Below, in pieces: positions 1 to 64,000 of a stretch of DNA of 64,000 nucleotides (position 1 is the stretch's first letter; each line of letters starts with the position of its first letter). Location of the stretch: contig CP163498.1 of NCBI GenBank assembly GCA_041071465.1, positions 62,001-126,000 of the forward strand, in the 5' to 3' direction. A program made the translations under genes and the position numbers. Source of the DNA: Pseudomonas putida. GTDB taxonomy: Bacteria; Pseudomonadota; Gammaproteobacteria; Pseudomonadales; Pseudomonadaceae. The notes below the pieces were generated by a model. That model saw only the letters and a list, made by a program, of their open reading frames with translations, was not told where the DNA came from and ran no database searches.

Positions 1-1
1 G

Positions 2-259
2 CTGCCCGTCGGCAGCGCCCGCCTGCGCCTGTCCGCCAAATTCTATCTGGTCGCGATGCTGTTCGTGATCTTCGATATCGAAGCCCTCTTTCTCTTTGCA
101 TGGTCTGTGTCCGTCCGCGAAAGCGGCTGGACCGGGTTCGTCGAAGCTCTCGTTTTCATAGCAATTCTGTTGGCAGGTCTTGTCTACCTATGGCGCGTCG
201 GTGCTCTTGATTGGGCTCCCGAAGGTCGCCGCAAGCGGCAAGCGAAGCTGAAACAATGA
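2..259 (+). CDS. nuoA: NADH-quinone oxidoreductase subunit A (N-terminus outside window)
   Basis: Small membrane subunit of proton-pumping complex I. The frame is open from the first bases of the window, so the start lies upstream; 85 residues are visible. Two hydrophobic segments remain, one containing the family motif [11 protein letters not shown] with its conserved acidic residues, and one near residues 50-70. The tail is basic ([10 protein letters not shown]), as expected for a cytoplasmic C-terminus. It is followed 10 bases later by nuoB and is the first visible gene of the nuo operon. Confidence 0.95.
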
Positions 260-269
260 GGCTTTGGCA

Positions 270-947
270 ATGCAATACAATCTCACCAGAATCGATCCGG
301 ATGCGCCTAACGAGCAGTACCCGGTAGGTGAACGGGAAACCGTCACCGACCAACTGCTGGAGGACCAGGTCCACAAGAACATCTACATGGGGAAACTCGA
401 AGATGTGCTGCGTGGCGCGGTCAACTGGGGTCGCAAGAACTCCCTCTGGCCGTACAACTTCGGCCTGTCCTGCTGCTACGTGGAAATGACCACGGCCTTC
501 ACGGCACCCCACGACATCGCCCGCTTCGGCGCCGAAGTCATCCGGGCCTCGCCGCGTCAGGCCGACTTCATGGTCATCGCCGGTACCTGCTTCGTCAAAA
601 TGGCGCCGATCATTCAGCGCCTGTATGAGCAGATGCTCGAGCCGAAGTGGGTCATCTCCATGGGTTCGTGCGCCAACTCCGGCGGCATGTACGACATCTA
701 CTCGGTCGTTCAGGGGGTCGACAAGTTCCTCCCCGTGGACGTCTATGTGCCTGGCTGCCCGCCACGCCCTGAGGCTTTCCTGCAAGGCTTGATGCTGTTG
801 CAGGAGTCGATCGGCCAAGAACGACGCCCGCTTTCCTGGGTTGTTGGTGATCAAGGTATTTACCGTGCCGAGATGCCAGCCCAGAAAGACCTGCGTCGTG
901 AGCAGCGCATTGCAGTAACCAACCTGCGCAGCCCCGACGAAGTCTGA
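270..947 (+). CDS. nuoB: NADH-quinone oxidoreductase subunit B
   Basis: Peripheral-arm subunit that holds iron-sulfur cluster N2, the last electron carrier before quinone. The 225-residue protein shows the four expected cysteines: the pair in GLSCCYVEM (68 and 69), C134 in MGSCANSGG and C163 in [11 protein letters not shown] chose the ATG at 270 rather than the in-frame TTG at 264 because GAGG at 257-260 is then at normal Shine-Dalgarno distance and the N-terminus MQYNLTRID matches the Pseudomonas form. The stop is followed by an 80-base gap with a strong stem-loop before nuoCD. Confidence 0.97.
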
Positions 948-958
948 TCCAGCGACCT

Positions 959-986
959 GCCGCCCGCTCCCGAGGGAGCCGGCGGC
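959..986 (+). other. GC-rich stem-loop between nuoB and nuoCD
   Basis: Thirteen-base arms, GCCGCCCGCTCCC and GGGAGCCGGCGGC, pair with one mismatch around a GA turn, followed by a weakly T-rich stretch (CTTCATTCTT). It could be an mRNA-stabilising or processing hairpin, or a leaky terminator that tunes stoichiometry. No function is shown by sequence alone. Confidence 0.5.
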
Positions 987-1008
987 CTGGCTTCATTCTT
1001 AACGTTGA

Positions 1009-2807
<1,799 letters not shown>

Positions 2808-2809
2808 GC

Positions 2810-3307
2810 ATGAACAGCACGCTTATCCAGACAGACCGTTTCGCCCTGAGCGAAACAGAGCGCTCGGCCATCGAGCACGAGATGCATCACTACGAGGACC
2901 CGCGCGCGGCGTCCATCGAAGCCCTGAAGATCGTCCAGAAGGAACGTGGCTGGGTGCCGGACGGCGCCATCCACGCCATCGGCGAAGTGCTGGGCATCCC
3001 GGCCAGCGACGTCGAGGGCGTGGCCACCTTCTACAGCCAGATCTTCCGCCAGCCGGTCGGCCGCCACATCATCCGCGTGTGCGACAGCATGGTCTGCTAC
3101 ATCGGCGGCCACGAGTCGGTCGTCAGCCAGATCCAGAGCGAGCTGGGCATCGGCCTCGGCCAGACTACCGCCGACGGCCGCTTCACCCTGCTGCCAGTGT
3201 GCTGCCTGGGCAACTGCGACAAGGCCCCGGCGCTGATGATCGACGATGACACCTTTGGCGACGTGCAGCCCGCTGGCGTCACCAAACTGCTGGAGGGTTA
3301 CGTATGA
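2810..3307 (+). CDS. nuoE: NADH-quinone oxidoreductase subunit E
   Basis: 24-kDa-type subunit of the NADH-oxidising module; it carries the [2Fe-2S] cluster N1a. The 165-residue protein has the thioredoxin-like family pattern, with ligand cysteines at 91 and 96 (CDSMVC) and at 132 and 136 (CLGNC). The ATG lies 2 bases after the nuoCD stop, and the stop overlaps the nuoF start in an ATGA, which points to translational coupling with its direct partner NuoF. Confidence 0.97.
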   Translation: MNSTLIQTDRFALSETERSAIEHEMHHYEDPRAASIEALKIVQKERGWVPDGAIHAIGEVLGIPASDVEGVATFYSQIFRQPVGRHIIRVCDSMVCYIGGHESVVSQIQSELGIGLGQTTADGRFTLLPVCCLGNCDKAPALMIDDDTFGDVQPAGVTKLLEGYV

Positions 3308-4669
3308 CCATCACTTCCTTCGGCCCGGCCAACCGCATCGCGCGTTCGGCCGAAAACTCATCCGCTGACCTGGCGCCTGCGTGACGATGGCGAGCCAGTA
3401 TGGCTGGCCGAGTACGAATCGAAAAACGGCTACGCCGCAGCCCGCAAGGCGCTGGCGCAGATGTCGCAGGACGATATCGTGCAAGCGGTCAAGGACTCCG
3501 GCCTCAAGGGCCGTGGTGGCGCAGGCTTCCCCACGGGTGTGAAGTGGGGCCTGATGCCCAAAGACGAATCCATGAACATCCGCTACCTGCTGTGCAACGC
3601 GGACGAAATGGAGCCCAACACCTGGAAGGACCGCATGCTGATGGAGCAACAGCCCCATCTGCTGGTCGAGGGCATGCTGATCAGCGCCCGCGCCCTGAAG
3701 GCCTACCGTGGCTACATCTTCCTGCGTGGCGAATACACCACCGCAGCGAAAAACCTCAACCGTGCCATCGATGAAGCCAAGGCCGCAGGCCTCTTGGGCA
3801 AGAACATCCTGGGCTCTGGTTTCGATTTCGAGCTGTTCGTGCACACCGGTGCCGGCCGCTACATCTGCGGTGAAGAAACCGCGCTGATCAACTCGCTGGA
3901 AGGCCGCCGCGCCAACCCGCGTTCCAAGCCGCCCTTCCCTGCCGCCGTGGGCGTATGGGGCAAGCCGACGTGCGTGAACAACGTCGAAACCCTGTGCAAC
4001 GTGCCGGCCATCGTCGCCAATGGCAACGACTGGTACAAGTCGCTGGCCCGTGAAGGCAGCGAAGACCACGGTACCAAGCTGATGGGCTTCTCCGGCAAGG
4101 TGAAGAACCCAGGCCTGTGGGAATTGCCATTCGGCGTCACCGCTCGCGAGTTGTTCGAAGACTACGCCGGCGGCATGCGCGACGGCTTCAAGCTCAAGTG
4201 CTGGCAGCCAGGCGGCGCCGGTACTGGTTTCCTGCTGCCCGAGCACCTCGACGCACAAATGTACGCCGGCGGCATCGCCAAGGTCGGCACCCGTATGGGT
4301 ACTGGCTTGGCCATGGCGGTGGACGACAGCATCAACATGGTTTCGCTGCTGCGCAACATGGAAGAGTTCTTCGCCCGTGAGTCGTGCGGCTGGTGCACAC
4401 CCTGCCGTGACGGCCTGCCGTGGAGCGTGAAGATGCTGCGTGCGCTGGAGAAAGGTCAGGGCCGCGCCGAAGACATCGAGACACTGCTGGGGCTGGTCAA
4501 CTTCCTCGGCCCTGGCCGTACCTTCTGTGCTCACGCACCAGGTGCCGTCGAGCCGCTGGGCAGTGCCATCAAATACTTCCGGTCCGAGTTCGAAGCCGGT
4601 GTCGCGCCAGCCTCCGCTGGTGACACCCTGCGCCCTAACCTGGCCAAGCCGATCGTGGTCGGCGCATAA
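3304..4669 (+). CDS. nuoF: NADH-quinone oxidoreductase subunit F, interrupted by a one-base insertion
   Basis: 51-kDa-type subunit that binds NADH, FMN and cluster N3. Translation from the ATG at 3304 gives [17 protein letters not shown] and then runs off frame at an AAAA run (3353-3356), stopping after about 27 codons. Removing one A lets the frame continue ([15 protein letters not shown]) into the rest of the protein, for 454 residues in total. Visible motifs are [11 protein letters not shown] (FMN), [13 protein letters not shown] (NADH/FMN) and the N3 ligands in [12 protein letters not shown] plus the cysteine of FCAHAPG. A later in-frame ATG at 3461 would drop about 50 conserved residues, so I prefer the repaired gene. 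Loss of NuoF would disable complex I while all neighbours look healthy, so a sequencing error is more likely than a true mutation. Confidence 0.9.
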
Positions 4670-4767
4670 CAAGATGATTAGGCGGGTGGTCCGTGCCACT
4701 CGCCAGCTTGCCGGCAGGCCCGATTCATTCGCGGCGTGTCGCAAGCTCACCGATTTCCATTAGCCAC

Positions 4768-4783
4768 GCCCGCTCACGCGGGC
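4768..4783 (+). other. Stem-loop in the nuoF-nuoG gap
   Basis: The 133-base gap 4670-4802 holds no gene. It contains a perfect six-base stem (GCCCGC/GCGGGC) around a TCAC loop, about 20 bases before the nuoG ATG. The nuoG start has only a weak GAAGAA-type ribosome site, so the hairpin may influence translation or mRNA stability. No T-run follows, so it is not a typical terminator. Confidence 0.35.
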
Positions 4784-4802
4784 CAACGAAGAACTTTGAA
4801 CA

Positions 4803-7517
4803 ATGGCCACTATCCACGTAGACGGCAAAGCGCTCGAAGTCAACGGTGCAGACAACCTGTTACAGGCATGTCTGTCGCTAGGCCTCGACATCCCTTATTT
4901 CTGCTGGCACCCGGCGCTCGGTAGCGTTGGCGCCTGCCGGCAGTGCGCGGTCAAGCAGTACACCGACGAGAACGACACCCGTGGTCGTATCGTCATGTCC
5001 TGCATGACCCCTGCTTCCGACGGCACCTGGATCTCCATCGAAGACGAAGAATCCAAGGCGTTTCGCGCCAGCGTCGTCGAATGGCTGATGACCAACCACC
5101 CGCACGACTGCCCAGTGTGCGAGGAAGGCGGTCACTGCCACCTGCAGGACATGACGGTAATGACCGGCCACAACGAGCGCCGCTACCGTTTCACCAAGCG
5201 TACCCACCAGAACCAGGACCTCGGCCCGTTCATCGCCCATGAGATGAACCGCTGCATCGCCTGCTACCGCTGCGTGCGCTACTACAAGGACTACGCCGGT
5301 GGCACCGACCTGGGCGTATACGGTGCCCACGACAACGTGTACTTCGGCCGCGTCGAAGACGGCGTGCTGGAAAGCGAATTCTCCGGCAACCTGACCGAGG
5401 TCTGCCCAACCGGCGTGTTCACCGACAAGACCCACTCCGAGCGCTACAACCGCAAGTGGGACATGCAGTTCGCCCCAAGCATCTGCCATGGCTGCTCCAG
5501 CGGCTGCAACATCAGCCCGGGTGAACGCTACGGCGAGCTGCGCCGTATCGAAAACCGCTTCAACGGCTCGGTCAACCAGTACTTCCTGTGCGACCGTGGC
5601 CGCTTCGGCTACGGCTATGTCAACCGCAAGGACCGCCCACGCCAGCCACACCTGGCCGATGGCACCAAGCTGGGCCTGGACGCCGCCCTGGACAAAGCCG
5701 CCGACCTGCTGCGCGGCCGCACCATCGTTGGTATCGGCTCGCCACGCGCCAGCCTCGAAAGCAACTACGGCCTGCGTGAGCTGGTCGGCGCCGAGTATTT
5801 CTACTCCGGCATGGAAGCTGGCGAACTGGCACGCGTACGCCTGGCCCTGAACGTGCTGAACAACAGCCCGCTGCCAGTGCCGACCCTGCGCGACATCGAA
5901 GACCACGACGCGGTGTTCGTGCTCGGTGAAGACCTGACCCAGACCGCTGCCCGCGTTGCCCTGGCCGTGCGCCAGGCCACCAAAGGCAAGGCCGAGGCCA
6001 TGGCCGAAGCCATGAAGGTCCAGCCTTGGCTCGACGCTGCGGTCAAGAACATCGGCCAGCACGCACTGTACCCGCTGTTCATCGCCTCCCTGGCTGAAAC
6101 CAAGCTCGACGACGTCGCCGAAGAGTGCGTACACGCAGCCCCGGCCGACCTCGCCCGCATCGGTTTCGCCGTGGCCCACGCCATCGACCCGAGCGCACCG
6201 GCAGTCGCCGGCCTGGACGACGAAGCCAAGGCCCTGGCCCAGCGCATCGCCGACGCCCTGGTGGCCGCCAAGCGCCCACTGGTGGTTGCCGGTACTTCCC
6301 TGGCCGACCCGGCGCTGATCGAAGCCGCCGCCAACATCGCCAAGGCCCTGAAACTGCGCGAGAAAAACGGCTCGCTGAGCCTGGTGGTGCCTGAGGCCAA
6401 CAGCATCGGCCTGGCCATGCTTGGTGGCGAGTCCGTCGATGCTGCCCTGGATGCGGTCATCAGCGGCAAGGCCGACGCCATCGTCGTGCTGGAAAACGAC
6501 CTGTACGCCCGCGTACCGGCCGCCAAGGTTGATGCAGCCCTGGCTGCCGCCAAGGTGGTGATCGTTGCCGACCACTCCAAAACCGCCACTGTCGACCGCG
6601 CCCACCTGGTGCTGCCGGCCGCCTCGTTCGCCGAAGGCGACGGCACCCTGGTCAGCCAGGAAGGCCGTGCCCAGCGCTTCTTCCAGGTGTTCGACCCGCA
6701 GTACCTGGACAGCAGCATCCAGATCCACGAAGGCTGGCGCTGGATGCACGCCCTGCGTGCCACCCTGCTGAACAAGCCGGTCGACTGGACCCAGCTGGAC
6801 CACGTTACCAGCGCCTGCGCCGAAGCCGCCCCGCAACTGGCCGGCATCGTCAACGCCGCACCAAGCGCCGCATTCCGCATCAAGGGCATGAAACTGGCCC
6901 GTGAGCCGCTGCGCTACTCCGGTCGTACCGCCATGCGCGCCAACATCAGCGTGCACGAGCCACGTACCCCGCAAGACAAGGACACCGCGTTCGCCTTCTC
7001 CATGGAAGGCTACTCGGGCTCGGCCGAACCGCGCCAGCAGGTGCCGTTCGCCTGGTCGCCGGGCTGGAACTCGCCGCAAGCCTGGAACAAGTTCCAGGAC
7101 GAAGTCGGTGGCCACCTGCGCGCCGGTGACCCAGGTGTGCGCCTGATCGAATCGCAAGGCGACCGTCTGAACTGGTTCAACGCCATTCCGGGTGCTTTCA
7201 ACCCGGCCCGTGGCACCTGGACTGCCGTGCCGTTCTTCCACCTGTTCGGCAGCGAAGAAAGCTCGTCGCGCGCAGCCCCGGTGCAACAGCGCATCCCGGC
7301 TGCCTACGTGGCCCTGGCCAAGTCCGAAGCCGACCGCCTGGGTGTCAACGACGGCGCGATGCTGAGCCTGAACGTGGCCGGTGTGGCCCTGCGCCTGCCG
7401 CTGCGTATCAATGAAGAGCTGGGCGCTGGCCTGGTCGCGTTGCCGAAAGGCCTGGCCGGCATCCCGCCTGCCATCTTCGGTGCATCCGTCGAAGGCCTGC
7501 AGGAGGCAGCACAATGA
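4803..7517 (+). CDS. nuoG: NADH-quinone oxidoreductase subunit G
   Basis: Large iron-sulfur subunit of the electron-input arm, 904 residues. The N-terminal ferredoxin-like domain has cysteine clusters in [16 protein letters not shown] and [15 protein letters not shown], followed by the 4Fe-4S motif [13 protein letters not shown]. The larger C-terminal part is a molybdopterin-oxidoreductase-like fold that needs no molybdenum in this family. CHGCSSGCN together with the cysteine of [11 protein letters not shown] looks like the extra N7 cluster site found in the E. coli type. The stop overlaps the nuoH start (ATGA). Confidence 0.97.
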
Positions 7518-8521
7518 GCTGGTTCACCCCCGAAGTGATCGATGTGATCATCCAGGTCGTCAAGGCTATCGTGGTGCTGCTGGCCGTGGTGGTCTGCGGC
7601 GCCCTGCTCAGCTTCGTCGAGCGCCGTCTGCTGGGCTGGTGGCAGGACCGCTACGGTCCGAACCGTGTCGGCCCGTTCGGCATGTTCCAGATCGCCGCCG
7701 ACATGCTGAAGATGTTCTTTAAGGAAGACTGGAACCCGCCCTTCGTCGACAAGATGATCTTCACCCTGGCGCCGGTCGTGGCCATGAGCGCCCTGCTGAT
7801 CGGCTTCTCGATCATCCCGATCACACCGGGCTGGGGCGTTGCCGACCTGAACATCGGCCTGCTGTTCTTCTTCGCCATGGCCGGCCTGTCGGTCTACGCG
7901 GTACTGTTCGCTGGCTGGTCGTCGAACAACAAGTACGCCCTGCTGGGCAGCTTGCGTGCTTCGGCACAGACCGTGTCGTACGAAGTGTTCCTGGGCCTGG
8001 CGCTGATGGGCGTGGTGGTACAGGTAGGCTCCTTCAACATGCGCGACATCGTCGAGTACCAGGCGCAGAACCTGTGGTTCATCATTCCGCAGTTCTTCGG
8101 CTTCTGCACCTTCTTCATCGCTGGCGTCGCCGTGACTCACCGTCACCCGTTCGACCAGCCAGAAGCAGAACAGGAACTGGCCGACGGCTACCACATCGAG
8201 TATGCCGGCATGAAATGGGGCATGTTCTTCGTCGGTGAGTACATCGGCATCATCCTCATCTCGGCGCTGCTGGTAACCCTGTTCTTCGGCGGCTGGCACG
8301 GCCCGTTCGGCATTCTGCCGCAAGTGCCGTTCCTGTGGTTCGCCTTGAAGACCGCGTTCTTCATCATGCTGTTCATCCTGCTGCGCGCCTCGATCCCGCG
8401 CCCGCGCTATGACCAGGTGATGGACTTCAGCTGGAAGTTCTGCCTGCCGCTGACCCTGATCAATTTGCTGGTGACCGCTGCGATCGTGCTCTACAACACG
8501 CCAGCCGTCGCGGCCCAGTGA
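7514..8521 (+). CDS. nuoH: NADH-quinone oxidoreductase subunit H
   Basis: Membrane subunit that joins the peripheral arm to the proton-pumping arm and forms the floor of the quinone chamber. It has 335 residues and about eight hydrophobic segments. The family loops [19 protein letters not shown] and [15 protein letters not shown] carry the conserved arginines and acidic residues of the quinone site. Its ATG overlaps the nuoG stop, and nuoI follows after 11 bases. Confidence 0.97.
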
Positions 8522-8532
8522 GGATTTGACCC

Positions 8533-9081
8533 ATGTTCAAGTATATCGGCGACATCGTTAAGGGCACCGGCACACAGCTGCGCAGCCTGGCCATGGTGTT
8601 CTCCCACGGGTTTCGCAAGCGCGACACCCTGCAGTACCCCGAAGAGCCCGTGTACCTGCCGCCGCGCTACCGCGGCCGCATCGTCCTTACCCGCGACCCC
8701 GATGGCGAGGAGCGCTGCGTAGCGTGCAACCTCTGCGCGGTGGCCTGCCCGGTTGGCTGCATTTCGCTGCAGAAGGCCGAGACCGAGGACGGCCGCTGGT
8801 ACCCGGAGTTCTTCCGCATCAACTTCTCGCGTTGCATTTTCTGCGGCCTGTGTGAAGAAGCGTGCCCGACCACCGCGATCCAGCTGACCCCGGATTTCGA
8901 AATGGCCGAGTTCAAGCGTCAGGACCTGGTGTACGAGAAAGAAGATCTGCTGATCTCCGGCCCCGGCAAGAACCCTGACTACAACTTCTACCGTGTTGCG
9001 GGTATGGCGATCGCTGGCAAGCCGAAGGGCTCTGCACAGAACGAAGCCGAGCCGATCAACGTGAAGAGCTTGCTCCCATAA
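8533..9081 (+). CDS. nuoI: NADH-quinone oxidoreductase subunit I
   Basis: Ferredoxin-like subunit carrying clusters N6a and N6b on the path to N2. The 182-residue protein has two classical CxxCxxCxxxC motifs, [12 protein letters not shown] and [12 protein letters not shown], near residues 57-68 and 98-109. An amphipathic N-terminal region ([13 protein letters not shown]) is typical of docking to the membrane arm. It sits between nuoH and nuoJ in the standard order. Confidence 0.97.
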
Positions 9082-9091
9082 GGACAGAAAG

Positions 9092-9592
9092 ATGGAATTC
9101 GCTTTCTACTTCGCATCCGGGATCGCCGTGGTCTCCACCCTTCGGGTGGTTACCGGCACCAACCCCGTGCACGCCTTGCTTTACCTGATCATTTCGCTGA
9201 TTTCCGTGGCCATGATCTTCTTCTCCCTGGGTGCGCCGTTCGCCGGCGCCCTGGAAGTGATCGCCTACGCCGGCGCCATCATGGTGCTGTTCGTGTTCGT
9301 CGTGATGATGCTCAACCTCGGGCCGGCTTCGGTCGCCCAGGAACGCGGCTGGCTCAAGCCCGGTATCTGGGCAGGGCCGGTAATCCTGGGCACCCTGCTG
9401 CTGGCAGAGCTGCTGTACGTGCTGTTCGTCACCCCGAGCGGCGCTGGCATCAGTGGCACCACCGTGGGCCCGAAAGAAGTGGGCATCAGCCTGTTCGGCC
9501 CGTACCTGCTGGTGGTCGAACTGGCTTCGATGCTGCTGCTGGCTGCAGCCGTCACCGCCTTCCACCTGGGCCGCAACGAGGCGAAGGAGTAA
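9092..9592 (+). CDS. nuoJ: NADH-quinone oxidoreductase subunit J
   Basis: Membrane subunit of complex I, 166 residues with about five hydrophobic segments. The segment with [20 protein letters not shown] is the conserved third helix that contains the pi-bulge in structures of the complex. The start is preceded by AAGGACAGAAAG. The final codons contain AAGGAG, which serves as the ribosome site of nuoK 4 bases downstream. Confidence 0.96.
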
Positions 9593-9595
9593 ATC

Positions 9596-9900
9596 ATGGG
9601 TGCTATCCCTCTCGAGCATGGTCTGGCGGTCGCCGGTATCCTGTTCTGCTTAGGTCTGGTTGGCCTGATGGTCCGCCGCAACATCCTCTTCGTGCTCATG
9701 AGCCTGGAAGTCATGATGAACGCCTCTGCCCTGGCGTTCGTCGTCGCCGGTGCCCGTTGGGTCCAGCCCGACGGCCAGGTGATGTTCATTCTGGTGATCA
9801 GCCTGGCAGCCGCCGAGGCCAGTATTGGCCTGGCCATCCTGCTGCAGCTGTATCGCCGCTTCCACACTCTCGACATCGATGCTGCCAGTGAGATGCGCGG

Positions 9901-9904
<4 letters not shown>
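9596..9904 (+). CDS. nuoK: NADH-quinone oxidoreductase subunit K
   Basis: Small antiporter-associated membrane subunit, 102 residues with three hydrophobic segments. Conserved membrane glutamates are visible in [12 protein letters not shown] and in [12 protein letters not shown]. The AAGGAG within the end of nuoJ is its Shine-Dalgarno sequence, and its stop overlaps the nuoL ATG by ATGA. Confidence 0.96.
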
Positions 9905-11754
<1,850 letters not shown>

Positions 11755-11794
11755 CTCTGAATCTTGCGACTTTGCCAAAGGAAACCAACCCGTC

Positions 11795-13326
11795 ATGATT
11801 TTGCCTTGGCTGATCCTGATCCCCTTCATCGGCGGCTTCCTGTGCTGGCTGGGTGAGCGCTTCGGCGCCACCCTGCCGCGCTGGATCGCGCTGCTGACCA
11901 TGTCCCTGCTGCTTGGCATCGGCCTGTGGCTGTGGGGCACCGGCGACTACACCCTGGCCCCTGCTCCGGGCGCCGAACCTGCCTGGGCACTCGAATACAA
12001 AGTCGAGTGGATCAAGCGCTTCGGTATCAGCATCCACTTGGCCCTCGACGGCCTGTCGCTGCTGATGATCCTGCTCACCGGCCTGCTCGGTGTGCTGTCG
12101 GTACTGTGTTCCTGGAAAGAGATCCAGCGCCACGTCGGCTTCTTCCACCTCAACCTGATGTGGATCCTCGGCGGCGTGGTCGGTGTGTTCCTGGCCCTGG
12201 ACCTGTTCCTGTTCTTCTTCTTCTGGGAAATGATGCTGGTGCCGATGTACTTCCTCATCGCGCTCTGGGGTCACAGCTCGGCAGACGGCAAGAAAACCCG
12301 GATCTACGCGGCGACCAAGTTCTTCATCTTCACCCAGGCCAGCGGCCTGATCATGCTGGTGGCGATCCTGGGCCTGGTGCTGGTCAACTACAACACCACC
12401 GGCGTGCTCACGTTCAACTACAGCGACCTGCTGAAGGCCGAGCTGCCAGCCGGCGTCGAGTACGTGCTGATGCTGGGCTTCTTCATTGCCTTCGCGGTGA
12501 AGCTGCCGGTCGTGCCGTTCCACTCCTGGCTGCCTGATGCTCACGCCCAGGCACCGACCGCAGGTTCCGTGGACCTGGCGGGTATCTTGCTGAAGACTGC
12601 GGCCTACGGCCTGCTGCGCTTCGCCCTGCCGCTGTTCCCGAATGCCTCGGCCGAGTTTGCGCCCATCGCCATGACCCTGGGCCTGATCGGTATCTTCTAC
12701 GGTGCTTTCCTGGCCTTCGCACAAACCGACATCAAGCGCCTGATCGCGTTCTCCAGCGTCTCGCACATGGGCTTCGTGCTGATCGGCATCTACTCCGGCA
12801 GCCAGCAGGCCCTGCAAGGCGCGGTGATCCAGATGCTGGCCCACGGCCTGTCGGCTGCCGCGCTGTTCATCCTGTCCGGCCAGCTGTACGAGCGCCTGCA
12901 CACCCGTGACATGCGTCAATGGGCGGCCTGTGGCACCGCATCGCTTACCTGCCGGCTATCAGCCTGTTCTTCGCCGCCGCATCGCTGGGCCTGCCTGGCA
13001 CCGGTAACTTCGTCGGCGAGTTCCTGATCCTGATCGGCAGCTTCGTGCATGTACCGTGGATCACCGTGATTGCCACCACAGGTTTGGTGTTCGGTTCGGT
13101 GTACTCGCTGATCATGATCCACCGCGCCTACTTCGGCCCGGCCAAGAGCGATACCGTGCTGGCCGGCATGGACGGTCGCGAACTGATCATGGTCCTGGGT
13201 CTGGCGGTATTGCTGATCCTGCTGGGCGTGTATCCGCAGCCGTTCCTCGACACCTCTGCCGCCACCATGAGTGGTGTGCAGCAGTGGCTCGGTTCCGCTT
13301 TCACTCAACTCGCTTCGGCCCGGTAA
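11795..13326 (+). CDS. nuoM: NADH-quinone oxidoreductase subunit M, interrupted by a one-base deletion
   Basis: Middle antiporter-like proton-pumping subunit. The frame is normal through [19 protein letters not shown] and [19 protein letters not shown], then slips at 12917-12921, where CGTCAATGGGC should read CGTCA(A/G)ATGGGC. The first frame then ends at 13027 in nonsense, while the true C-terminus ([17 protein letters not shown] onward) continues in the next frame to 13326. Restoring one base gives 510 residues, the expected length. The conserved remainder argues for a sequence error rather than decay. Confidence 0.9.
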
Positions 13327-13333
13327 GAGCGCT

Positions 13334-14803
13334 ATGGAATTCACCACTCAACACTTCATCGCATTGGCGCCGATGCTGATCACCACCATCACCACGGTGG
13401 TGGTGATGCTGGCGATCGCCTGGAAGCGCAACCACTCGCAGACCTTCCTGCTGTCCACCGTGGGCCTGAACCTGGCCCTGCTGTCGATCCTGCCGGCGCT
13501 GAAGGTTGCGCCGCTGGCGGTCACCCCGCTGATCACCATCGACAAGTTCGCCTGCTTGTACATGGCGATCATCCTGGTCGCCACGCTGGCCTGCGTCACC
13601 CTCGCTCACGCCTACCTCGGCGAAGGCTCCAAAGGTTTCCCGGGCAACCGTGAAGAACTGTACCTGCTGCTGCTGATGTCGGCCCTCGGTGGCCTGGTGC
13701 TGGTCAGCGCCAACCACCTGGCCGGCCTGTTCATTGGCCTGGAGCTGCTGTCGGTACCGGTCTATGGCCTGGTGGCCTATGCGTTCTTCAACAAACGCTC
13801 GCTGGAAGCCGGCATCAAGTACATGGTGCTGTCGGCCGCAGGCTCGGCGTTCCTGCTGTTCGGCATGGCCCTGCTGTACGCCGACGCCGGCAGCCTCAGC
13901 TTCGACCAGATCGGCAAGGCCCTGGCTACCACCAGCATGCCAAGCCTGGTGGCCCAGCTGGGCCTGGGCATGATGCTGGTCGGCCTGGCCTTCAAGCTGT
14001 CGCTGGTACCGTTCCACCTGTGGACCCCGGACGTATACGAAGGCGCCCCGGCACCTGTCGCCGCGTTCCTGGCAACCGCCAGCAAGGTGGCAGTATTCGC
14101 CGTGGTCGTGCGCCTGTTCATGCTCTCCCCTGCTGCCAGCAGCGGCGTGTTGAGCACCGTGCTGGCGGTGATCGCCGTGGCCTCGATCCTGATTGGTAAC
14201 CTGCTGGCGCTGACCCAGAGCAACCTCAAGCGTCTGCTGGGTTACTCGTCCATCGCCCACTTCGGTTACCTGATCATCGCGCTGGTCGCCAGCAAGGGCC
14301 TGGCCCTGGAAGCCATGGGCGTGTACCTGGTCACCTACGTGATCACCAGCCTGGGCGCCTTCGGTGTCATCACCCTGATGTCCTCGCCCTACGGCGGCCG
14401 TGACGCCGATGCACTGTACGAGTACCGCGGCCTGTTCTGGCGCCGTCCGTACCTGACCGCGGTACTGACCGTGATGATGCTGTCGCTGGCGGGCATCCCG
14501 CTGACCGCTGGTTTCATCGGCAAGTTCTACATCATCGCCACCGGCGTCGAGTCGCACCTGTGGTGGCTGGTCGGTGCGCTGGTGATCGGTAGCGCCATCG
14601 GCGTTTACTACTACCTGCGTGTCATGGTGACCCTGTACCTGGTCGAGCCAAACCTGCGTCGCCACGACGCCCCACTGAAGTGGGAACAGCGCACCGGCGG
14701 CGTCATGCTGCTGGCCATCGCCATTCTTGCTTTCGTGCTGGGCGTATACCCGCAGCCACTGCTGGAACTGGTTCAGCAAGCGGGCCTGCAACTGATCGGC
14801 TGA
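13334..14803 (+). CDS. nuoN: NADH-quinone oxidoreductase subunit N
   Basis: Proximal antiporter-like proton-pumping subunit and last gene of the operon. I use the ATG at 13334 ([13 protein letters not shown], 489 residues); a longer in-frame start at 13271 would lie inside nuoM. Motifs include [15 protein letters not shown] with the conserved glutamate, [19 protein letters not shown] and [10 protein letters not shown] strong terminator follows 27 bases after the stop. Confidence 0.97.
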
Positions 14804-14830
14804 TCGCCCCGGCAGCCTCGGTAAAACAAA

Positions 14831-14858
14831 ACACCCCGCCTAGGCGGGGTGTTTTTTT
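14831..14858 (+). terminator. Rho-independent terminator of the nuo operon
   Basis: A 22-base perfect palindrome (ACACCCCGCC, TA, GGCGGGGTGT) is followed directly by a run of seven T. It lies 27 bases after the nuoN stop and marks the end of the operon. Confidence 0.95.
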
Positions 14859-14892
14859 ATCTGCACGTTCTACTGCCTGCACCCAAGAGTGC

Positions 14893-15156
14893 CTAATCAA
14901 TCGGGCTGCCCTGGCCCGCGCCCGGCAGGGCGGCTTTGCGCAAATCACCATTGGCCGAAGGCAGGTACACTTCCGGGTTGGGCATACCGCTAGGGGAGAG
15001 TTCATGGGTCATTTCGAATTCGGCGCGCACTGACCAGCCACACACTTCGGTGGTGCATTGCAAATAAGCAATTCGCAGGAAAATATGGCGCCCTTCACTT
15101 GTACGTATGCGCATCCGGCTGTGGCAGTGCGGGCAAACCAATTTGTAAGTACTCAC
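14893..15156 (-). CDS. Ogr/Delta-type phage zinc-finger transcription activator
   Basis: An 87-residue protein with a GTG start (MSTYKLVCPHC). Its cysteines fall at 8, 11, 34 and 39, that is C-x2-C-x22-C-x4-C. This is exactly the spacing in phage P2 Ogr, the zinc-binding activator of late promoters that contacts RNA polymerase alpha; residues such as RT in MRIRTSEGRH also fit. The acidic and proline-rich tail after residue 50 is probably variable. Its neighbours are other P2-type fragments, so it is probably a leftover late activator from a decayed prophage. Whether it still binds DNA is unknown. Confidence 0.75.
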   Translation of the reverse strand: MSTYKLVCPHCHSRMRIRTSEGRHIFLRIAYLQCTTEVCGWSVRAEFEMTHELSPSGMPNPEVYLPSANGDLRKAALPGAGQGSPID

Positions 15157-15335
15157 GGCAAGTACCTACTAGCATTGCTCAGGCCAACCTTTCTGTCAGA
15201 ATTGACTGCAACTGCTAGTGTATTCTTTAACTCGATGTGTCTCATTTCAGGAATGCTCCTTAAAACGCAGGGCTGTATTCATAACGAGTAGTTTAAGCCC
15301 ATGGAATATTAATAAACCAGTCATGGATATTTGTT

Positions 15336-15716
15336 ATGAGTACTCACGTACTTGCTGCGGTGCTCACGCGCCTTAAGCTTCTCACTGGCGCCCAGACAGA
15401 TGCCGAGCTGTCACGCGCGCTGTCCATCAGCCCACAGACACTGAGCAGTTGGAAGGTTCGCGACAGCGTCCCATACTCACTTTGCATAGAAATTGCCCGG
15501 CAGCATGCGTGTTCACTGGACTGGCTATTGCTAGGCCAGGCCGAGCACAACACCGCCGGCCCGGATGACGCAGGCTGGGAGTGCGATATGCTTGAACGGC
15601 TGCGCACGTTATCGCCCTGCGATCGTCAAGCCATCTTGTTGTTCGTCAAGGACAAGCAGCGTATCCAGCAACTGGAACAGCAACTGAATGCGCTTGGTGC
15701 AGTGGCCAATGGTTAA
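15336..15716 (+). CDS. CI-type phage repressor HTH protein (no peptidase domain)
   Basis: A 126-residue protein whose first ~70 residues match the bacteriophage CI repressor HTH family: DAELSRALSISPQTLSSWKVRDSVP as the HTH, then CIEIARQHACSLDWLLLGQ. The remainder, with a short predicted coiled region (KDKQRIQQLEQQLNAL), is not an S24/LexA-type self-cleaving domain, so it would not respond to RecA in the usual way. It has only a weak ribosome site (ATATTTGTT), after an AT-rich 179-base spacer (15157-15335) in which I recognise nothing else. Its 3' end overlaps the convergent holin-like gene by 4 bases. Confidence 0.7.
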   Translation: MSTHVLAAVLTRLKLLTGAQTDAELSRALSISPQTLSSWKVRDSVPYSLCIEIARQHACSLDWLLLGQAEHNTAGPDDAGWECDMLERLRTLSPCDRQAILLFVKDKQRIQQLEQQLNALGAVANG

Positions 15717-16081
15717 CTCCGACGACGCCAACGCTGCAGCAGTTCTCGCGGGTCCAGCGTATCCACCAGGACCATGACTTTGAGGCTGATGGGAATCACC
15801 ACCACTGCCGCGACGAATCCAGCCATCCCCCGGGTCAGCAAAGGCACCAATGACGAAACCAGCGGTTCGAACAAGTGGCCCACTCCCACGGTCACGAAGA
15901 CCAGCAACAGTTTCTTGCCCAGTTTCAGGCGCTTGGTCATGTTGGTGATCAAGCGGTCGCGCGCGGCACTCACCAGCAAAGCCCCCAGTAGCGCGGCGAA
16001 CAGTACATAGCCATCCACACCCAGCAACGCCACCATTGCCGCGGGCAATTGGTCGAAAACAAATTGCTCAGGCATGGGCAA
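15713..16081 (-). CDS. Holin-like small membrane protein of P2-type phage remnant
   Basis: A 122-residue protein with three hydrophobic segments (roughly residues 14-38, 56-82 and 86-106) and a positively charged tail (LLQRWRRRS), the layout of a phage holin. It follows the gpL-like gene directly, with a 14-base overlap. In P2 the late order is L, X, Y (holin), so position supports the call. Sequence similarity alone would not be decisive; another small membrane protein is possible. Confidence 0.55.
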   Translation of the reverse strand: MPMPEQFVFDQLPAAMVALLGVDGYVLFAALLGALLVSAARDRLITNMTKRLKLGKKLLLVFVTVGVGHLFEPLVSSLVPLLTRGMAGFVAAVVVIPISLKVMVLVDTLDPRELLQRWRRRS

Positions 16082-16415
16082 GCCCTCGGCGCGACACTGG
16101 CAGGTAGGCTGTAGAACCTAGGCTATGCATGACAGCAGCCTCGACAAAACGGATGTAGCACACCCGTAACGCGCGCCCATGCTCGTGCCCGGCCACATCC
16201 TCGAGGCGCTTGTAACCCCGGTCTCGTAATACTGCCCGCCAACGGGCGAATTCACGTGCTGCGTCGATGGCGGCGCAGCGCGCGGCAAGTTCCAGCACAG
16301 CTTCACTGACAGACCGCTGCAATTGCAGGCGCTCACGCAACCTGTCCAGGTCTACCCGTGGCCAGAAAGGGTCATGGCAATCGGCAAAGCGCGGTAACCG
16401 CAGATCGTTGGTCAT
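16068..16415 (-). CDS. P2 gpL-like head completion/stabilisation protein
   Basis: A 115-residue protein resembling phage P2 gpL, which completes the capsid head. The shared pattern is DP.WP.VD..RLRERL.L...V, then A...A..E...WR....RGY.RLEDVAG, then a Y..AV.......S.AYLP C-terminus, the same order and spacing as in gpL (GFTRLADVPAD in P2). It is a little shorter than P2 gpL at the C-terminus. A good ribosome site (GAGGGGGAC) precedes the ATG. No other capsid genes are present, so it is an isolated structural-gene remnant that has kept its frame. Confidence 0.7.
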   Translation of the reverse strand: MTNDLRLPRFADCHDPFWPRVDLDRLRERLQLQRSVSEAVLELAARCAAIDAAREFARWRAVLRDRGYKRLEDVAGHEHGRALRVCYIRFVEAAVMHSLGSTAYLPVSRRGLAHA

Positions 16416-16424
16416 GCGTCCCCC

Positions 16425-16673
16425 TCATTGCTCGGCCAGCAAGCCGTAGCGAATGGCTTTGATCACCGCTACCACGCGGGTAGGCACATCGAATTTGCGC
16501 AGGATGTTGGACACGTGGAAGTTCACCGTCGACTCCTTGCAGTCAAGAATCCGGCCGATCTCCCACGAACTCTTGCCGTAGGCACACCACAACAGGACCT
16601 GCCGTTCACGAGGCGTCAGACGCACCGGGGCGTCCGCCGGGGGTTGCTGCGAGTATCGAGCGTTGTCAGTCAT
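16425..16673 (-). CDS. LuxR-type HTH-only transcriptional regulator
   Basis: An 82-residue protein made almost wholly of a GerE/LuxR DNA-binding domain: LTPRERQVLLWCAYGKSSWEIGRIL, then STVNFHVSNILRKFDVPTR. No autoinducer or receiver domain is present. I chose the ATG at 16673 because GTGGAG lies 8-13 bases upstream; a longer frame from 16700 lacks this. It stands 9 bases before the gpL-like gene in the same direction, so it may be carried with the phage remnant. A role in signal response cannot be inferred. Confidence 0.75.
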   Translation of the reverse strand: MTDNARYSQQPPADAPVRLTPRERQVLLWCAYGKSSWEIGRILDCKESTVNFHVSNILRKFDVPTRVVAVIKAIRYGLLAEQ

Positions 16674-16760
16674 GTATGAACTCCACAGGTGATTGAACAA
16701 GGCATCGCTGCCGATCTGCAGTCACCTTACGAAGCGCAGGCCATCCGCTTCCACTTGCGT

Positions 16761-16787
16761 GGTTTGTAAAGAACTTTCGTACAAAAC
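16761..16787. promoter_or_regulatory. Inverted repeat upstream of the TonB-dependent receptor
   Basis: Imperfect arms GGTTTGTA and TACAAAACC surround an 11-base spacer in the leader between the LuxR-type gene and the receptor. It is a plausible operator. It does not look like a classical Fur box, so iron control is not supported here. Confidence 0.3.
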
Positions 16788-16892
16788 CGTCTGACGATGG
16801 TTACAAAAGATTTGCTTACTTCCTCGTGCTCCAAGCCGCATTTCGCTCGTCTCAACGCCGTTGTCCATTCGCCTTTCGCCTGGAGTCGTACA

Positions 16893-18965
16893 ATGCGTGC
16901 CGATTTACCCCTCTCGCCCTGCCTCGGTCTGCTGGCTGCCTTGGCCGCCAGCCAGCCCGCCCTGGGGGCGTCTTCGGTCGAATTGGGCCAGGTCCTGATC
17001 ACCGACGAGGAGCAGAACGAGCTGACGGCAGCCAGCGAGCGCCTGCGTGAAATACCGGGGGCCAGCAACCTGGTGGACATGCAGCGCGTGGGGCAAGGCC
17101 GAGTGGCCAGCAACCAGGACGTGCTGGCCTACCAGCCTGGGGTGTTCGCCCAATCGGCAGGCAACGACGGCATCAAGCTGTCGATCCGCGGCTCGGGCAT
17201 CAACCGTGCGCCGGGTGCGCACGGCTCTGGGGTGTACACAATGTTCGACGGCCTGCCGCTGACCGGCCCGGGCGGCACCCCTTACGAGCTGTTCGAGCCG
17301 CTATGGCTCAGCCGAGCCGAGGTGTTGCGCGGCGCCAATGGCTTCGACCAAGGCTCCCTGGCCTTGGGTGGCGCGATCAACTATGTCACGCACACTGGCT
17401 ACGACGCCGCACCGCTGCAAGTACGCTATGAGGTTGGCAGCCGTGGTTACCAGCACCGGCACATCAGCTCGGGCCAAGTGCTGGGCAACCTCGACTACTA
17501 CGTGGCCCTGACCGATTCGGAATACGACGGCTACCAGACGCACAGCAGCGGCAGCGCCAAGGGTGTTGCCGCCAATGTCGGTTACCGCTTCAACCCGAAC
17601 CTGGAAACCCGCTTCTACCTGCGTTACCGGGAAACCGAAAACGAACTGGCCGGGCGCCTGACCAAAGACCAGATCAAGCACCACCCGCGCGCGGCCAACC
17701 CGGCCTATCTGGCCCGCGACGACAGCCGCCCGCAGCCAGGCAGCACCTGGGTGGGCAACAAGACCACCTTCTACCTCGACGACGATGCGCGCCTGGAAGC
17801 CGGCCTGGTATATCACGATTACCCGATGGACCTGCGTGAAGGCCCGATGCGCCTGAAGGTCGCCTACACCGATGTCAGCGGCACGCTGAACTATTTCCGT
17901 CGCGACACGCTGCTTGGCCACGAAAGCAAGACCACCATTGGCTGGCGCACCACCAAGCACCTGCCCAACAGCGGCGCCTCACAATTTACCCGCATTGGCG
18001 ATGTGTTCGGCGAGCGCACCCGCGACTTCACCTACCAGGGCTCGGACACCGTACTGCATCTCGGCAACGACCTGGAGCTGGCCCCTAACCTGTGGCTTAC
18101 CACCGGCCTGGCAATGATTTACACCCGCCGGGAAAGTGACGTGACCTACCCCGCCGAAGGCGGCAAGGTGAGCATGCATGACTGGGACTATGCACCACGC
18201 CTGGGGCTGCGCTACGACATTCGCCCGGACCTGCAGGTGTACGGTAACCTGAGCCGCTCGGTAGAACCGCCGCACCCGTGGTCACTGATCTGGAGCGCCC
18301 CCAGCACAGGCGGCAAGCAGATCCAGCCGATCGAAATGCAGAACCAGACCGCCACCACCCTGGAGCTGGGCGCCCGTGGCGATTCGGCGGTTGGCCGCTG
18401 GGACCTGGCCTGGTACTACTCGCAGGTGCGCCACGAATTGCTGGCCGTTGAGGTAGTGCCGAACTTCACCTCGGAATTCAACGCCAGTGACACCGTGCAC
18501 CAAGGCGTCGAAGCCGGCCTTGACAGCACCCTGTGGGAACGCGCCGGTACCGGCAAACTGAGCCTGCGCCAGGCCTACACGTTCAGCGATTTCCACTACC
18601 GTGATGACGACACGTTCGGTGATAACCGCCTGCCTGGCATCCCTATGCACTACTACCAGGCCGAGCTGCGCTATGACTGGCCGAGCGGCTTCTACGCCGG
18701 GCTCAACACGCAGATGGCGTCGAAGGTGCAAGTGGACTATGCCAATAGCTACCACGCCGACGAATATGCCTTGCTCGGCGCGCGGCTGGGCTGGGACTCA
18801 CCTAAGCAGGACTGGCAGACCTGGCTGGATTTACGCAACCTGACCAACAAGCGCTATGCGGCCACGGTGACGCCGGCCTACAACGACGCCGGCAAGGACA
18901 ACGCCCGCTCGACGCCGGGCGAAGGGTTTGGCGTATACGCCGGGGTTTCCTATAGCTTCCGCTAG
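16893..18965 (+). CDS. TonB-dependent outer-membrane receptor (likely iron/siderophore)
   Basis: A 690-residue outer-membrane barrel that takes up a ligand with TonB energy. The start at 16893 is supported by CTGGAGTCGTACA before the ATG and by the signal peptide that follows (LGLLAALAASQPALGA). The plug domain is visible around residues 45-180 (VLAYQPGVFAQSAGNDG; KLSIRGSGINRAPG; LSRAEVLRGANG), and the barrel ends in the typical C-terminal aromatic strand (YAGVSYSFR). The family includes receptors for siderophores and iron citrate; the ligand cannot be read from sequence. It stands alone between the LuxR-type gene and a REP palindrome. Confidence 0.85.
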   Translation: MRADLPLSPCLGLLAALAASQPALGASSVELGQVLITDEEQNELTAASERLREIPGASNLVDMQRVGQGRVASNQDVLAYQPGVFAQSAGNDGIKLSIRGSGINRAPGAHGSGVYTMFDGLPLTGPGGTPYELFEPLWLSRAEVLRGANGFDQGSLALGGAINYVTHTGYDAAPLQVRYEVGSRGYQHRHISSGQVLGNLDYYVALTDSEYDGYQTHSSGSAKGVAANVGYRFNPNLETRFYLRYRETENELAGRLTKDQIKHHPRAANPAYLARDDSRPQPGSTWVGNKTTFYLDDDARLEAGLVYHDYPMDLREGPMRLKVAYTDVSGTLNYFRRDTLLGHESKTTIGWRTTKHLPNSGASQFTRIGDVFGERTRDFTYQGSDTVLHLGNDLELAPNLWLTTGLAMIYTRRESDVTYPAEGGKVSMHDWDYAPRLGLRYDIRPDLQVYGNLSRSVEPPHPWSLIWSAPSTGGKQIQPIEMQNQTATTLELGARGDSAVGRWDLAWYYSQVRHELLAVEVVPNFTSEFNASDTVHQGVEAGLDSTLWERAGTGKLSLRQAYTFSDFHYRDDDTFGDNRLPGIPMHYYQAELRYDWPSGFYAGLNTQMASKVQVDYANSYHADEYALLGARLGWDSPKQDWQTWLDLRNLTNKRYAATVTPAYNDAGKDNARSTPGEGFGVYAGVSYSFR

Positions 18966-18988
18966 AACTCACCGCGCACGCTTTATGT

Positions 18989-19022
18989 AGGAGCAGCCTC
19001 TTCGCAGCACAAGGCTGCTCCT
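18989..19022. repeat. REP-type palindrome between convergent genes
   Basis: Perfect 11-base arms AGGAGCAGCCT and AGGCTGCTCCT surround CTTCGCAGCACA. This resembles the P. putida REP family and may act as a bidirectional terminator between the receptor and chrR. Confidence 0.6.
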
Positions 19023-19049
19023 GCAAAGCACCTACCCAACGACTGCGGA

Positions 19050-19610
19050 TCAGACCGCCCTGTTCAACTTCACCCACGAAGCGAACTTGTCGACAAACGC
19101 CTGCAAGAATGGCCGGGTCTTGTCGTTGAGCTTGCCCGAATCCTCGAACAGGCTCGCCGCACCGCCGATATAAGCCTCTGGCATCTGCATGCAAGGCATA
19201 TCGAGAAACACCAGCGACTGACGCACGGCATGGTTGGCGCCAAAGCCACCAATAGCCCCCGGCGACACACTCACCACCGCTGTCGGCTTGCCACTCCAGG
19301 CGCTTTGTCCATAGGGGCGCGAGCCCACATCGATGGCGTTTTTCAGGCAGCCCGGCACCGAGCGGTTGTATTCCGGCGTGACGAACAGCACCGCATCGCT
19401 GCGGCGGATCTCCTCGCGAAAACGCTTCCAGGCCTCTGGCGGCGCATCGGCCTCGACATCTTCGTTGTACAACGGCAAATCACCAATCTCGACGATTTTC
19501 AGGGCAAGGCTGGACGGCGCCAGCTCTGAAAGTGCGCGGGCGACCTTGCGGTTGTAGGACTCCTTGCGCAAGCTACCAACGACGACTGCTACCGAATACA
19601 CCTGGCTCAT
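19050..19610 (-). CDS. chrR: NAD(P)H-dependent FMN reductase, chromate/quinone reductase
   Basis: A 186-residue cytoplasmic flavoprotein. ChrR of P. putida reduces quinones and chromate by a two-electron route and protects against oxidative stress. Visible are the FMN-binding N-terminus VVVGSLRKESYNRKVA, the signature TPEYNRSVPGCLKNAIDV and the loop SPGAIGGFGA. I use the ATG at 19610 (MSQVYSVAVVV), which has GGAATT upstream; the frame extends 42 codons further but those residues are low in complexity and unlike the family. It is divergent from the small gene at 19767. Confidence 0.93.
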   Translation of the reverse strand: MSQVYSVAVVVGSLRKESYNRKVARALSELAPSSLALKIVEIGDLPLYNEDVEADAPPEAWKRFREEIRRSDAVLFVTPEYNRSVPGCLKNAIDVGSRPYGQSAWSGKPTAVVSVSPGAIGGFGANHAVRQSLVFLDMPCMQMPEAYIGGAASLFEDSGKLNDKTRPFLQAFVDKFASWVKLNRAV

Positions 19611-19766
19611 GGCAATTCCAACCTTTGCGGGGTAAAGAGACGTTGTAGTTATAGATGACCGTTCCTCGGCACTTTGGTTTTTTTTCCGCAGGGCGAAAAC
19701 TTCCGAGGCTGTTTCACGGTCTATGCCTTTAGACATTTCCTACGTAATTCAGAGGTTTCCACCCAA

Positions 19767-19985
19767 ATGGCAGCAGTAATGGTCGGCCAATTCCACGCCC
19801 GTGACGCCGAAGGCCGCATCTACCCCGTGCACGAGTTCCAGGAGTCCACCCTGCAACTCGACGGCAGCACGCTGGGCGCCCCCATCACCACCTACCGCCT
19901 TGCCATCGGCGACAAGGTCAACCACTTGGGCGAAAACCGTTTCGAACTGGCGCGCTCCGGCGTCGAGATCACTCGCATTCCATGA
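19767..19985 (+). CDS. Conserved hypothetical protein, 72 aa
   Basis: I do not recognise a characterised family. The protein (MAAVMVGQFHARDAEGRIY) is soluble, without a signal peptide or membrane segment, and has alternating charged and hydrophobic residues suggesting a small beta-rich fold. CAGAGG lies about 12 bases before the ATG at 19767; the frame opens earlier (19674), but that stretch contains the chrR leader. It is divergent from chrR and convergent with ldcA, overlapping its 3' end by 17 bases, which suggests both ends are genuine. Confidence 0.7.
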   Translation: MAAVMVGQFHARDAEGRIYPVHEFQESTLQLDGSTLGAPITTYRLAIGDKVNHLGENRFELARSGVEITRIP

Positions 19986-22217
19986 TGCAATCCACGGTGT
20001 AGCGGCCATTTTCGTTCTGCAGGCCGTGAACATCCGCGACAAACCCCGGAAAGCCTTGGTTGAAGGCTCGGGCGAAGGCCAAGTAGTCAAGTATCGAGCG
20101 GGTCGCCTCGGTGAACCGCTCTCCCGGCATGATCAACGGAATACCGGGCGGGTACGGCACCAGCATCACCGCGGCCACACGGCCCAGCAAAGCTTCGATC
20201 GGCACCGCTTCCACCTCGCCACGTACCATCTGGTCATAAGCCCGAGCGGGGCTCACGGCCACCTCCGGCAAACGCGTGAACACCCGCTTCAGCTGCTTGG
20301 CCGTGGCATTGGCACGGTAGCAGTCATGCAACTGTTCACACAGGTCGCGCAGGCCCATGCCCCGGTAGCGTGAGGCATCGGCAACCCCCACACTCGGCAG
20401 GCAACTGCTCAGCGGTGTATTGCCGTCATAGTGGCGCTTGAACTCCAGCAGTTCGGTGAGCAAGGTGCTCCACTTGCCCTTGGTGATGCCCATGGAAAAC
20501 AGCACCAGGAAGCTGTACAAGCCGGTTTTTTCCACCACCAGCCCGCGCTCCCAGAGAAACTTGCTGACCACCGCCGCCGGGATGCCATGCTCACCCAGCA
20601 CACCGCCCGCACTCAGCCCCGGCATTACCAGGGTCACCTTCAGAGGGTCGAGCAACACGTAGCCGTCCGCCACCTCACCAAAGCCATGCCACTGCGCCCC
20701 CGGCTGCAGCAGCCAGTCCTGCGCGGCCAAGGGCTGGATGCCTTCAGTGCTGGGCGGCTGCCAAATACTGAACCACCAGTCATCCGCAGCAATGTGCTCG
20801 CGCAGGTTGGCCAGGGCACGACGAAAACTCAGCGCCTCATCGAACATTTCTTGCAACAGCGAATGCCCGGCCTGCCCTTCCATCATGGTCGAGGCCACGT
20901 CCAGCGAGGCAAGGATGCTGTACTGCGGCGAAGTCGAGATATGCATCATGAACGCTTCGTTGAAGCGGTCCCGGTCCAGCTGCCGCCTGGCCCCGTCCTG
21001 CACATGGATCATCGAGGCCTGGCTGAACGCCGCCAGCAGCTTGTGGGTGGAATGGGTGCTGAACACCAGCGGGCTGTCGGCTGCGCAGGCAGTGCCCATG
21101 GCATAGCGCCCGGTGAAGAAGCCGTGAAACGCCGCATAAGCGAACCAGGCCTCGTCGAAGTGCAGTACTTCCACGCTGGCACCCAGGGCCTGCTTGATCA
21201 TCCCGGCGTGGTAGCACAGCCCGTCATAGGTGGAGTTGGTCACTACCGCCAGCTTGATACGTTGCCCACGGCCATGGGCAAGGGGGTTGGCCTGGATCTT
21301 CGCCTCGATTGCCTCGGGGCTGAACTCGCTGAGCGGGATCGGCCGATGATGCCCAGCTCGTTGCGCTCTGGGCACAGGTACAGCGGAATGGCGCCGGTCA
21401 TGATGATCGCGTGCACCACTGACTTATGGCAGTTGCGGTCCACCAACACCAGGTCGTCGCGACCGACCATGGCGTGCCAGACAATCTTGTTGGCTGTGGA
21501 GGTGCCATTGATGACGAAGAAGGTGTGGTCGGCACCGAAGTTGCGCGCCGCCCTGGCCTCGGCTTCGGCCAAGGGGCCTGTGTGGTCGAGCAGCGAGCCC
21601 AGCTCCGGCACTGAAACAGACAGGTCCGAGCGCAGGGTGTTTTCCCCGAAGAACTGGTGGAAGGCCTGGCCTACCGGGCTTTTATGATAGGCCACGCCAC
21701 CGCCATGGCCCGGGGTATGCCAGGAATAGTTGGACTGCGCGGTATGCTGCACCAGGGCCTTGAAGAACGGTGGCAGCAGACCGTCAAGGTAGGTGTGTGC
21801 GGCACGCGCCACCTGGCGGGCGAGAAACGGCACGGTGTCTTCGAACAGGTAAAGGATGCCACGCAGCTGGTTGAGCTCGCTCATGGCTTCGGCAGGGGCG
21901 TTTTCCAGGGTCACCTGCTCGCCCAAGGCGAAGATCGGCAAGTCGGGCGCGCGCATGCGCGCCAGGCGGATCAGCTCGGCCATGTTCTGCAGCAGGTGGG
22001 TGTTTTCGCCAACTCCTTCGGCGGCAATCAGCATGCAGGCCAGGCCGTGGTGAGTGGCGGCAACCAGGCGCGCTTCGGCGTGGTCGGCGGCGGCCAGAAT
22101 GGCGAAACCGTCCTGGCGCAGTTCCTCGGCGATGCCCCGCACGCGCTCCCCGGCGACACTGTCAGCCTTGATAGCACGGTGGACGATGAGGATCGGGAAC
22201 TTGAGGTCCTTGTACAT
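19969..22217 (-). CDS. ldcA: PLP-dependent lysine decarboxylase, interrupted by a one-base deletion
   Basis: Fold-type I Orn/Lys/Arg decarboxylase; the Pseudomonas LdcA enzyme in this position before dnaQ-rnhA converts lysine to cadaverine. The first part (MYKDLKFPILIVHRA, start 22217) reads normally to ERNELGIIG, then slips at 21343-21344, where GGCCGATCCCG should be GGCCCGATCCCG. The rest (PIPLSEFSPEAIEAK onward) continues in the next frame to 19969. The repaired product is 749 residues, the family length. The PLP lysine is in STHSTHKLLAAFSQASM. An upstream ATG at 22241 would add eight residues. Ornithine or arginine as substrate is the alternative. Confidence 0.9.
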
Positions 22218-22309
22218 CAGGTGGCTACCTCCGAAGGACATGGCGTCCTTCTCAGGGTAGTAGAACCTGTGTTGTCAGTGCCCGCGAACAGACCGGGGCA
22301 GCCGAACGA

Positions 22310-23089
22310 TCAGCCCGCTGGCGTCTCGGTCAAGGCCTGCCACATCGAAGGCCCACCCGCCGACTTGGCGATGGCCGCCAGGCGCTCGGCATGTGCCTCC
22401 AGTTCCTCGGCACTGGCCATGATCACCCGCCCCGGCGTACGCCCGGTAATACGGCGGATCTCGCTGCCGCCAGCCTCACTCCCTTCACCCTCGGCGTCTG
22501 CGCCATGCCCAGCCAACGACAGGCTGGTCTGGCCACCGGTCATGGCCAGGTAAACGTCTGCCAGCAGTTCCGAGTCGAGCAGCGCACCGTGCAGTTCACG
22601 GCCGGAGTTGTCGATGTCGTAGCGTTTGCACAGCGCATCCAGGCTGTTGCGCTGCCCCGGATGGCGCGAACGTGCCAGCAGCAGGGTATCGAGGATGGTG
22701 CAGTGCTGCGAAACGTCGGCGCGGTCCTGCTGGCCAATCAAGGCAAATTCGTTGTTGATGAAGCCAACGTCGAACGCCGCGTTGTGGATGACCAGCGTGG
22801 CGCCCTGGATGAATTCGAAGAACTCCTCGGCGACATCGCCAAAGCGTGGCTTGCCGACCAGGAAGGCATCGGTGATACCGTGGACGTTGATCGCGCCCTC
22901 GTCACTCTCGCGGTCTGGCTGCAGGTAGACGTGGAAGTGCCGCCCGGTCAGACGCCGGCCGATGACCTCGACACAGCCGATCTCGATGATCCGGTGGCCT
23001 TCGCCAACTGGCATACCCGTGGTTTCGGTATCGAGAATGACGAACCGTTTATCTTGCTGCTGCTCCACGCGGGGCGCTCCAACTTGCAT
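22310..23089 (-). CDS. dnaQ: DNA polymerase III epsilon subunit (3'-5' proofreading exonuclease)
   Basis: A 259-residue DEDDh exonuclease that corrects errors in the replicative polymerase core. Exo I is FVILDTETTGMPVGEGH, Exo II is TLVIHNAAFDVGFINNEF, and the third motif is LHGALLDSELLADVYLAM. The C-terminal ~50 residues are the region used for binding the polymerase alpha subunit. The chosen ATG at 23089 has only a weak ribosome site, so a start up to ten codons later cannot be excluded. It sits 30 bases after rnhA in the same direction, the usual rnhA-dnaQ pair. Confidence 0.95.
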   Translation of the reverse strand: MQVGAPRVEQQQDKRFVILDTETTGMPVGEGHRIIEIGCVEVIGRRLTGRHFHVYLQPDRESDEGAINVHGITDAFLVGKPRFGDVAEEFFEFIQGATLVIHNAAFDVGFINNEFALIGQQDRADVSQHCTILDTLLLARSRHPGQRNSLDALCKRYDIDNSGRELHGALLDSELLADVYLAMTGGQTSLSLAGHGADAEGEGSEAGGSEIRRITGRTPGRVIMASAEELEAHAERLAAIAKSAGGPSMWQALTETPAG

Positions 23090-23119
23090 CAGTTACGAAG
23101 GCCGCGATTGTACCCCAGC

Positions 23120-23566
23120 TCAACGCTGGGCGCGTACCTCATCGACCCCACGGTTGGCCAGCTGGTCGGCGCGCTCGTTGCCGGGGTGGCCGATGTGGCC
23201 GCGCACCCACTTCCAGGTCACCTTGTGGCGGTTGACCTGCTCATCAAGCTGCTGCCACAGGTCGGCGTTCTTCACCGGCTCCTTGGCCGCCGTCTTCCAG
23301 CCGCGCTTCTTCCAGTTCACCATCCACTCGTTGATGCCCTTCATCACGTACTGCGAGTCGGTGGTCAGCACCACCTCGCATTCGCGCTTCAGCGACATCA
23401 GGCCCTGAATCGCGGCCATCAGCTCCATGCGGTTGTTGGTGGTCTCACGTTCGCCGCCCCACAGTTCCTTCTCGACGCCCTTGTAGATCATCAGGACGCC
23501 CCAGCCACCAGGGCCTGGGTTGCCCTTGCAGGCACCATCAGTAAACATCTCGACGCTATCGCTCAT
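23120..23566 (-). CDS. rnhA: Ribonuclease HI
   Basis: Degrades RNA in RNA-DNA hybrids. The 148-residue protein shows all catalytic carboxylates of the family: [39 protein letters not shown] and NERADQLAN. The basic protrusion ([17 protein letters not shown]), as in E. coli RNase HI, is present. The gene lies between the methyltransferase and dnaQ in one minus-strand group. Confidence 0.97.
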
Positions 23567-23581
23567 GTACCACTCTTGAAT

Positions 23582-24354
23582 TCAGTGCTTGTCAGTTTCG
23601 GGGTTGGCCGCCGTGCGGTTGACCTTGGCCAGTGGCAGCGGCAGGAATTTGCCCATCGGCTCGCGGCGCTCCGGCGCAGTGGCCGCAACCCTACCACCAT
23701 CTTGCGCGCCACCAGCAGGTACACCCCGCCACCGGAGCCCTGCCAACCGCCGGCCAGCCGTTCCCAGCCCTCCAGGCGTTGCTGCCAGGCCGGTGAAGCA
23801 AGCGGCGGACGATAGCACCCGAAGCGGCGTTTCTCCAGCGCGAAGCCCAGCAGGTTGAGCCAGTCGCCCACCCGCGACGGCGAGATGCAGCGCGCCTTGC
23901 GCAGCGCGCCATGGCTGAAGAAATGGCGCATGCCCCAGCTGCTCCACGGGTTGATGCCGACAATCAGCAGGTGCCCGCCCGGGCGCACGGCACTGGCGGC
24001 CTCGCGCAGCAGGCCATGGGGTGACAGGCAGAAATCCAGGCCATGCTGCAGCACGACCACGTCGGCAGCATGCTCGCTCAGCGGCCAGGCCTGCTCCTCG
24101 CAGACGATCTCCACCCCAGGCAGCGGCGCGCCGAGGCGCACGTTGCGCTGCACCTGGGGCGCGCTCGGTGGCGGCTCGGCGCAAGGCCCGTAGTGCACCA
24201 GGTAACCGCCGAAGAAGCGCCCAAGCTCTTCTTTCAGCAGTTTTTCTTCCTCCTTGAGCATCAGCTGGCCGAGTGGCCCATTGAACCACTCACGGGCCAG
24301 GCTGATCAGCTCGACCCAGTCCGGGTCGGCCTGGGCAAAGGCTTGGTCGGTCAT
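23582..24354 (-). CDS. SAM-dependent methyltransferase, C-terminus frameshifted by a one-base deletion
   Basis: Class I methyltransferase-like protein of the YcgJ/UbiE-like fold. Recognisable are VEIVCEEQAWPLSEHAADVV and SAVRPGGHLLIVGINPWSSWG. The start at 24354 has AGGGAG upstream. As read, the frame continues past the normal end to 23563 with an arginine-rich tail. Adding one C to the CC at about 23671-23673 restores the C-terminus PERREPMGKFLPLPLAK with a stop at 23582. The substrate is unknown. It is divergent from gloB across an 85-base gap and upstream of rnhA, an arrangement conserved in Pseudomonas. Confidence 0.82.
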
Positions 24355-24439
24355 TGCGCTCTCCCTCGAAGGTTCTCCCACCGCGCCATCGCGGCTAAGA
24401 TGCCCTCATGTGCCACGCTAGGCGAATCGGATCCGCACC

Positions 24440-25219
24440 ATGATACAGATCGATGCTCTCCCCGCTTTCTCCGACAACTACATCTGGTTGTTACAGGATA
24501 CTGCCAAACGCCGTTGTGCGGTGGTCGATCCGGGTGATGCCGCCCCGGTGGAACGCTGGCTGGCCGCCAACCCGGAGTGGGTGCTGAGCGACATCCTCGT
24601 CACCCACCACCACAACGACCACGTCGGCGGTGTGGAACGGCTGAAGCAACTGAGCGGCGCGCGAGTCTGCGGCCCCGCCAACGAGCGTATTCCCGCCCGC
24701 GACCTGGCCCTGGACGAAGGCGACAAGGTCGACGTGCTGGGCGTGACCTTCCAGGTTCTGGCGGTGCCCGGCCACACCCTGGGGCACATTGCCTTCTTCA
24801 GCGACGGGCCGCCAACCCCCGTTCTGTTCAGTGGCGACACACTGTTCGCCGCCGGTTGCGGGCGCATGTTCGAGGGTACACCCGAACAGATGCAGCCCGC
24901 CCTCGCCCGCCTGGCGGCACTGCCAGAGCAGACCGAAGTGTATTGCGCCCACGAATATACCCTCAGCAACCTGCGCTTCGCCAAGGCGGTAGAGCCGACC
25001 AATACGCACGTTCAGCAACGCTTCGAGGACGTTACCCGTTTACGCGCCGAAAATCGCATCAGCTTGCCATCAACGATTGGCCTGGAGCGTCTGACCAACC
25101 CCTTCTTACGTACCTCTGAAACATTAGTTAAACAAAAAGCAGACGAATGGAAGGGACATTCAAACACCTCGCATGTCGCTGTTTTTGCTGCCTTGAGGTC
25201 TTGGAAGGACACCTTCTGA
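24440..25219 (+). CDS. gloB: Hydroxyacylglutathione hydrolase (glyoxalase II)
   Basis: Metallo-beta-lactamase-fold enzyme that hydrolyses S-lactoylglutathione in methylglyoxal detoxification. The 259-residue protein has the metal motif [10 protein letters not shown], the next ligand in [12 protein letters not shown], the aspartate of [16 protein letters not shown], and the histidine of [14 protein letters not shown]. It is divergent from the methyltransferase and is followed by the mltD promoter. Confidence 0.96.
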
Positions 25220-25245
25220 TAACCGCAAGATATATCGCAAGTGAT

Positions 25246-25283
25246 GGTCAAAGGTTGACCAGGCCCGGAGCGGTTTCTAGAAT
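25246..25283 (+). promoter_or_regulatory. Sigma-70-type promoter of mltD with overlapping palindrome
   Basis: TTGACC (25255-25260) and TAGAAT (25278-25283) are spaced by 17 bases, close to the consensus, 37 bases before the mltD ATG. The -35 box is the right arm of a small palindrome, GGTCAA-AGG-TTGACC (25246-25260), which could be an operator. Confidence 0.6.
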
Positions 25284-25319
25284 CGCCGAAATTTTTCGCC
25301 CGGATACCTGTGTCAGCCG

Positions 25320-26750
25320 ATGTCTTCCCGTAGCCGCAGAACCTCTCATTCCGTCGCCCTGACGCGCCTGGCCCAAATCAGTGCGCTGGCCCTGGCCGCC
25401 ACCTTGGTGGGCTGCCAGAGCACCCGTCAGCTCGACGAATCCGAAAGCGTTCGCGCGCACAACTACCAGGCGCGGATCAAGCACAAACCTTCACCGCTGC
25501 TGGCCAAGCCGGCCGAGCAAGCACCACAGGATGTCTGGGAGCGCATGCGCCAGGGCTTTGCCCTGCAGGACAGCATCGACGTCAACCCGCGCATCGAACA
25601 ACAGCGCCTGTGGTTCGCCAGCAACCCGACCTTCATCGAAAGCGCTGGCGAGCGTGGCAGCCTCTACCTGCATTACATCGTCGAGCGTCTTGAAGAACGC
25701 GACATGCCGCTGGAGCTGGCCCTGCTCCCCGCCATTGAAAGCGCCTACAACCCGATGGCCTACTCACGCGCCAGTGCTGCCGGCATGTGGCAGTTCATGC
25801 CAGCCACAGGCCGTCACTTCAACCTGCGCCAGACCAACTTCTACGATGGCCGCCGCGACATCACCGCGTCGACCAACGCTGCGCTGGATTACCTGACCCG
25901 CCTGCACGACATGTTCAACGGTGACTGGCTGCTGGCCCTGGCCGCCTACAACGCCGGAGAAGGCACGGTCAGCCGCGCCATGGAACGCAACGAACGGCTC
26001 GGGCTGCCAACCGACTACTGGAACCTGCCGCTGCCACAGGAAACCCGCGACTACGTACCCAAGTTGCTGGCCCTGTCGCAGGTGGTGCTCACGCCTGAAG
26101 CCTACGGCGTGAACCTGAACCCGATCGCCAACGAGCCCTATTTCGAAGCGGTGGCCATCAACGACCGCCTCGACCTGTCGCGGGTGGCGGCATTTGCCAA
26201 CATCGACGAAGACGAGTTGATCCAACTCAACCCAGCCTTCAAGAAACGCATGACCGTGGACGGCCCGCAGCAGTTGCTGGTACCGACCGCCAAGGCGCAA
26301 TTGCTGAGCGACAGCCTGTCCAACCTCAAGCCAGAACAGCTGGTCAGCCTGCAACCGAACAAGGCCGTGTTCGCCCGCGCCGTGGCCGAAGCCAAGGCAC
26401 CGGTGGCCGCGCGCAGCTACCGGGTCAAACGCGGCGACAACCTGGGCGCCATCGCCAAGGCCAACCGTGTTTCGGTCAATGACATCAAACGCTGGAACCG
26501 TCTGTCCGGCAACAACCTGCGTGCCGGCCAGGTGCTGGCACTTCGCGGTGGCAGCGGACCGAGCGCCGCCGGCAACCGGGTAGCGGCGTCCGGCAAGCGC
26601 TCCACCCAGTACAAGGTACGCAAGGGCGACTCGCTGTACCTGGTGGCCAAGCGCTTCAACGTGGAAATGCAGCACCTCAAACGCTGGAACCCACGCAGCG
26701 GCCACGCCCTCAAGCCGGGCCAAACCCTGACCGTCTACCTCTCGCATTGA
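25320..26750 (+). CDS. mltD: Membrane-bound lytic murein transglycosylase D with LysM domains
   Basis: Cleaves peptidoglycan glycan strands at the outer membrane. The signal peptide ends in a lipobox (LVGC, about residue 31), so it is a lipoprotein. The SLT domain spans about residues 105-220 with the catalytic glutamate in LLPAIESAYNP, then SAAGMWQFMPATG and LAAYNAGEGTV. Two C-terminal LysM repeats (starting SYRVKRGDNLGAIAK and QYKVRKGDSLYLVAK) bind the cell wall. It has 476 residues. The gene is followed by REP elements and then the peptide transporter. Confidence 0.95.
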   Translation: MSSRSRRTSHSVALTRLAQISALALAATLVGCQSTRQLDESESVRAHNYQARIKHKPSPLLAKPAEQAPQDVWERMRQGFALQDSIDVNPRIEQQRLWFASNPTFIESAGERGSLYLHYIVERLEERDMPLELALLPAIESAYNPMAYSRASAAGMWQFMPATGRHFNLRQTNFYDGRRDITASTNAALDYLTRLHDMFNGDWLLALAAYNAGEGTVSRAMERNERLGLPTDYWNLPLPQETRDYVPKLLALSQVVLTPEAYGVNLNPIANEPYFEAVAINDRLDLSRVAAFANIDEDELIQLNPAFKKRMTVDGPQQLLVPTAKAQLLSDSLSNLKPEQLVSLQPNKAVFARAVAEAKAPVAARSYRVKRGDNLGAIAKANRVSVNDIKRWNRLSGNNLRAGQVLALRGGSGPSAAGNRVAASGKRSTQYKVRKGDSLYLVAKRFNVEMQHLKRWNPRSGHALKPGQTLTVYLSH

Positions 26751-26781
26751 TATAACGCTCAGGGCCATTGCGCGGCCCTGT

Positions 26782-26895
26782 GGGGCGGCCTTGTTTCGCG
26801 ACAGGGCTGCTTCGCAGCCCCGGCAATGCAAGCTGCGAAGCTGAGACCCTGGGGCCGCTAAGCGCCCCTTTCGCGACAAAAGGCCGCTCCCACAG
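26782..26895. repeat. Pair of inverted REP elements with a central hairpin
   Basis: The 267-base gap after mltD holds two inverted copies of a GCGGCCTTnTnTCGCGA-type unit (about 26785-26803, and 26864-26886 on the other strand), typical of P. putida REP sequences. Between them is a hairpin GGGCTGC-TTC-GCAGCCC (26804-26820). AGGGCC/GGCCCT at 26761-26779 may aid termination of mltD. Confidence 0.6.
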
Positions 26896-27017
26896 GTACC
26901 ACGCCGCTCACGCCGACCTGTACCACCAACCCCTCCCTCAAAACCTCTCTTTTTCCAACCCCACCAAGCTGTTACTGTACCCGGTCAAAGCCCAACGCCT
27001 CTGGATCGGATGCCGAC

Positions 27018-28846
27018 TTGATACGTCCCCTCCTGCTATCACTCAGCCTGGCCTTGAGCTTTCCCGCAGCCGCGATGGTGAGCGAAAGCCACGGATACGC
27101 GCAGTTCGGCACGCTCAAGTACCCAGCCACCTTCACCCACTTCGACTGGGTCAACCCGCAAGCGCCCAAGGGCGGCACCTTGCGGGCCATGGCTTTTGGC
27201 ACCTTCGATACCCTCAACCCCTACACCTTCAAGGGGTCGAGCCCTATAACCACGCCCAATTTCCAGCAGTACGGCATCAGCGAGCTTAACGAGCCGCTGA
27301 TGGTCGGCACCGGCCTGTACGACCCGTCCGGTGACGAGCCCACCTCCAGTTATGGCCTGATCGCCCGCTCGGTGGAGTACAGCGAGGACCGCAGCTGGGT
27401 GGTGTTCAACCTGCGCCCGGAAGCCCGCTGGCATGACGGCCAGCCGATAACCTCGGCCGACGTGGCCTTCTCCTACCGCACGCTGCTCAAGGACGGCCAC
27501 CCGATCTACCGCACCAACCTGCAGGAAGTACAACGGGTGGACATCCTGGGCCCGCTGCGCATCCGCTTCGTGTTCAAACGCGCCGGCAACCCGCTGCTGA
27601 TCCTGCGCCTGGGCGAAATGCCGGTGCTGCCCAAACACTATTGGCAAAAGCGCGACTTCAAGGCCACCACCTTCGAGCCCCCCTGGGCAGCGGCCCCTAC
27701 CGCATCACCCAGGTACAACCCGGGCGCCGGCTGGTGTTCGAACGGGTGAAGAACTACTGGGGCAAGGACCTGGCGGTCAACCGTGGCAAGTACAATTTCA
27801 AGCGGGTGGAATACGAGTTCTACCGCGACGCCACCGTGGCCTTCGAAGCGTTCAAGGCTGGTGAATTCGACATCTACATCGAGCACCAGGCAAAAAACTG
27901 GGCCAACGGTTACAACTTCCCCGCCGTGCGCCGTGGCGAGGTGATCAAAGCACAAATCCCGCACAGCATCCCCACGCAAACCCAGGGCCTGTTCATGAAC
28001 AGCCGCCGGGTCACATTCAGCGACCCGCGGGTACGCCAGGCGTTGGGGCTGATGCTCGACTTCGAATGGACCAACCGCGCACTGTTCAGCAGCGCCTACC
28101 GCCGCTCAACCAGCTACTACCCCAACAGCGAATTCGCCGCCAGCGGCCTGCCCACCGGCAAAGAGTGGCTGCTGCTGGCGCCATTCCGGGACCAGTTGCC
28201 CGCCAAACTGTTCAGCGAACCCTACAAGGTCAGCCACACCGATGGCCGTGGCATCAGCCGCCAGACCCTACGCCAGGCCCTGGGCCTGCTCGCCGAGGCC
28301 GGCTGGAAGCTGAACGGCCAGCGCCTGGTCGACAGCAAAGGCCAGCAACTGCGCATGGAGCTGCTGCTGGTAAACCCCAACCTTGAACGCATCCTGCAAC
28401 CTTATGTCGAAAATCTGTCCAGCATCGGCATCGATGCGCGCTTGCGCACCGTGGACCGTGCCCAGTACAAACAACGCCTGGACCAGTTCGATTTCGACAT
28501 GATTCTGATGACCCTGAACCAAACCCTGAGCCCCGGCCTCGAACAATGGCTGTACTTCCATTCCAGCCAGGCCGCGACCAAGGGCAGCAAGAACTATGCT
28601 GGGGTCAAGGACCCGGTGGTCGACCACCTGCTCGACACCTTGCTCGCCGCCCGCACCCGCGATGACCAGGTCGCCGCCGCCCGTGCCCTGGACCGCGTGC
28701 TCTCATGGCAGTACTACATGATCCCCAACTGGTACCTCGACAATCACCGCCTGGCCTACCGCAACCGGTTCGCCTTCGTCACCACGCCGCCCTACACCCT
28801 TGGGCTGAACAGCTGGTGGATCAAGACTTCGGAGAAAGCCCAATGA
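27018..28846 (+). CDS. Peptide ABC transporter substrate-binding protein (YejA/NppA type), frameshifted by a one-base deletion
   Basis: Periplasmic family-5 binding protein. The TTG start at 27018 is preceded by GGATCGGA and followed by a signal peptide (LLLSLSLALSFPAAAM); the nearby ATG at 27010 hits a stop at once. The frame reads well to RDFKATTFEPP, then slips in a run of six C (27678-27683), where seven are expected; LGSGPYRITQVQPGRR and the rest continue in the next frame to 28846. Repaired length is 609 residues. It is the paralogue of the next gene, whose start it overlaps (ATGA). In P. aeruginosa the corresponding system downstream of mltD is, to my knowledge, NppA1A2BCD, which imports peptidyl-nucleoside antibiotics. 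Confidence 0.87.
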
Positions 28847-30678
28847 CGCCAACGCACCGTCTGCGCCGGCTGGCAGGCAGCCTGTTGCTCGCCTGCCTGA
28901 GCCTTCCCGCCCTGGCCGCACCGCAACACGCGCTTACCTTGTACGATGAGCCACCCAAGTACCCCGCCAACTTCAAGCACTTCGACTACGTCAACCCGGA
29001 CGCGCCCAAGGGCGGCACCTTCCGCCAGTCCAGCTTTGGCGGCTTCGACAGCCTCAACCCGTTCATCAACAAAGGCGTGGCGGCCGAGAACATCGGTAGC
29101 ATCTACGACACCCTGATGCGCCAGAGCCAGGATGAGCCGTTCACCGAGTACGGCCTGGTCGCCGGCAAGATCGAAAAGGCCCCGGACAACAGCTGGGTGC
29201 GCTTCTACCTGCGCCCCGAAGCACGCTTCCATGACGGCCACCCGATGCGCGCCGACGACGTGGTGTTCACCTTCAACGCCCTGATCAAGGACGGCGCCCC
29301 ACTGTACCGGCAGTACTACGCCGACGTCGCCGAGGTAGTCGCCGAAGACCCACTGAAGGTGCTGTTCAAGTTCAAGCACACCAACAACCGCGAGCTGCCG
29401 CTGATTCTCGGCCAATTGCCAGTACTGCCCAAACACTGGTACGAAAACCGCGACTTCAACCGCGGCAACCTGGAGATCCCGCTGGGTAGCGGCCCGTACA
29501 AGGTCGCCGAGGTCAAAGCCGGGCGCTCGGTGCGTTACGAGCGGGTCAAGGATTACTGGGCCAAAGACCTGCCGATCAACCGTGGCTTCTATAATTTCGA
29601 TGTCATGACCTTCGACTCCTACCGGGACACCACTGTCGCCCTGGAAGCACTCAAGGCCGGCGCGTTCGACTATGCCCTGGAAGTCAGCGCCAAGAACTGG
29701 GCCACCGCCTACAACGTGCCCGCCGTGCGTGACGGCCGTCTGATCAAGGAAGAACTGCCCAACGGCAACCCCACCGGCATGCAGGGTTTCATCTTCAATA
29801 TCCGCCGCCCGGTGTTCCAGGATGTGCGTGTGCGCCAGGCACTGAGCCTGCTGCTGGACTACGAATGGACCAACAAGCAGCTGTTCAACGGCGCCTACAC
29901 CCGCACCGGCAGCTACTTCGACAATTCGGAAATGGCCGCCCACGGCCTACCCAGCCCCAGCGAGTTTAAAATCCTCGAACCATTGCGCGGCAAAGTGCCC
30001 GAGCAGGTATTTACCGAGGCCTTCCACAACCCGGTCAGCGACGGCAGCGGGATGATCCGCGAGCAGCAGCGCCAGGCCTACAAGCTGCTACAGGAAGCCG
30101 GCTGGAAAATCGTCGACGACAAGATGGTCGACGCCCAAGGCAAGCCGGTAAGCATCGAGTTTCTATTGGCGCAGACCGAGTTCGAGCGCATCCTGCTGCC
30201 GTTCAAGCGCAACCTCGCCGACCTCGGTATCGAGCTGAACATCCGCCGGGTCGATGTTTCGCAATACATTACCCGCCTGCGATCTCGGGACTACGACATG
30301 ATCGTCGGCGGCTACCCGCAGTCCAACTCGCCGGGCAATGAACAACGCGAGTTCTGGTCAAGTGCCGCCGCCGACAACCCCGGAAGCCGCAACTTCATCG
30401 GCCTGCGCGACCCGGCCATCGACCAGTTGGTGGAAGAGCTGATCAACGCCGACTCGCGCCAGAGCCTGGTCGACCACTGCCGCGCCCTCGACCGTGTGTT
30501 GCTGTGGGGCTACTACGTGATACCCAACTGGCATATCAAAACCTGGCGCGTGGCCTACTGGAACCACATCGGCCATCCGAAAGTGTCGCCCAAGTACGAC
30601 ATCGGCATCGATACCTGGTGGATCAAGCCCGGGGTAACCCCGGCGGTCAGCGAAGCCCCTGCGGACGAGGCCAACTAA
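28843..30678 (+). CDS. Peptide ABC transporter substrate-binding protein (second YejA/NppA type)
   Basis: Family-5 periplasmic binding protein, 611 residues, with a signal peptide ([16 protein letters not shown]). It is homologous throughout to the preceding protein: both share [19 protein letters not shown] N-termini, a [21 protein letters not shown] block, [17 protein letters not shown] and a C-terminal WWIK motif. The ATG at 28843 overlaps the stop of the first gene; the longer upstream frame runs inside that gene and is rejected. Two receptors feeding one permease suggest different peptide ranges. Confidence 0.94.
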
Positions 30679-30679
30679 G

Positions 30680-31753
30680 ATGCTGGCCTACATCCTGCGC
30701 CGCCTGCTGCTGATCATCCCGACCCTATTCGGCATCCTCATCATCAACTTCATCATCGTTCAGGCCGCCCCCGGCGGCCCGGTCGAGCAGATGATCGCCA
30801 AGCTCGAAGGCTTCGAAGGCGCGACCAGCCGCATCGCCGGTGGCGGCGCCGAGGTTTCCGTTGCCGGTTCCAACTACCGCGGTGCACAGGGCCTGGACCC
30901 GGCGCTGATCGCTGAAATCGAGCGCATGTACGGCTTCGACAAGTCGCCGCCCGAGCGCCTGTGGATCATGATCAAGAACTACGCCCAGCTCGACTTTGGC
31001 GACAGCTTCTTCCGCGATGCCAAGGTCATCGACCTGATCATGGAGAAGATGCCAGTGTCGATCTCGCTAGGGCTGTGGAGCACGCTGATCATGTACCTGG
31101 TGTCGATCCCGCTGGGCATCGCCAAGGCGGTGCGCCATGGCAGCCACTTCGACGTGTGGACCAGTTCGGCGATCATCGTCGGCTACGCCATCCCGGCGTT
31201 CCTGTTCGCCATCCTGCTGATCGTGCTGTTCGCCGGCGGCAGCTACTTCGACTGGTTCCCGCTGCGTGGCCTCACCTCCAACAATTTCGATGAGCTGAGT
31301 ACCACCGGTAAAGTACTGGATTACTTCTGGCACCTGGTGTTGCCGATCACCGCGCTAGTCATTGGCAACTTCGCCACCATGACCCTGCTGACCAAGAACA
31401 GCTTCCTCGACGAAATCAACAAACAATACGTGGTCACCGCCAAGGCCAAGGGCCTAAGCCGGTCACGGGTGCTGTACGGCCACGTGTTCCGCAACGCCAT
31501 GCTGTTGGTGATCGCCGGTTTCCCCTCGGCGTTCATCGGCATCTTCTTCACCGGCTCCTTGCTGATCGAGGTGATCTTCAGCCTTGACGGCCTGGGCCTG
31601 ATGAGTTTCGAGGCGGCCATCAACCGCGACTACCCGGTGGTCTTCGGCACCCTGTTCATCTTCACCCTGCTGGGGCTGGTGGTGAAACTGATCGGCGACC
31701 TGACCTACACCCTGGTCGATCCACGCATCGACTTCGCCAGCCGGGAGCACTGA
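30680..31753 (+). CDS. yejB: Peptide ABC transporter permease, YejB type
   Basis: Inner-membrane permease of a peptide importer, 357 residues with about six hydrophobic segments. The N-terminus ([19 protein letters not shown]) is typical of the DppB/OppB group, and the cytoplasmic EAA loop is visible in [17 protein letters not shown]. The long periplasmic loop after the first helix (residues ~35-120) is typical of YejB. It begins one base after the binding-protein stop and is followed by yejE. Confidence 0.94.
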
Positions 31754-31754
31754 C

Positions 31755-32774
31755 ATGGCCTTGTCCCCCCTCAACCGCCGGCGCTTCGAGCGCTTCAAGG
31801 CCAACCGCCGTGGCTGGTGGTCGCTGTGGCTGTTCCTGGTCCTGTTCGGCTTGAGCCTGGGCGCCGAGCTGATCGCCAACGACAAACCGGTTGCTGTGCG
31901 CTACGACGGCGAATGGTATTTCCCGGCATTCAAGCGCTACCCGGAAACCACCTTCGGCGGCGAATTCCCGCTGGAAGCCAACTACAAGAGCCCCTACATC
32001 CGCGAGCTGTTGGCCAAGAAAGACAGCTTCGTGCTGTGGGCGCCCATCCCGTTCAGCTACCAAAGCATCAACTACGACCTGCGCGTACCTGCCCCGGCGC
32101 CGCCCTCGGCGGACAACTGGCTGGGCACCGACGACCAGGGCCGCGACGTGCTGGCACGGGTGATCTACGGCTTCCGCATTTCGGTACTGTTCGCCCTCAC
32201 CCTGACCGTGGCCAGCTCCATCGTCGGCGTCATCGCCGGCGCCTTGCAAGGCTTCTATGGCGGCTGGGTCGACCTGGCCGGGCAGCGCTTCCTGGAAGTC
32301 TGGTCGGGCCTGCCGGTGCTGTACCTGCTGATCATCCTGGCCAGCTTCGTGCAACCAAACTTCTGGTGGCTGCTGGGCATCATGCTGCTGTTTTCGTGGA
32401 TGAGCCTGGTGGACGTGGTACGCGCCGAGTTCCTGCGCGGGCGCAACCTGGAATACGTACGCGCCGCCCGCGCGCTAGGCATGCGCAACGGCGCGATCAT
32501 GTACCGGCACATCCTGCCCAATGCCATGATCTCGACCATGACCTTCATGCCGTTCATTCTCACCGGCGCCATCGGCACCCTCACCGCCCTGGATTTCCTC
32601 GGCTTCGGCCTGCCCGCGGGCTCGCCCTCGCTGGGCGAGCTGGTGGCCCAGGGCAAATCCAACCTGCAGGCCCCATGGTTGGGCATCAGCGCCTTTGCCG
32701 TGCTGGCGTTGATGCTGAGCCTACTGGTGTTCATTGGTGAATCCGCCCGCGATGCCTTCGACCCGAGGAAGTGA
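31755..32774 (+). CDS. yejE: Peptide ABC transporter permease, YejE type
   Basis: Second permease of the importer, 339 residues. An extended N-terminal portion with one helix and a periplasmic segment (to about residue 120) precedes the DppC-like core. The motif NWLGTDDQGRDVLARVIYG and the EAA loop LEYVRAARALGMRNG are clear. It starts one base after yejB and is followed one base later by the ATPase gene. Confidence 0.94.
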   Translation: MALSPLNRRRFERFKANRRGWWSLWLFLVLFGLSLGAELIANDKPVAVRYDGEWYFPAFKRYPETTFGGEFPLEANYKSPYIRELLAKKDSFVLWAPIPFSYQSINYDLRVPAPAPPSADNWLGTDDQGRDVLARVIYGFRISVLFALTLTVASSIVGVIAGALQGFYGGWVDLAGQRFLEVWSGLPVLYLLIILASFVQPNFWWLLGIMLLFSWMSLVDVVRAEFLRGRNLEYVRAARALGMRNGAIMYRHILPNAMISTMTFMPFILTGAIGTLTALDFLGFGLPAGSPSLGELVAQGKSNLQAPWLGISAFAVLALMLSLLVFIGESARDAFDPRK

Positions 32775-32775
32775 C

Positions 32776-34383
32776 ATGAGTGAACAGAACCTGATCGAAG
32801 TGCGCGATCTGGCGGTGGAGTTTGTCACCGGCGACCAGGTCAACCGGGTGGTGGACGGCATCAGCTTCGACATCCGCAAGGGCGAGACACTGGCCCTGGT
32901 GGGCGAGAGTGGCTCGGGCAAATCGGTCACCGCGCACTCGATCCTGCGCCTGCTGCCCTACCCGCTGGCCCGTCACCCCAGCGGCAGCATCCGCTACGAG
33001 GGCAAGGACCTGCTGCAGCAAAACGAGAAGACCCTGCAGCGCATTCGCGGCAACCGCATTGCGATGATCTTCCAAGAGCCGATGACCTCGCTGAACCCGC
33101 TGCATTGCATCGAGAAGCAGATCAACGAAATCCTCCTGCTGCACAAGGGCCTGACCGGCAAGGAAGCGACTGCCCGCACCCTGGAGCTGCTGGAGCTGGT
33201 CGGCATCCCCGAGCCGCGCAAGCGCCTCAAGGCCCTGCCCCACGAACTGTCTGGCGGGCAGCGCCAGCGGGTGATGATTGCCATGGCGTTGGCCAACGAG
33301 CCGGAGCTGCTGATTGCCGACGAACCGACCACGGCGCTGGATGTGACCGTGCAGTTGAAGATTCTCGACCTGCTCAAGGAACTGCAGGCACGCCTGGGCA
33401 TGGCGCTGCTACTGATCAGCCATGACCTGAACCTGGTACGCCGCATCGCCCACCGCGTGTGCGTGATGCAGCGCGGGCAGATCGTGGAACAGGCTGAATG
33501 CGCCACACTGTTCAGCGCCCCGCAGCACCACTACACGCAGATGCTGATCAATGCCGAGCCCAGCGGGCTGCCAGCGCACAACCCGGTCGGGGCGCCGCTG
33601 CTGGAGGTGGATGACCTCAAGGTATGGTTCCCGATCAAAAAGGGCTTTTTGCGGCGTACGGTCGACCATGTGAAGGCGGTGGACGGGGTCAACTTCAGCT
33701 TGCCGCAGGGGCAGACACTGGGCATTGTCGGCGAGTCCGGGTCGGGCAAGTCCACGTTGGGCCTGGCGATCTTGCGGCTGATTTCCAGCCAGGGCGGCAT
33801 TCGCTTCCATGGGCAGAACCTCGAAGGGCTGAACCAGAAAGCCGTGCGCCCGCTGCGGCGTGAGATGCAGGTGGTGTTCCAGGACCCATTCGGCAGCCTT
33901 AGTCCGCGCATGTGCGTGGCGGACATTGTCGGTGAAGGGCTGCGCATTCACGGTATTGGCAACGCGCAGGAACAGGAAACGGCGATTATTGCGGCGCTGG
34001 AGGAAGTGGGGCTAGACCCAAGGACTCGGCATCGCTACCCGCATGAGTTTTCCGGTGGGCAGCGCCAGCGTATTGCCATTGCCCGGGCGCTGGTGTTGAA
34101 GCCGGCGCTGATTCTGCTGGATGAGCCTACCTCCGCGCTGGACCGCACGGTGCAGCGGCAGGTGGTGGAGCTACTACGCAATCTGCAGCAGAAGTACAAC
34201 CTGACGTACCTGTTCATCAGCCATGACCTGGCGGTGGTGAAGGCGCTGAGCCACCAGTTGATGGTGATCAAACATGGGCATGTTGTTGAACAAGGTGATG
34301 CGCAGGCGATATTCCATGCGCCGCAACATCCGTATACGCGGCAGCTGCTGGAAGCGGCGTTCCTGGAGGTTGAGGCTTCGTAG
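32776..34383 (+). CDS. yejF: Peptide ABC transporter double ATPase, YejF type
   Basis: Fused ATP-binding subunit that powers the importer. Two ABC cassettes are present in 535 residues: Walker A GESGSGKS with signature LSGGQRQR in the first half, and GESGSGKS with FSGGQRQR in the second. Walker B is LLIADEPTTALD and LILLDEPTSALD. I start at MSEQNLIEVRDLAVEF (32776), directly after yejE; a frame from 32734 would overlap that gene. Together with both binding proteins and permeases it makes a complete importer. Confidence 0.95.
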   Translation: MSEQNLIEVRDLAVEFVTGDQVNRVVDGISFDIRKGETLALVGESGSGKSVTAHSILRLLPYPLARHPSGSIRYEGKDLLQQNEKTLQRIRGNRIAMIFQEPMTSLNPLHCIEKQINEILLLHKGLTGKEATARTLELLELVGIPEPRKRLKALPHELSGGQRQRVMIAMALANEPELLIADEPTTALDVTVQLKILDLLKELQARLGMALLLISHDLNLVRRIAHRVCVMQRGQIVEQAECATLFSAPQHHYTQMLINAEPSGLPAHNPVGAPLLEVDDLKVWFPIKKGFLRRTVDHVKAVDGVNFSLPQGQTLGIVGESGSGKSTLGLAILRLISSQGGIRFHGQNLEGLNQKAVRPLRREMQVVFQDPFGSLSPRMCVADIVGEGLRIHGIGNAQEQETAIIAALEEVGLDPRTRHRYPHEFSGGQRQRIAIARALVLKPALILLDEPTSALDRTVQRQVVELLRNLQQKYNLTYLFISHDLAVVKALSHQLMVIKHGHVVEQGDAQAIFHAPQHPYTRQLLEAAFLEVEAS

Positions 34384-34385
34384 CA

Positions 34386-34955
34386 ATGAATACCTCACCT
34401 TCACTTCGCAGCACCCCCATCGGCCCCCTGCTAAAGCACTGGCGCCTGTTGAACCGGGTCAAACAGCTGCATGCCGCGCAGATGTTCGGGGTGTGCCAGT
34501 CGACCATTTCTCGCTGGGAGTCAGGCGCGCAGGACGCCGAGCCCGAGCAACGGGCGCGTATCGAAGCCTTGCTCAAAGCCAAGCTCAGCAGCGCCGCGGA
34601 TCACGCGTTGGCGCGCCTTGTGTCGGGCAGCTCGCAACCGGTGCACTTGGTGTGCGACCTTACCCACCGCCTGCTGGCCTGCTCGCCTTCCCGCGAAGCT
34701 GAGTTCAGTGTGCCCATCAGTGATTTGCTGGGTGTCTCGCTGTGGCCATTCGCGACAGAGGAAATCGCCAGCCAGGAACAGCGCTTGGCAGGCATCGGCT
34801 GGCACGACAACCAGGCCTCCCCGGCGCTGGAGTTCACTACTGGCACGAATGACTCGGCACTGGTGCCCATCCAACACAGCCTATGCCGTTGGACGCGGTT
34901 CACCCTGTCGGATGGCTCGACCGCCAGGCTGGTCGAAACCCTCGCGCATATTTAA
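34386..34955 (+). CDS. XRE-family HTH regulator with C-terminal sensory-like domain
   Basis: A 189-residue protein. An XRE-type HTH lies at about residues 12-65 (LLKHWRLLNRVKQLHAAQMFGVCQSTISRWESG). The remaining 120 residues (VHLVCDLTHRLLACSPSREAEF; LVPIQHSLCRWTRFTLSDGS) resemble a small PAS-like or ligand-sensing domain, but I do not recognise a named family. It starts 2 bases after the yejF stop, so it may be co-transcribed with the transporter and could regulate it or the following HD hydrolase. Confidence 0.8.
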   Translation: MNTSPSLRSTPIGPLLKHWRLLNRVKQLHAAQMFGVCQSTISRWESGAQDAEPEQRARIEALLKAKLSSAADHALARLVSGSSQPVHLVCDLTHRLLACSPSREAEFSVPISDLLGVSLWPFATEEIASQEQRLAGIGWHDNQASPALEFTTGTNDSALVPIQHSLCRWTRFTLSDGSTARLVETLAHI

Positions 34956-34990
34956 TGCGTGGACGCAGGACCAGGGCGAGCAGAAGATTT

Positions 34991-35011
34991 ACCTCTGCAC
35001 TAATCAGAGGT
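34991..35011 (+). promoter_or_regulatory. Hairpin overlapping the ribosome site of the HD hydrolase
   Basis: Perfect seven-base arms ACCTCTG and CAGAGGT surround CACTAAT. The right arm contains AGAGG (35006-35010), the apparent Shine-Dalgarno sequence of the ATG at 35020. Folding would mask it, which suggests translational control. Confidence 0.4.
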
Positions 35012-35019
35012 CTCGCACC

Positions 35020-35586
35020 ATGCCAAACCACAACCTTCATGGAAAACTGGACTTCCTGCGCCAGGCAGAAAAGCTCAAGAACGTAACCCGCAGTGCCCAC
35101 ACCTCGACAGGCCGGCGTGAAAGCACCGCCGAGCACAGTTGGCGGCTGGCGTTGCTGGCGCTGGTGTTCGAACAAGAACTGGGTGATGTCGATATCTGCA
35201 AGGTGCTCAAGCTATGCCTGGTCCATGACCTTGGGGAAGCGCTGAGTGGTGATGTACCTGCGCCGCAAGCGCATGCGGTTCCAGACAAAGGGACGAATGA
35301 GCGGCAGGACCTGGTTGCCATGACTTCAATGCTGGAACCCTCGATGCAGGACAGCATCGTTGGCTTGTTCGATGAGTACGAAGCGGCCAGTACGCCAGAG
35401 GCCAAAGTGGTCAAGGCCTTGGACAAAATCGAGACCCTGCTGCAACACACCCAAGGCGATAACCCGCCCGGTTTCGACTATGCGTTCAATCTTGAGTATG
35501 GCCGACGCTATACCGATGCCATACCGTTCCTGGCCTCGCTGAGGCGAGTAATCGATGAGGAAACACGCAAACGCCTGAATAGCTGA
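35020..35586 (+). CDS. HD-domain hydrolase, probable 5'-deoxynucleotidase (YfbR/HDDC2-like)
   Basis: A 188-residue HD phosphohydrolase. Metal-binding residues are seen in STAEHSWRLALLALV (first histidine), LCLVHDLGEALSGDV (HD pair plus glutamate) and KALDKIETLLQH (last aspartate). The order H..HD..D and the size match the HDDC2/YfbR group, which removes phosphate from deoxynucleoside monophosphates. I start at MPNHNLHGKLDFL (35020); the longer frame overlaps the regulator gene. Physiological substrate not known. Confidence 0.82.
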   Translation: MPNHNLHGKLDFLRQAEKLKNVTRSAHTSTGRRESTAEHSWRLALLALVFEQELGDVDICKVLKLCLVHDLGEALSGDVPAPQAHAVPDKGTNERQDLVAMTSMLEPSMQDSIVGLFDEYEAASTPEAKVVKALDKIETLLQHTQGDNPPGFDYAFNLEYGRRYTDAIPFLASLRRVIDEETRKRLNS

Positions 35587-35637
35587 CGTGTTGGCGGGGC
35601 CGGACTTAAGGCGCGTCACTGGCTGAGCCCCAATTGT

Positions 35638-35648
35638 CAGAAATTCTG
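35638..35648. promoter_or_regulatory. Short palindrome upstream of the kinase-aminotransferase gene
   Basis: CAGAA-A-TTCTG, embedded in ATTGTCAGAAATTCTGAAAA, lies 80 bases before the ATG at 35728 in a 141-base gap. It could be an operator half of the promoter region, but no partner regulator is obvious. Confidence 0.25.
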
Positions 35649-35727
35649 AAAACAATCGTCTTCCATCGTCAGCCGAATCGGGCATAAATTCTCCACCGTC
35701 AACCCCCAGCAGCAACGGTAGAGCCTA

Positions 35728-38658
35728 ATGTCCAGCCCACAGCACCCGCCCGCCTCCCCTGCCCTGGCCACGCTGATCCAGCGTTCTGGCCTGCCCAGCC
35801 CTTCGCTCAGCGAAACCCAGGCACACGCCGTGCTACAGAAGCACTATGGCATTGCCGGCAACCTGACCGCGCTAGGCAGCCAGCAAGACCTGAATTTCCG
35901 CGTGACCACGCCACAAGGCGGCTTTGTACTCAAGGCTTGCCATGGCAGCTACGCGCAACTGGAGCTGGAGGCGCAGCACGCCGCCCTGGCCTTCCTGCGC
36001 AATCAGGGCTTGCCGGTGCCGGCCGTACGCCCAGCCCTCGATGACCAGGGGTTGCTGACACTGGACTTGGACGGGCAACCACTGCGCATACGCCTGCTCG
36101 AGTACATCGAAGGTCAGCCGCTGACCCGCCTCAAGCACATGGCGCCACGTCTGATGGCTGAACTGGGCGGGCTTTGCGCGAAGCTGGACAAGGCCTTGGT
36201 CGACTTCGACCACCCCGGCCTTGCACGCACACTGCAATGGGACCCGCAACATGCCCAGGCGCTGATCCAGCACCTGTTGCCCGTGCTGCAGAATACCGAG
36301 CAACGCGCCCGCATCGAACAGGCTACCCAGCTGGCAGCCGAGCATCTGGCGCCCCTGGTCAATCAACTGCCAAGCCAGGCCGTGCACCTGGACATCACCG
36401 ACGACAACACCGTGTGGGCCCGCGATGGCGAACGCCAGTGGCAGTTGCAAGGGGTGATCGACTTCGGCGACCTGCTGCACACCTGGCGCATCGCCGACCT
36501 GTCGGTGACTTGCGCGGCGCTGCTGCACCACGCCGGAGGCGACCCGCTGCGGATCCTGCCGGCAATCAGTGCCTACCAGGCGCTCAACCCACTGACCGAA
36601 GCCGAAGTACGTGCCCTCTGGCCACTGGTGCTCAATCGCGCCGCAGTGCTGGTGCTGAGCAGCGCGCAACAACTTGCCGTGGACCCGGGCAACCAATACA
36701 CCCGCGACAACGTCGCCCATGAATGGGAAATCTTCGACACCGCCACCGCTGTGCCTTTCGCGCTGATGGAAGCCGCTATCCTGCAGGCTGCGGGCCTGCA
36801 ACCCAAGGCGCCGGACTTGAGCGGTTGCGCCCCCTTGCTCCCCGAACTGGCCGGGCAGGCTGTAACACGGGTAGACCTGGGGGTGCTCAGCACATATTGC
36901 GAGGCCGGAAACTGGGAGCAACCCGGTTTCGACCAGCACCTGCTGACGTTGCAGGCCGCTCCGGCCTGCAGCCTGCACGGGCAATATCGCCTTTCGCAAA
37001 CCCATATTGATCGCCCTGAAGAGCCCGCCACCTGCGCCCTCGGCGTTGAGCTGCACGTGGCCAACGGCTCCCAGGTGCAGGCGCCGGAAACCGGCATCTG
37101 GCAGCGCCATGGCGACGGCCGTGGCTGCCTGCGCACCACGCACTGGGCTTTGTGGCTGCAGGGCCTGGAGGACGCTCCGGCAGACGGCCAGGCCGTAGAA
37201 AAAGGCCAGTCCCTGGGCCGCAGTTGTGGCTTCCTCAGCGTGCAATTGTGCCTGGACAACGGCGTCCAGCCGTCGTTCTTCGCCACACCGTCCCAAGCTA
37301 CTGCCTGGCTGGCCCTGTGCCCGTCGCCAGCCGCGCTGCTAGGCTTCGATTGCGATGCCGGTCCGCTGCCCGACCCACAAGCACTATTGGCCCGCCGCGA
37401 TGCCAGCTTCGCCCGCTCGCAGAAGCACTACTACGCGCAACCTCCACACATCGAGCGCGGCTGGCGCAACTACTTGATCGACATGCAGGGCCGCTCGTAC
37501 CTGGACATGCTCAACAATGTCGCGGTACTGGGCCACGGCCACCCGCGCATGGCCGCCGAGTCGGCGCGGCAGTGGTCGCTGCTGAACACCAACTCACGCT
37601 TCCACTACGCGGCGATCACCGAATTCTCCGAACGCCTGCTGGACCTGGCCCCCGACGGTTTCGACAGGGTCTTCATGGTCAACAGCGGCACCGAAGCCAA
37701 CGACCTGGCGATTCGCCTGGCCTGGGCCTACAGCGGCGGGCGTGACCTGCTCAGCGTACTGGAGGCCTACCACGGCTGGTCGGTGGCCACCGATGCCATT
37801 TCCACCTCCATCGCCGACAACCCGCAAGCCCTGGAAACCCGCCCGGACTGGGTACACCCGGTCGAGGCGCCGAACACGTTCCGGGGGCGTTTCCGCGGTG
37901 CCGACAGCGCCGCCGACTACCTGCAGGACGTCGACGCCAAGCTGGCTGCCCTGGACGCCCGAGGCCGCCAGTTGGCGGGTATCATCTGCGAACCGGTGTA
38001 CGGCAATGCCGGCGGCATCTCGTTGCCCGCAGGCTACCTGCGCGACGCCTATGCCAAGGTCCGCGCCCGAGGTGGCGTGTGCATCGCCGACGAAGTGCAG
38101 GTGGGCTATGGCCGCCTGGGCGAGTACTTCTGGGGGTTCGAAGAACAAGGCGTGGTGCCCGACATCATTACCATGGCCAAGGGCATGGGCAACGGCCAGC
38201 CGCTGGGCGTGGTCATCACCCGCCGTGAAATCGCCGAGGCGCTGGAGGCCGAGGGTTACTTCTTCTCCTCGGCCGGTGGCAGCCCGGTCAGCTGCCGCAT
38301 AGGCATGGCGGTACTGGACGTGATGCAGGAGGAAGGCCTGTGGGACAACGCCCGCGACACCGGGCGCTACTTCAAGGCCCGTCTGCAGGCCCTGGTCGAC
38401 AAGTACCCGCTGGCCGGCGCGGCACATGGCTCGGGTTTCTACCTGGGACTGGAGCTGGTGCGCGACCGCGCAACCCTGGAACCGGCCACCGAAGAAACCA
38501 TGACGCTGTGCAATCGGCTGCGTGACCTTGGCATCTTCATGCAACCGACCGGCGACTACCTGAACATTCTCAAGATCAAGCCACCGATGTGCACCAGCCG
38601 AGCGAGTGTGGACTACTTTGTCGACTGCATCGACAGGGTGCTGGGCGAAGGGCTGTAA
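35728..38658 (+). CDS. Fused APH-type kinase and class III aminotransferase (possible phospho-lyase)
   Basis: A 976-residue two-enzyme protein. Residues ~50-340 form an aminoglycoside-phosphotransferase/homoserine-kinase-like fold with the catalytic HLDITDDNTVW (near 221) and VIDFGDLLHTW (near 245). Residues ~380-535 are a linker region I cannot assign with confidence; the DNGVQ...QP pieces recall a degenerate M23-like fold. Residues ~545-976 form a class III PLP aminotransferase with MVNSGTEANDLAIRLAW, CIADEVQVGYGRLG and the PLP lysine K818 in MAKGMGNGQPLG. Human relatives of the two halves are hydroxylysine kinase and the AGXT2L phospho-lyases, so a kinase that phosphorylates an amino alcohol followed by phospho-elimination is plausible. 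This is inference. Confidence 0.85.
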   Translation: MSSPQHPPASPALATLIQRSGLPSPSLSETQAHAVLQKHYGIAGNLTALGSQQDLNFRVTTPQGGFVLKACHGSYAQLELEAQHAALAFLRNQGLPVPAVRPALDDQGLLTLDLDGQPLRIRLLEYIEGQPLTRLKHMAPRLMAELGGLCAKLDKALVDFDHPGLARTLQWDPQHAQALIQHLLPVLQNTEQRARIEQATQLAAEHLAPLVNQLPSQAVHLDITDDNTVWARDGERQWQLQGVIDFGDLLHTWRIADLSVTCAALLHHAGGDPLRILPAISAYQALNPLTEAEVRALWPLVLNRAAVLVLSSAQQLAVDPGNQYTRDNVAHEWEIFDTATAVPFALMEAAILQAAGLQPKAPDLSGCAPLLPELAGQAVTRVDLGVLSTYCEAGNWEQPGFDQHLLTLQAAPACSLHGQYRLSQTHIDRPEEPATCALGVELHVANGSQVQAPETGIWQRHGDGRGCLRTTHWALWLQGLEDAPADGQAVEKGQSLGRSCGFLSVQLCLDNGVQPSFFATPSQATAWLALCPSPAALLGFDCDAGPLPDPQALLARRDASFARSQKHYYAQPPHIERGWRNYLIDMQGRSYLDMLNNVAVLGHGHPRMAAESARQWSLLNTNSRFHYAAITEFSERLLDLAPDGFDRVFMVNSGTEANDLAIRLAWAYSGGRDLLSVLEAYHGWSVATDAISTSIADNPQALETRPDWVHPVEAPNTFRGRFRGADSAADYLQDVDAKLAALDARGRQLAGIICEPVYGNAGGISLPAGYLRDAYAKVRARGGVCIADEVQVGYGRLGEYFWGFEEQGVVPDIITMAKGMGNGQPLGVVITRREIAEALEAEGYFFSSAGGSPVSCRIGMAVLDVMQEEGLWDNARDTGRYFKARLQALVDKYPLAGAAHGSGFYLGLELVRDRATLEPATEETMTLCNRLRDLGIFMQPTGDYLNILKIKPPMCTSRASVDYFVDCIDRVLGEGL

Positions 38659-38661
38659 GTA

Positions 38662-39921
38662 TCAAGGCGTGGACCGAATCGCCGCGGCCCACGCCTGCAA
38701 CGCCTCAGTTGCTGCAATGGCAATCTGCTCATCAGTACGCCCACTGAACTGCCGCTCGATCGCATCGGCGGCAATCAGCCCGGCAATGGCAGGCTTGCCC
38801 ACGGCATCGGTCAGGTCAAGCCATTCGCCCCAGCTGGCAGGTACGTCGTACCAGCGCAGGTAGCCGGAGGGTGAGCATGGCCACCAGCGCTCTTCGAACT
38901 GCAAAATCACCTTTTCCAGCATGCCCATCCCCAGATGAGCCAGCGCTTGTCGCTGAGTTACAGGTAGCGCGGGAATGAAATGCAACGCTTTCAATACCCC
39001 TACAGGGACTGTGCAAATGCAGAAATCGCATACCTCATCGTTCACCTTGACGCGCGCGCTCGACCAGTCTATCTGCGTGACCGGCGTGTTCAGACGGATA
39101 TCCAGATCCTTCGCCAGCAAGTCGACAAGCTCGCTGTAACCACCTGGCAGCATCCAATCGCCATGCCCGACACCCTCCTCGTCCAGGGCACTGACCGACA
39201 GTTGCTCCACGGGCAAACATGCTTCCAGTACAAGGTTGGCGTCGATGGCGAACTGAGCGGCGCGCGCGTGCACAGGGTCGAGTGTGGCCATGTAGCGGTT
39301 GATCGCCTCAGACAAAGGCAGTCGCCGGTCAAGCTGCTGGGTCAAGGCGTCCCAGGCCGCGTCGACATCCGGCAACTCTCCACCGCTTGCTGCTGCAAGC
39401 GGGAAACTGAAGTCGGTCTCGACACAAGCCAACCCATGTTGCTGCGCAACGGCGGCCAATGGATTCTCGGCGAAATGCTGAAGCCATGCCGCACCTTCAT
39501 CCGCTTTCACGCCGCCCAACTCGACCGTGTGCGTGCGCCCACCTGTTCGCCCACGTGCCTCCAGCACCGTGCAATCGATACCCCACGCCCGCAAGCGTTG
39601 CGCGGCGGCCAGGCCTGCACAGCCCGCACCAATCACGATCACCTTGCGCGCGCCGGCCCTCAAGGCTGCCTCGGCGGCACGCAGCCCATCATCCCAAGCG
39701 CCATGTGTCATCGCCGGCGCAGTGGCGTTACAGGCTTCTCCGGCAATGACCAAGCGCTCGTTCAGCACTTGGCCCAAGGCACTCCGATGCTGCGGCGTCC
39801 CCCCAGGCAACAGGGCACTGTAGGCACCGAGGCTGAACGGGTCTGTACTCCAGTGAGTGACATGCCAAGCGGTTGGTCTGTGCACGCGCTTCTCCATGAG
39901 GGGACTGTCCTGAATGTGCAT
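38662..39921 (-). CDS. Flavin amine oxidase with circularly permuted domain order
   Basis: A 419-residue FAD amine oxidase whose parts are in an unusual order. Residues 15-85 hold what is normally the C-terminus of the family: WHVTHWSTDPFSLGAYS followed by RLVIAGEACNATAPAMTHGA. The normal N-terminal Rossmann motif follows: KVIVIGAGCAGLAAAQRL (about 93-110) and EARGRTGGRTH. The substrate domain comes last, with the conserved lysine region in GMGMLEKVILQFEERWW, and the protein ends at ALQAWAAAIRSTP, where the WHVTHW strand would usually follow. Every element occurs once, so it looks permuted and not duplicated. No good ribosome site precedes the ATG at 39921 or 39897. Polyamine-related substrate is suggested by the neighbouring spdH. 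Confidence 0.85.
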   Translation of the reverse strand: MHIQDSPLMEKRVHRPTAWHVTHWSTDPFSLGAYSALLPGGTPQHRSALGQVLNERLVIAGEACNATAPAMTHGAWDDGLRAAEAALRAGARKVIVIGAGCAGLAAAQRLRAWGIDCTVLEARGRTGGRTHTVELGGVKADEGAAWLQHFAENPLAAVAQQHGLACVETDFSFPLAAASGGELPDVDAAWDALTQQLDRRLPLSEAINRYMATLDPVHARAAQFAIDANLVLEACLPVEQLSVSALDEEGVGHGDWMLPGGYSELVDLLAKDLDIRLNTPVTQIDWSSARVKVNDEVCDFCICTVPVGVLKALHFIPALPVTQRQALAHLGMGMLEKVILQFEERWWPCSPSGYLRWYDVPASWGEWLDLTDAVGKPAIAGLIAADAIERQFSGRTDEQIAIAATEALQAWAAAIRSTP

Positions 39922-39948
39922 TAATGTTCATAATTTCTAGCAATAAAA

Positions 39949-39958
39949 GATGATCATC
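39949..39958. promoter_or_regulatory. Palindrome in the amine oxidase-LysR divergent gap
   Basis: GATGATCATC is a perfect 10-base palindrome in the 53-base gap between the divergent amine oxidase and LysR genes. The gap is AT-rich compared with its surroundings. It is a candidate site for the adjacent LysR regulator. Confidence 0.3.
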
Positions 39959-39974
39959 ATCAGGTTTACTGACA

Positions 39975-40880
39975 ATGGCCTTTAGCAGCGACTCCCTGGC
40001 AATATTCCTCGCGGTGCTGGATGCCGGCTCGTTCTCCGCCGCCGCCCGCAAATTGGGCCGTGTACCTTCGGCCGTGAGCATGGCGATCGCCCAGCTGGAA
40101 GCGGAGCTGGACCTGCCATTGTTCGACCGCGCCACACGCAAAGCCTTACCCACCAGTGCCGCCCTGGCACTGGAACCCCAAGCCAGGCAGGTGATCTGCC
40201 AACTCAACCTGCTCGACGCCCAAGCCCTGCAATTGCACAAGGGCCTGGAAAAACGCCTGACCATCGCCATGGCGCCCGAGTTGCAGACCGGCCGCTGGAG
40301 CCAGCCGCTGGAAGTCCTCGCCCAGGAATTCCCCAGCCTGGAAATCGAAGTGCGCTCCGCCACCCAGACCGAAGCCATTCGCCTGCTGCATGACGGCAGT
40401 GTGCAGTTGGCGCTGGTGTTCGAACGGCCCGGCATCGACGAGCGCGAGTCATTCCTCGAAGCCGGCAGCCAATTGCTGGTGGCCGTCGCCTCACCGCGCC
40501 ATCCTGCCGGGCAAAACAGCGGTACGCCTCTGCCTGAAGAGGCCTTCGCCGAACAACGGCAGATCATCGTGGCCTCGGGCAAGGCCACCGGGTCAGACCC
40601 GCGCATGGTGCTGTCGCGGCGCATCTGGCTGACCGACAGCTACCTGGCCACGCTGGACCTGGTGCAGTCAGGGCTGGGCTGGGCCTACCTGCCGCAGCCA
40701 CTGGTTGAACCGCTGATCGCTTCGGGCGCACTGGCCGAGGTACGCTTTGACAACATGGCCAGCCGCCTGCGCTTGTGGGTGGACATCATCTGGATAAAGT
40801 CGCGGCCGTTGGGCCTGGGCGCCAGGCGTTACCTGGACGTCATGCGCCAATGCTTTGAAACAGAATCCCCAAGGTCCTGA
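39975..40880 (+). CDS. LysR-family transcriptional regulator
   Basis: A 301-residue regulator. The N-terminal winged HTH is clear (FLAVLDAGSFSAAARKLGRVPSAVSMAIAQLE read across residues 11-43), followed by LFDRATRKALPT. The C-terminal part is the usual two-lobed effector-binding fold. It is divergent from the amine oxidase and 55 bases upstream of spdH in the same direction, so either or both are likely targets. Its effector could be a polyamine, but nothing in the sequence proves this. Confidence 0.92.
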   Translation: MAFSSDSLAIFLAVLDAGSFSAAARKLGRVPSAVSMAIAQLEAELDLPLFDRATRKALPTSAALALEPQARQVICQLNLLDAQALQLHKGLEKRLTIAMAPELQTGRWSQPLEVLAQEFPSLEIEVRSATQTEAIRLLHDGSVQLALVFERPGIDERESFLEAGSQLLVAVASPRHPAGQNSGTPLPEEAFAEQRQIIVASGKATGSDPRMVLSRRIWLTDSYLATLDLVQSGLGWAYLPQPLVEPLIASGALAEVRFDNMASRLRLWVDIIWIKSRPLGLGARRYLDVMRQCFETESPRS

Positions 40881-40935
40881 GCCATACCCAACTACGCTTC
40901 GAGCAAACCAAAGGTTACCCAGTAAGGACACTGAC

Positions 40936-42801
40936 ATGACCATCACTCGACGCGACTTCCTCAATGGCGTAGCCCTCACCATCGGTGCCGGGCTCACCCC
41001 ATTGCAAATACTCCAGGCCGCGCCTTCCGGCCGCTACTACCCGCCCGCCCTCACCGGGCTGCGCGGCAGCCACCCCGGTGCATTCGAAGTTGCGCACCAG
41101 ATGGGCTGGGAAAAGAAAGTATTCGACACCAGCAGCCTGAAGATTGAGGAGCAGTACGATCTGGTGGTGGTCGGCGCGGGCATCAGCGGCTTGTCCGCAG
41201 CCTGGTTCTATCGGCAGCAGCACCCAACCGCGCGCGTGCTGATCATCGAGAACCACGACGACTTCGGCGGCCATGCCAAGCGCAACGAATTCCAGGCGGG
41301 AAGCCAGATGATCCTTGGCTACGGCGGCAGCGAAGCCTTCCAGTCGCCCAAGCACCTTTACAGCGCTACGGTGAACGGCCTGCTCAAACGACTGAACGTG
41401 GACATGGACCGCTTCCAGACCGCCTTCGACCGCAACTTTTACCCCAACCTCAGCTTGTCTCGTGGCGTATTCTTCGACAAGGCCGGCTTCGGCGAAGCGA
41501 AGCTGGTCAGTGGCGATCCGACGCCCATGGTCGCCGACGACATTGCCCCGGACAAACTCAACGCGCGCAGCTGGCGTGCGTTCATTGGCGACTTCCCACT
41601 GCCCGAGGCCGACCGCCAGGCATTGATCGATCTGCACGAAGCACCCAGAGACTACCTGGCGGGCAAAACCCTGGAACAGAAAGAGGCCTATCTGGCCAAG
41701 ACCAGCTATCAGGACTTCCTGCGCAAAGACGTCGGCCTGAGCGAAGCGGCAGCGCGCTACTTCCTCAGCCGCACCAACGACTTTTCCGCGCTGAGCATCG
41801 ATGCCGTGGCCGCCGCCGACGCCTATGGCGTGGGCTTCCCCGGCTTTGCCGCCATGGGCCTTGCGCCGGTCAGCGAAGCGCTGAAAGCAGAAATGGAAGA
41901 GCCCTACATCTATCACTTCCCCGACGGCAACGCCTCGCTGGCACGGCTACTGGTGCGTAGCCTGATCCCCGCTGTAGCACCCGGCAACGACATGAACGAC
42001 ATTGTCCTGGCGCCCTTCGATTACGCCAGGCTGGACGTGGCACAAAGCCCGGTACGCCTGCGCCTGAACAGCACCGCAGTCAGCGTCGGCAACCGCAACG
42101 GTGGCGTCGACATCGGCTACAGCCGGGCCGGCCAGCTGCACCGTGTACACGGCAAGCACTGCATACTGGCCTGCTACAACATGATGATCCCCTACCTGCT
42201 GCGCGACCTCACCGCCGAGCAGGCCCACGCCTTGGCGCAGAACGTGAAGTTCCCGCTGGTGTACACCAAAGTGGTGATTCGCAATTGGCACAGCTTTATG
42301 AAATTGGGTGTGCACGAAATCTACGCACCGAACCAGCCCTACAGCCGCGTCAAGCTGGATTATCCGGTGGACATCGGCGGCTACAGCCATCCACGCGACC
42401 CCGACCAGCCCATAGGCTTGCACATGGTCTACGTACCGACCACGCCCAACGCGGGCATGGATGCTCGCAGCCAGGCCCGCGTCGGCCGCAGCAAGTTGTA
42501 CGCCATGAACTTCGAGCAGATGGAGGCCATGGTGCGAGACCAGCTACAGGCCATGCTAGGGCCGGCCGGCTTTGACTATCACAAGGATGTTCAGGCCATT
42601 ACCATCAACCGTTGGCCACACGGTTACTCGTACTTCGCCAACAGCCTGTTCGATGACGAAGAAGAGAGTGAAAAGCTGATGAACCTCGCCCGCCAGAAGG
42701 TCGGCAATGTGGCCATAGCCAACTCTGATGCGGCCTGGGAGGCCTATGCGCATGCGGCTATTGATGAAGCGTCACGTGCGGTGAACGAGTTGTTCGCGTA
42801 G
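40936..42801 (+). CDS. spdH: Tat-exported FAD/NAD(P)-binding protein, spermidine dehydrogenase-like
   Basis: A 621-residue flavoprotein with an N-terminal twin-arginine signal (TRRDFLNGVALTIGAG), so it probably acts in the periplasm. The Rossmann motif DLVVVGAGISGLSAAWF is near residue 75, with NHDDFGGHAKRNEF following. Length and layout fit SpdH, the spermidine dehydrogenase of P. aeruginosa. I start at the ATG at 40936, with AAGGA upstream; the longer frame from 40855 would overlap the LysR gene. It may be co-transcribed with that regulator. Convergent with kdpE. Confidence 0.85.
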   Translation: MTITRRDFLNGVALTIGAGLTPLQILQAAPSGRYYPPALTGLRGSHPGAFEVAHQMGWEKKVFDTSSLKIEEQYDLVVVGAGISGLSAAWFYRQQHPTARVLIIENHDDFGGHAKRNEFQAGSQMILGYGGSEAFQSPKHLYSATVNGLLKRLNVDMDRFQTAFDRNFYPNLSLSRGVFFDKAGFGEAKLVSGDPTPMVADDIAPDKLNARSWRAFIGDFPLPEADRQALIDLHEAPRDYLAGKTLEQKEAYLAKTSYQDFLRKDVGLSEAAARYFLSRTNDFSALSIDAVAAADAYGVGFPGFAAMGLAPVSEALKAEMEEPYIYHFPDGNASLARLLVRSLIPAVAPGNDMNDIVLAPFDYARLDVAQSPVRLRLNSTAVSVGNRNGGVDIGYSRAGQLHRVHGKHCILACYNMMIPYLLRDLTAEQAHALAQNVKFPLVYTKVVIRNWHSFMKLGVHEIYAPNQPYSRVKLDYPVDIGGYSHPRDPDQPIGLHMVYVPTTPNAGMDARSQARVGRSKLYAMNFEQMEAMVRDQLQAMLGPAGFDYHKDVQAITINRWPHGYSYFANSLFDDEEESEKLMNLARQKVGNVAIANSDAAWEAYAHAAIDEASRAVNELFA

Positions 42802-42923
42802 CGCCTGCCAGGGGTTGCCTCGTGCTAAAGCGAAATATCCTACAACTCGTTAGGAAGCCGATGCTCCTTGGCCCTGGAGTCGAGAACAGCGCCCTGAATT
42901 GGCACTGTCCGTATAATTTCGGT

Positions 42924-43618
42924 TTATGCGGCCGGCGCCACCAACCTGTACCCCACTCCCGCTTCGGTGATGATAAACCTTGGCGCCGTGGGGTCATCCC
43001 CAGCTTCTGCCGTAAATGCCCTACGACGATCCGCAAGTAATGAGTGTCCTCCACATGCGTCGGCCCCCAGATATCCTTGAGCAGTTGCTGCTGGGTGATC
43101 ACCCGCCCAGGGTGACCGGCCAACAGCGCCAGCAAGGCATACTCCTTGCGCGTCAACGCCACTTCCACACCGTCAATAGTCACCCGGCGAAAGGCGAAGT
43201 TCACGGTCAGCGGCCCAAAGCTGGCCGCCACCTCAGAGCCGCCGGCCTGTGGCACCTGGCGCAGCAAGGCCCGCACCCGCGCGAGAAACTCCTGGATGCC
43301 GAACGGCTTGGTCACGTAGTCATTGGCACCGCCATCCAGCGCATCGACCTTCTGCACTTCACTGGCACGCACCGACAGCACCATCACCGGCACCGCGCTC
43401 CACTCGCGCAGTTCACGCAGCACCTGCTGGCCGTCCATGTCCGGCAGCCCCAGGTCGAGCACCACCAGGTCCGGCTTGCCCAAAGCTGCCTGGGCCAGCC
43501 CTTCCTCGCCGGTAGCGGCTTCGAGCACTTTGTAGCCTTGCGAAGCCAGGCTGATGCGCAGGAACTTGCGGATCTGCGGTTCATCGTCGATGACCAACAG
43601 CGTGGCGGACTGGCTCAT
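42924..43618 (-). CDS. kdpE: Response regulator KdpE, C-terminus frameshifted by a one-base deletion
   Basis: OmpR-type response regulator that activates kdpFABC at low potassium or high osmolarity. The receiver domain has DDEPQ near the N-terminus, the phosphorylation aspartate in VVLDLGLPDMDG and the lysine in YVTKPFG. The winged-helix output reads to HYLRIVVGHLRQKLG, then slips in the four-base run at 42998-43001, where five are expected. Repair gives DDPTAPRFIITEAGVGYRLV and a stop at 42924, 231 residues in total. As read, the frame runs on to 42758 with an unrelated tail. Its ATG overlaps the kdpD stop. Confidence 0.9.
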
Positions 43619-46269
43619 GGGGTTTCGCTTTCGGCTTCAGGTTGAGGAGGTAGCGGCAAGCATAGAGTGATGCCGGTGCCCTGGCCATCGATGCCTTCGC
43701 CCACCAGAATCTGCCCGCCATGCGCGCCGATCATGCCCTGACAGATCGCCAGGCCCAGCCCGGTGCCCTGCCCGCCTCGGTCGCCCCGAGCAGCGGTGTA
43801 GAACATGTCGAAGATCTTCTCGCGGTCGGCGACGGGAATGCCGGGGCCCTGATCGCGGACGGTAAAGCGCAACTGGTCATCCTGCACGGCCACCTGCAGC
43901 TCAAGGCGACCCTGGGTCGGGGAGAAGCGTGCGGCGTTTTCCAGCACGTTGACCAGCGCCTGTTCGATCAGCGCCGCATGTACGAACAGCAACGGCAGCT
44001 CGGCCGGTACGTCGGTGTGCACCCGCAGCGGTGCCAGCACCACGCGCAGGCGGTTAAGCGCGCTACCGACGATGTCCGCCGGGGCTACCCAGTCGCGGGC
44101 CAGCTTGAGGCCACCGTGGCCCAGGCGGGTCATGTCCAGTAGGTTCTGGATGTAGCGGTCAAGGCGTTCGGCCTCGTTACGGGTGCCTTCCAACAGCTCG
44201 CGGCGGTCTTCAGCCGGGATCGCCTCGCCCAACGCCAGCAGGCTGTCGATGCTGCCACGCATGGCGGTCAACGGTGTACGCAAGTCATGGGATACCGAGG
44301 CCAGCAAGGCGCTGCGCAGTTGCTCGGTTTCGCCGTGCAGGCGCGCGGCCTCCAGTTGTTCGGCCAGGCGAGCGCGGGCCAGGGCCTGGGCCAGTGGCTG
44401 GCCAAGGGCGGTGAGCAGGCGCCGGCGTGGGTCGCTGAGCGGCTGCCCGTTGCGCGGGCGCACGCCCAGCAGCGCCAGAGGTTGTTCGTCCACCGCCAGC
44501 GGCCACCACCACCAGCGGCCATTGGGCAAGGTGTCGCTGCCATGGCCAGCGGCCTGGCCGTGCTGCCAGGCCCAGTCGGCGGCAGCCCGTTCGGTGTCAC
44601 TGAGGGCGTGGGCTTCGCCGCTGGCCACTTCCAGCTGGCCTTCGGCATTGCGCTCAAGTAGGCACACCTGCATGTCCTGCCAGCCGTCCAGATGTTGGCC
44701 GGCGGCATTGAACACGGCTTGGCGATCGGTGGCCACCGTCAGCCGACGCGACAGGTCGAGCAACTGGCTGGTCTGCGCCTGGGTCTCGCGCAGTGCCTGC
44801 AACTGGCGGCGCTGGCGCGCGGCCAGGTTGCCGGTGAGCGCGGCCATCAGCAGGAAGAACACCAGGGTCAGCACATCTTCTTCGCGCTGGATGCTGAACG
44901 AGAAGTTGGGCGGGATGAACAGAAAATCGTAAGTCAGGAACGACAGCGCGGCGCAGGCCAACGCAGGCCCCAGGCTGCTGCGCACCGCCACCAGCAACAC
45001 TGCCGCCAGGAACACCAGTGAGATGTTGGGCAGCGCCAGTACGCTCGACACTGCCCAGGCCAGGCCCGCCGCCATCACGGTGGCCAGCAGCGCCAGCAGA
45101 TAATGGCGCCACACCCATACCCGCCGCACCGCCGAACGCGGCGCTGGCGGCTGCATGTCGCGGTCCAGCACGTTGACTTCCAGGCCATGGCTTTCACGCA
45201 GCAGCCGCGCCGCCACACCGGCCCCGAACAGCCGCCGACGCAGGCGGTCGCGGGACTGCCCGACCAGCACCAGACTGGCCCGCCGCTCGGCAGCATGCTG
45301 GATCAACGTGCGCGCCACTTCGCCAGCACGCAGCAGCACCACCTCCCCACCCAGACGTTCGGCCAGTTGCTGCGCGGCCTGCAAACGATGCCGCGCGGTT
45401 TCGTCACGCAGGCGGCCGTTGTCCACATGCACCAGGCTCCAGGGCAGGTGGCGGCGCTGAGCCACACGGCTGGCATGACGCACCAGGCGTTCGGCCTGGT
45501 CATCGCCGTCCACGCCTACCAGTAACCGCCCGCGCAAGGCCGGGGCTTCCTGGCCGCGCTGGCGATAGCCGTGGGCCAGGTCAGCGTCGACCTGAGCAGC
45601 GGCGGTCTGCATGGCCAGTTCGCGCAGGGCGGTGAGGTTGGTTTGCGAGAAGTACGCGTCGATGGCCGCACGCGCTTGCTCGGGCACATACACCTTGCCT
45701 TCGCGCAGGCGTTCGAGCAGCTCGCGCGGGGGCAGGTCGATCAGCACCAACTCGAAGGCTTCCTGCAGCACCCAGTCCGGTAGCGTTTCGCGCACTTGCA
45801 CGCCCGTAATGTCGCGCACCTTGTCGTTGAGGCTTTCCAGGTGCTGGACGTTGACCGTGGTGTACACGTCGATACCGGCGGCCAGCAACTCCTGCACGTC
45901 CTGCCAGCGCTTGGCGTGGCGGCTGCCGGGGGCGTTGGTGTGGGCCAGTTCGTCGACCAGGGCCAAGGCCGGTGAGGCTTGGAGCAGGCCGTCGAGGTCC
46001 ATTTCCTCAAGGGTGACGCCACGGTACTGGCTGCGCAGCAAGGGCTGTTGCTGAAGGCCGGCAAGCAGCGCTTCGGTTTCGGCGCGGCCGTGGGTTTCGA
46101 CAACGCCAGCCAGCACTTGCACGCCCTGACGCTGCTGGGCGTGTGCGGCCTGGAGCATGGCAAACGTCTTGCCGACACCGGGGGCGGCGCCAAGGAACAC
46201 CTTCAGCCGGCCCCGGCCGGTTCGCGCAAGGTTAGCCAACAGCGCGTCTGCGCGGGCGGAATCACTCAT
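43615..46269 (-). CDS. kdpD: Sensor histidine kinase KdpD
   Basis: Membrane sensor for potassium stress, 884 residues. The N-terminal KdpD domain has a Walker A motif (GAAPGVGKTFAML), followed by a universal-stress-like domain, four closely spaced membrane helices (about residues 390-500), a GAF-like region, and the kinase core with SHDLRTPLTAMRGS as the phospho-acceptor site and ENAARFSP / GPGIPVADREKIF in the ATPase domain. It lies after kdpC and overlaps kdpE, the standard order. Confidence 0.96.
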   Translation of the reverse strand: MSDSARADALLANLARTGRGRLKVFLGAAPGVGKTFAMLQAAHAQQRQGVQVLAGVVETHGRAETEALLAGLQQQPLLRSQYRGVTLEEMDLDGLLQASPALALVDELAHTNAPGSRHAKRWQDVQELLAAGIDVYTTVNVQHLESLNDKVRDITGVQVRETLPDWVLQEAFELVLIDLPPRELLERLREGKVYVPEQARAAIDAYFSQTNLTALRELAMQTAAAQVDADLAHGYRQRGQEAPALRGRLLVGVDGDDQAERLVRHASRVAQRRHLPWSLVHVDNGRLRDETARHRLQAAQQLAERLGGEVVLLRAGEVARTLIQHAAERRASLVLVGQSRDRLRRRLFGAGVAARLLRESHGLEVNVLDRDMQPPAPRSAVRRVWVWRHYLLALLATVMAAGLAWAVSSVLALPNISLVFLAAVLLVAVRSSLGPALACAALSFLTYDFLFIPPNFSFSIQREEDVLTLVFFLLMAALTGNLAARQRRQLQALRETQAQTSQLLDLSRRLTVATDRQAVFNAAGQHLDGWQDMQVCLLERNAEGQLEVASGEAHALSDTERAAADWAWQHGQAAGHGSDTLPNGRWWWWPLAVDEQPLALLGVRPRNGQPLSDPRRRLLTALGQPLAQALARARLAEQLEAARLHGETEQLRSALLASVSHDLRTPLTAMRGSIDSLLALGEAIPAEDRRELLEGTRNEAERLDRYIQNLLDMTRLGHGGLKLARDWVAPADIVGSALNRLRVVLAPLRVHTDVPAELPLLFVHAALIEQALVNVLENAARFSPTQGRLELQVAVQDDQLRFTVRDQGPGIPVADREKIFDMFYTAARGDRGGQGTGLGLAICQGMIGAHGGQILVGEGIDGQGTGITLCLPLPPQPEAESETP

Positions 46270-46329
46270 GTTTCATCCTTCAGGATTTGCCACAGTCGAC
46301 CAAAACCGGGCCGCAAAGCGGCCCAAATA

Positions 46330-46881
46330 TCAGTGGCTCAGTTGCTCGATCTTCTGGTTCAACGCCAGCACATTGACCACCGGCGGGCCGATCAATGGGT
46401 GGAGGGTGGCCTCTTCCTGCAAGGCTTGCAAGCGCTCCACCGGCAGCTGCCGTGCCGCCGCCACACGCGGGATCTGGTAGGCCACAGCCTCCGGCGGCAG
46501 GTGTGGATCAAGGCCGCTGCCCGAGGTGGTGAGCAGCGCCTGCGGCACGGGCCCCTGCTGTGCCTGGAACAACGTAGCCGCATCGCCCTTCACCCGCTCA
46601 GCCAGCGCCGGGTTGCTTGGCGACAAGTTGCTGGCGCTGCTGGCGACGGTAGCGTAAGCACCTGCCGAAGGCCGCGAATGGAACCAGCCATCGCCCTGGA
46701 AATCCTGGGCGATCAGTGCCGACCCCCGCACCTGGCCATGCTCATCGCGCACCAGGCTACCGTTGGCCTGGTTCGGGAAGGCGACCTGGGCAACACCCGT
46801 CACCGCCAGCGGATACAGCACGCCAGTCAGCAACGTCATCAACAAAGCCAAGCTCAACGCCGGGCGAACATAAGCATTCAT
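46330..46881 (-). CDS. kdpC: Potassium-transporting ATPase KdpC subunit
   Basis: Accessory subunit of the high-affinity potassium pump, 183 residues. One N-terminal membrane helix ([20 protein letters not shown]) anchors a periplasmic domain with the family motif [10 protein letters not shown] and the C-terminal [20 protein letters not shown]. It sits 10 bases after kdpB and 60 bases before kdpD. Confidence 0.96.
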
Positions 46882-46891
46882 GGCGGCCTCC

Positions 46892-48946
46892 TCAGACCAG
46901 GTTCAGTGCATTGAGCAGCAGGTCGATCAGCTTGATGCCGGCAAACGGCACCACGATGCCGCCCAGCCCGTAGACCAGCAGGTTGCGCCGCAGCAGGTGC
47001 GCCGCACTGGCGGCCTGCACCCGCACACCTCGCAGCGCCAGTGGAATCAGCACGATGATGATCAGTGCGTTGAACACGATGGCCGACAGGATCGCGCTCT
47101 GCGGGCTGGCCAGGTGCATCAGGTTGAGCACGCCCAGCTGTGGGTAAATGGCAGCGAACAGCGCCGGTAGGATGGCGAAGTACTTGGCCACGTCGTTGGC
47201 AATGGAGAACGTGGTCAACGCACCACGGGTGACCAGCAACTCCTTGCCAACCTGCACCACGTCCAGCAGCTTGGTCGGGTCGCTGTCCAGGTCGACCATG
47301 TTCGCCGCCTCACGCGCGGCCTGGGTGCCATCGTTCATGGCCATGCCGACATCAGCCTGGGCCAGTGCCGGGGCGTCGTTGGCGCCGTCACCGCACATGG
47401 CCACCAGGCGGCCGTCATTCTGCTCCTGGCGAATGCGCGCCAGCTTCTTCTCGGGCGTGGCCTCGGCCAACACATCATCCACCCCCGCTTCGGCGGCGAT
47501 GGCTGCGGCGGTCAGCGGGTTGTCGCCTGTCACCATCACCGTGCGAATGCCCAGCTTGCGCAGCTCGGCGAAGCGCTCGCGGATACCAGGCTTGACCACG
47601 TCCTTGAGGTGAATGACACCCAGCAGGCGTTTATCGATGCACACCAGCAATGGCGTACCGCCGCTTTGGGCGATGCGCTCCACTTCGCGGGCCAGCGCCG
47701 GGGGTATTTCTAGGCGTTGCATGCCAACGAATGCCAGCACCGCATCGACGGCGCCCTTGCGGTAGCGATGCTGCTGGAAGTCGATGCCCGACAGGCGGGT
47801 CTCGGCACTGAAGGCCACGGCTTCGAACTGCCCGGCAGGCGGTTCGACAAAGTCATGCAACTGGCGCAGGTATTCGACAATCGACTTGCCTTCGGCAGTG
47901 TCGTCGGCCAGCGAGGCCAGCAAAGCGCCCTCCCCCAGCTCGCGAGCGGTAATGCCCGGTGCAGCATGCAACGCGCTGCAGCGGCGGTTGCCGAAGGTGA
48001 TGGTGCCGGTCTTGTCGAGCATCAGCGTGTGCACGTCACCGGCCGCCTCGACCGCGCGGCCCGAGCGGGCGATGACGTTCAGCCGCACCAGCCGGTCCAT
48101 GCCGGCGATGCCGATGGCCGATAGCAGGCCGCCGATGGTGGTGGGGATCAGCGTCACCAGCAGCGCGGCCAGGAAGATCAGCGGCAGGCTGCCACCCACG
48201 AAGTGAGCGAACGGCTGCAAGGTCACCACCACGATCAGGAAGATCAGGGTCAGGCCGATCAGCAGGATGTCGAGGGCGATTTCGTTCGGGGTCTTCTGCC
48301 GCTTGGCGCCTTCGACCAGGGCGATCATGCGGTCCAGGGTCGACTCGCCCGGGTTGCTGGTGATGCGAATCAGCAGCCAGTCGGAGACCAGCCGCGTATT
48401 GCCGGTCACCGCCGAGCGGTCGCCGCCGGATTCGCGGATCACGGGCGCGGACTCGCCGGTAATGGCGGCCTCGTTGACGGCCGCGATGCCTTCAAGCACT
48501 TCGCCGTCACCGGGGATCATCTCGCCGGCCACCACACGTACCACGTCGTCCTTGCGCAGCGCGCTGGCAGCGACCGTCTCAAAGCTGCCAGCACGCTGGC
48601 GTCGCTGAGCGGTCAGGCCTTGGCTGCCAGCCTTGAGGCTGTCAGCGCGGGCCTTGCCCCGGCCTTCGGCGAGGGCTTCGGCGAAGTTGGCGAACAGCAC
48701 GGTAAACCACAACCACAGGGCAATCTGCACGGCAACGCCAGTACTCACGCCACCACCGGGGGCGAAGCACAGCACGGTGGTCAGCACCGCAGTCAGGGCC
48801 ACCACCAGCATCACCGGCGAACGTTTTAGCTGGCGCGGGTCGAGCTTGACGAATGCCTGCACCAGCGCCGGGCGCCATAGCGCGGCGAAGCGGGTCTGGT
48901 CCTTGGCACTGTGCCGGGTGTTCACTTCAGGAATGGGCATGTTCAT
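46892..48946 (-). CDS. kdpB: Potassium-transporting P-type ATPase KdpB subunit
   Basis: Catalytic ATPase subunit, 684 residues. The phosphorylated aspartate is in [27 protein letters not shown] is the actuator loop and [19 protein letters not shown] the hinge motif. Membrane helices flank these domains. A ribosome site GAGGACC precedes the ATG at 48946; a second ATG two codons later is also possible. It follows kdpA after 9 bases. Confidence 0.97.
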
Positions 48947-48955
48947 GATCGGTCC

Positions 48956-50650
48956 TCAAAAACCCAGGCTCAGGTGTTCGGCGATTGGCCCAAGGGCCAG
49001 GGTCGGCAGGAAGGTCAGGCCACCGACCAGCAGGATGGTCACCAGCAGCAGGCCGGTGAACAGCGGGCCGTGGGTGGGGAAGCTGTTCTGCCCCTGCGGC
49101 GCGCTTTTTTTTGCCGCCAGGCTGCCGGCCAAAGCCAGGATTGGCAGGATGTAGCCAAAGCGGCCGATGAGCATGGCCAGGCCGATCATCAGGTTGTGGT
49201 ACACCGTGTTGGCAGCAAAGCCGGCGAAGGCCGAGCCGTTGTTGGCGGTGCCCGAGGTGTAGGCATACAGCAGCTGGCTGAAGCCATGCGCGCCTGGGTT
49301 GCTGACCGCCCCCGCAGGGCCAGGCAGGCTGGCGGCGATGGCGCCGAGCACCAGCACGCCGACCGGCATCACCAGCAGGGTTGCCACCAGCAACTGCACC
49401 TCACGGGCCTGCAGCTTCTTGCCCAGGTACTCCGGGGTACGGCCAATCATCAGCCCGGCCAGAAACACTGCAATCAGCACAAACAGCAGCATGCCGTACA
49501 ACCCGGCGCCAACACCGCCGAAAATCACCTCGCCAACCATCATGTTGACCATGGCCACCATGCCGGTCAGCGGGTTGAGGCTGTCATGCATGGCGTTGAC
49601 CGAGCCGTTGGAGGCAGCGGTGGTGGTTACCGTCCACAACACCGAACCGGTGGTGCCGAAGCGGCTTTCCTTACCCTCCATGGGTGCTGCCTGCTGCACC
49701 TGGGCGCTTTCCAGCGCCGGGTTGGGTTGGTGCTCGGACCACAGCGCCGTGCCGCCGCCGATCAGAAACAGCGCCAGCATGCAGGCGAGGATGGCACGGC
49801 TTTGGCGCAGGTCCTTCACGTAATGGCCGAAGGTGAACACCAAGGCCACCGGAATGAGGATGATCGACGCCACTTCGAACAGGTTGCTCCAGGCCGTGGG
49901 GTTCTCGAAGGGGTGCGCCGAGTTGACACCGAAGAAGCCGCCACCATTGGTGCCCAGTTGCTTGATGGCGATCTGGCTGGCGGCAGGGCCCAACGGAATG
50001 GTCTGGTCAGCACCTTGCAAGGTCAGCGCGTGGGCGTAATCGGCAAAGGTCTGTGGCACACCCTGCCATACCAGCAACAGCGCCAACAACAGGCACAGCG
50101 GCAGCAAGCCGTACAGGGTAGCGCGGGTCATGTCGACCCAGAAATTGCCCAGCGTCGTTGCGCTGCGCCGGGCAATACCACGACATAAGGCAACCAGCAC
50201 GGCTAGGCCGGTGGCGGCACTGACGAAGTTCTGCACGGTCAGGCCAAGCATCTGGCTCAAGTAGCTGACCGACGCCTCACCGCTGTAGGCTTGCCAGTTG
50301 GTGTTGGTGACGAAGCTGACTGCGGTGTTGAACGCCAGCGACCATTCCTGGCCAGGCAGGTGCTGCGGGTTTAATGGCAGGTAGCCCTGCAACAGCAGCA
50401 CGGCGAACAACAGCAGGAAGCCGGCCAGGTTGAACACCAGCAGGGCCAGGGTGTACTGCCGCCAGTTCTGCTCCTGGCTGGCGTTCACACCCGCCAGCCG
50501 ATAACAGACCTGTTCGACCGGGCCCAGCAGCGGCGAAAGCCAGGTACGCTGGCCTTCCATGACCTTGAAGTAGAACCGCCCGAGCCAAGGTGCCGGTAGC
50601 AGCACGATGGCGAAGAATGCCAGGAGCAAGGCGAAATCGTAACTGTGCAT
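48956..50650 (-). CDS. kdpA: Potassium-transporting ATPase KdpA subunit
   Basis: Channel-like potassium-binding subunit, 564 residues with about ten hydrophobic segments. The four selectivity-filter-type repeats are visible: [47 protein letters not shown] and [16 protein letters not shown]. The ATG at 50650 lies 9 bases after the kdpF stop, with GGGAG in between. Confidence 0.97.
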
Positions 50651-50659
50651 GGCCGCTCC

Positions 50660-50749
50660 CTAGCTGCGATCGGCGCGCAGCAGCGCCACCAGCAGGTAAA
50701 ACGCCAATGCCACCGCCAGCAGCAGTGACAGCCCGTCGAGCATGTTCAT
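50660..50749 (-). CDS. kdpF: Potassium-transporting ATPase small subunit KdpF
   Basis: A 29-residue membrane peptide too short for ordinary ORF calling. Reading the minus strand gives MNMLDGLSLLLAVALAFY and then LLVALLRADRS, a single hydrophobic helix with a basic tail, as in other KdpF peptides that stabilise the pump. A GGGGAGAACGACAC leader precedes the ATG at 50749; an ATG at 50743 could also serve. It is the first gene of kdpFABCDE. Confidence 0.9.
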   Translation of the reverse strand: MNMLDGLSLLLAVALAFYLLVALLRADRS

Positions 50750-50837
50750 GTGTCGTTCTCCCCGTATGCGGCTTGGGCCGCTTTGGGGAAATTGTCCGTG
50801 GGAGGGGTGTAAAGGGGCGAGATCGAGGGGTAAGGGT

Positions 50838-50858
50838 GGGTATAAAGAATGCGTAAAG
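50838..50858 (-). promoter_or_regulatory. Candidate KdpE operator upstream of kdpF
   Basis: On the minus strand the sequence CTTTACGC-ATT-CTTTATAC holds two T-rich half-sites spaced by 11 bases, about 90 bases before the kdpF ATG. The E. coli KdpE site has a similar pair (TTTATAC and TTTACAC) at the same spacing. Binding is an inference. Confidence 0.45.
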
Positions 50859-50879
50859 ATCAGCTTCTTTGGGCTACCT

Positions 50880-50921
50880 GTACCGGCCTCTTCGCGGGGT
50901 TATCCACGAAGGGGCCGGTAC
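50880..50921. repeat. REP palindrome between the kdp operon and the AI-2E transporter
   Basis: Arms GTACCGGCCTCTTCGCGG and the complement of CCACGAAGGGGCCGGTAC match except at two positions. This is a P. putida REP unit. It lies just beyond the stop of the permease gene and may end its transcript. Confidence 0.75.
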
Positions 50922-50925
50922 AAGC

Positions 50926-51978
50926 TTACTGCTGGGGTGGCTGCTGTGCGGCGTTACGGCTCCAGTCCAGCAGCAGGCTGTAACCGACCGCCAGCAAGGT
51001 CGGCCCGATGAACAAGCCAATGAAGCCAAAGGCAAGCAAGCCACCGAACACGCCCAGCAACACGATCACCAGCGGCAGGTTGCCGCCACGGCTGATCAGG
51101 TAGGGCTTGAGCACGTTGTCCACGCCGCTGATGACGAAGGTACCCCAGATACCCAGGAACACTGCCATGCCGTACTCGCCCTTCCACACCAGCCAACCGG
51201 TGGCCGGGATCCAGGCCAGTGGTGGGCCCATGGGGATCAGGCTGAGCATGAAGGTCACCAGGCCCAGCACGATCGCCCCGGGCACCCCGGCGATCAGGAA
51301 GCCGATGAGCGCCAGCAGGCCCTGTGCGGCCGCCGTGCCGATCACCCCGTTGACCACCCGCTGCACGGTGCCGGCAACCAGTTGCAGGTAATACTCGGCA
51401 CGCTCGCCCATCAGCCGGTGCAGCAAGCGCAATACGAAGGCCGCCAGGCGTGGCCCGTCGCGGTAGAAGAAGAACACGAACACCAGGCTCAGGGTCAGTT
51501 CCAGCACACCGCTGCCGATCTGTGCGCTGCGCGCCAGCAACCAGTTGCCCACCTGCCCGAAGTATGGCTTGGCCGAAGCGAGCAAGGCCGCGCCCTGTTG
51601 GTCGAGCGATTGCCACCAGTTGACCAGGCGCTCACCGACGAACGGAATGCCTCCCAGCCAGGCCGGCGCTTCGGGCAAGCCGTCGACCTGCACGTCACGT
51701 ACAAACGCCGTGGCATCGCGAATATGATCGGCCAGGTTGAACCCTAGCCACACCAACGGCAGTGCCACGATCAGGATCCAGGCCGTGGTCAGCAGGCTGG
51801 CCGCCAGCGTCTCACGTCCGCCCAGCAAGCGCGTCAGCAGGCGCATCAACGGCCAACTGGCAAAGGCCAGGATGGCCCCCCACAGCAACGCCGAAATGAA
51901 GGGCGCCATCACCCAAAGGCCGGCACCCAGCAACGCCAGCAGCAGAATCTGGACCAGCAGGCGATCATTGTTAACCAT
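50926..51978 (-). CDS. AI-2E family transporter (PerM/YdiK-like)
   Basis: Inner-membrane protein of the AI-2E/PerM family, 350 residues with about eight hydrophobic segments. Recognisable are VNGVIGTAAAQGLLALIGFL and MGPPLAWIPATGWLVWKGEY, with GVDNVLKPYLISRGGNLPL towards the end, where family members carry their conserved GxxDxxxKP motif. The family exports autoinducer-2 in one case, but most members have unknown substrates or act as sodium/proton antiporters. It follows the DUF4892 gene after 12 bases. Confidence 0.88.
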   Translation of the reverse strand: MVNNDRLLVQILLLALLGAGLWVMAPFISALLWGAILAFASWPLMRLLTRLLGGRETLAASLLTTAWILIVALPLVWLGFNLADHIRDATAFVRDVQVDGLPEAPAWLGGIPFVGERLVNWWQSLDQQGAALLASAKPYFGQVGNWLLARSAQIGSGVLELTLSLVFVFFFYRDGPRLAAFVLRLLHRLMGERAEYYLQLVAGTVQRVVNGVIGTAAAQGLLALIGFLIAGVPGAIVLGLVTFMLSLIPMGPPLAWIPATGWLVWKGEYGMAVFLGIWGTFVISGVDNVLKPYLISRGGNLPLVIVLLGVFGGLLAFGFIGLFIGPTLLAVGYSLLLDWSRNAAQQPPQQ

Positions 51979-51990
51979 GGTGGCGCTCGT

Positions 51991-52785
51991 TCAACGGATC
52001 AGTTCAAGGTGCAGGCCGTCTGTAGGCGCACTGCCGACTTCAAGACGGCCATTGCGCACCCCGGCCTTGATCAGCGCCTCGCGCCAGGCTTCGGCCTGGG
52101 CGCCGCTGAGGCTGGCGCGCAAGGTGCTGTCGAGGTTCAGGCTGCGGGCCAGCAGGTTCACCCAGGTGTCTTGCGGCGCAGCAAGGTCAGGGTAGTCGAG
52201 CTTGCCGGTGTCGCGCATTTCGCGCAGCACCGTGGCGGCGGTGGGCAGCAGCTCGCCCAGCGGGCTGCCGGCGACGAACTCTTCCACATGCAGGTAGGCA
52301 CGGCGGTTGCCACGGGTAACGCTGTACAGCGCAACCAGGGTGTCGGCCTCGTCCGCGGAGCGGCGTAGCAGGATGAACGCCTGCTGCTCGTCGCCACCGT
52401 TGAGGCGGGCATTGGCGAACACGTCGTTGGCCCACAGGCTAGCCTCACCGCAATCGCGCCCCTGGCACCAGAACAATGGGTAGCCACCGTCGCGCTGCAG
52501 TTCTTCGCGGGCACTGGTGAAGGCTTCGCGGGCAGTACGCTCGACGGGCAACTCGTAGGTCACCGAGCTGACTTGGCCACGGCTCTCGACCTTGTCGTCG
52601 ACCCGCAGGCGACCACTGATCTTGCGTAGCGGGCCCATCGGGTAGACGCGCTCCTGCTCCACGGCCGGACGCTGGTCGACAACCTTGGCGTCCTGCGGTA
52701 CCGGCAAGCCGCCGGCCCACAATAGGGGGCTGGCGAACGCCAGGCAGGCGGTGATGGCGTTACGGATGGCAACAGGCGCGCTCAT
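51991..52785 (-). CDS. DUF4892 domain-containing exported protein
   Basis: A 264-residue protein with an N-terminal signal peptide (ITACLAFASPLLWAGGLP), so probably periplasmic. The conserved part (YELPVERTAREAFTSAREEL, then LFWCQGRDCGEASLWAND, with two cysteines that may form a disulfide) is the DUF4892 pattern of Pseudomonas and relatives. The C-terminal ~80 residues resemble an OmpA-like/BON-type helix pair, which I cannot confirm. Its start lacks a ribosome site and overlaps the stop of a 20-residue ORF. Confidence 0.78.
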   Translation of the reverse strand: MSAPVAIRNAITACLAFASPLLWAGGLPVPQDAKVVDQRPAVEQERVYPMGPLRKISGRLRVDDKVESRGQVSSVTYELPVERTAREAFTSAREELQRDGGYPLFWCQGRDCGEASLWANDVFANARLNGGDEQQAFILLRRSADEADTLVALYSVTRGNRRAYLHVEEFVAGSPLGELLPTAATVLREMRDTGKLDYPDLAAPQDTWVNLLARSLNLDSTLRASLSGAQAEAWREALIKAGVRNGRLEVGSAPTDGLHLELIR

Positions 52786-52844
52786 TGGCGAACCAGGCGG
52801 CGCTTAGCGCCGGAAAGAAGCTCCAGGATGTCTGGCAGTTGCAT
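52782..52844 (-). CDS. 20-residue ORF coupled to the DUF4892 gene
   Basis: On the minus strand an ATG at 52844 with a strong ribosome site (GGGAGA, 5 bases upstream) opens a short frame, MQLPDILELLSGAKRRLVRQ, whose stop overlaps the DUF4892 start as ATGA. The peptide has no membrane helix, and its basic end is rich in arginine. Since the downstream gene lacks its own Shine-Dalgarno sequence, this may serve as a coupling leader. Not recognised as a known family. Confidence 0.5.
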   Translation of the reverse strand: MQLPDILELLSGAKRRLVRQ

Positions 52845-52894
52845 GGTTGTCTCCCTGTTCAACCCGCCAAGCCTCGACACTTGTCCGGTGCAAG

Positions 52895-53749
52895 TCAAGC
52901 AAAGCCAAAGAAGCGATTGATACAGTCTGCGACAAGGGCCGCGCCCTGCTCATCGTTCAGGTGCAGGTGATGGCCGCCGGGCAGCGTCACCTGCTCAAAG
53001 GGTAGCTGCTCCAGTAGCGCCGTGTGGCGCGCCAGCATGCCGTCGGCAGCCACCAGCAACTGCGCCGGGCAGCTCACCCGACGCACATGGGCCATGGCCT
53101 GTGCTTCACTCAGGCGCACCGGTGATGGCAGTGTCAGGCGGCTGTCGCTACGCCAGCTGTAGCCACCGGGCACCGGCATAAGGCCACGCTGGGCCAGCAG
53201 CTCGGCCGCCTCACGGCTGACCGCGACCATGCCTTTCATCCGGGCATGCACACCATCCTCCAGTGTCGCGTACACCGACTTGCGCTTGCCATCCAGCCGC
53301 AACTGGGCCTGCAGTGCCATCCCCAAGCGCTCGCCTGCATCCTGCTCGGCGCCGGTCGGGGGGATGACACCGTCGATCAACGCCAGGTGGCTGACCCGGT
53401 CGGGCAAGGCACCGGCCAGTTGTACCGAAATGATTGCGCCAAGCGAATGGCCCAGCAGGGCGAAACGCTGCCAACCCAACTGCTCGGCAACGCGCAGCAC
53501 ATCATGGGCATAGTCGGCCAGGGCGTAACCGGCGCCAAGCGGGCGGTGCTCCGAGTAACCGTGCCCGGCCAGGTCCAGGGCGACGATGCGCAGCCCTTTC
53601 AGTCGCGGCGCCAGGCGGGCGAAGCTATTGGCGTTGTCCAACCAGCCATGCAAGGCAATCACTGGCAGCCCGTCTTCAGGGCCGAACAAGTGCGCAGCCA
53701 GTTCGATATGGCCCAGGCTCAGGCGGATTTCCTCGACCTGCGCGCTCAT
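52895..53749 (-). CDS. Alpha/beta hydrolase
   Basis: A 284-residue cytoplasmic hydrolase. The oxyanion region is in VIALHGWLDNANSF, the nucleophile elbow is GHSLGA (FALLGHSLGAIIS), and the late histidine is in LPGGHHLHL. The cap region is moderately long. No signal peptide is seen. Its start overlaps the stop of the next upstream hydrolase gene, with which it forms a pair. Substrate unknown. Confidence 0.88.
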   Translation of the reverse strand: MSAQVEEIRLSLGHIELAAHLFGPEDGLPVIALHGWLDNANSFARLAPRLKGLRIVALDLAGHGYSEHRPLGAGYALADYAHDVLRVAEQLGWQRFALLGHSLGAIISVQLAGALPDRVSHLALIDGVIPPTGAEQDAGERLGMALQAQLRLDGKRKSVYATLEDGVHARMKGMVAVSREAAELLAQRGLMPVPGGYSWRSDSRLTLPSPVRLSEAQAMAHVRRVSCPAQLLVAADGMLARHTALLEQLPFEQVTLPGGHHLHLNDEQGAALVADCINRFFGFA

Positions 53750-54513
53750 GCCTGGCTCCAGCGGTCGAACAGCCCCTTGATCAGGCTGGCGGTGTCGGCC
53801 GGGCGCTCCAGCGGGAACATGTGCCCACCCGGTACGCTGTGGTATTCACCTTTGAGCATGCCGCGCACTGCCAGGGTATGGTGGCGGCGAATGACATTGC
53901 TACGGTCGCCACGCACCATGGCCAGCGGCACCTGCAACTGCCGTGCGGGGGCTGGGCTGGTATGAGGGATGCTGCGGTAGATGCTGATTTCCGTAGCCGG
54001 GTCGAAGCGCAACTGCAGGCCGTGCTCTACATAAGCGTCGAGGCAGTCGGGATCGAAATGGCGGAACAGTGACTTGCCGGCGAAATAGTCCCGGGCGCTG
54101 TCACGGTCCTTGAAGGTTTCGCGGCGCCCCAAGGTGCGCCCGGCGGGGGTGATTCGGTCGATGAAGCCCAAGCGCTTGGCAGTGCGCAGCAGCCACTGGT
54201 CGGCACGGGTGAGCACGGGGGAATCGAGCATCACCACCCCACGGTAGTACTCGGGGCAGCGCAAGGCGGCGTGCAGGTGCAGCACCCCACCCAGCGAATG
54301 GCCGACGCCCCAGATGGGCTGATCCTGTTGCGCCAGGTGATGCAACAGCTCATCGACCAGGCTTTGCCAGTTTTCGTCCACCGGAAAACGAGGATCATGC
54401 GCGTGCTGGGCCAGGTGCTGCACCTGATAGTCCGGCGCCAGCGCTGCGAACAGCTTGCCGTAGGTGGCCGAGGGGAAACCATTGGCATGGGCGAAGAAGA
54501 TCTGCTGCGACAT
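53746..54513 (-). CDS. Alpha/beta hydrolase (second of a pair)
   Basis: A 255-residue hydrolase with GHSLGG (PIWGVGHSLGGVLH) as nucleophile elbow, FFAHANGFPSATYGKL as the oxyanion region and VPGGHMFPLERP with the histidine. I use the internal ATG at 54513 because it gives the usual N-terminus (MSQQIFFAHANG); the ribosome site is weak (GGACC), and a frame from 54588 would add 25 residues that look non-conserved. The stop overlaps the start of the other hydrolase. Confidence 0.85.
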   Translation of the reverse strand: MSQQIFFAHANGFPSATYGKLFAALAPDYQVQHLAQHAHDPRFPVDENWQSLVDELLHHLAQQDQPIWGVGHSLGGVLHLHAALRCPEYYRGVVMLDSPVLTRADQWLLRTAKRLGFIDRITPAGRTLGRRETFKDRDSARDYFAGKSLFRHFDPDCLDAYVEHGLQLRFDPATEISIYRSIPHTSPAPARQLQVPLAMVRGDRSNVIRRHHTLAVRGMLKGEYHSVPGGHMFPLERPADTASLIKGLFDRWSQA

Positions 54514-54605
54514 GGCGCCAGGTCCGCACGGGAGTGATGGCCTATTGTCGGCATCCCGGTGCGGTTCGGCAATGTCCGTAAAGGTCATCGGCGAGGGCTA
54601 TCAGG

Positions 54606-54992
54606 TCATGCCGAGCGGTCGAAGCTGCTCAGCGAACGGCGCAGGCAGGCTTGCATGTAGGCCAGTTGGCTCTCCAGCGCTTCGCGGGCCAGGCGCTGGT
54701 CGTGATAGTCCAGTTGCAGCCGGCGCAAGGCCAGGCAACTGGTTTGCAACAGGTGGGAGACACGTATGCAGGCGTCCTGCAGGGCGCGCAGGTCCAGCTC
54801 GCTTTGCTGCCTGACAGCAGGTTCCAGTTCGAGGTTGCCGTTTACCGTGTGCATCAGGTGGTAAAGCTTGGCGTCGGCCGATTCGCGCAGCAGGCTGTAT
54901 TGCGCGAAATCCAGCGAAGTACCCTGATCAACCTGGTCTATGGTGGGTTGCAGGTCCAGGGAGCTCAATAGCTCCCGCATCACACCGCTCAT
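54606..54992 (-). CDS. Conserved hypothetical protein, 128 aa
   Basis: Not recognised. The protein (MSGVMRELLSSLDLQ) is soluble and largely helical, with a leucine- and arginine-rich C-terminal half (LQTSCLALRRLQLDYHDQRL) that may form a coiled coil. No signal peptide. The ATG at 54992 has GGGAG upstream; the longer frame from 55094 lacks a ribosome site. It lies between the hydrolases and sixA in the same direction. Confidence 0.65.
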   Translation of the reverse strand: MSGVMRELLSSLDLQPTIDQVDQGTSLDFAQYSLLRESADAKLYHLMHTVNGNLELEPAVRQQSELDLRALQDACIRVSHLLQTSCLALRRLQLDYHDQRLAREALESQLAYMQACLRRSLSSFDRSA

Positions 54993-55109
54993 TCGCTGCT
55001 CCCTGCCTGATTGACTTTGAGCAACGCTAGCAAGAGGCCATAAAGCGCGGCAACTGGCAAAAATACCAGTTGCCTTCTTGATGGCCAGGGCCACCGTGCA
55101 ACACCAAGC

Positions 55110-55568
55110 TCAACCCGGTGAGCTGATCACCCGAAGCGTCATGAGCCCTGCCAGTGGCCAATCCCCTTCCAGCTCCGCCAGGCTGGCAGTGCTCATGGCT
55201 GCCGGCTGCTGCTTGTGACCATGCTCCAGCACTCCGACCAAGGTGCCCACCAACGGCTGGTGGCTGACCAGCAGTACATGCTCAAGCCCCAGGCGTTCGA
55301 GCTCGCCGATGACCTGCTGCACATCACTCTCGGGCGTCAGCCAAGGCACGGTGCGCACCGGCTCGGCGAAGCCCAGGGTGTCATGCACCAGCACCGCCGT
55401 CTGCTGTGCGCGCACGTAAGGGCTGGCGATGATGGCCTGCAACGGTTGCCCCAGCAGGCGAGCGGCGCTGTGCAGCACCTGCTCGCGGCCATGGGCGGTC
55501 AGCCGGCGCTCGGCATCGGTATTGGCCCGTGGCTCCGCTTCCCCGTGGCGCAGCACCCACAGTTTCAC
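55110..55568 (-). CDS. sixA: Phosphohistidine phosphatase SixA
   Basis: Removes phosphate from histidine-containing phosphotransfer domains. The 152-residue protein has the histidine-phosphatase motif LWVLRHGEAEPRAN at the start, a middle SPYVRAQQTA arginine site and a late VLLVSHQPLVG. It overlaps the stop of nothing but follows directly from the DUF4389 gene, whose frame ends at 55565 (ATGA overlap). The presence of a hybrid kinase nearby, which needs an HPt partner, is suggestive but not proof of a link. Confidence 0.9.
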   Translation of the reverse strand: MKLWVLRHGEAEPRANTDAERRLTAHGREQVLHSAARLLGQPLQAIIASPYVRAQQTAVLVHDTLGFAEPVRTVPWLTPESDVQQVIGELERLGLEHVLLVSHQPLVGTLVGVLEHGHKQQPAAMSTASLAELEGDWPLAGLMTLRVISSPG

Positions 55569-55912
55569 AGCTTGGGTTCCTCGTCACGCACCGGGTGTGG
55601 GGCCGGGGCCACGGCATGGGCGGCTTCACCTTCGGGCGCACGCGGGGCCGGCCAGTCCGCGAACGGCCAGGGCTTCTGGTCGCTGTGGAAGCTGCCAAAA
55701 CGGCCGATTTGCGCCAGGTACTGGCTCAAGCTATCGCCGAAGTTCATCAGGCTGGCACTGGGCGCGCCGTACACCAGACGGTAGATCAGCTGGACCAGCA
55801 CCAGGCCACCCAGCAGCAGTTCGGCCAGTTGCCAGACCACCAGGAACACCAGCATCCACAGGACCCGCAGGATGATCGACTCGCGCTGGGCGCGTTCGGG
55901 CGTATCGTTCAT
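55565..55912 (-). CDS. DUF4389 domain-containing membrane protein
   Basis: A 115-residue protein with one or two hydrophobic segments (ILRVLWMLVFLVVWQLAELL and the following LVLVQLIYRLVYG) and a proline-rich cytoplasmic tail, fitting the DUF4389 family. It is between gpsA and sixA with an overlapping end, so co-translation with sixA is likely. Function unknown. Confidence 0.8.
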   Translation of the reverse strand: MNDTPERAQRESIILRVLWMLVFLVVWQLAELLLGGLVLVQLIYRLVYGAPSASLMNFGDSLSQYLAQIGRFGSFHSDQKPWPFADWPAPRAPEGEAAHAVAPAPHPVRDEEPKL

Positions 55913-55948
55913 GTGTTGCTCCTTGCTTGTGTCAGAGCCACCAAGGGC

Positions 55949-56974
55949 TCAGTTGAAACCGCTGATGGAAATGAAGTCGACATCGGTTTTGGGCTCGGCA
56001 CGCATCAGGTGCTCGATCACTTGGTTCAAGGTGCGCCCTTCGAACAGAATGGCATGCAGGCCAGCCACCAGCGGCATGTACACCTGCACTTCCTGAGCCT
56101 TGGCCTTGAGCACCTTGAGCGTGTTGACCCCTTCGGCCACTTCGCCCAGGCGGTTGACCGCCTCTTCCAGGCTGTGCCCCTCGCCCAGCGCGTAGCCAAC
56201 CTGATAGTTGCGGCTCTTGGGCGAGGAGCAGGTGACGATCAGGTCACCGACACCGGCCAGGCCGAGGAAGGTCATGGGGTTGGCACCTTGGCTGACAGCA
56301 AAGCGCGTCATTTCAGCCAAGGCCCGGGTAATCAGCATGCTCTTGGTGTTCTCGCCCATCCCCAAGGCCACGGCCATGCCGGCAATGATCGCGTAGACGT
56401 TCTTCAGCGCCCCGCCCAGTTCGACGCCAAAACGGTCGGCACTGGCGTAGACGCGGAAGGTACGCCCGTGCAGCACGGCCTGCACCTGCTGGCACAGCTT
56501 TTCGTCTTCACTGGCCACCACTGTGGCAGTCAGTGCGTGTTCGGCGATCTCGCGCGCCAGGTTGGGCCCCGACAACACGCCAATACGCGCCTGGGGGGCG
56601 ATTTCTTCAAGTATCTGGCTCATCAGTTTGAAGCTTTGCGCTTCGATGCCTTTGGTCAGGCTGACCAGGCCCTTGCCGCGCAGCAACTCGGCATGCGGTG
56701 CCAGCACGCTGCGCAACGCGCTCGATGGCAGGGCCACGAAGACCAACTCGCTGGCCTGCAGGGTAGCGAGCAGGTCGTTGACCGGTTCGACGCCATCGTG
56801 CAGGCGGATGCCCTTGAGGTAGCGCGGATTCTCGCGATTGACGCGCATGGCCTCGGCCTGCGCCGGGTCGCGCATCCATTGGCGCACTGGCACACCGTTT
56901 TCCGCCAGCAGGTTCGCCACGGCGGTGCCGAAGCTGCCGCCTCCCAGAACTGCAACAGGTTGCTGTTCAGTCAT
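55949..56974 (-). CDS. gpsA: Glycerol-3-phosphate dehydrogenase [NAD(P)+]
   Basis: Makes sn-glycerol 3-phosphate from dihydroxyacetone phosphate for phospholipid synthesis. The 341-residue protein shows the nucleotide motif [16 protein letters not shown], the catalytic lysine region in SLTKGIEAQ, and [15 protein letters not shown] with the second conserved lysine. I chose the ATG at 56974 (MTEQQPV) over the TTG two codons earlier. It is divergent from the TonB-dependent receptor. Confidence 0.96.
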
Positions 56975-57089
56975 ATCCAATCCGTTAAAGCCAAAAGTTA
57001 AGTGGCGACCCCGCCATTATACGGCTCGCCTGCTACAGAACCAGTACAGGTAACCCAGATCACTGGCAAATACGCCAAGGTCAGTTACC

Positions 57090-59237
57090 ATGCCTGTTTC
57101 AACTCTGATACAAGGCTGCTCCGTGTTCCCTGGCACGCCCCCGTACCCGCGCCTGCTCATACTGACTGCCCTGCTCGGTGGCCCAGCCGTGGCCGACGAC
57201 CTGTTCATCGACACGTCCGACCTGCCACAGGTTCTGACCGCCACACGCCTGAAACAATCCCCGGCGGCGGTCCCGGGCAGCATGACGGTCCTCGACAGCG
57301 AGCTGATCCGCGCCAGCGGTGCCCGTGACATCCCTGAGCTGCTGCGCCTGGTACCCGGCATGATGATCGGCTACGGTGCCGGCAACCAGCCCACGGTCAA
57401 CTACCACGGCAGCAACGTCAACGACGCACGCCGCATGCAGGTTTTGATCGATGGCCGCTCGGTGTACCGCGCAGGCCTGGCCACGGTTGACTGGAGCGAC
57501 ATTCCCCTGGCCATGGAGGATATCGAGCGCATCGAGGTGTTCCGCGGCCCAAACACCGTCAGCTACGGCGCCAACGCCCTGATGGCGGTGGTGAACATCC
57601 TCACCCGCAACCCCGCCGACAGCCATGGCACGCGGCTGAAGGTGACCCGCGGCCAGGATGGCATCAACGATTTCTACGCCAGCCACGGCTTTGGCTGGGA
57701 CGGCGGTGACATGCGCCTGTCGGTGTCGGGCCAGCAAGACGACGGCTTCGATGAAAACCAGTTCGGCCAGGACTACCGCGACAGCCGCCGCCTGACCCGC
57801 TTCAACCTCAGTGCCAGCCACAACCTGGCGGTTGACCAGACCCTGGAATGGCAACTGGCGGCAAAGGAAGGTAGCAACCAGCGGCCTTATACCTATCAGC
57901 CGGTGTTCGCCAAGTACGAGGCAGGCAACAACGCAGACGTCAATGCCAAGGACTATGCCGGCTCGTTGCGCTGGACCAAGGATTTCAGTTCCGAGCACAG
58001 CCTCTATATTCAGGGTTCGGCGCAGCATTTCGATCGCCAGCAGGTATGGCGCGCCTGTGATGCCCTAGAATCGTTCAGCGCCGAACTGACCCAGCTCTGG
58101 CAAATGAACCCCGACTTTGCCGAAAAAGTAGCGCGCGGTGTCGCCCTGGGCGACCTGCCAACGACCAGCGACCCGGTGTTGAGTGCCCTCTCGAACAAAG
58201 TGCAGGAGCAATGGAAGGCCGGCGGCAACCAGCCGGTCTGCGGCGATGTCGACCAGAGCACCCGCGAAACCCGCTACGACCTGGAGATCCAGGATACCCT
58301 GAGCCTGACCGACAGCCTTCGCCTGCTCAGTGGCATGAACTACCGCTATGACCGTGCCGACTCGCAGACCTACTTCAACGGCAGCCTCGACGACCAGACC
58401 TGGCGCCTGTTCGGCCAGCTGGAGTGGCGCGCCGACGAGCACTGGATCCTTCAGGGCGGGGCCATGTTCGAAGACTCGCGCCTGTCTGGCAGCTCGCTGA
58501 CGCCACGTGTCGCGGTCAACTACCTGATCACCCCACGCCATGGCCTGCGTGCGGTGTATTCCGAGGCAGTGCGCTCGCCCGACATGTTCGAGAACAACGT
58601 CAACTGGAGCTACACGGTCAAGAACCTCAGCACCAACGCGTTCGGCCAGCAGCACGGTGAATACTTCGTCAAGACCCGTGGCCCCGGCGACCTCGACCAG
58701 GAACGCATGCGCTCGCGCGAGCTGGGCTACAACGGCTTTTTCAGCGACATTGGCTTGAACATGGATGTGAAGCTGTTCTACGACGAGATCACCGGCATGA
58801 TCAGTGAACCGCTGAAGAACAACCAGTACATCGCCAGCAACGCCAACAAGGCCCGGTTCAGCGGCAGCGAGGCACAATTGGATTGGCGCCCGACCCTGCG
58901 CGACCGCCTGCGCCTGACTTACGCCTACGTCGATGCCTGGGCCAGCAACCCCGACGACCGCCGCCTCAGCGCCCACAACAGCGGCTCGGCCGGGTGGATG
59001 CGCGAATGGGGTGCCGGCTGGTCGAGTGCACTGTTCTACTACGGCGACGATGCTCTCAACCAGTACCGCTATGAACGCCTGGACCTACGCCTGGCCAAGC
59101 GCTTTCGAGTGGTTGGCAGCAACCTGGAGCTGGCAGCGCTGTGGCAGCAGCGCCTGGACGACGAGCCAACCACGGCAGTCCAGAACCGCTTCGACAGCCG
59201 CCACCGCCTGAGCGTCAGCGCGGAGCTGGAGTTCTGA
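57090..59237 (+). CDS. TonB-dependent outer-membrane receptor linked to a sensor module
   Basis: A 715-residue outer-membrane barrel. The signal peptide ends in LTALLGGPAVADD. The plug shows VLTATRLKQSPAAVPGSM, then VLIDGRSVYRAG and ERIEVFRGPNTVSYGANAL; the barrel ends in SRHRLSVSAELEF. The ATG at 57090 has AAGG upstream; a GTG at 57123 is an alternative start. The plug region resembles cobalamin/colicin-type receptors of the Cir/BtuB group. Its stop overlaps the next gene (TGATG), and that gene overlaps the hybrid kinase, so the three likely act together. The ligand is not known. Confidence 0.88.
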   Translation: MPVSTLIQGCSVFPGTPPYPRLLILTALLGGPAVADDLFIDTSDLPQVLTATRLKQSPAAVPGSMTVLDSELIRASGARDIPELLRLVPGMMIGYGAGNQPTVNYHGSNVNDARRMQVLIDGRSVYRAGLATVDWSDIPLAMEDIERIEVFRGPNTVSYGANALMAVVNILTRNPADSHGTRLKVTRGQDGINDFYASHGFGWDGGDMRLSVSGQQDDGFDENQFGQDYRDSRRLTRFNLSASHNLAVDQTLEWQLAAKEGSNQRPYTYQPVFAKYEAGNNADVNAKDYAGSLRWTKDFSSEHSLYIQGSAQHFDRQQVWRACDALESFSAELTQLWQMNPDFAEKVARGVALGDLPTTSDPVLSALSNKVQEQWKAGGNQPVCGDVDQSTRETRYDLEIQDTLSLTDSLRLLSGMNYRYDRADSQTYFNGSLDDQTWRLFGQLEWRADEHWILQGGAMFEDSRLSGSSLTPRVAVNYLITPRHGLRAVYSEAVRSPDMFENNVNWSYTVKNLSTNAFGQQHGEYFVKTRGPGDLDQERMRSRELGYNGFFSDIGLNMDVKLFYDEITGMISEPLKNNQYIASNANKARFSGSEAQLDWRPTLRDRLRLTYAYVDAWASNPDDRRLSAHNSGSAGWMREWGAGWSSALFYYGDDALNQYRYERLDLRLAKRFRVVGSNLELAALWQQRLDDEPTTAVQNRFDSRHRLSVSAELEF

Positions 59238-60126
59238 TGGCCCTGTTGCTGCGCCTGTTGCTGCTGTGCCTGTGGCCGCTGGGGCCACTGTCGGCCAGTG
59301 AAATCCTGCTGGTGGGGGCTGAGGACCAGCCCGGTATCCGCAGTTTCGTCGCCGCGCTGGAAAGCCGTCGGCCCCACGATCATGTGCATTTCCAGACCAC
59401 AGCCGACCTGCCGCGCCCGAGCAAGCTCAAAGCCGACCAGCGTTTGATCCTGCTCGACAGCTCCGCACTGGAGTGGCGGCTGGGCGAAACCGCCGGCCCA
59501 CCGGCCCTGGCCATGCGGGTCAGCCGGGTACAGGCTGAACAGCGCCTGGGAAAGTCGCGCCCCGCGTTTCTCACCTTGCTGTGGAGTGACGCGCCGTTGG
59601 GCCGGCAATTGCGCCTGACGCGCTACCTGCTGCCGCAGGCCCAGCGCATTGGGGTGTTGTACGGTGAGCACAGCAGTTTTCTGCTCGACGAGTTGCGCCA
59701 TGCCGCACGCCCCCTAGGCCTGGAGATCATCGCCCAGGACTGGTCCGACCCGCGTGACAGCCGGCCGCTGCAGCATCTGCTGGGTAGCAGCGATGTGCTG
59801 CTGGGCCTGGACGACCCAACCTGTACAACTCCAAGACCGCGAAGAACCTGCTGCTGAGCAGCTATGGTCGACAGATGGCCCTGATCGGGCCGAACGCCGG
59901 TTTTGTTCGCGCCGGCGCCCTGGCCAGCACCTACAGCGATCAGGACGACTGGCTGGCGGAGCTCGACCAGTTGCTCGATCAGCCGCCTGCGCGCTGGCCG
60001 CGCAGCCTGTACCCGACACGCTATGGCGTCAGTGGCAACCAGCAGGTGGCCCGCGCCCTGGGCCTTGAACCGATCGATCCGAACGCCGCCGCCAAGGCCC
60101 TGGCCGCAGGAGACCCCACCCCATGA
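59237..60126 (+). CDS. Periplasmic ABC-type substrate-binding-like protein, frameshifted by a one-base deletion
   Basis: Exported protein resembling the ABC substrate-binding family that has no cognate permease here. The signal peptide is [18 protein letters not shown]. The frame reads to [11 protein letters not shown], then slips at 59815-59817, where CCC should be CCCC; the rest ([19 protein letters not shown] onward) continues to 60126. The repaired product is 296 residues. It begins on the stop of the receptor gene and overlaps the kinase start (ATGA). A role in sensing the receptor's ligand is likely but inferred. Confidence 0.8.
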
Positions 60127-62054
60127 CCAAGCGCTTGAGCTGGGACATTCATACCCGCACCCAGATCATCAGCCTCGGCCCTGCCCTGCTGCTGACCTTG
60201 CTGTTGATCAGCTTCTTTACCTTCGTGCGTATCCAGGACCTGCGCCAGGAACTCAACCACACCGGGCAACTGATCGCCAACCAGTTGGCACCGGCGTCGG
60301 AGTACGGGGTGATTTCGGGCAACAACGAAGTACTTGAAGGGCTGATGCGCGCCACCCTCAGCATCCCGCATGTGCGTTTTCTGGAAGTGCAGGACAGCCG
60401 CAACCACATCCTCGTGTACGTGGAGCAGTCCGACGAAAGCGCCAACCGCGCACAACAGGTAGAAGTGTTCCAGGCGCCCATCCGCCTGCAACAGATCCGC
60501 CTGGACAACGATTTCCTGCAACAGGGCAAGGCCACCACCCCGGCCATTGGTGACGACTACCTGGGCCGGGTGATAGTCGGCATGTCCGATGATGCCTTCA
60601 GCCAGCGGCAACAGGAAATCGTGATCAAGGCCGGGATCCTTGCACTGTTCGCCCTGCTGTTCACCTTTTTGCTGGCTCGCCGCCTGGCCCTGAGCCTGGC
60701 CAAGCCGATCAGCGACATGGGGCATGCGGTCAAGGCCATTCAGCAGGGCGAGTACAACACCCCCTTGCCGGTGGTGGACGACAGCGAACTGGGCCACCTG
60801 GCGCGTCACATCAACAACCTGGCCAGCGCCCTGGAACAGGCCAGCGATGAACAGAAGCAGGCCATTGCCGAATTGATCCAGGCTCGCGAGGAGGCTGAAC
60901 AGGCCAACCGCGCGAAATCGGACTTCCTGGCCATGATGAGCCATGAGCTGCGCACACCGATGAATGGCGTGCTAGGCATGCTGCAGTTGCTGGAAACCAC
61001 ACCGCTGAGCAGCGAGCAGGCCGATTACACGGCAGTGGCCAGCGAGTCCACCGGGCATTTGCTGAAGGTCATCAACGACATCCTCGACTTTTCGCGTATC
61101 GAGCGCGCCGCGCTGCAACTGGAGCACATCGACTTCAATCTCGGCGAGTTGATCACCAGCAGTGTCCAGTCGTTCCAGCACAGCGCCCAGCAGCGCGGCC
61201 TGGGCCTGCACCTGCAACTGCCGGCCGGCTTCGAGCAACTGCAGGTGAACGGCGACCCCACGCGCATCCGCCAAATCCTGCTGAACCTGATAGGCAACGC
61301 CCTGAAATTCACAGAACGCGGGCAGGTACAGGTCGAAGCACGTTGGCAGGTACTCGATCGGCAACTGATCTGGCTGACCTGCAGCGTGCGCGACACCGGC
61401 ATCGGCATCGACAGCGACCGCCTGGAAATGATGTTCATCGCTTTCCAGCAGGCCGACAGCTCGATTTCCCGCCGTTATGGCGGCACCGGGCTGGGGCTTT
61501 CGATCGCCCGCACCTTGGCCGAGCGCATGGGCGGCAAGCTGCGCGGTGAAAGCCGTGAGGGCCTGGGGTCGACTTTCACCCTGGAAATGCCACTGGCCCT
61601 CGCCACCCCTGCCCCCGTCCCACTGAAGCCGCCCACCACTGCGCCAACGATAGTGCCCGACAATGATCAGGTACTGCTGGTAGAGGACAACCCGGTCAAC
61701 CAAAGCGTCATCGAGGCCATGCTGCGCAGCCTGGGGCTTGTGGTATGCACGGCCGAGGATGGCCTTGAGGCGGTCGACCTGGTTGGCCAGCAGCGCTTCG
61801 CCGCCGTGCTGATGGATTGCCGCCTGCCACACCTGGACGGCTATGAAGCCACCCGGCGCATCCGCCAGTTGCCCAACGGCGCCGGGCTACCGATCATCGC
61901 CCTGACCGCCAACGCCTTGCAGGGCGACCGCGAGCGTTGCATGGCCGCTGGCATGGACGACTACCTGAGCAAACCCTTGCGCCGCACCGAACTGCAGCGG
62001 GTGCTGCAGCGCTGGTTACCCGGTCGGACAACCGCGACTGGCGATAAATGCTAA
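60123..62054 (+). CDS. Hybrid sensor histidine kinase/response regulator (PA1611-like)
   Basis: A 643-residue membrane kinase. Two membrane segments (about residues 15-35 and 161-182) enclose a periplasmic sensor of about 125 residues, followed by HAMP, a HisKA domain with H274 in [15 protein letters not shown], an ATPase domain ([20 protein letters not shown]) and a C-terminal receiver with the phospho-acceptor aspartate D565 in [12 protein letters not shown]. There is no HPt domain, so it must pass phosphate to a separate HPt protein. Position just before fabA-fabB matches P. aeruginosa PA1611, which is known to interact with RetS and signal through HptB; orthology is inferred from position and layout. 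Confidence 0.9.
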
Positions 62055-62229
62055 AGTGCGGCAGTCTTAAACACTGGACAGGACCTTCATCGGACCTGAA
62101 AATAGACGTTTCAGTGCACACCTGTACTTCTTTCGGCAGGTGCGCTGTGACTTTCACCACAACGCAATAGTCTACCTGTAGGCTGCCGTCTCGAAGCCAT
62201 TGGTTTTCGGGCCGGCCGGGAAGATTCAT

Positions 62230-62244
62230 CCCCTGCCACAGGGG
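62230..62244 (+). promoter_or_regulatory. Small hairpin in the fabA leader
   Basis: CCCCTG-CCA-CAGGGG lies just before the strong ribosome site GAGGAG (62251-62256) of fabA in the 207-base gap 62055-62261. It may regulate translation; the rest of the gap has no recognised gene, and I cannot place a promoter or FabR/DesT-type site with confidence. Confidence 0.35.
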
Positions 62245-62261
62245 GTTATTGAGGAGCTCGC

Positions 62262-62777
62262 ATGACCAAACAACACGCCTTTACTCGGGAAGACCTGCTG
62301 CGCTGCAGTCGCGGTGAGCTGTTCGGCCCAGGTAATGCGCAACTGCCCGCGCCGAACATGCTGATGGTCGATCGCATCACCCATATCAGCGAAGAAGGCG
62401 GCAAGTACGGCAAAGGTGAATTGGTCGCCGAGCTGGATATCACCCCGGACCTGTGGTTCTTCGCCTGCCATTTCGAAGGCGATCCGGTCATGCCGGGCTG
62501 CCTGGGCCTTGACGCCATGTGGCAGCTGGTCGGCTTCTTCCTGGGCTGGCAGGGTCTGCCAGGCCGTGGCCGCGCGCTGGGTTCGGGCGAAGTGAAGTTC
62601 TTTGGCCAGGTATTGCCTAGCGCCAAGAAAGTCACCTACAACATTCACATCAAGCGCGTCCTGAAGGGCAAGCTGAACATGGCCATCGCCGATGGCTCGG
62701 TCAGCGTCGACGGCCGCGAGATCTACACTGCCGAAGGCCTGCGGGTCGGCGTGTTCACCTCCACTGACAATTTCTAA
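62262..62777 (+). CDS. fabA: 3-hydroxydecanoyl-ACP dehydratase/isomerase
   Basis: Introduces the cis double bond for unsaturated fatty acids by dehydration and isomerisation of 3-hydroxydecanoyl-ACP. The 171-residue hot-dog-fold protein has the active-site histidine in [18 protein letters not shown] with the aspartate following in the same motif ([11 protein letters not shown]). It has an excellent ribosome site (GAGGAG) and is followed 11 bases later by fabB, the usual operon. Confidence 0.97.
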
Positions 62778-62788
62778 GGGTTATTCGC

Positions 62789-64000
62789 ATGCGCCGCGTC
62801 GTTATCACTGGTCTGGGCATCGTATCGTGCCTGGGCAATGACAAAGAGACCGTCACCGAAAACCTGCGTAACAGCCGTCCGGGTATCCGTTTCAACCCGG
62901 AATACAAGGAAATGGGGCTGCGCAGCCAGGTTTCCGGGTCCATCGACCTCAACCTCGAAGAACTGATCGACCGCAAGGTCTACCGCTTCGTCGGCCACGC
63001 CGCGGCCTACGCCTATCTGGCGATGCAGGACGCGATCAAGGACGCTGGCCTGACCGAAGAGCAGGTTTCCAACCCGCGTACTGGCCTGGTGGCTGGCTCC
63101 GGCGGCGCCTCGACCCTGAACCAGATGGAAGCGCTGGACACCCTGCGCGAGAAAGGCGTCAAGCGCGTCGGCCCGTACCGCGTTACCCGCACCATGGGCA
63201 GCACCGTTTCGGCGTGCCTGGCCACTCCGTTCAAGATCAAGGGCCTGAACTACTCGATCTCGTCGGCCTGCGCCACTTCGGCACACTGCATCGGCACCGC
63301 CCTGGAGCAGATCCAGTGGGGCAAGCAAGACATCGTCTTCGCCGGTGGTGGTGAAGAAGAGCACTGGAGCCAGTCGTTCCTGTTCGATGCCATGGGCGCC
63401 CTGTCGACCAAACGCAACGAAACCCCGGAACTGGCTTCGCGCGCCTATGACGCCGACCGTGATGGCTTCGTCATCGCAGGTGGCGGCGGCATGGTGGTGG
63501 TCGAGGAGCTGGAACACGCCCTGGCCCGTGGCGCCAAGATCTACGCCGAAATCGTTGGCTACGGTGCAACTTCCGACGGCTATGACATGGTTGCCCCGAG
63601 CGGCGAAGGTGCCATCCGCTGCATGCAGCAGGCGCTGGCTACCGTCGACACCCCGATCGACTACCTGAACACCCACGGTACTTCGACTCCGGTCGGTGAC
63701 GTGGCCGAGATCAAAGGTGTTCGCGCCGTGTTCGGCGACAAGGCACCGAAGATCAGCTCGACCAAGAGCCTGTCGGGCCACTCGCTGGGCGCCGCCGGCG
63801 TGCACGAGGCGATCTACTGCCTGCTGATGATGGAAAACAACTTCATCGCCGGCTCCGCCAACATCGATGAGCTGGACCCAGAGGTCGCCGACCTGCCAAT
63901 CCTGCGTAACACCGAAGAAAACGCCAAGATCGACACGGTCATGAGCAACAGCTTCGGCTTCGGCGGCACAAACGCCACCCTGGTGCTCAAGCGCTGGGAA
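62789..64000 (+). CDS. fabB: 3-oxoacyl-ACP synthase I (C-terminus outside window)
   Basis: Elongates the unsaturated intermediates made by FabA. 404 codons are visible and the frame is still open at the window end, so only a couple of residues are missing. The catalytic cysteine is in [12 protein letters not shown], the histidines in [11 protein letters not shown] and [12 protein letters not shown], and the glycine-rich ending [15 protein letters not shown] is present. Confidence 0.97.

Follow-up and report, generated by a model that had tools for sequence, protein, structure and literature searches.

A probable circularly permuted flavin amine oxidase homologue of Pseudomonas putida and its permuted relatives

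Amine oxidases (MAO, LSD1 and the polyamine oxidases) are among the best studied flavoenzymes, and the solved relatives named here match in the canonical order. A gene of Pseudomonas putida raises the question whether this order can be exchanged: does its product carry the usual C-terminal segment in front of the FAD-binding fold, and if so, is it one odd gene or the member of a family? The gene lies in the window, the stretch of 64,000 nucleotides that was analysed, as an uninterrupted open reading frame of 419 amino acids at 38662-39921 on the minus strand, with the ATG ending at 39921 and the TGA at 38662-38664. We read its product as very probably a circularly permuted flavin amine oxidase homologue, in which the C-terminal segment leads the chain and a few residues connect it to the N-terminal FAD fold; the normal enzyme shape is predicted, oxidation of an amine is likely, and FAD is predicted to be bound non-covalently.

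The database entry for the same protein (P0002) starts at Met9 (codon at 39897) and has a length of 411 amino acids. Met9 may be the true start, and the permutation is independent of which start, Met1 or Met9, is chosen. A scan for promoters and terminators gave none scoring higher than shuffled sequences. A 314-codon open frame runs antisense to the gene (38980-39924, plus strand) and is probably a by-product of high G+C. The parts of the gene are as follows.

38662..39921, minus strand: gene of the permuted flavin amine oxidase homologue, 419 amino acids plus stop (open reading frame, translation, Pfam match)
39658..39921, minus strand: moved piece, residues 1-88, with a strand, the aromatic-cage motif DPFSLGAYS, the FAD motif GEA...THGA and the last helix, 72-88 (Pfam profile 369-442 of 443, LSD2 chain 696-771, predicted secondary structure)
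39820..39822, minus strand: Tyr34 codon, aromatic-cage position of the moved piece (alignment)
39646..39657, minus strand: new linkage, residues 89-92, from the former C-terminal helix (72-88) to the first Rossmann strand (93-97) (predicted secondary structure)
39529..39645, minus strand: former N-terminus, residues 93-131, with the Rossmann strand, GxGxxG (98-103), E121 and RxGGR (125-129) (translation, Pfam, alignment)
38911..38913, minus strand: codon of Lys337, which aligns with the family's catalytic lysine (PDB alignment; all 27 group A and all 10 group B rows have Lys, the two permuted groups being described below)
38674..38733, minus strand: helix 397-416, the present C-terminus; the loop that holds the cut comes after it in canonical relatives (predicted structure, alignment)

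Order of the blocks in the protein

Judged by sequence homology, the protein is a member of the flavin-containing amine oxidoreductase superfamily (PF01593). The Pfam Amino_oxidase profile matches the native protein in three stretches with 190.9 bits against a cut-off of 19.8, and a profile scan of the 6.32 Mb single-contig genome placed profile positions 369-442 of 443 upstream of 2-115 and 190-366; the rotated protein scored 200.5 bits. The original prediction had listed four motifs in this unusual order, and the translation has each of them where it was claimed to be: DPFSLGAYS from residue 27, GEACNATAPAMTHGA from 61, GAGCAG at 98-103 and RTGGR at 125-129. It had also read the beginning of the chain as the usual C-terminal piece set ahead of the Rossmann start, and the end of the chain as lacking it. 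Both readings hold, residues 1-88 being homologous to the canonical C-terminal FAD/substrate piece and such a piece being absent from the end of the permuted protein.

In a rotation test, residues 1-89 were moved to the end, and the alignment scores of the native and the rotated query were compared. The rotated query scored better against 29 of 30 canonical relatives, and the native query against all 26 group A and all 10 group B proteins. When a group B protein served as the query, rotation improved the score in 28 of 30 canonical relatives and left it equal in two, and the native order was better in all 36 permuted proteins, one of which was the query itself. In these alignments rotation restores collinearity with the canonical relatives, as a circular permutation requires. 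The cut site, placed by alignment, is the loop that leads into the last strand from the helix preceding it, and the old ends are joined at the Rossmann start.

Against the PDB, the alignment of the native query with LSD2 fell into three pieces, of which one is not collinear: residues 9-84 match chain 696-771, behind chain 527-640, the match of residues 256-362. With the rotated query the last two pieces merged into a single one of 73.6 bits. The total scores were nearly constant from native to rotated as is to be expected of identical blocks compared in a different order (LSD2, 116.1 to 116.5 bits; best LSD1 chain, 116.2 to 115.2 bits), and since the native total is in effect not lower than the rotated one, only the joining of the pieces shows the permutation in this comparison. 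AlphaFold2 predicted the whole chain as one confident compact unit (pLDDT 93, pTM 0.91), so that the permuted protein is predicted to have one compact fold, like LSD1 and LSD2. A sequential structure aligner matched model residues 87-417 to LSD2/LSD1 and left the first piece unmatched. The original prediction would fall if the first 85 residues lay elsewhere than at the canonical C-terminal position; the confident, compact model bears on this placement indirectly. Folded alone, the moved piece reached a pLDDT of 44.7, from 14 similar sequences only, a low value that would fit a part needing the rest of the fold.

The amine oxidase domains of LSD1/KDM1A and LSD2/KDM1B, eukaryotic chromatin enzymes, are in the canonical order, and it is their C-terminal end that residues 9-84 of the permuted protein match in sequence. 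The polyamine and monoamine oxidases (maize PAO 1b37, Fms1, MAO A) also have the canonical order, unlike the permuted protein. So do bacterial FAD-dependent amine oxidases from Pseudomonas (L018, L041) and from the same class (L042), which have motifs in common with the permuted protein and are 31-34% identical to it in the core and 36-45% in the moved piece; at least L041 bears a twin-arginine leader before its Rossmann start. Natural permutations are described elsewhere, for the split-barrel flavin-binding domain (Murzin 1998, cited in PMC13327496) and for SAM methyltransferases (PMC1282579); the cofactor site is kept in these cases, as here, and their folds and enzyme classes are unrelated. 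The accessible part of PMC1683948 treats permutations in other folds or methods only. It had been claimed at the outset that no natural permutation is known among flavin amine oxidases, and none was found described in the titles and abstracts of the papers listed from the openly licensed full-text literature; words beginning with "permut" are absent from the accessible parts of two family reviews or phylogenies (PMC7576179, PMC12224317). Natural circular permutation and this enzyme family are each known, and their combination was not found among those papers. A conserved natural permutation would be a ready experiment on chain order in a protein where both ends touch FAD.

A conserved permuted family

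Three protein searches, each of which scored about 8000 candidates sharing most words, gave the best 120 of 397, 341 and 3178 matches. The best 120 of the 397 homologues cover 71-100% of the query at 48-100% identity. When the query was rotated, the best 120 of 341 were members of the permuted family or short proteins without the first piece, and none was canonical. We mapped the pieces of the query onto the 166 database clusters among the matches listed, one of which (P0002) is the window's own: 162 were permuted, none was canonical, and four were short (303, 352, 240 and 348 amino acids) and without the moved piece. The order was typed by alignment of the pieces, as a regular-expression pattern had fitted only 116 of 121 and then 146 of 167 proteins. 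Because the block order is exchanged in the protein and in 162 of the 166 clusters, we regard it as a permuted variant and not as a canonical member of the LSD/PAO/MAO architecture, and on these alignments the permuted order is that of a conserved family (group A), not of one odd gene. The database names of the family proteins (flavin monoamine oxidase, FAD-dependent oxidoreductase) are silent on the order, and sequential structure aligners omit one fifth of the permuted chain.

These results bear on three points of the original prediction. From the presence of each block only once it had argued for a permutation and not a partial duplication; no piece occurs twice in the 166 clusters, and the rotation test agrees. 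A search for homologues of the same order, which it had proposed, returned the 162 of 166 clusters just given, among the matches listed. The assembly artefact that it had named as a danger was not borne out, the same order being present in independent genomes and metagenomes; a separate Pseudomonas hunanensis record (xwS6, L021) is also permuted, with 99.8% identity to the window protein. It is therefore hardly credible that the first 85 residues represent, instead of a moved C-terminus, an extra segment or an error of gene calling or assembly: the first segment alone has no confident fold, but the motifs of a canonical C-terminus follow each other in it in the usual order, with 36-45% identity to many canonical C-termini and 26-35% to others (L003 and L060 gave no match), no homologue among those compared has a second copy, the protein ends without such a piece, and the order is common to independent genomes. 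Assembly artefact, partial duplication and added segment are ruled out by the homologue set and the independent genomes.

Among the matches listed, the named sources of family entries are Pseudomonas species and the actinobacterial labels Acidimicrobiales, Ilumatobacteraceae and Actinomycetota, with a single entry under Enterobacterales. Every one of the 17 loci that come from named genomes is a Pseudomonas gene in the permuted order. Of 298 genomes sampled from the genus Pseudomonas, at least 11 matched at E 1e-30; nine of these, the window's own genome included, have the permuted gene (10 loci, two of them in a single genome) and two have canonical relatives. Such genome counts are lower bounds because the genome searches scored few candidates per genome (four in the phylum search described below, at most six in the others). 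This sporadic spread may reflect gain and loss, or transfer. Two genomes, G001 (L016, L020) and Pseudomonas sp. URMO17WK12:I2 (L033, L034), each have two permuted copies at separate places. A plasmid search gave six records (Haloarcula, Synechocystis), each covering the core only, 70% of the query.

For selection, eight of the 17 named loci were sampled; values were obtained for seven, none for L035 or for the moved piece of L030. The whole-gene dN/dS (NG86) was 0.16 for L021, 0.12 for L022, 0.12 for L023, 0.16 for L024, 0.17 for L028, 0.09 for L030 and 0.16 for L033. L021 is nearly identical to the window gene, and the ratios of its separate parts are uninformative. In the remaining five (L022, L023, L024, L028, L033), the ratios were alike within the moved piece (0.13-0.19) and outside it (0.11-0.18). 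By these ratios, both parts of the permuted gene are under purifying selection.

A second permuted group and the number of origins

When 398 genomes of the phylum were searched with a profile, at least 25 had matches: five permuted (one the window's own), 19 canonical and one (L060) of undecided order. Two of the five belong to one family in another class, and their proteins are permuted and 30-32% identical to the query over nearly its whole length. Around this second group (group B), permuted genes were found in at least 9 of the 292 genomes from that order, where L072, a tenth match, proved canonical, in at least 2 of the 289 from the class (the starting genome included; two further matches are canonical) and in at least 4 of the 17 from a second order. 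Group B consists of L063-L071, L073 and L081-L083, from several genera of one family and one further order. In all 10 group B frames inspected, an arginine pair followed by a hydrophobic stretch stands directly before the moved piece; from the motif we take this leader to be Tat-like. The cut in group B could be located because L073 retains VPDPTGHLITRW there, which resembles the canonical loop IPDPLGFQITRW of L041. Group A is cut in the same loop.

A careful tree was built from 60 rotated or canonical rows (27 A, 9 B, 24 canonical), seven rows of a first tree having been dropped: L001, L002, L060, L047, L080 and L058 for their long branches, and L069 as a near copy of L068. Group A was supported at 100/100 and group B at 100/97, and group B clustered with canonical enzymes of Pseudomonas and others of B's class at 98/93. 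The order label needs two changes on this tree, and a single clade of all permuted rows was rejected (AU p 0.008; p 0.018 without the moved piece). On this phylogeny, the permutation probably arose twice in the superfamily. We word it no more firmly because group A sits on a long branch (1.11 changes per column), the node that sets B and 12 canonical relatives apart from A has a support of 93/86, below the starred level, rows were dropped, and the canonical sisters are thinly sampled.

The same branch and node would also speak for one ancient permutation that gave rise to both groups, in which case the canonical enzymes grouping with B would be reversions, or long branches would mislead the tree. 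The two groups are cut in the same loop with the ends joined alike, the alignment of the query with the two B proteins extends, as given above, across almost its whole permuted length, nine of the 60 rows deviate in letter composition, and L079, a long canonical row, was retained. On the other hand, one permuted clade is rejected both with all columns and with the moved piece excluded, B is held together with its nearest canonical enzymes, and on the rooted tree a single origin requires several returns to the canonical order. We therefore consider a single origin unlikely.

With two origins preferred, we lean towards the view that this fold has a hot spot of permutation, where at least two bacterial lineages would have been rotated independently at the same loop: A, leaderless, in Pseudomonas and Acidimicrobiia-type actinobacteria, and B, exported, with a Tat-like signal kept in front, the FAD and catalytic residues being kept and both having spread as working families. 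Two independent events at one site, if true, would be a rare natural replicate of circular permutation. The permuted order of the window gene would have come about by tandem duplication, in-frame fusion and subsequent loss of the outer parts, a route whose first and last steps the original prediction had named. The proteins and loci compared yielded no intermediate that carries the moved piece twice.

Active site, gene neighbourhood and predicted function

In the alignment, G98, G100, G103, E121, R125, G127, G128 and R129 are identical in all 27 group A rows. The C-terminal FAD motif (GEA...HGA...G..AA) and the aromatic-cage residue align with the canonical rows at residues 27-83. The position of Lys337, presumably the counterpart of LSD1 Lys661 and maize PAO Lys300, is occupied by Lys in all 27 A rows, all 10 B rows and 19 of 24 canonical rows, and position 34 is Tyr or Trp in all 61 aligned rows. 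Glu62 is replaced by Asp in 5 of the 37 permuted rows aligned, and the FAD residues, Lys337 and the aromatic residue 34 are kept in all 37. In MAO the FAD is bound covalently to a cysteine, where groups A and B have Ala or Ser; FAD is therefore predicted to be non-covalent in the permuted protein. Two aromatic positions, W346 and W357, are invariant (27 of 27 rows) and peculiar to group A. From these residues, the permuted protein is likely to carry out the FAD-dependent oxidation of an amine: a hydride would pass from the C-N bond to FAD beside Lys337, and Tyr34 of the moved piece would line the active site. According to the accessible part of PMC12224317, the lysine near flavin N5 is near-universal in the superfamily and present in nearly all oxidases and dehydrogenases alike; for that reason it cannot separate the two.

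Three neighbouring genes of the window are of interest here.

39975..40880, plus strand: LysR-type regulator running divergently from the permuted gene, whose start is 53 bp away (AceR is the nearest NCBIfam model; its 226.5 bits fall short of the cut-off, 500)
40933..42801, plus strand: homologue of the spermidine dehydrogenase SpdH, beyond the LysR gene (1102 bits to SpdH 7d9f)
35728..38658, plus strand: phosphotransferase-aminotransferase fusion PRK06149 (APH-type kinase and class III aminotransferase), tail to tail with the permuted gene (1632 bits), 3 bp lying between the two stop codons

Within about 6 kb on each side in the 17 named loci, the LysR regulator adjoins the permuted gene in five and is near it in one more, the PRK06149 fusion is present in five, and the SpdH homologue in one, of the same species. 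The ten neighbours scanned in six other loci include MFS transporters, a TauD-like dioxygenase and a cytosine/purine-type permease. The neighbouring SpdH and the AceR-like regulator hint at a diamine or polyamine as the substrate; this is a guess, because the neighbourhood is not conserved beyond the closest relatives.

The permutation could also be real in a protein that is not an amine oxidase, using an acceptor other than O2 (a dehydrogenase) or a different substrate. The variation of gene contexts between species and group A's own tryptophans are in line with this, and some Tat-signal members of the superfamily use cytochrome c and not O2, which may bear on the Tat-led group B (PMC12224317, accessible part). 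Since such Tat-led relatives include cytochrome c-using dehydrogenases, group B need not be an oxidase. Against this stand the retention of Lys337, the aromatic-cage position, Glu62 or Asp and the FAD residues, and the nearby SpdH homologue, and we regard this alternative as the less probable one, if a serious contender, beside the oxidation of an amine by a permuted amine oxidase homologue.

The window also has a response regulator gene (42758-43618, minus strand), which we take to be KdpE-like and which in relatives stands beside a presumably KdpD-like kinase. It matches four relatives to residue 210 only, after which the frame diverges; its DNA and that of L021 differ in length by one base over 1101 columns.
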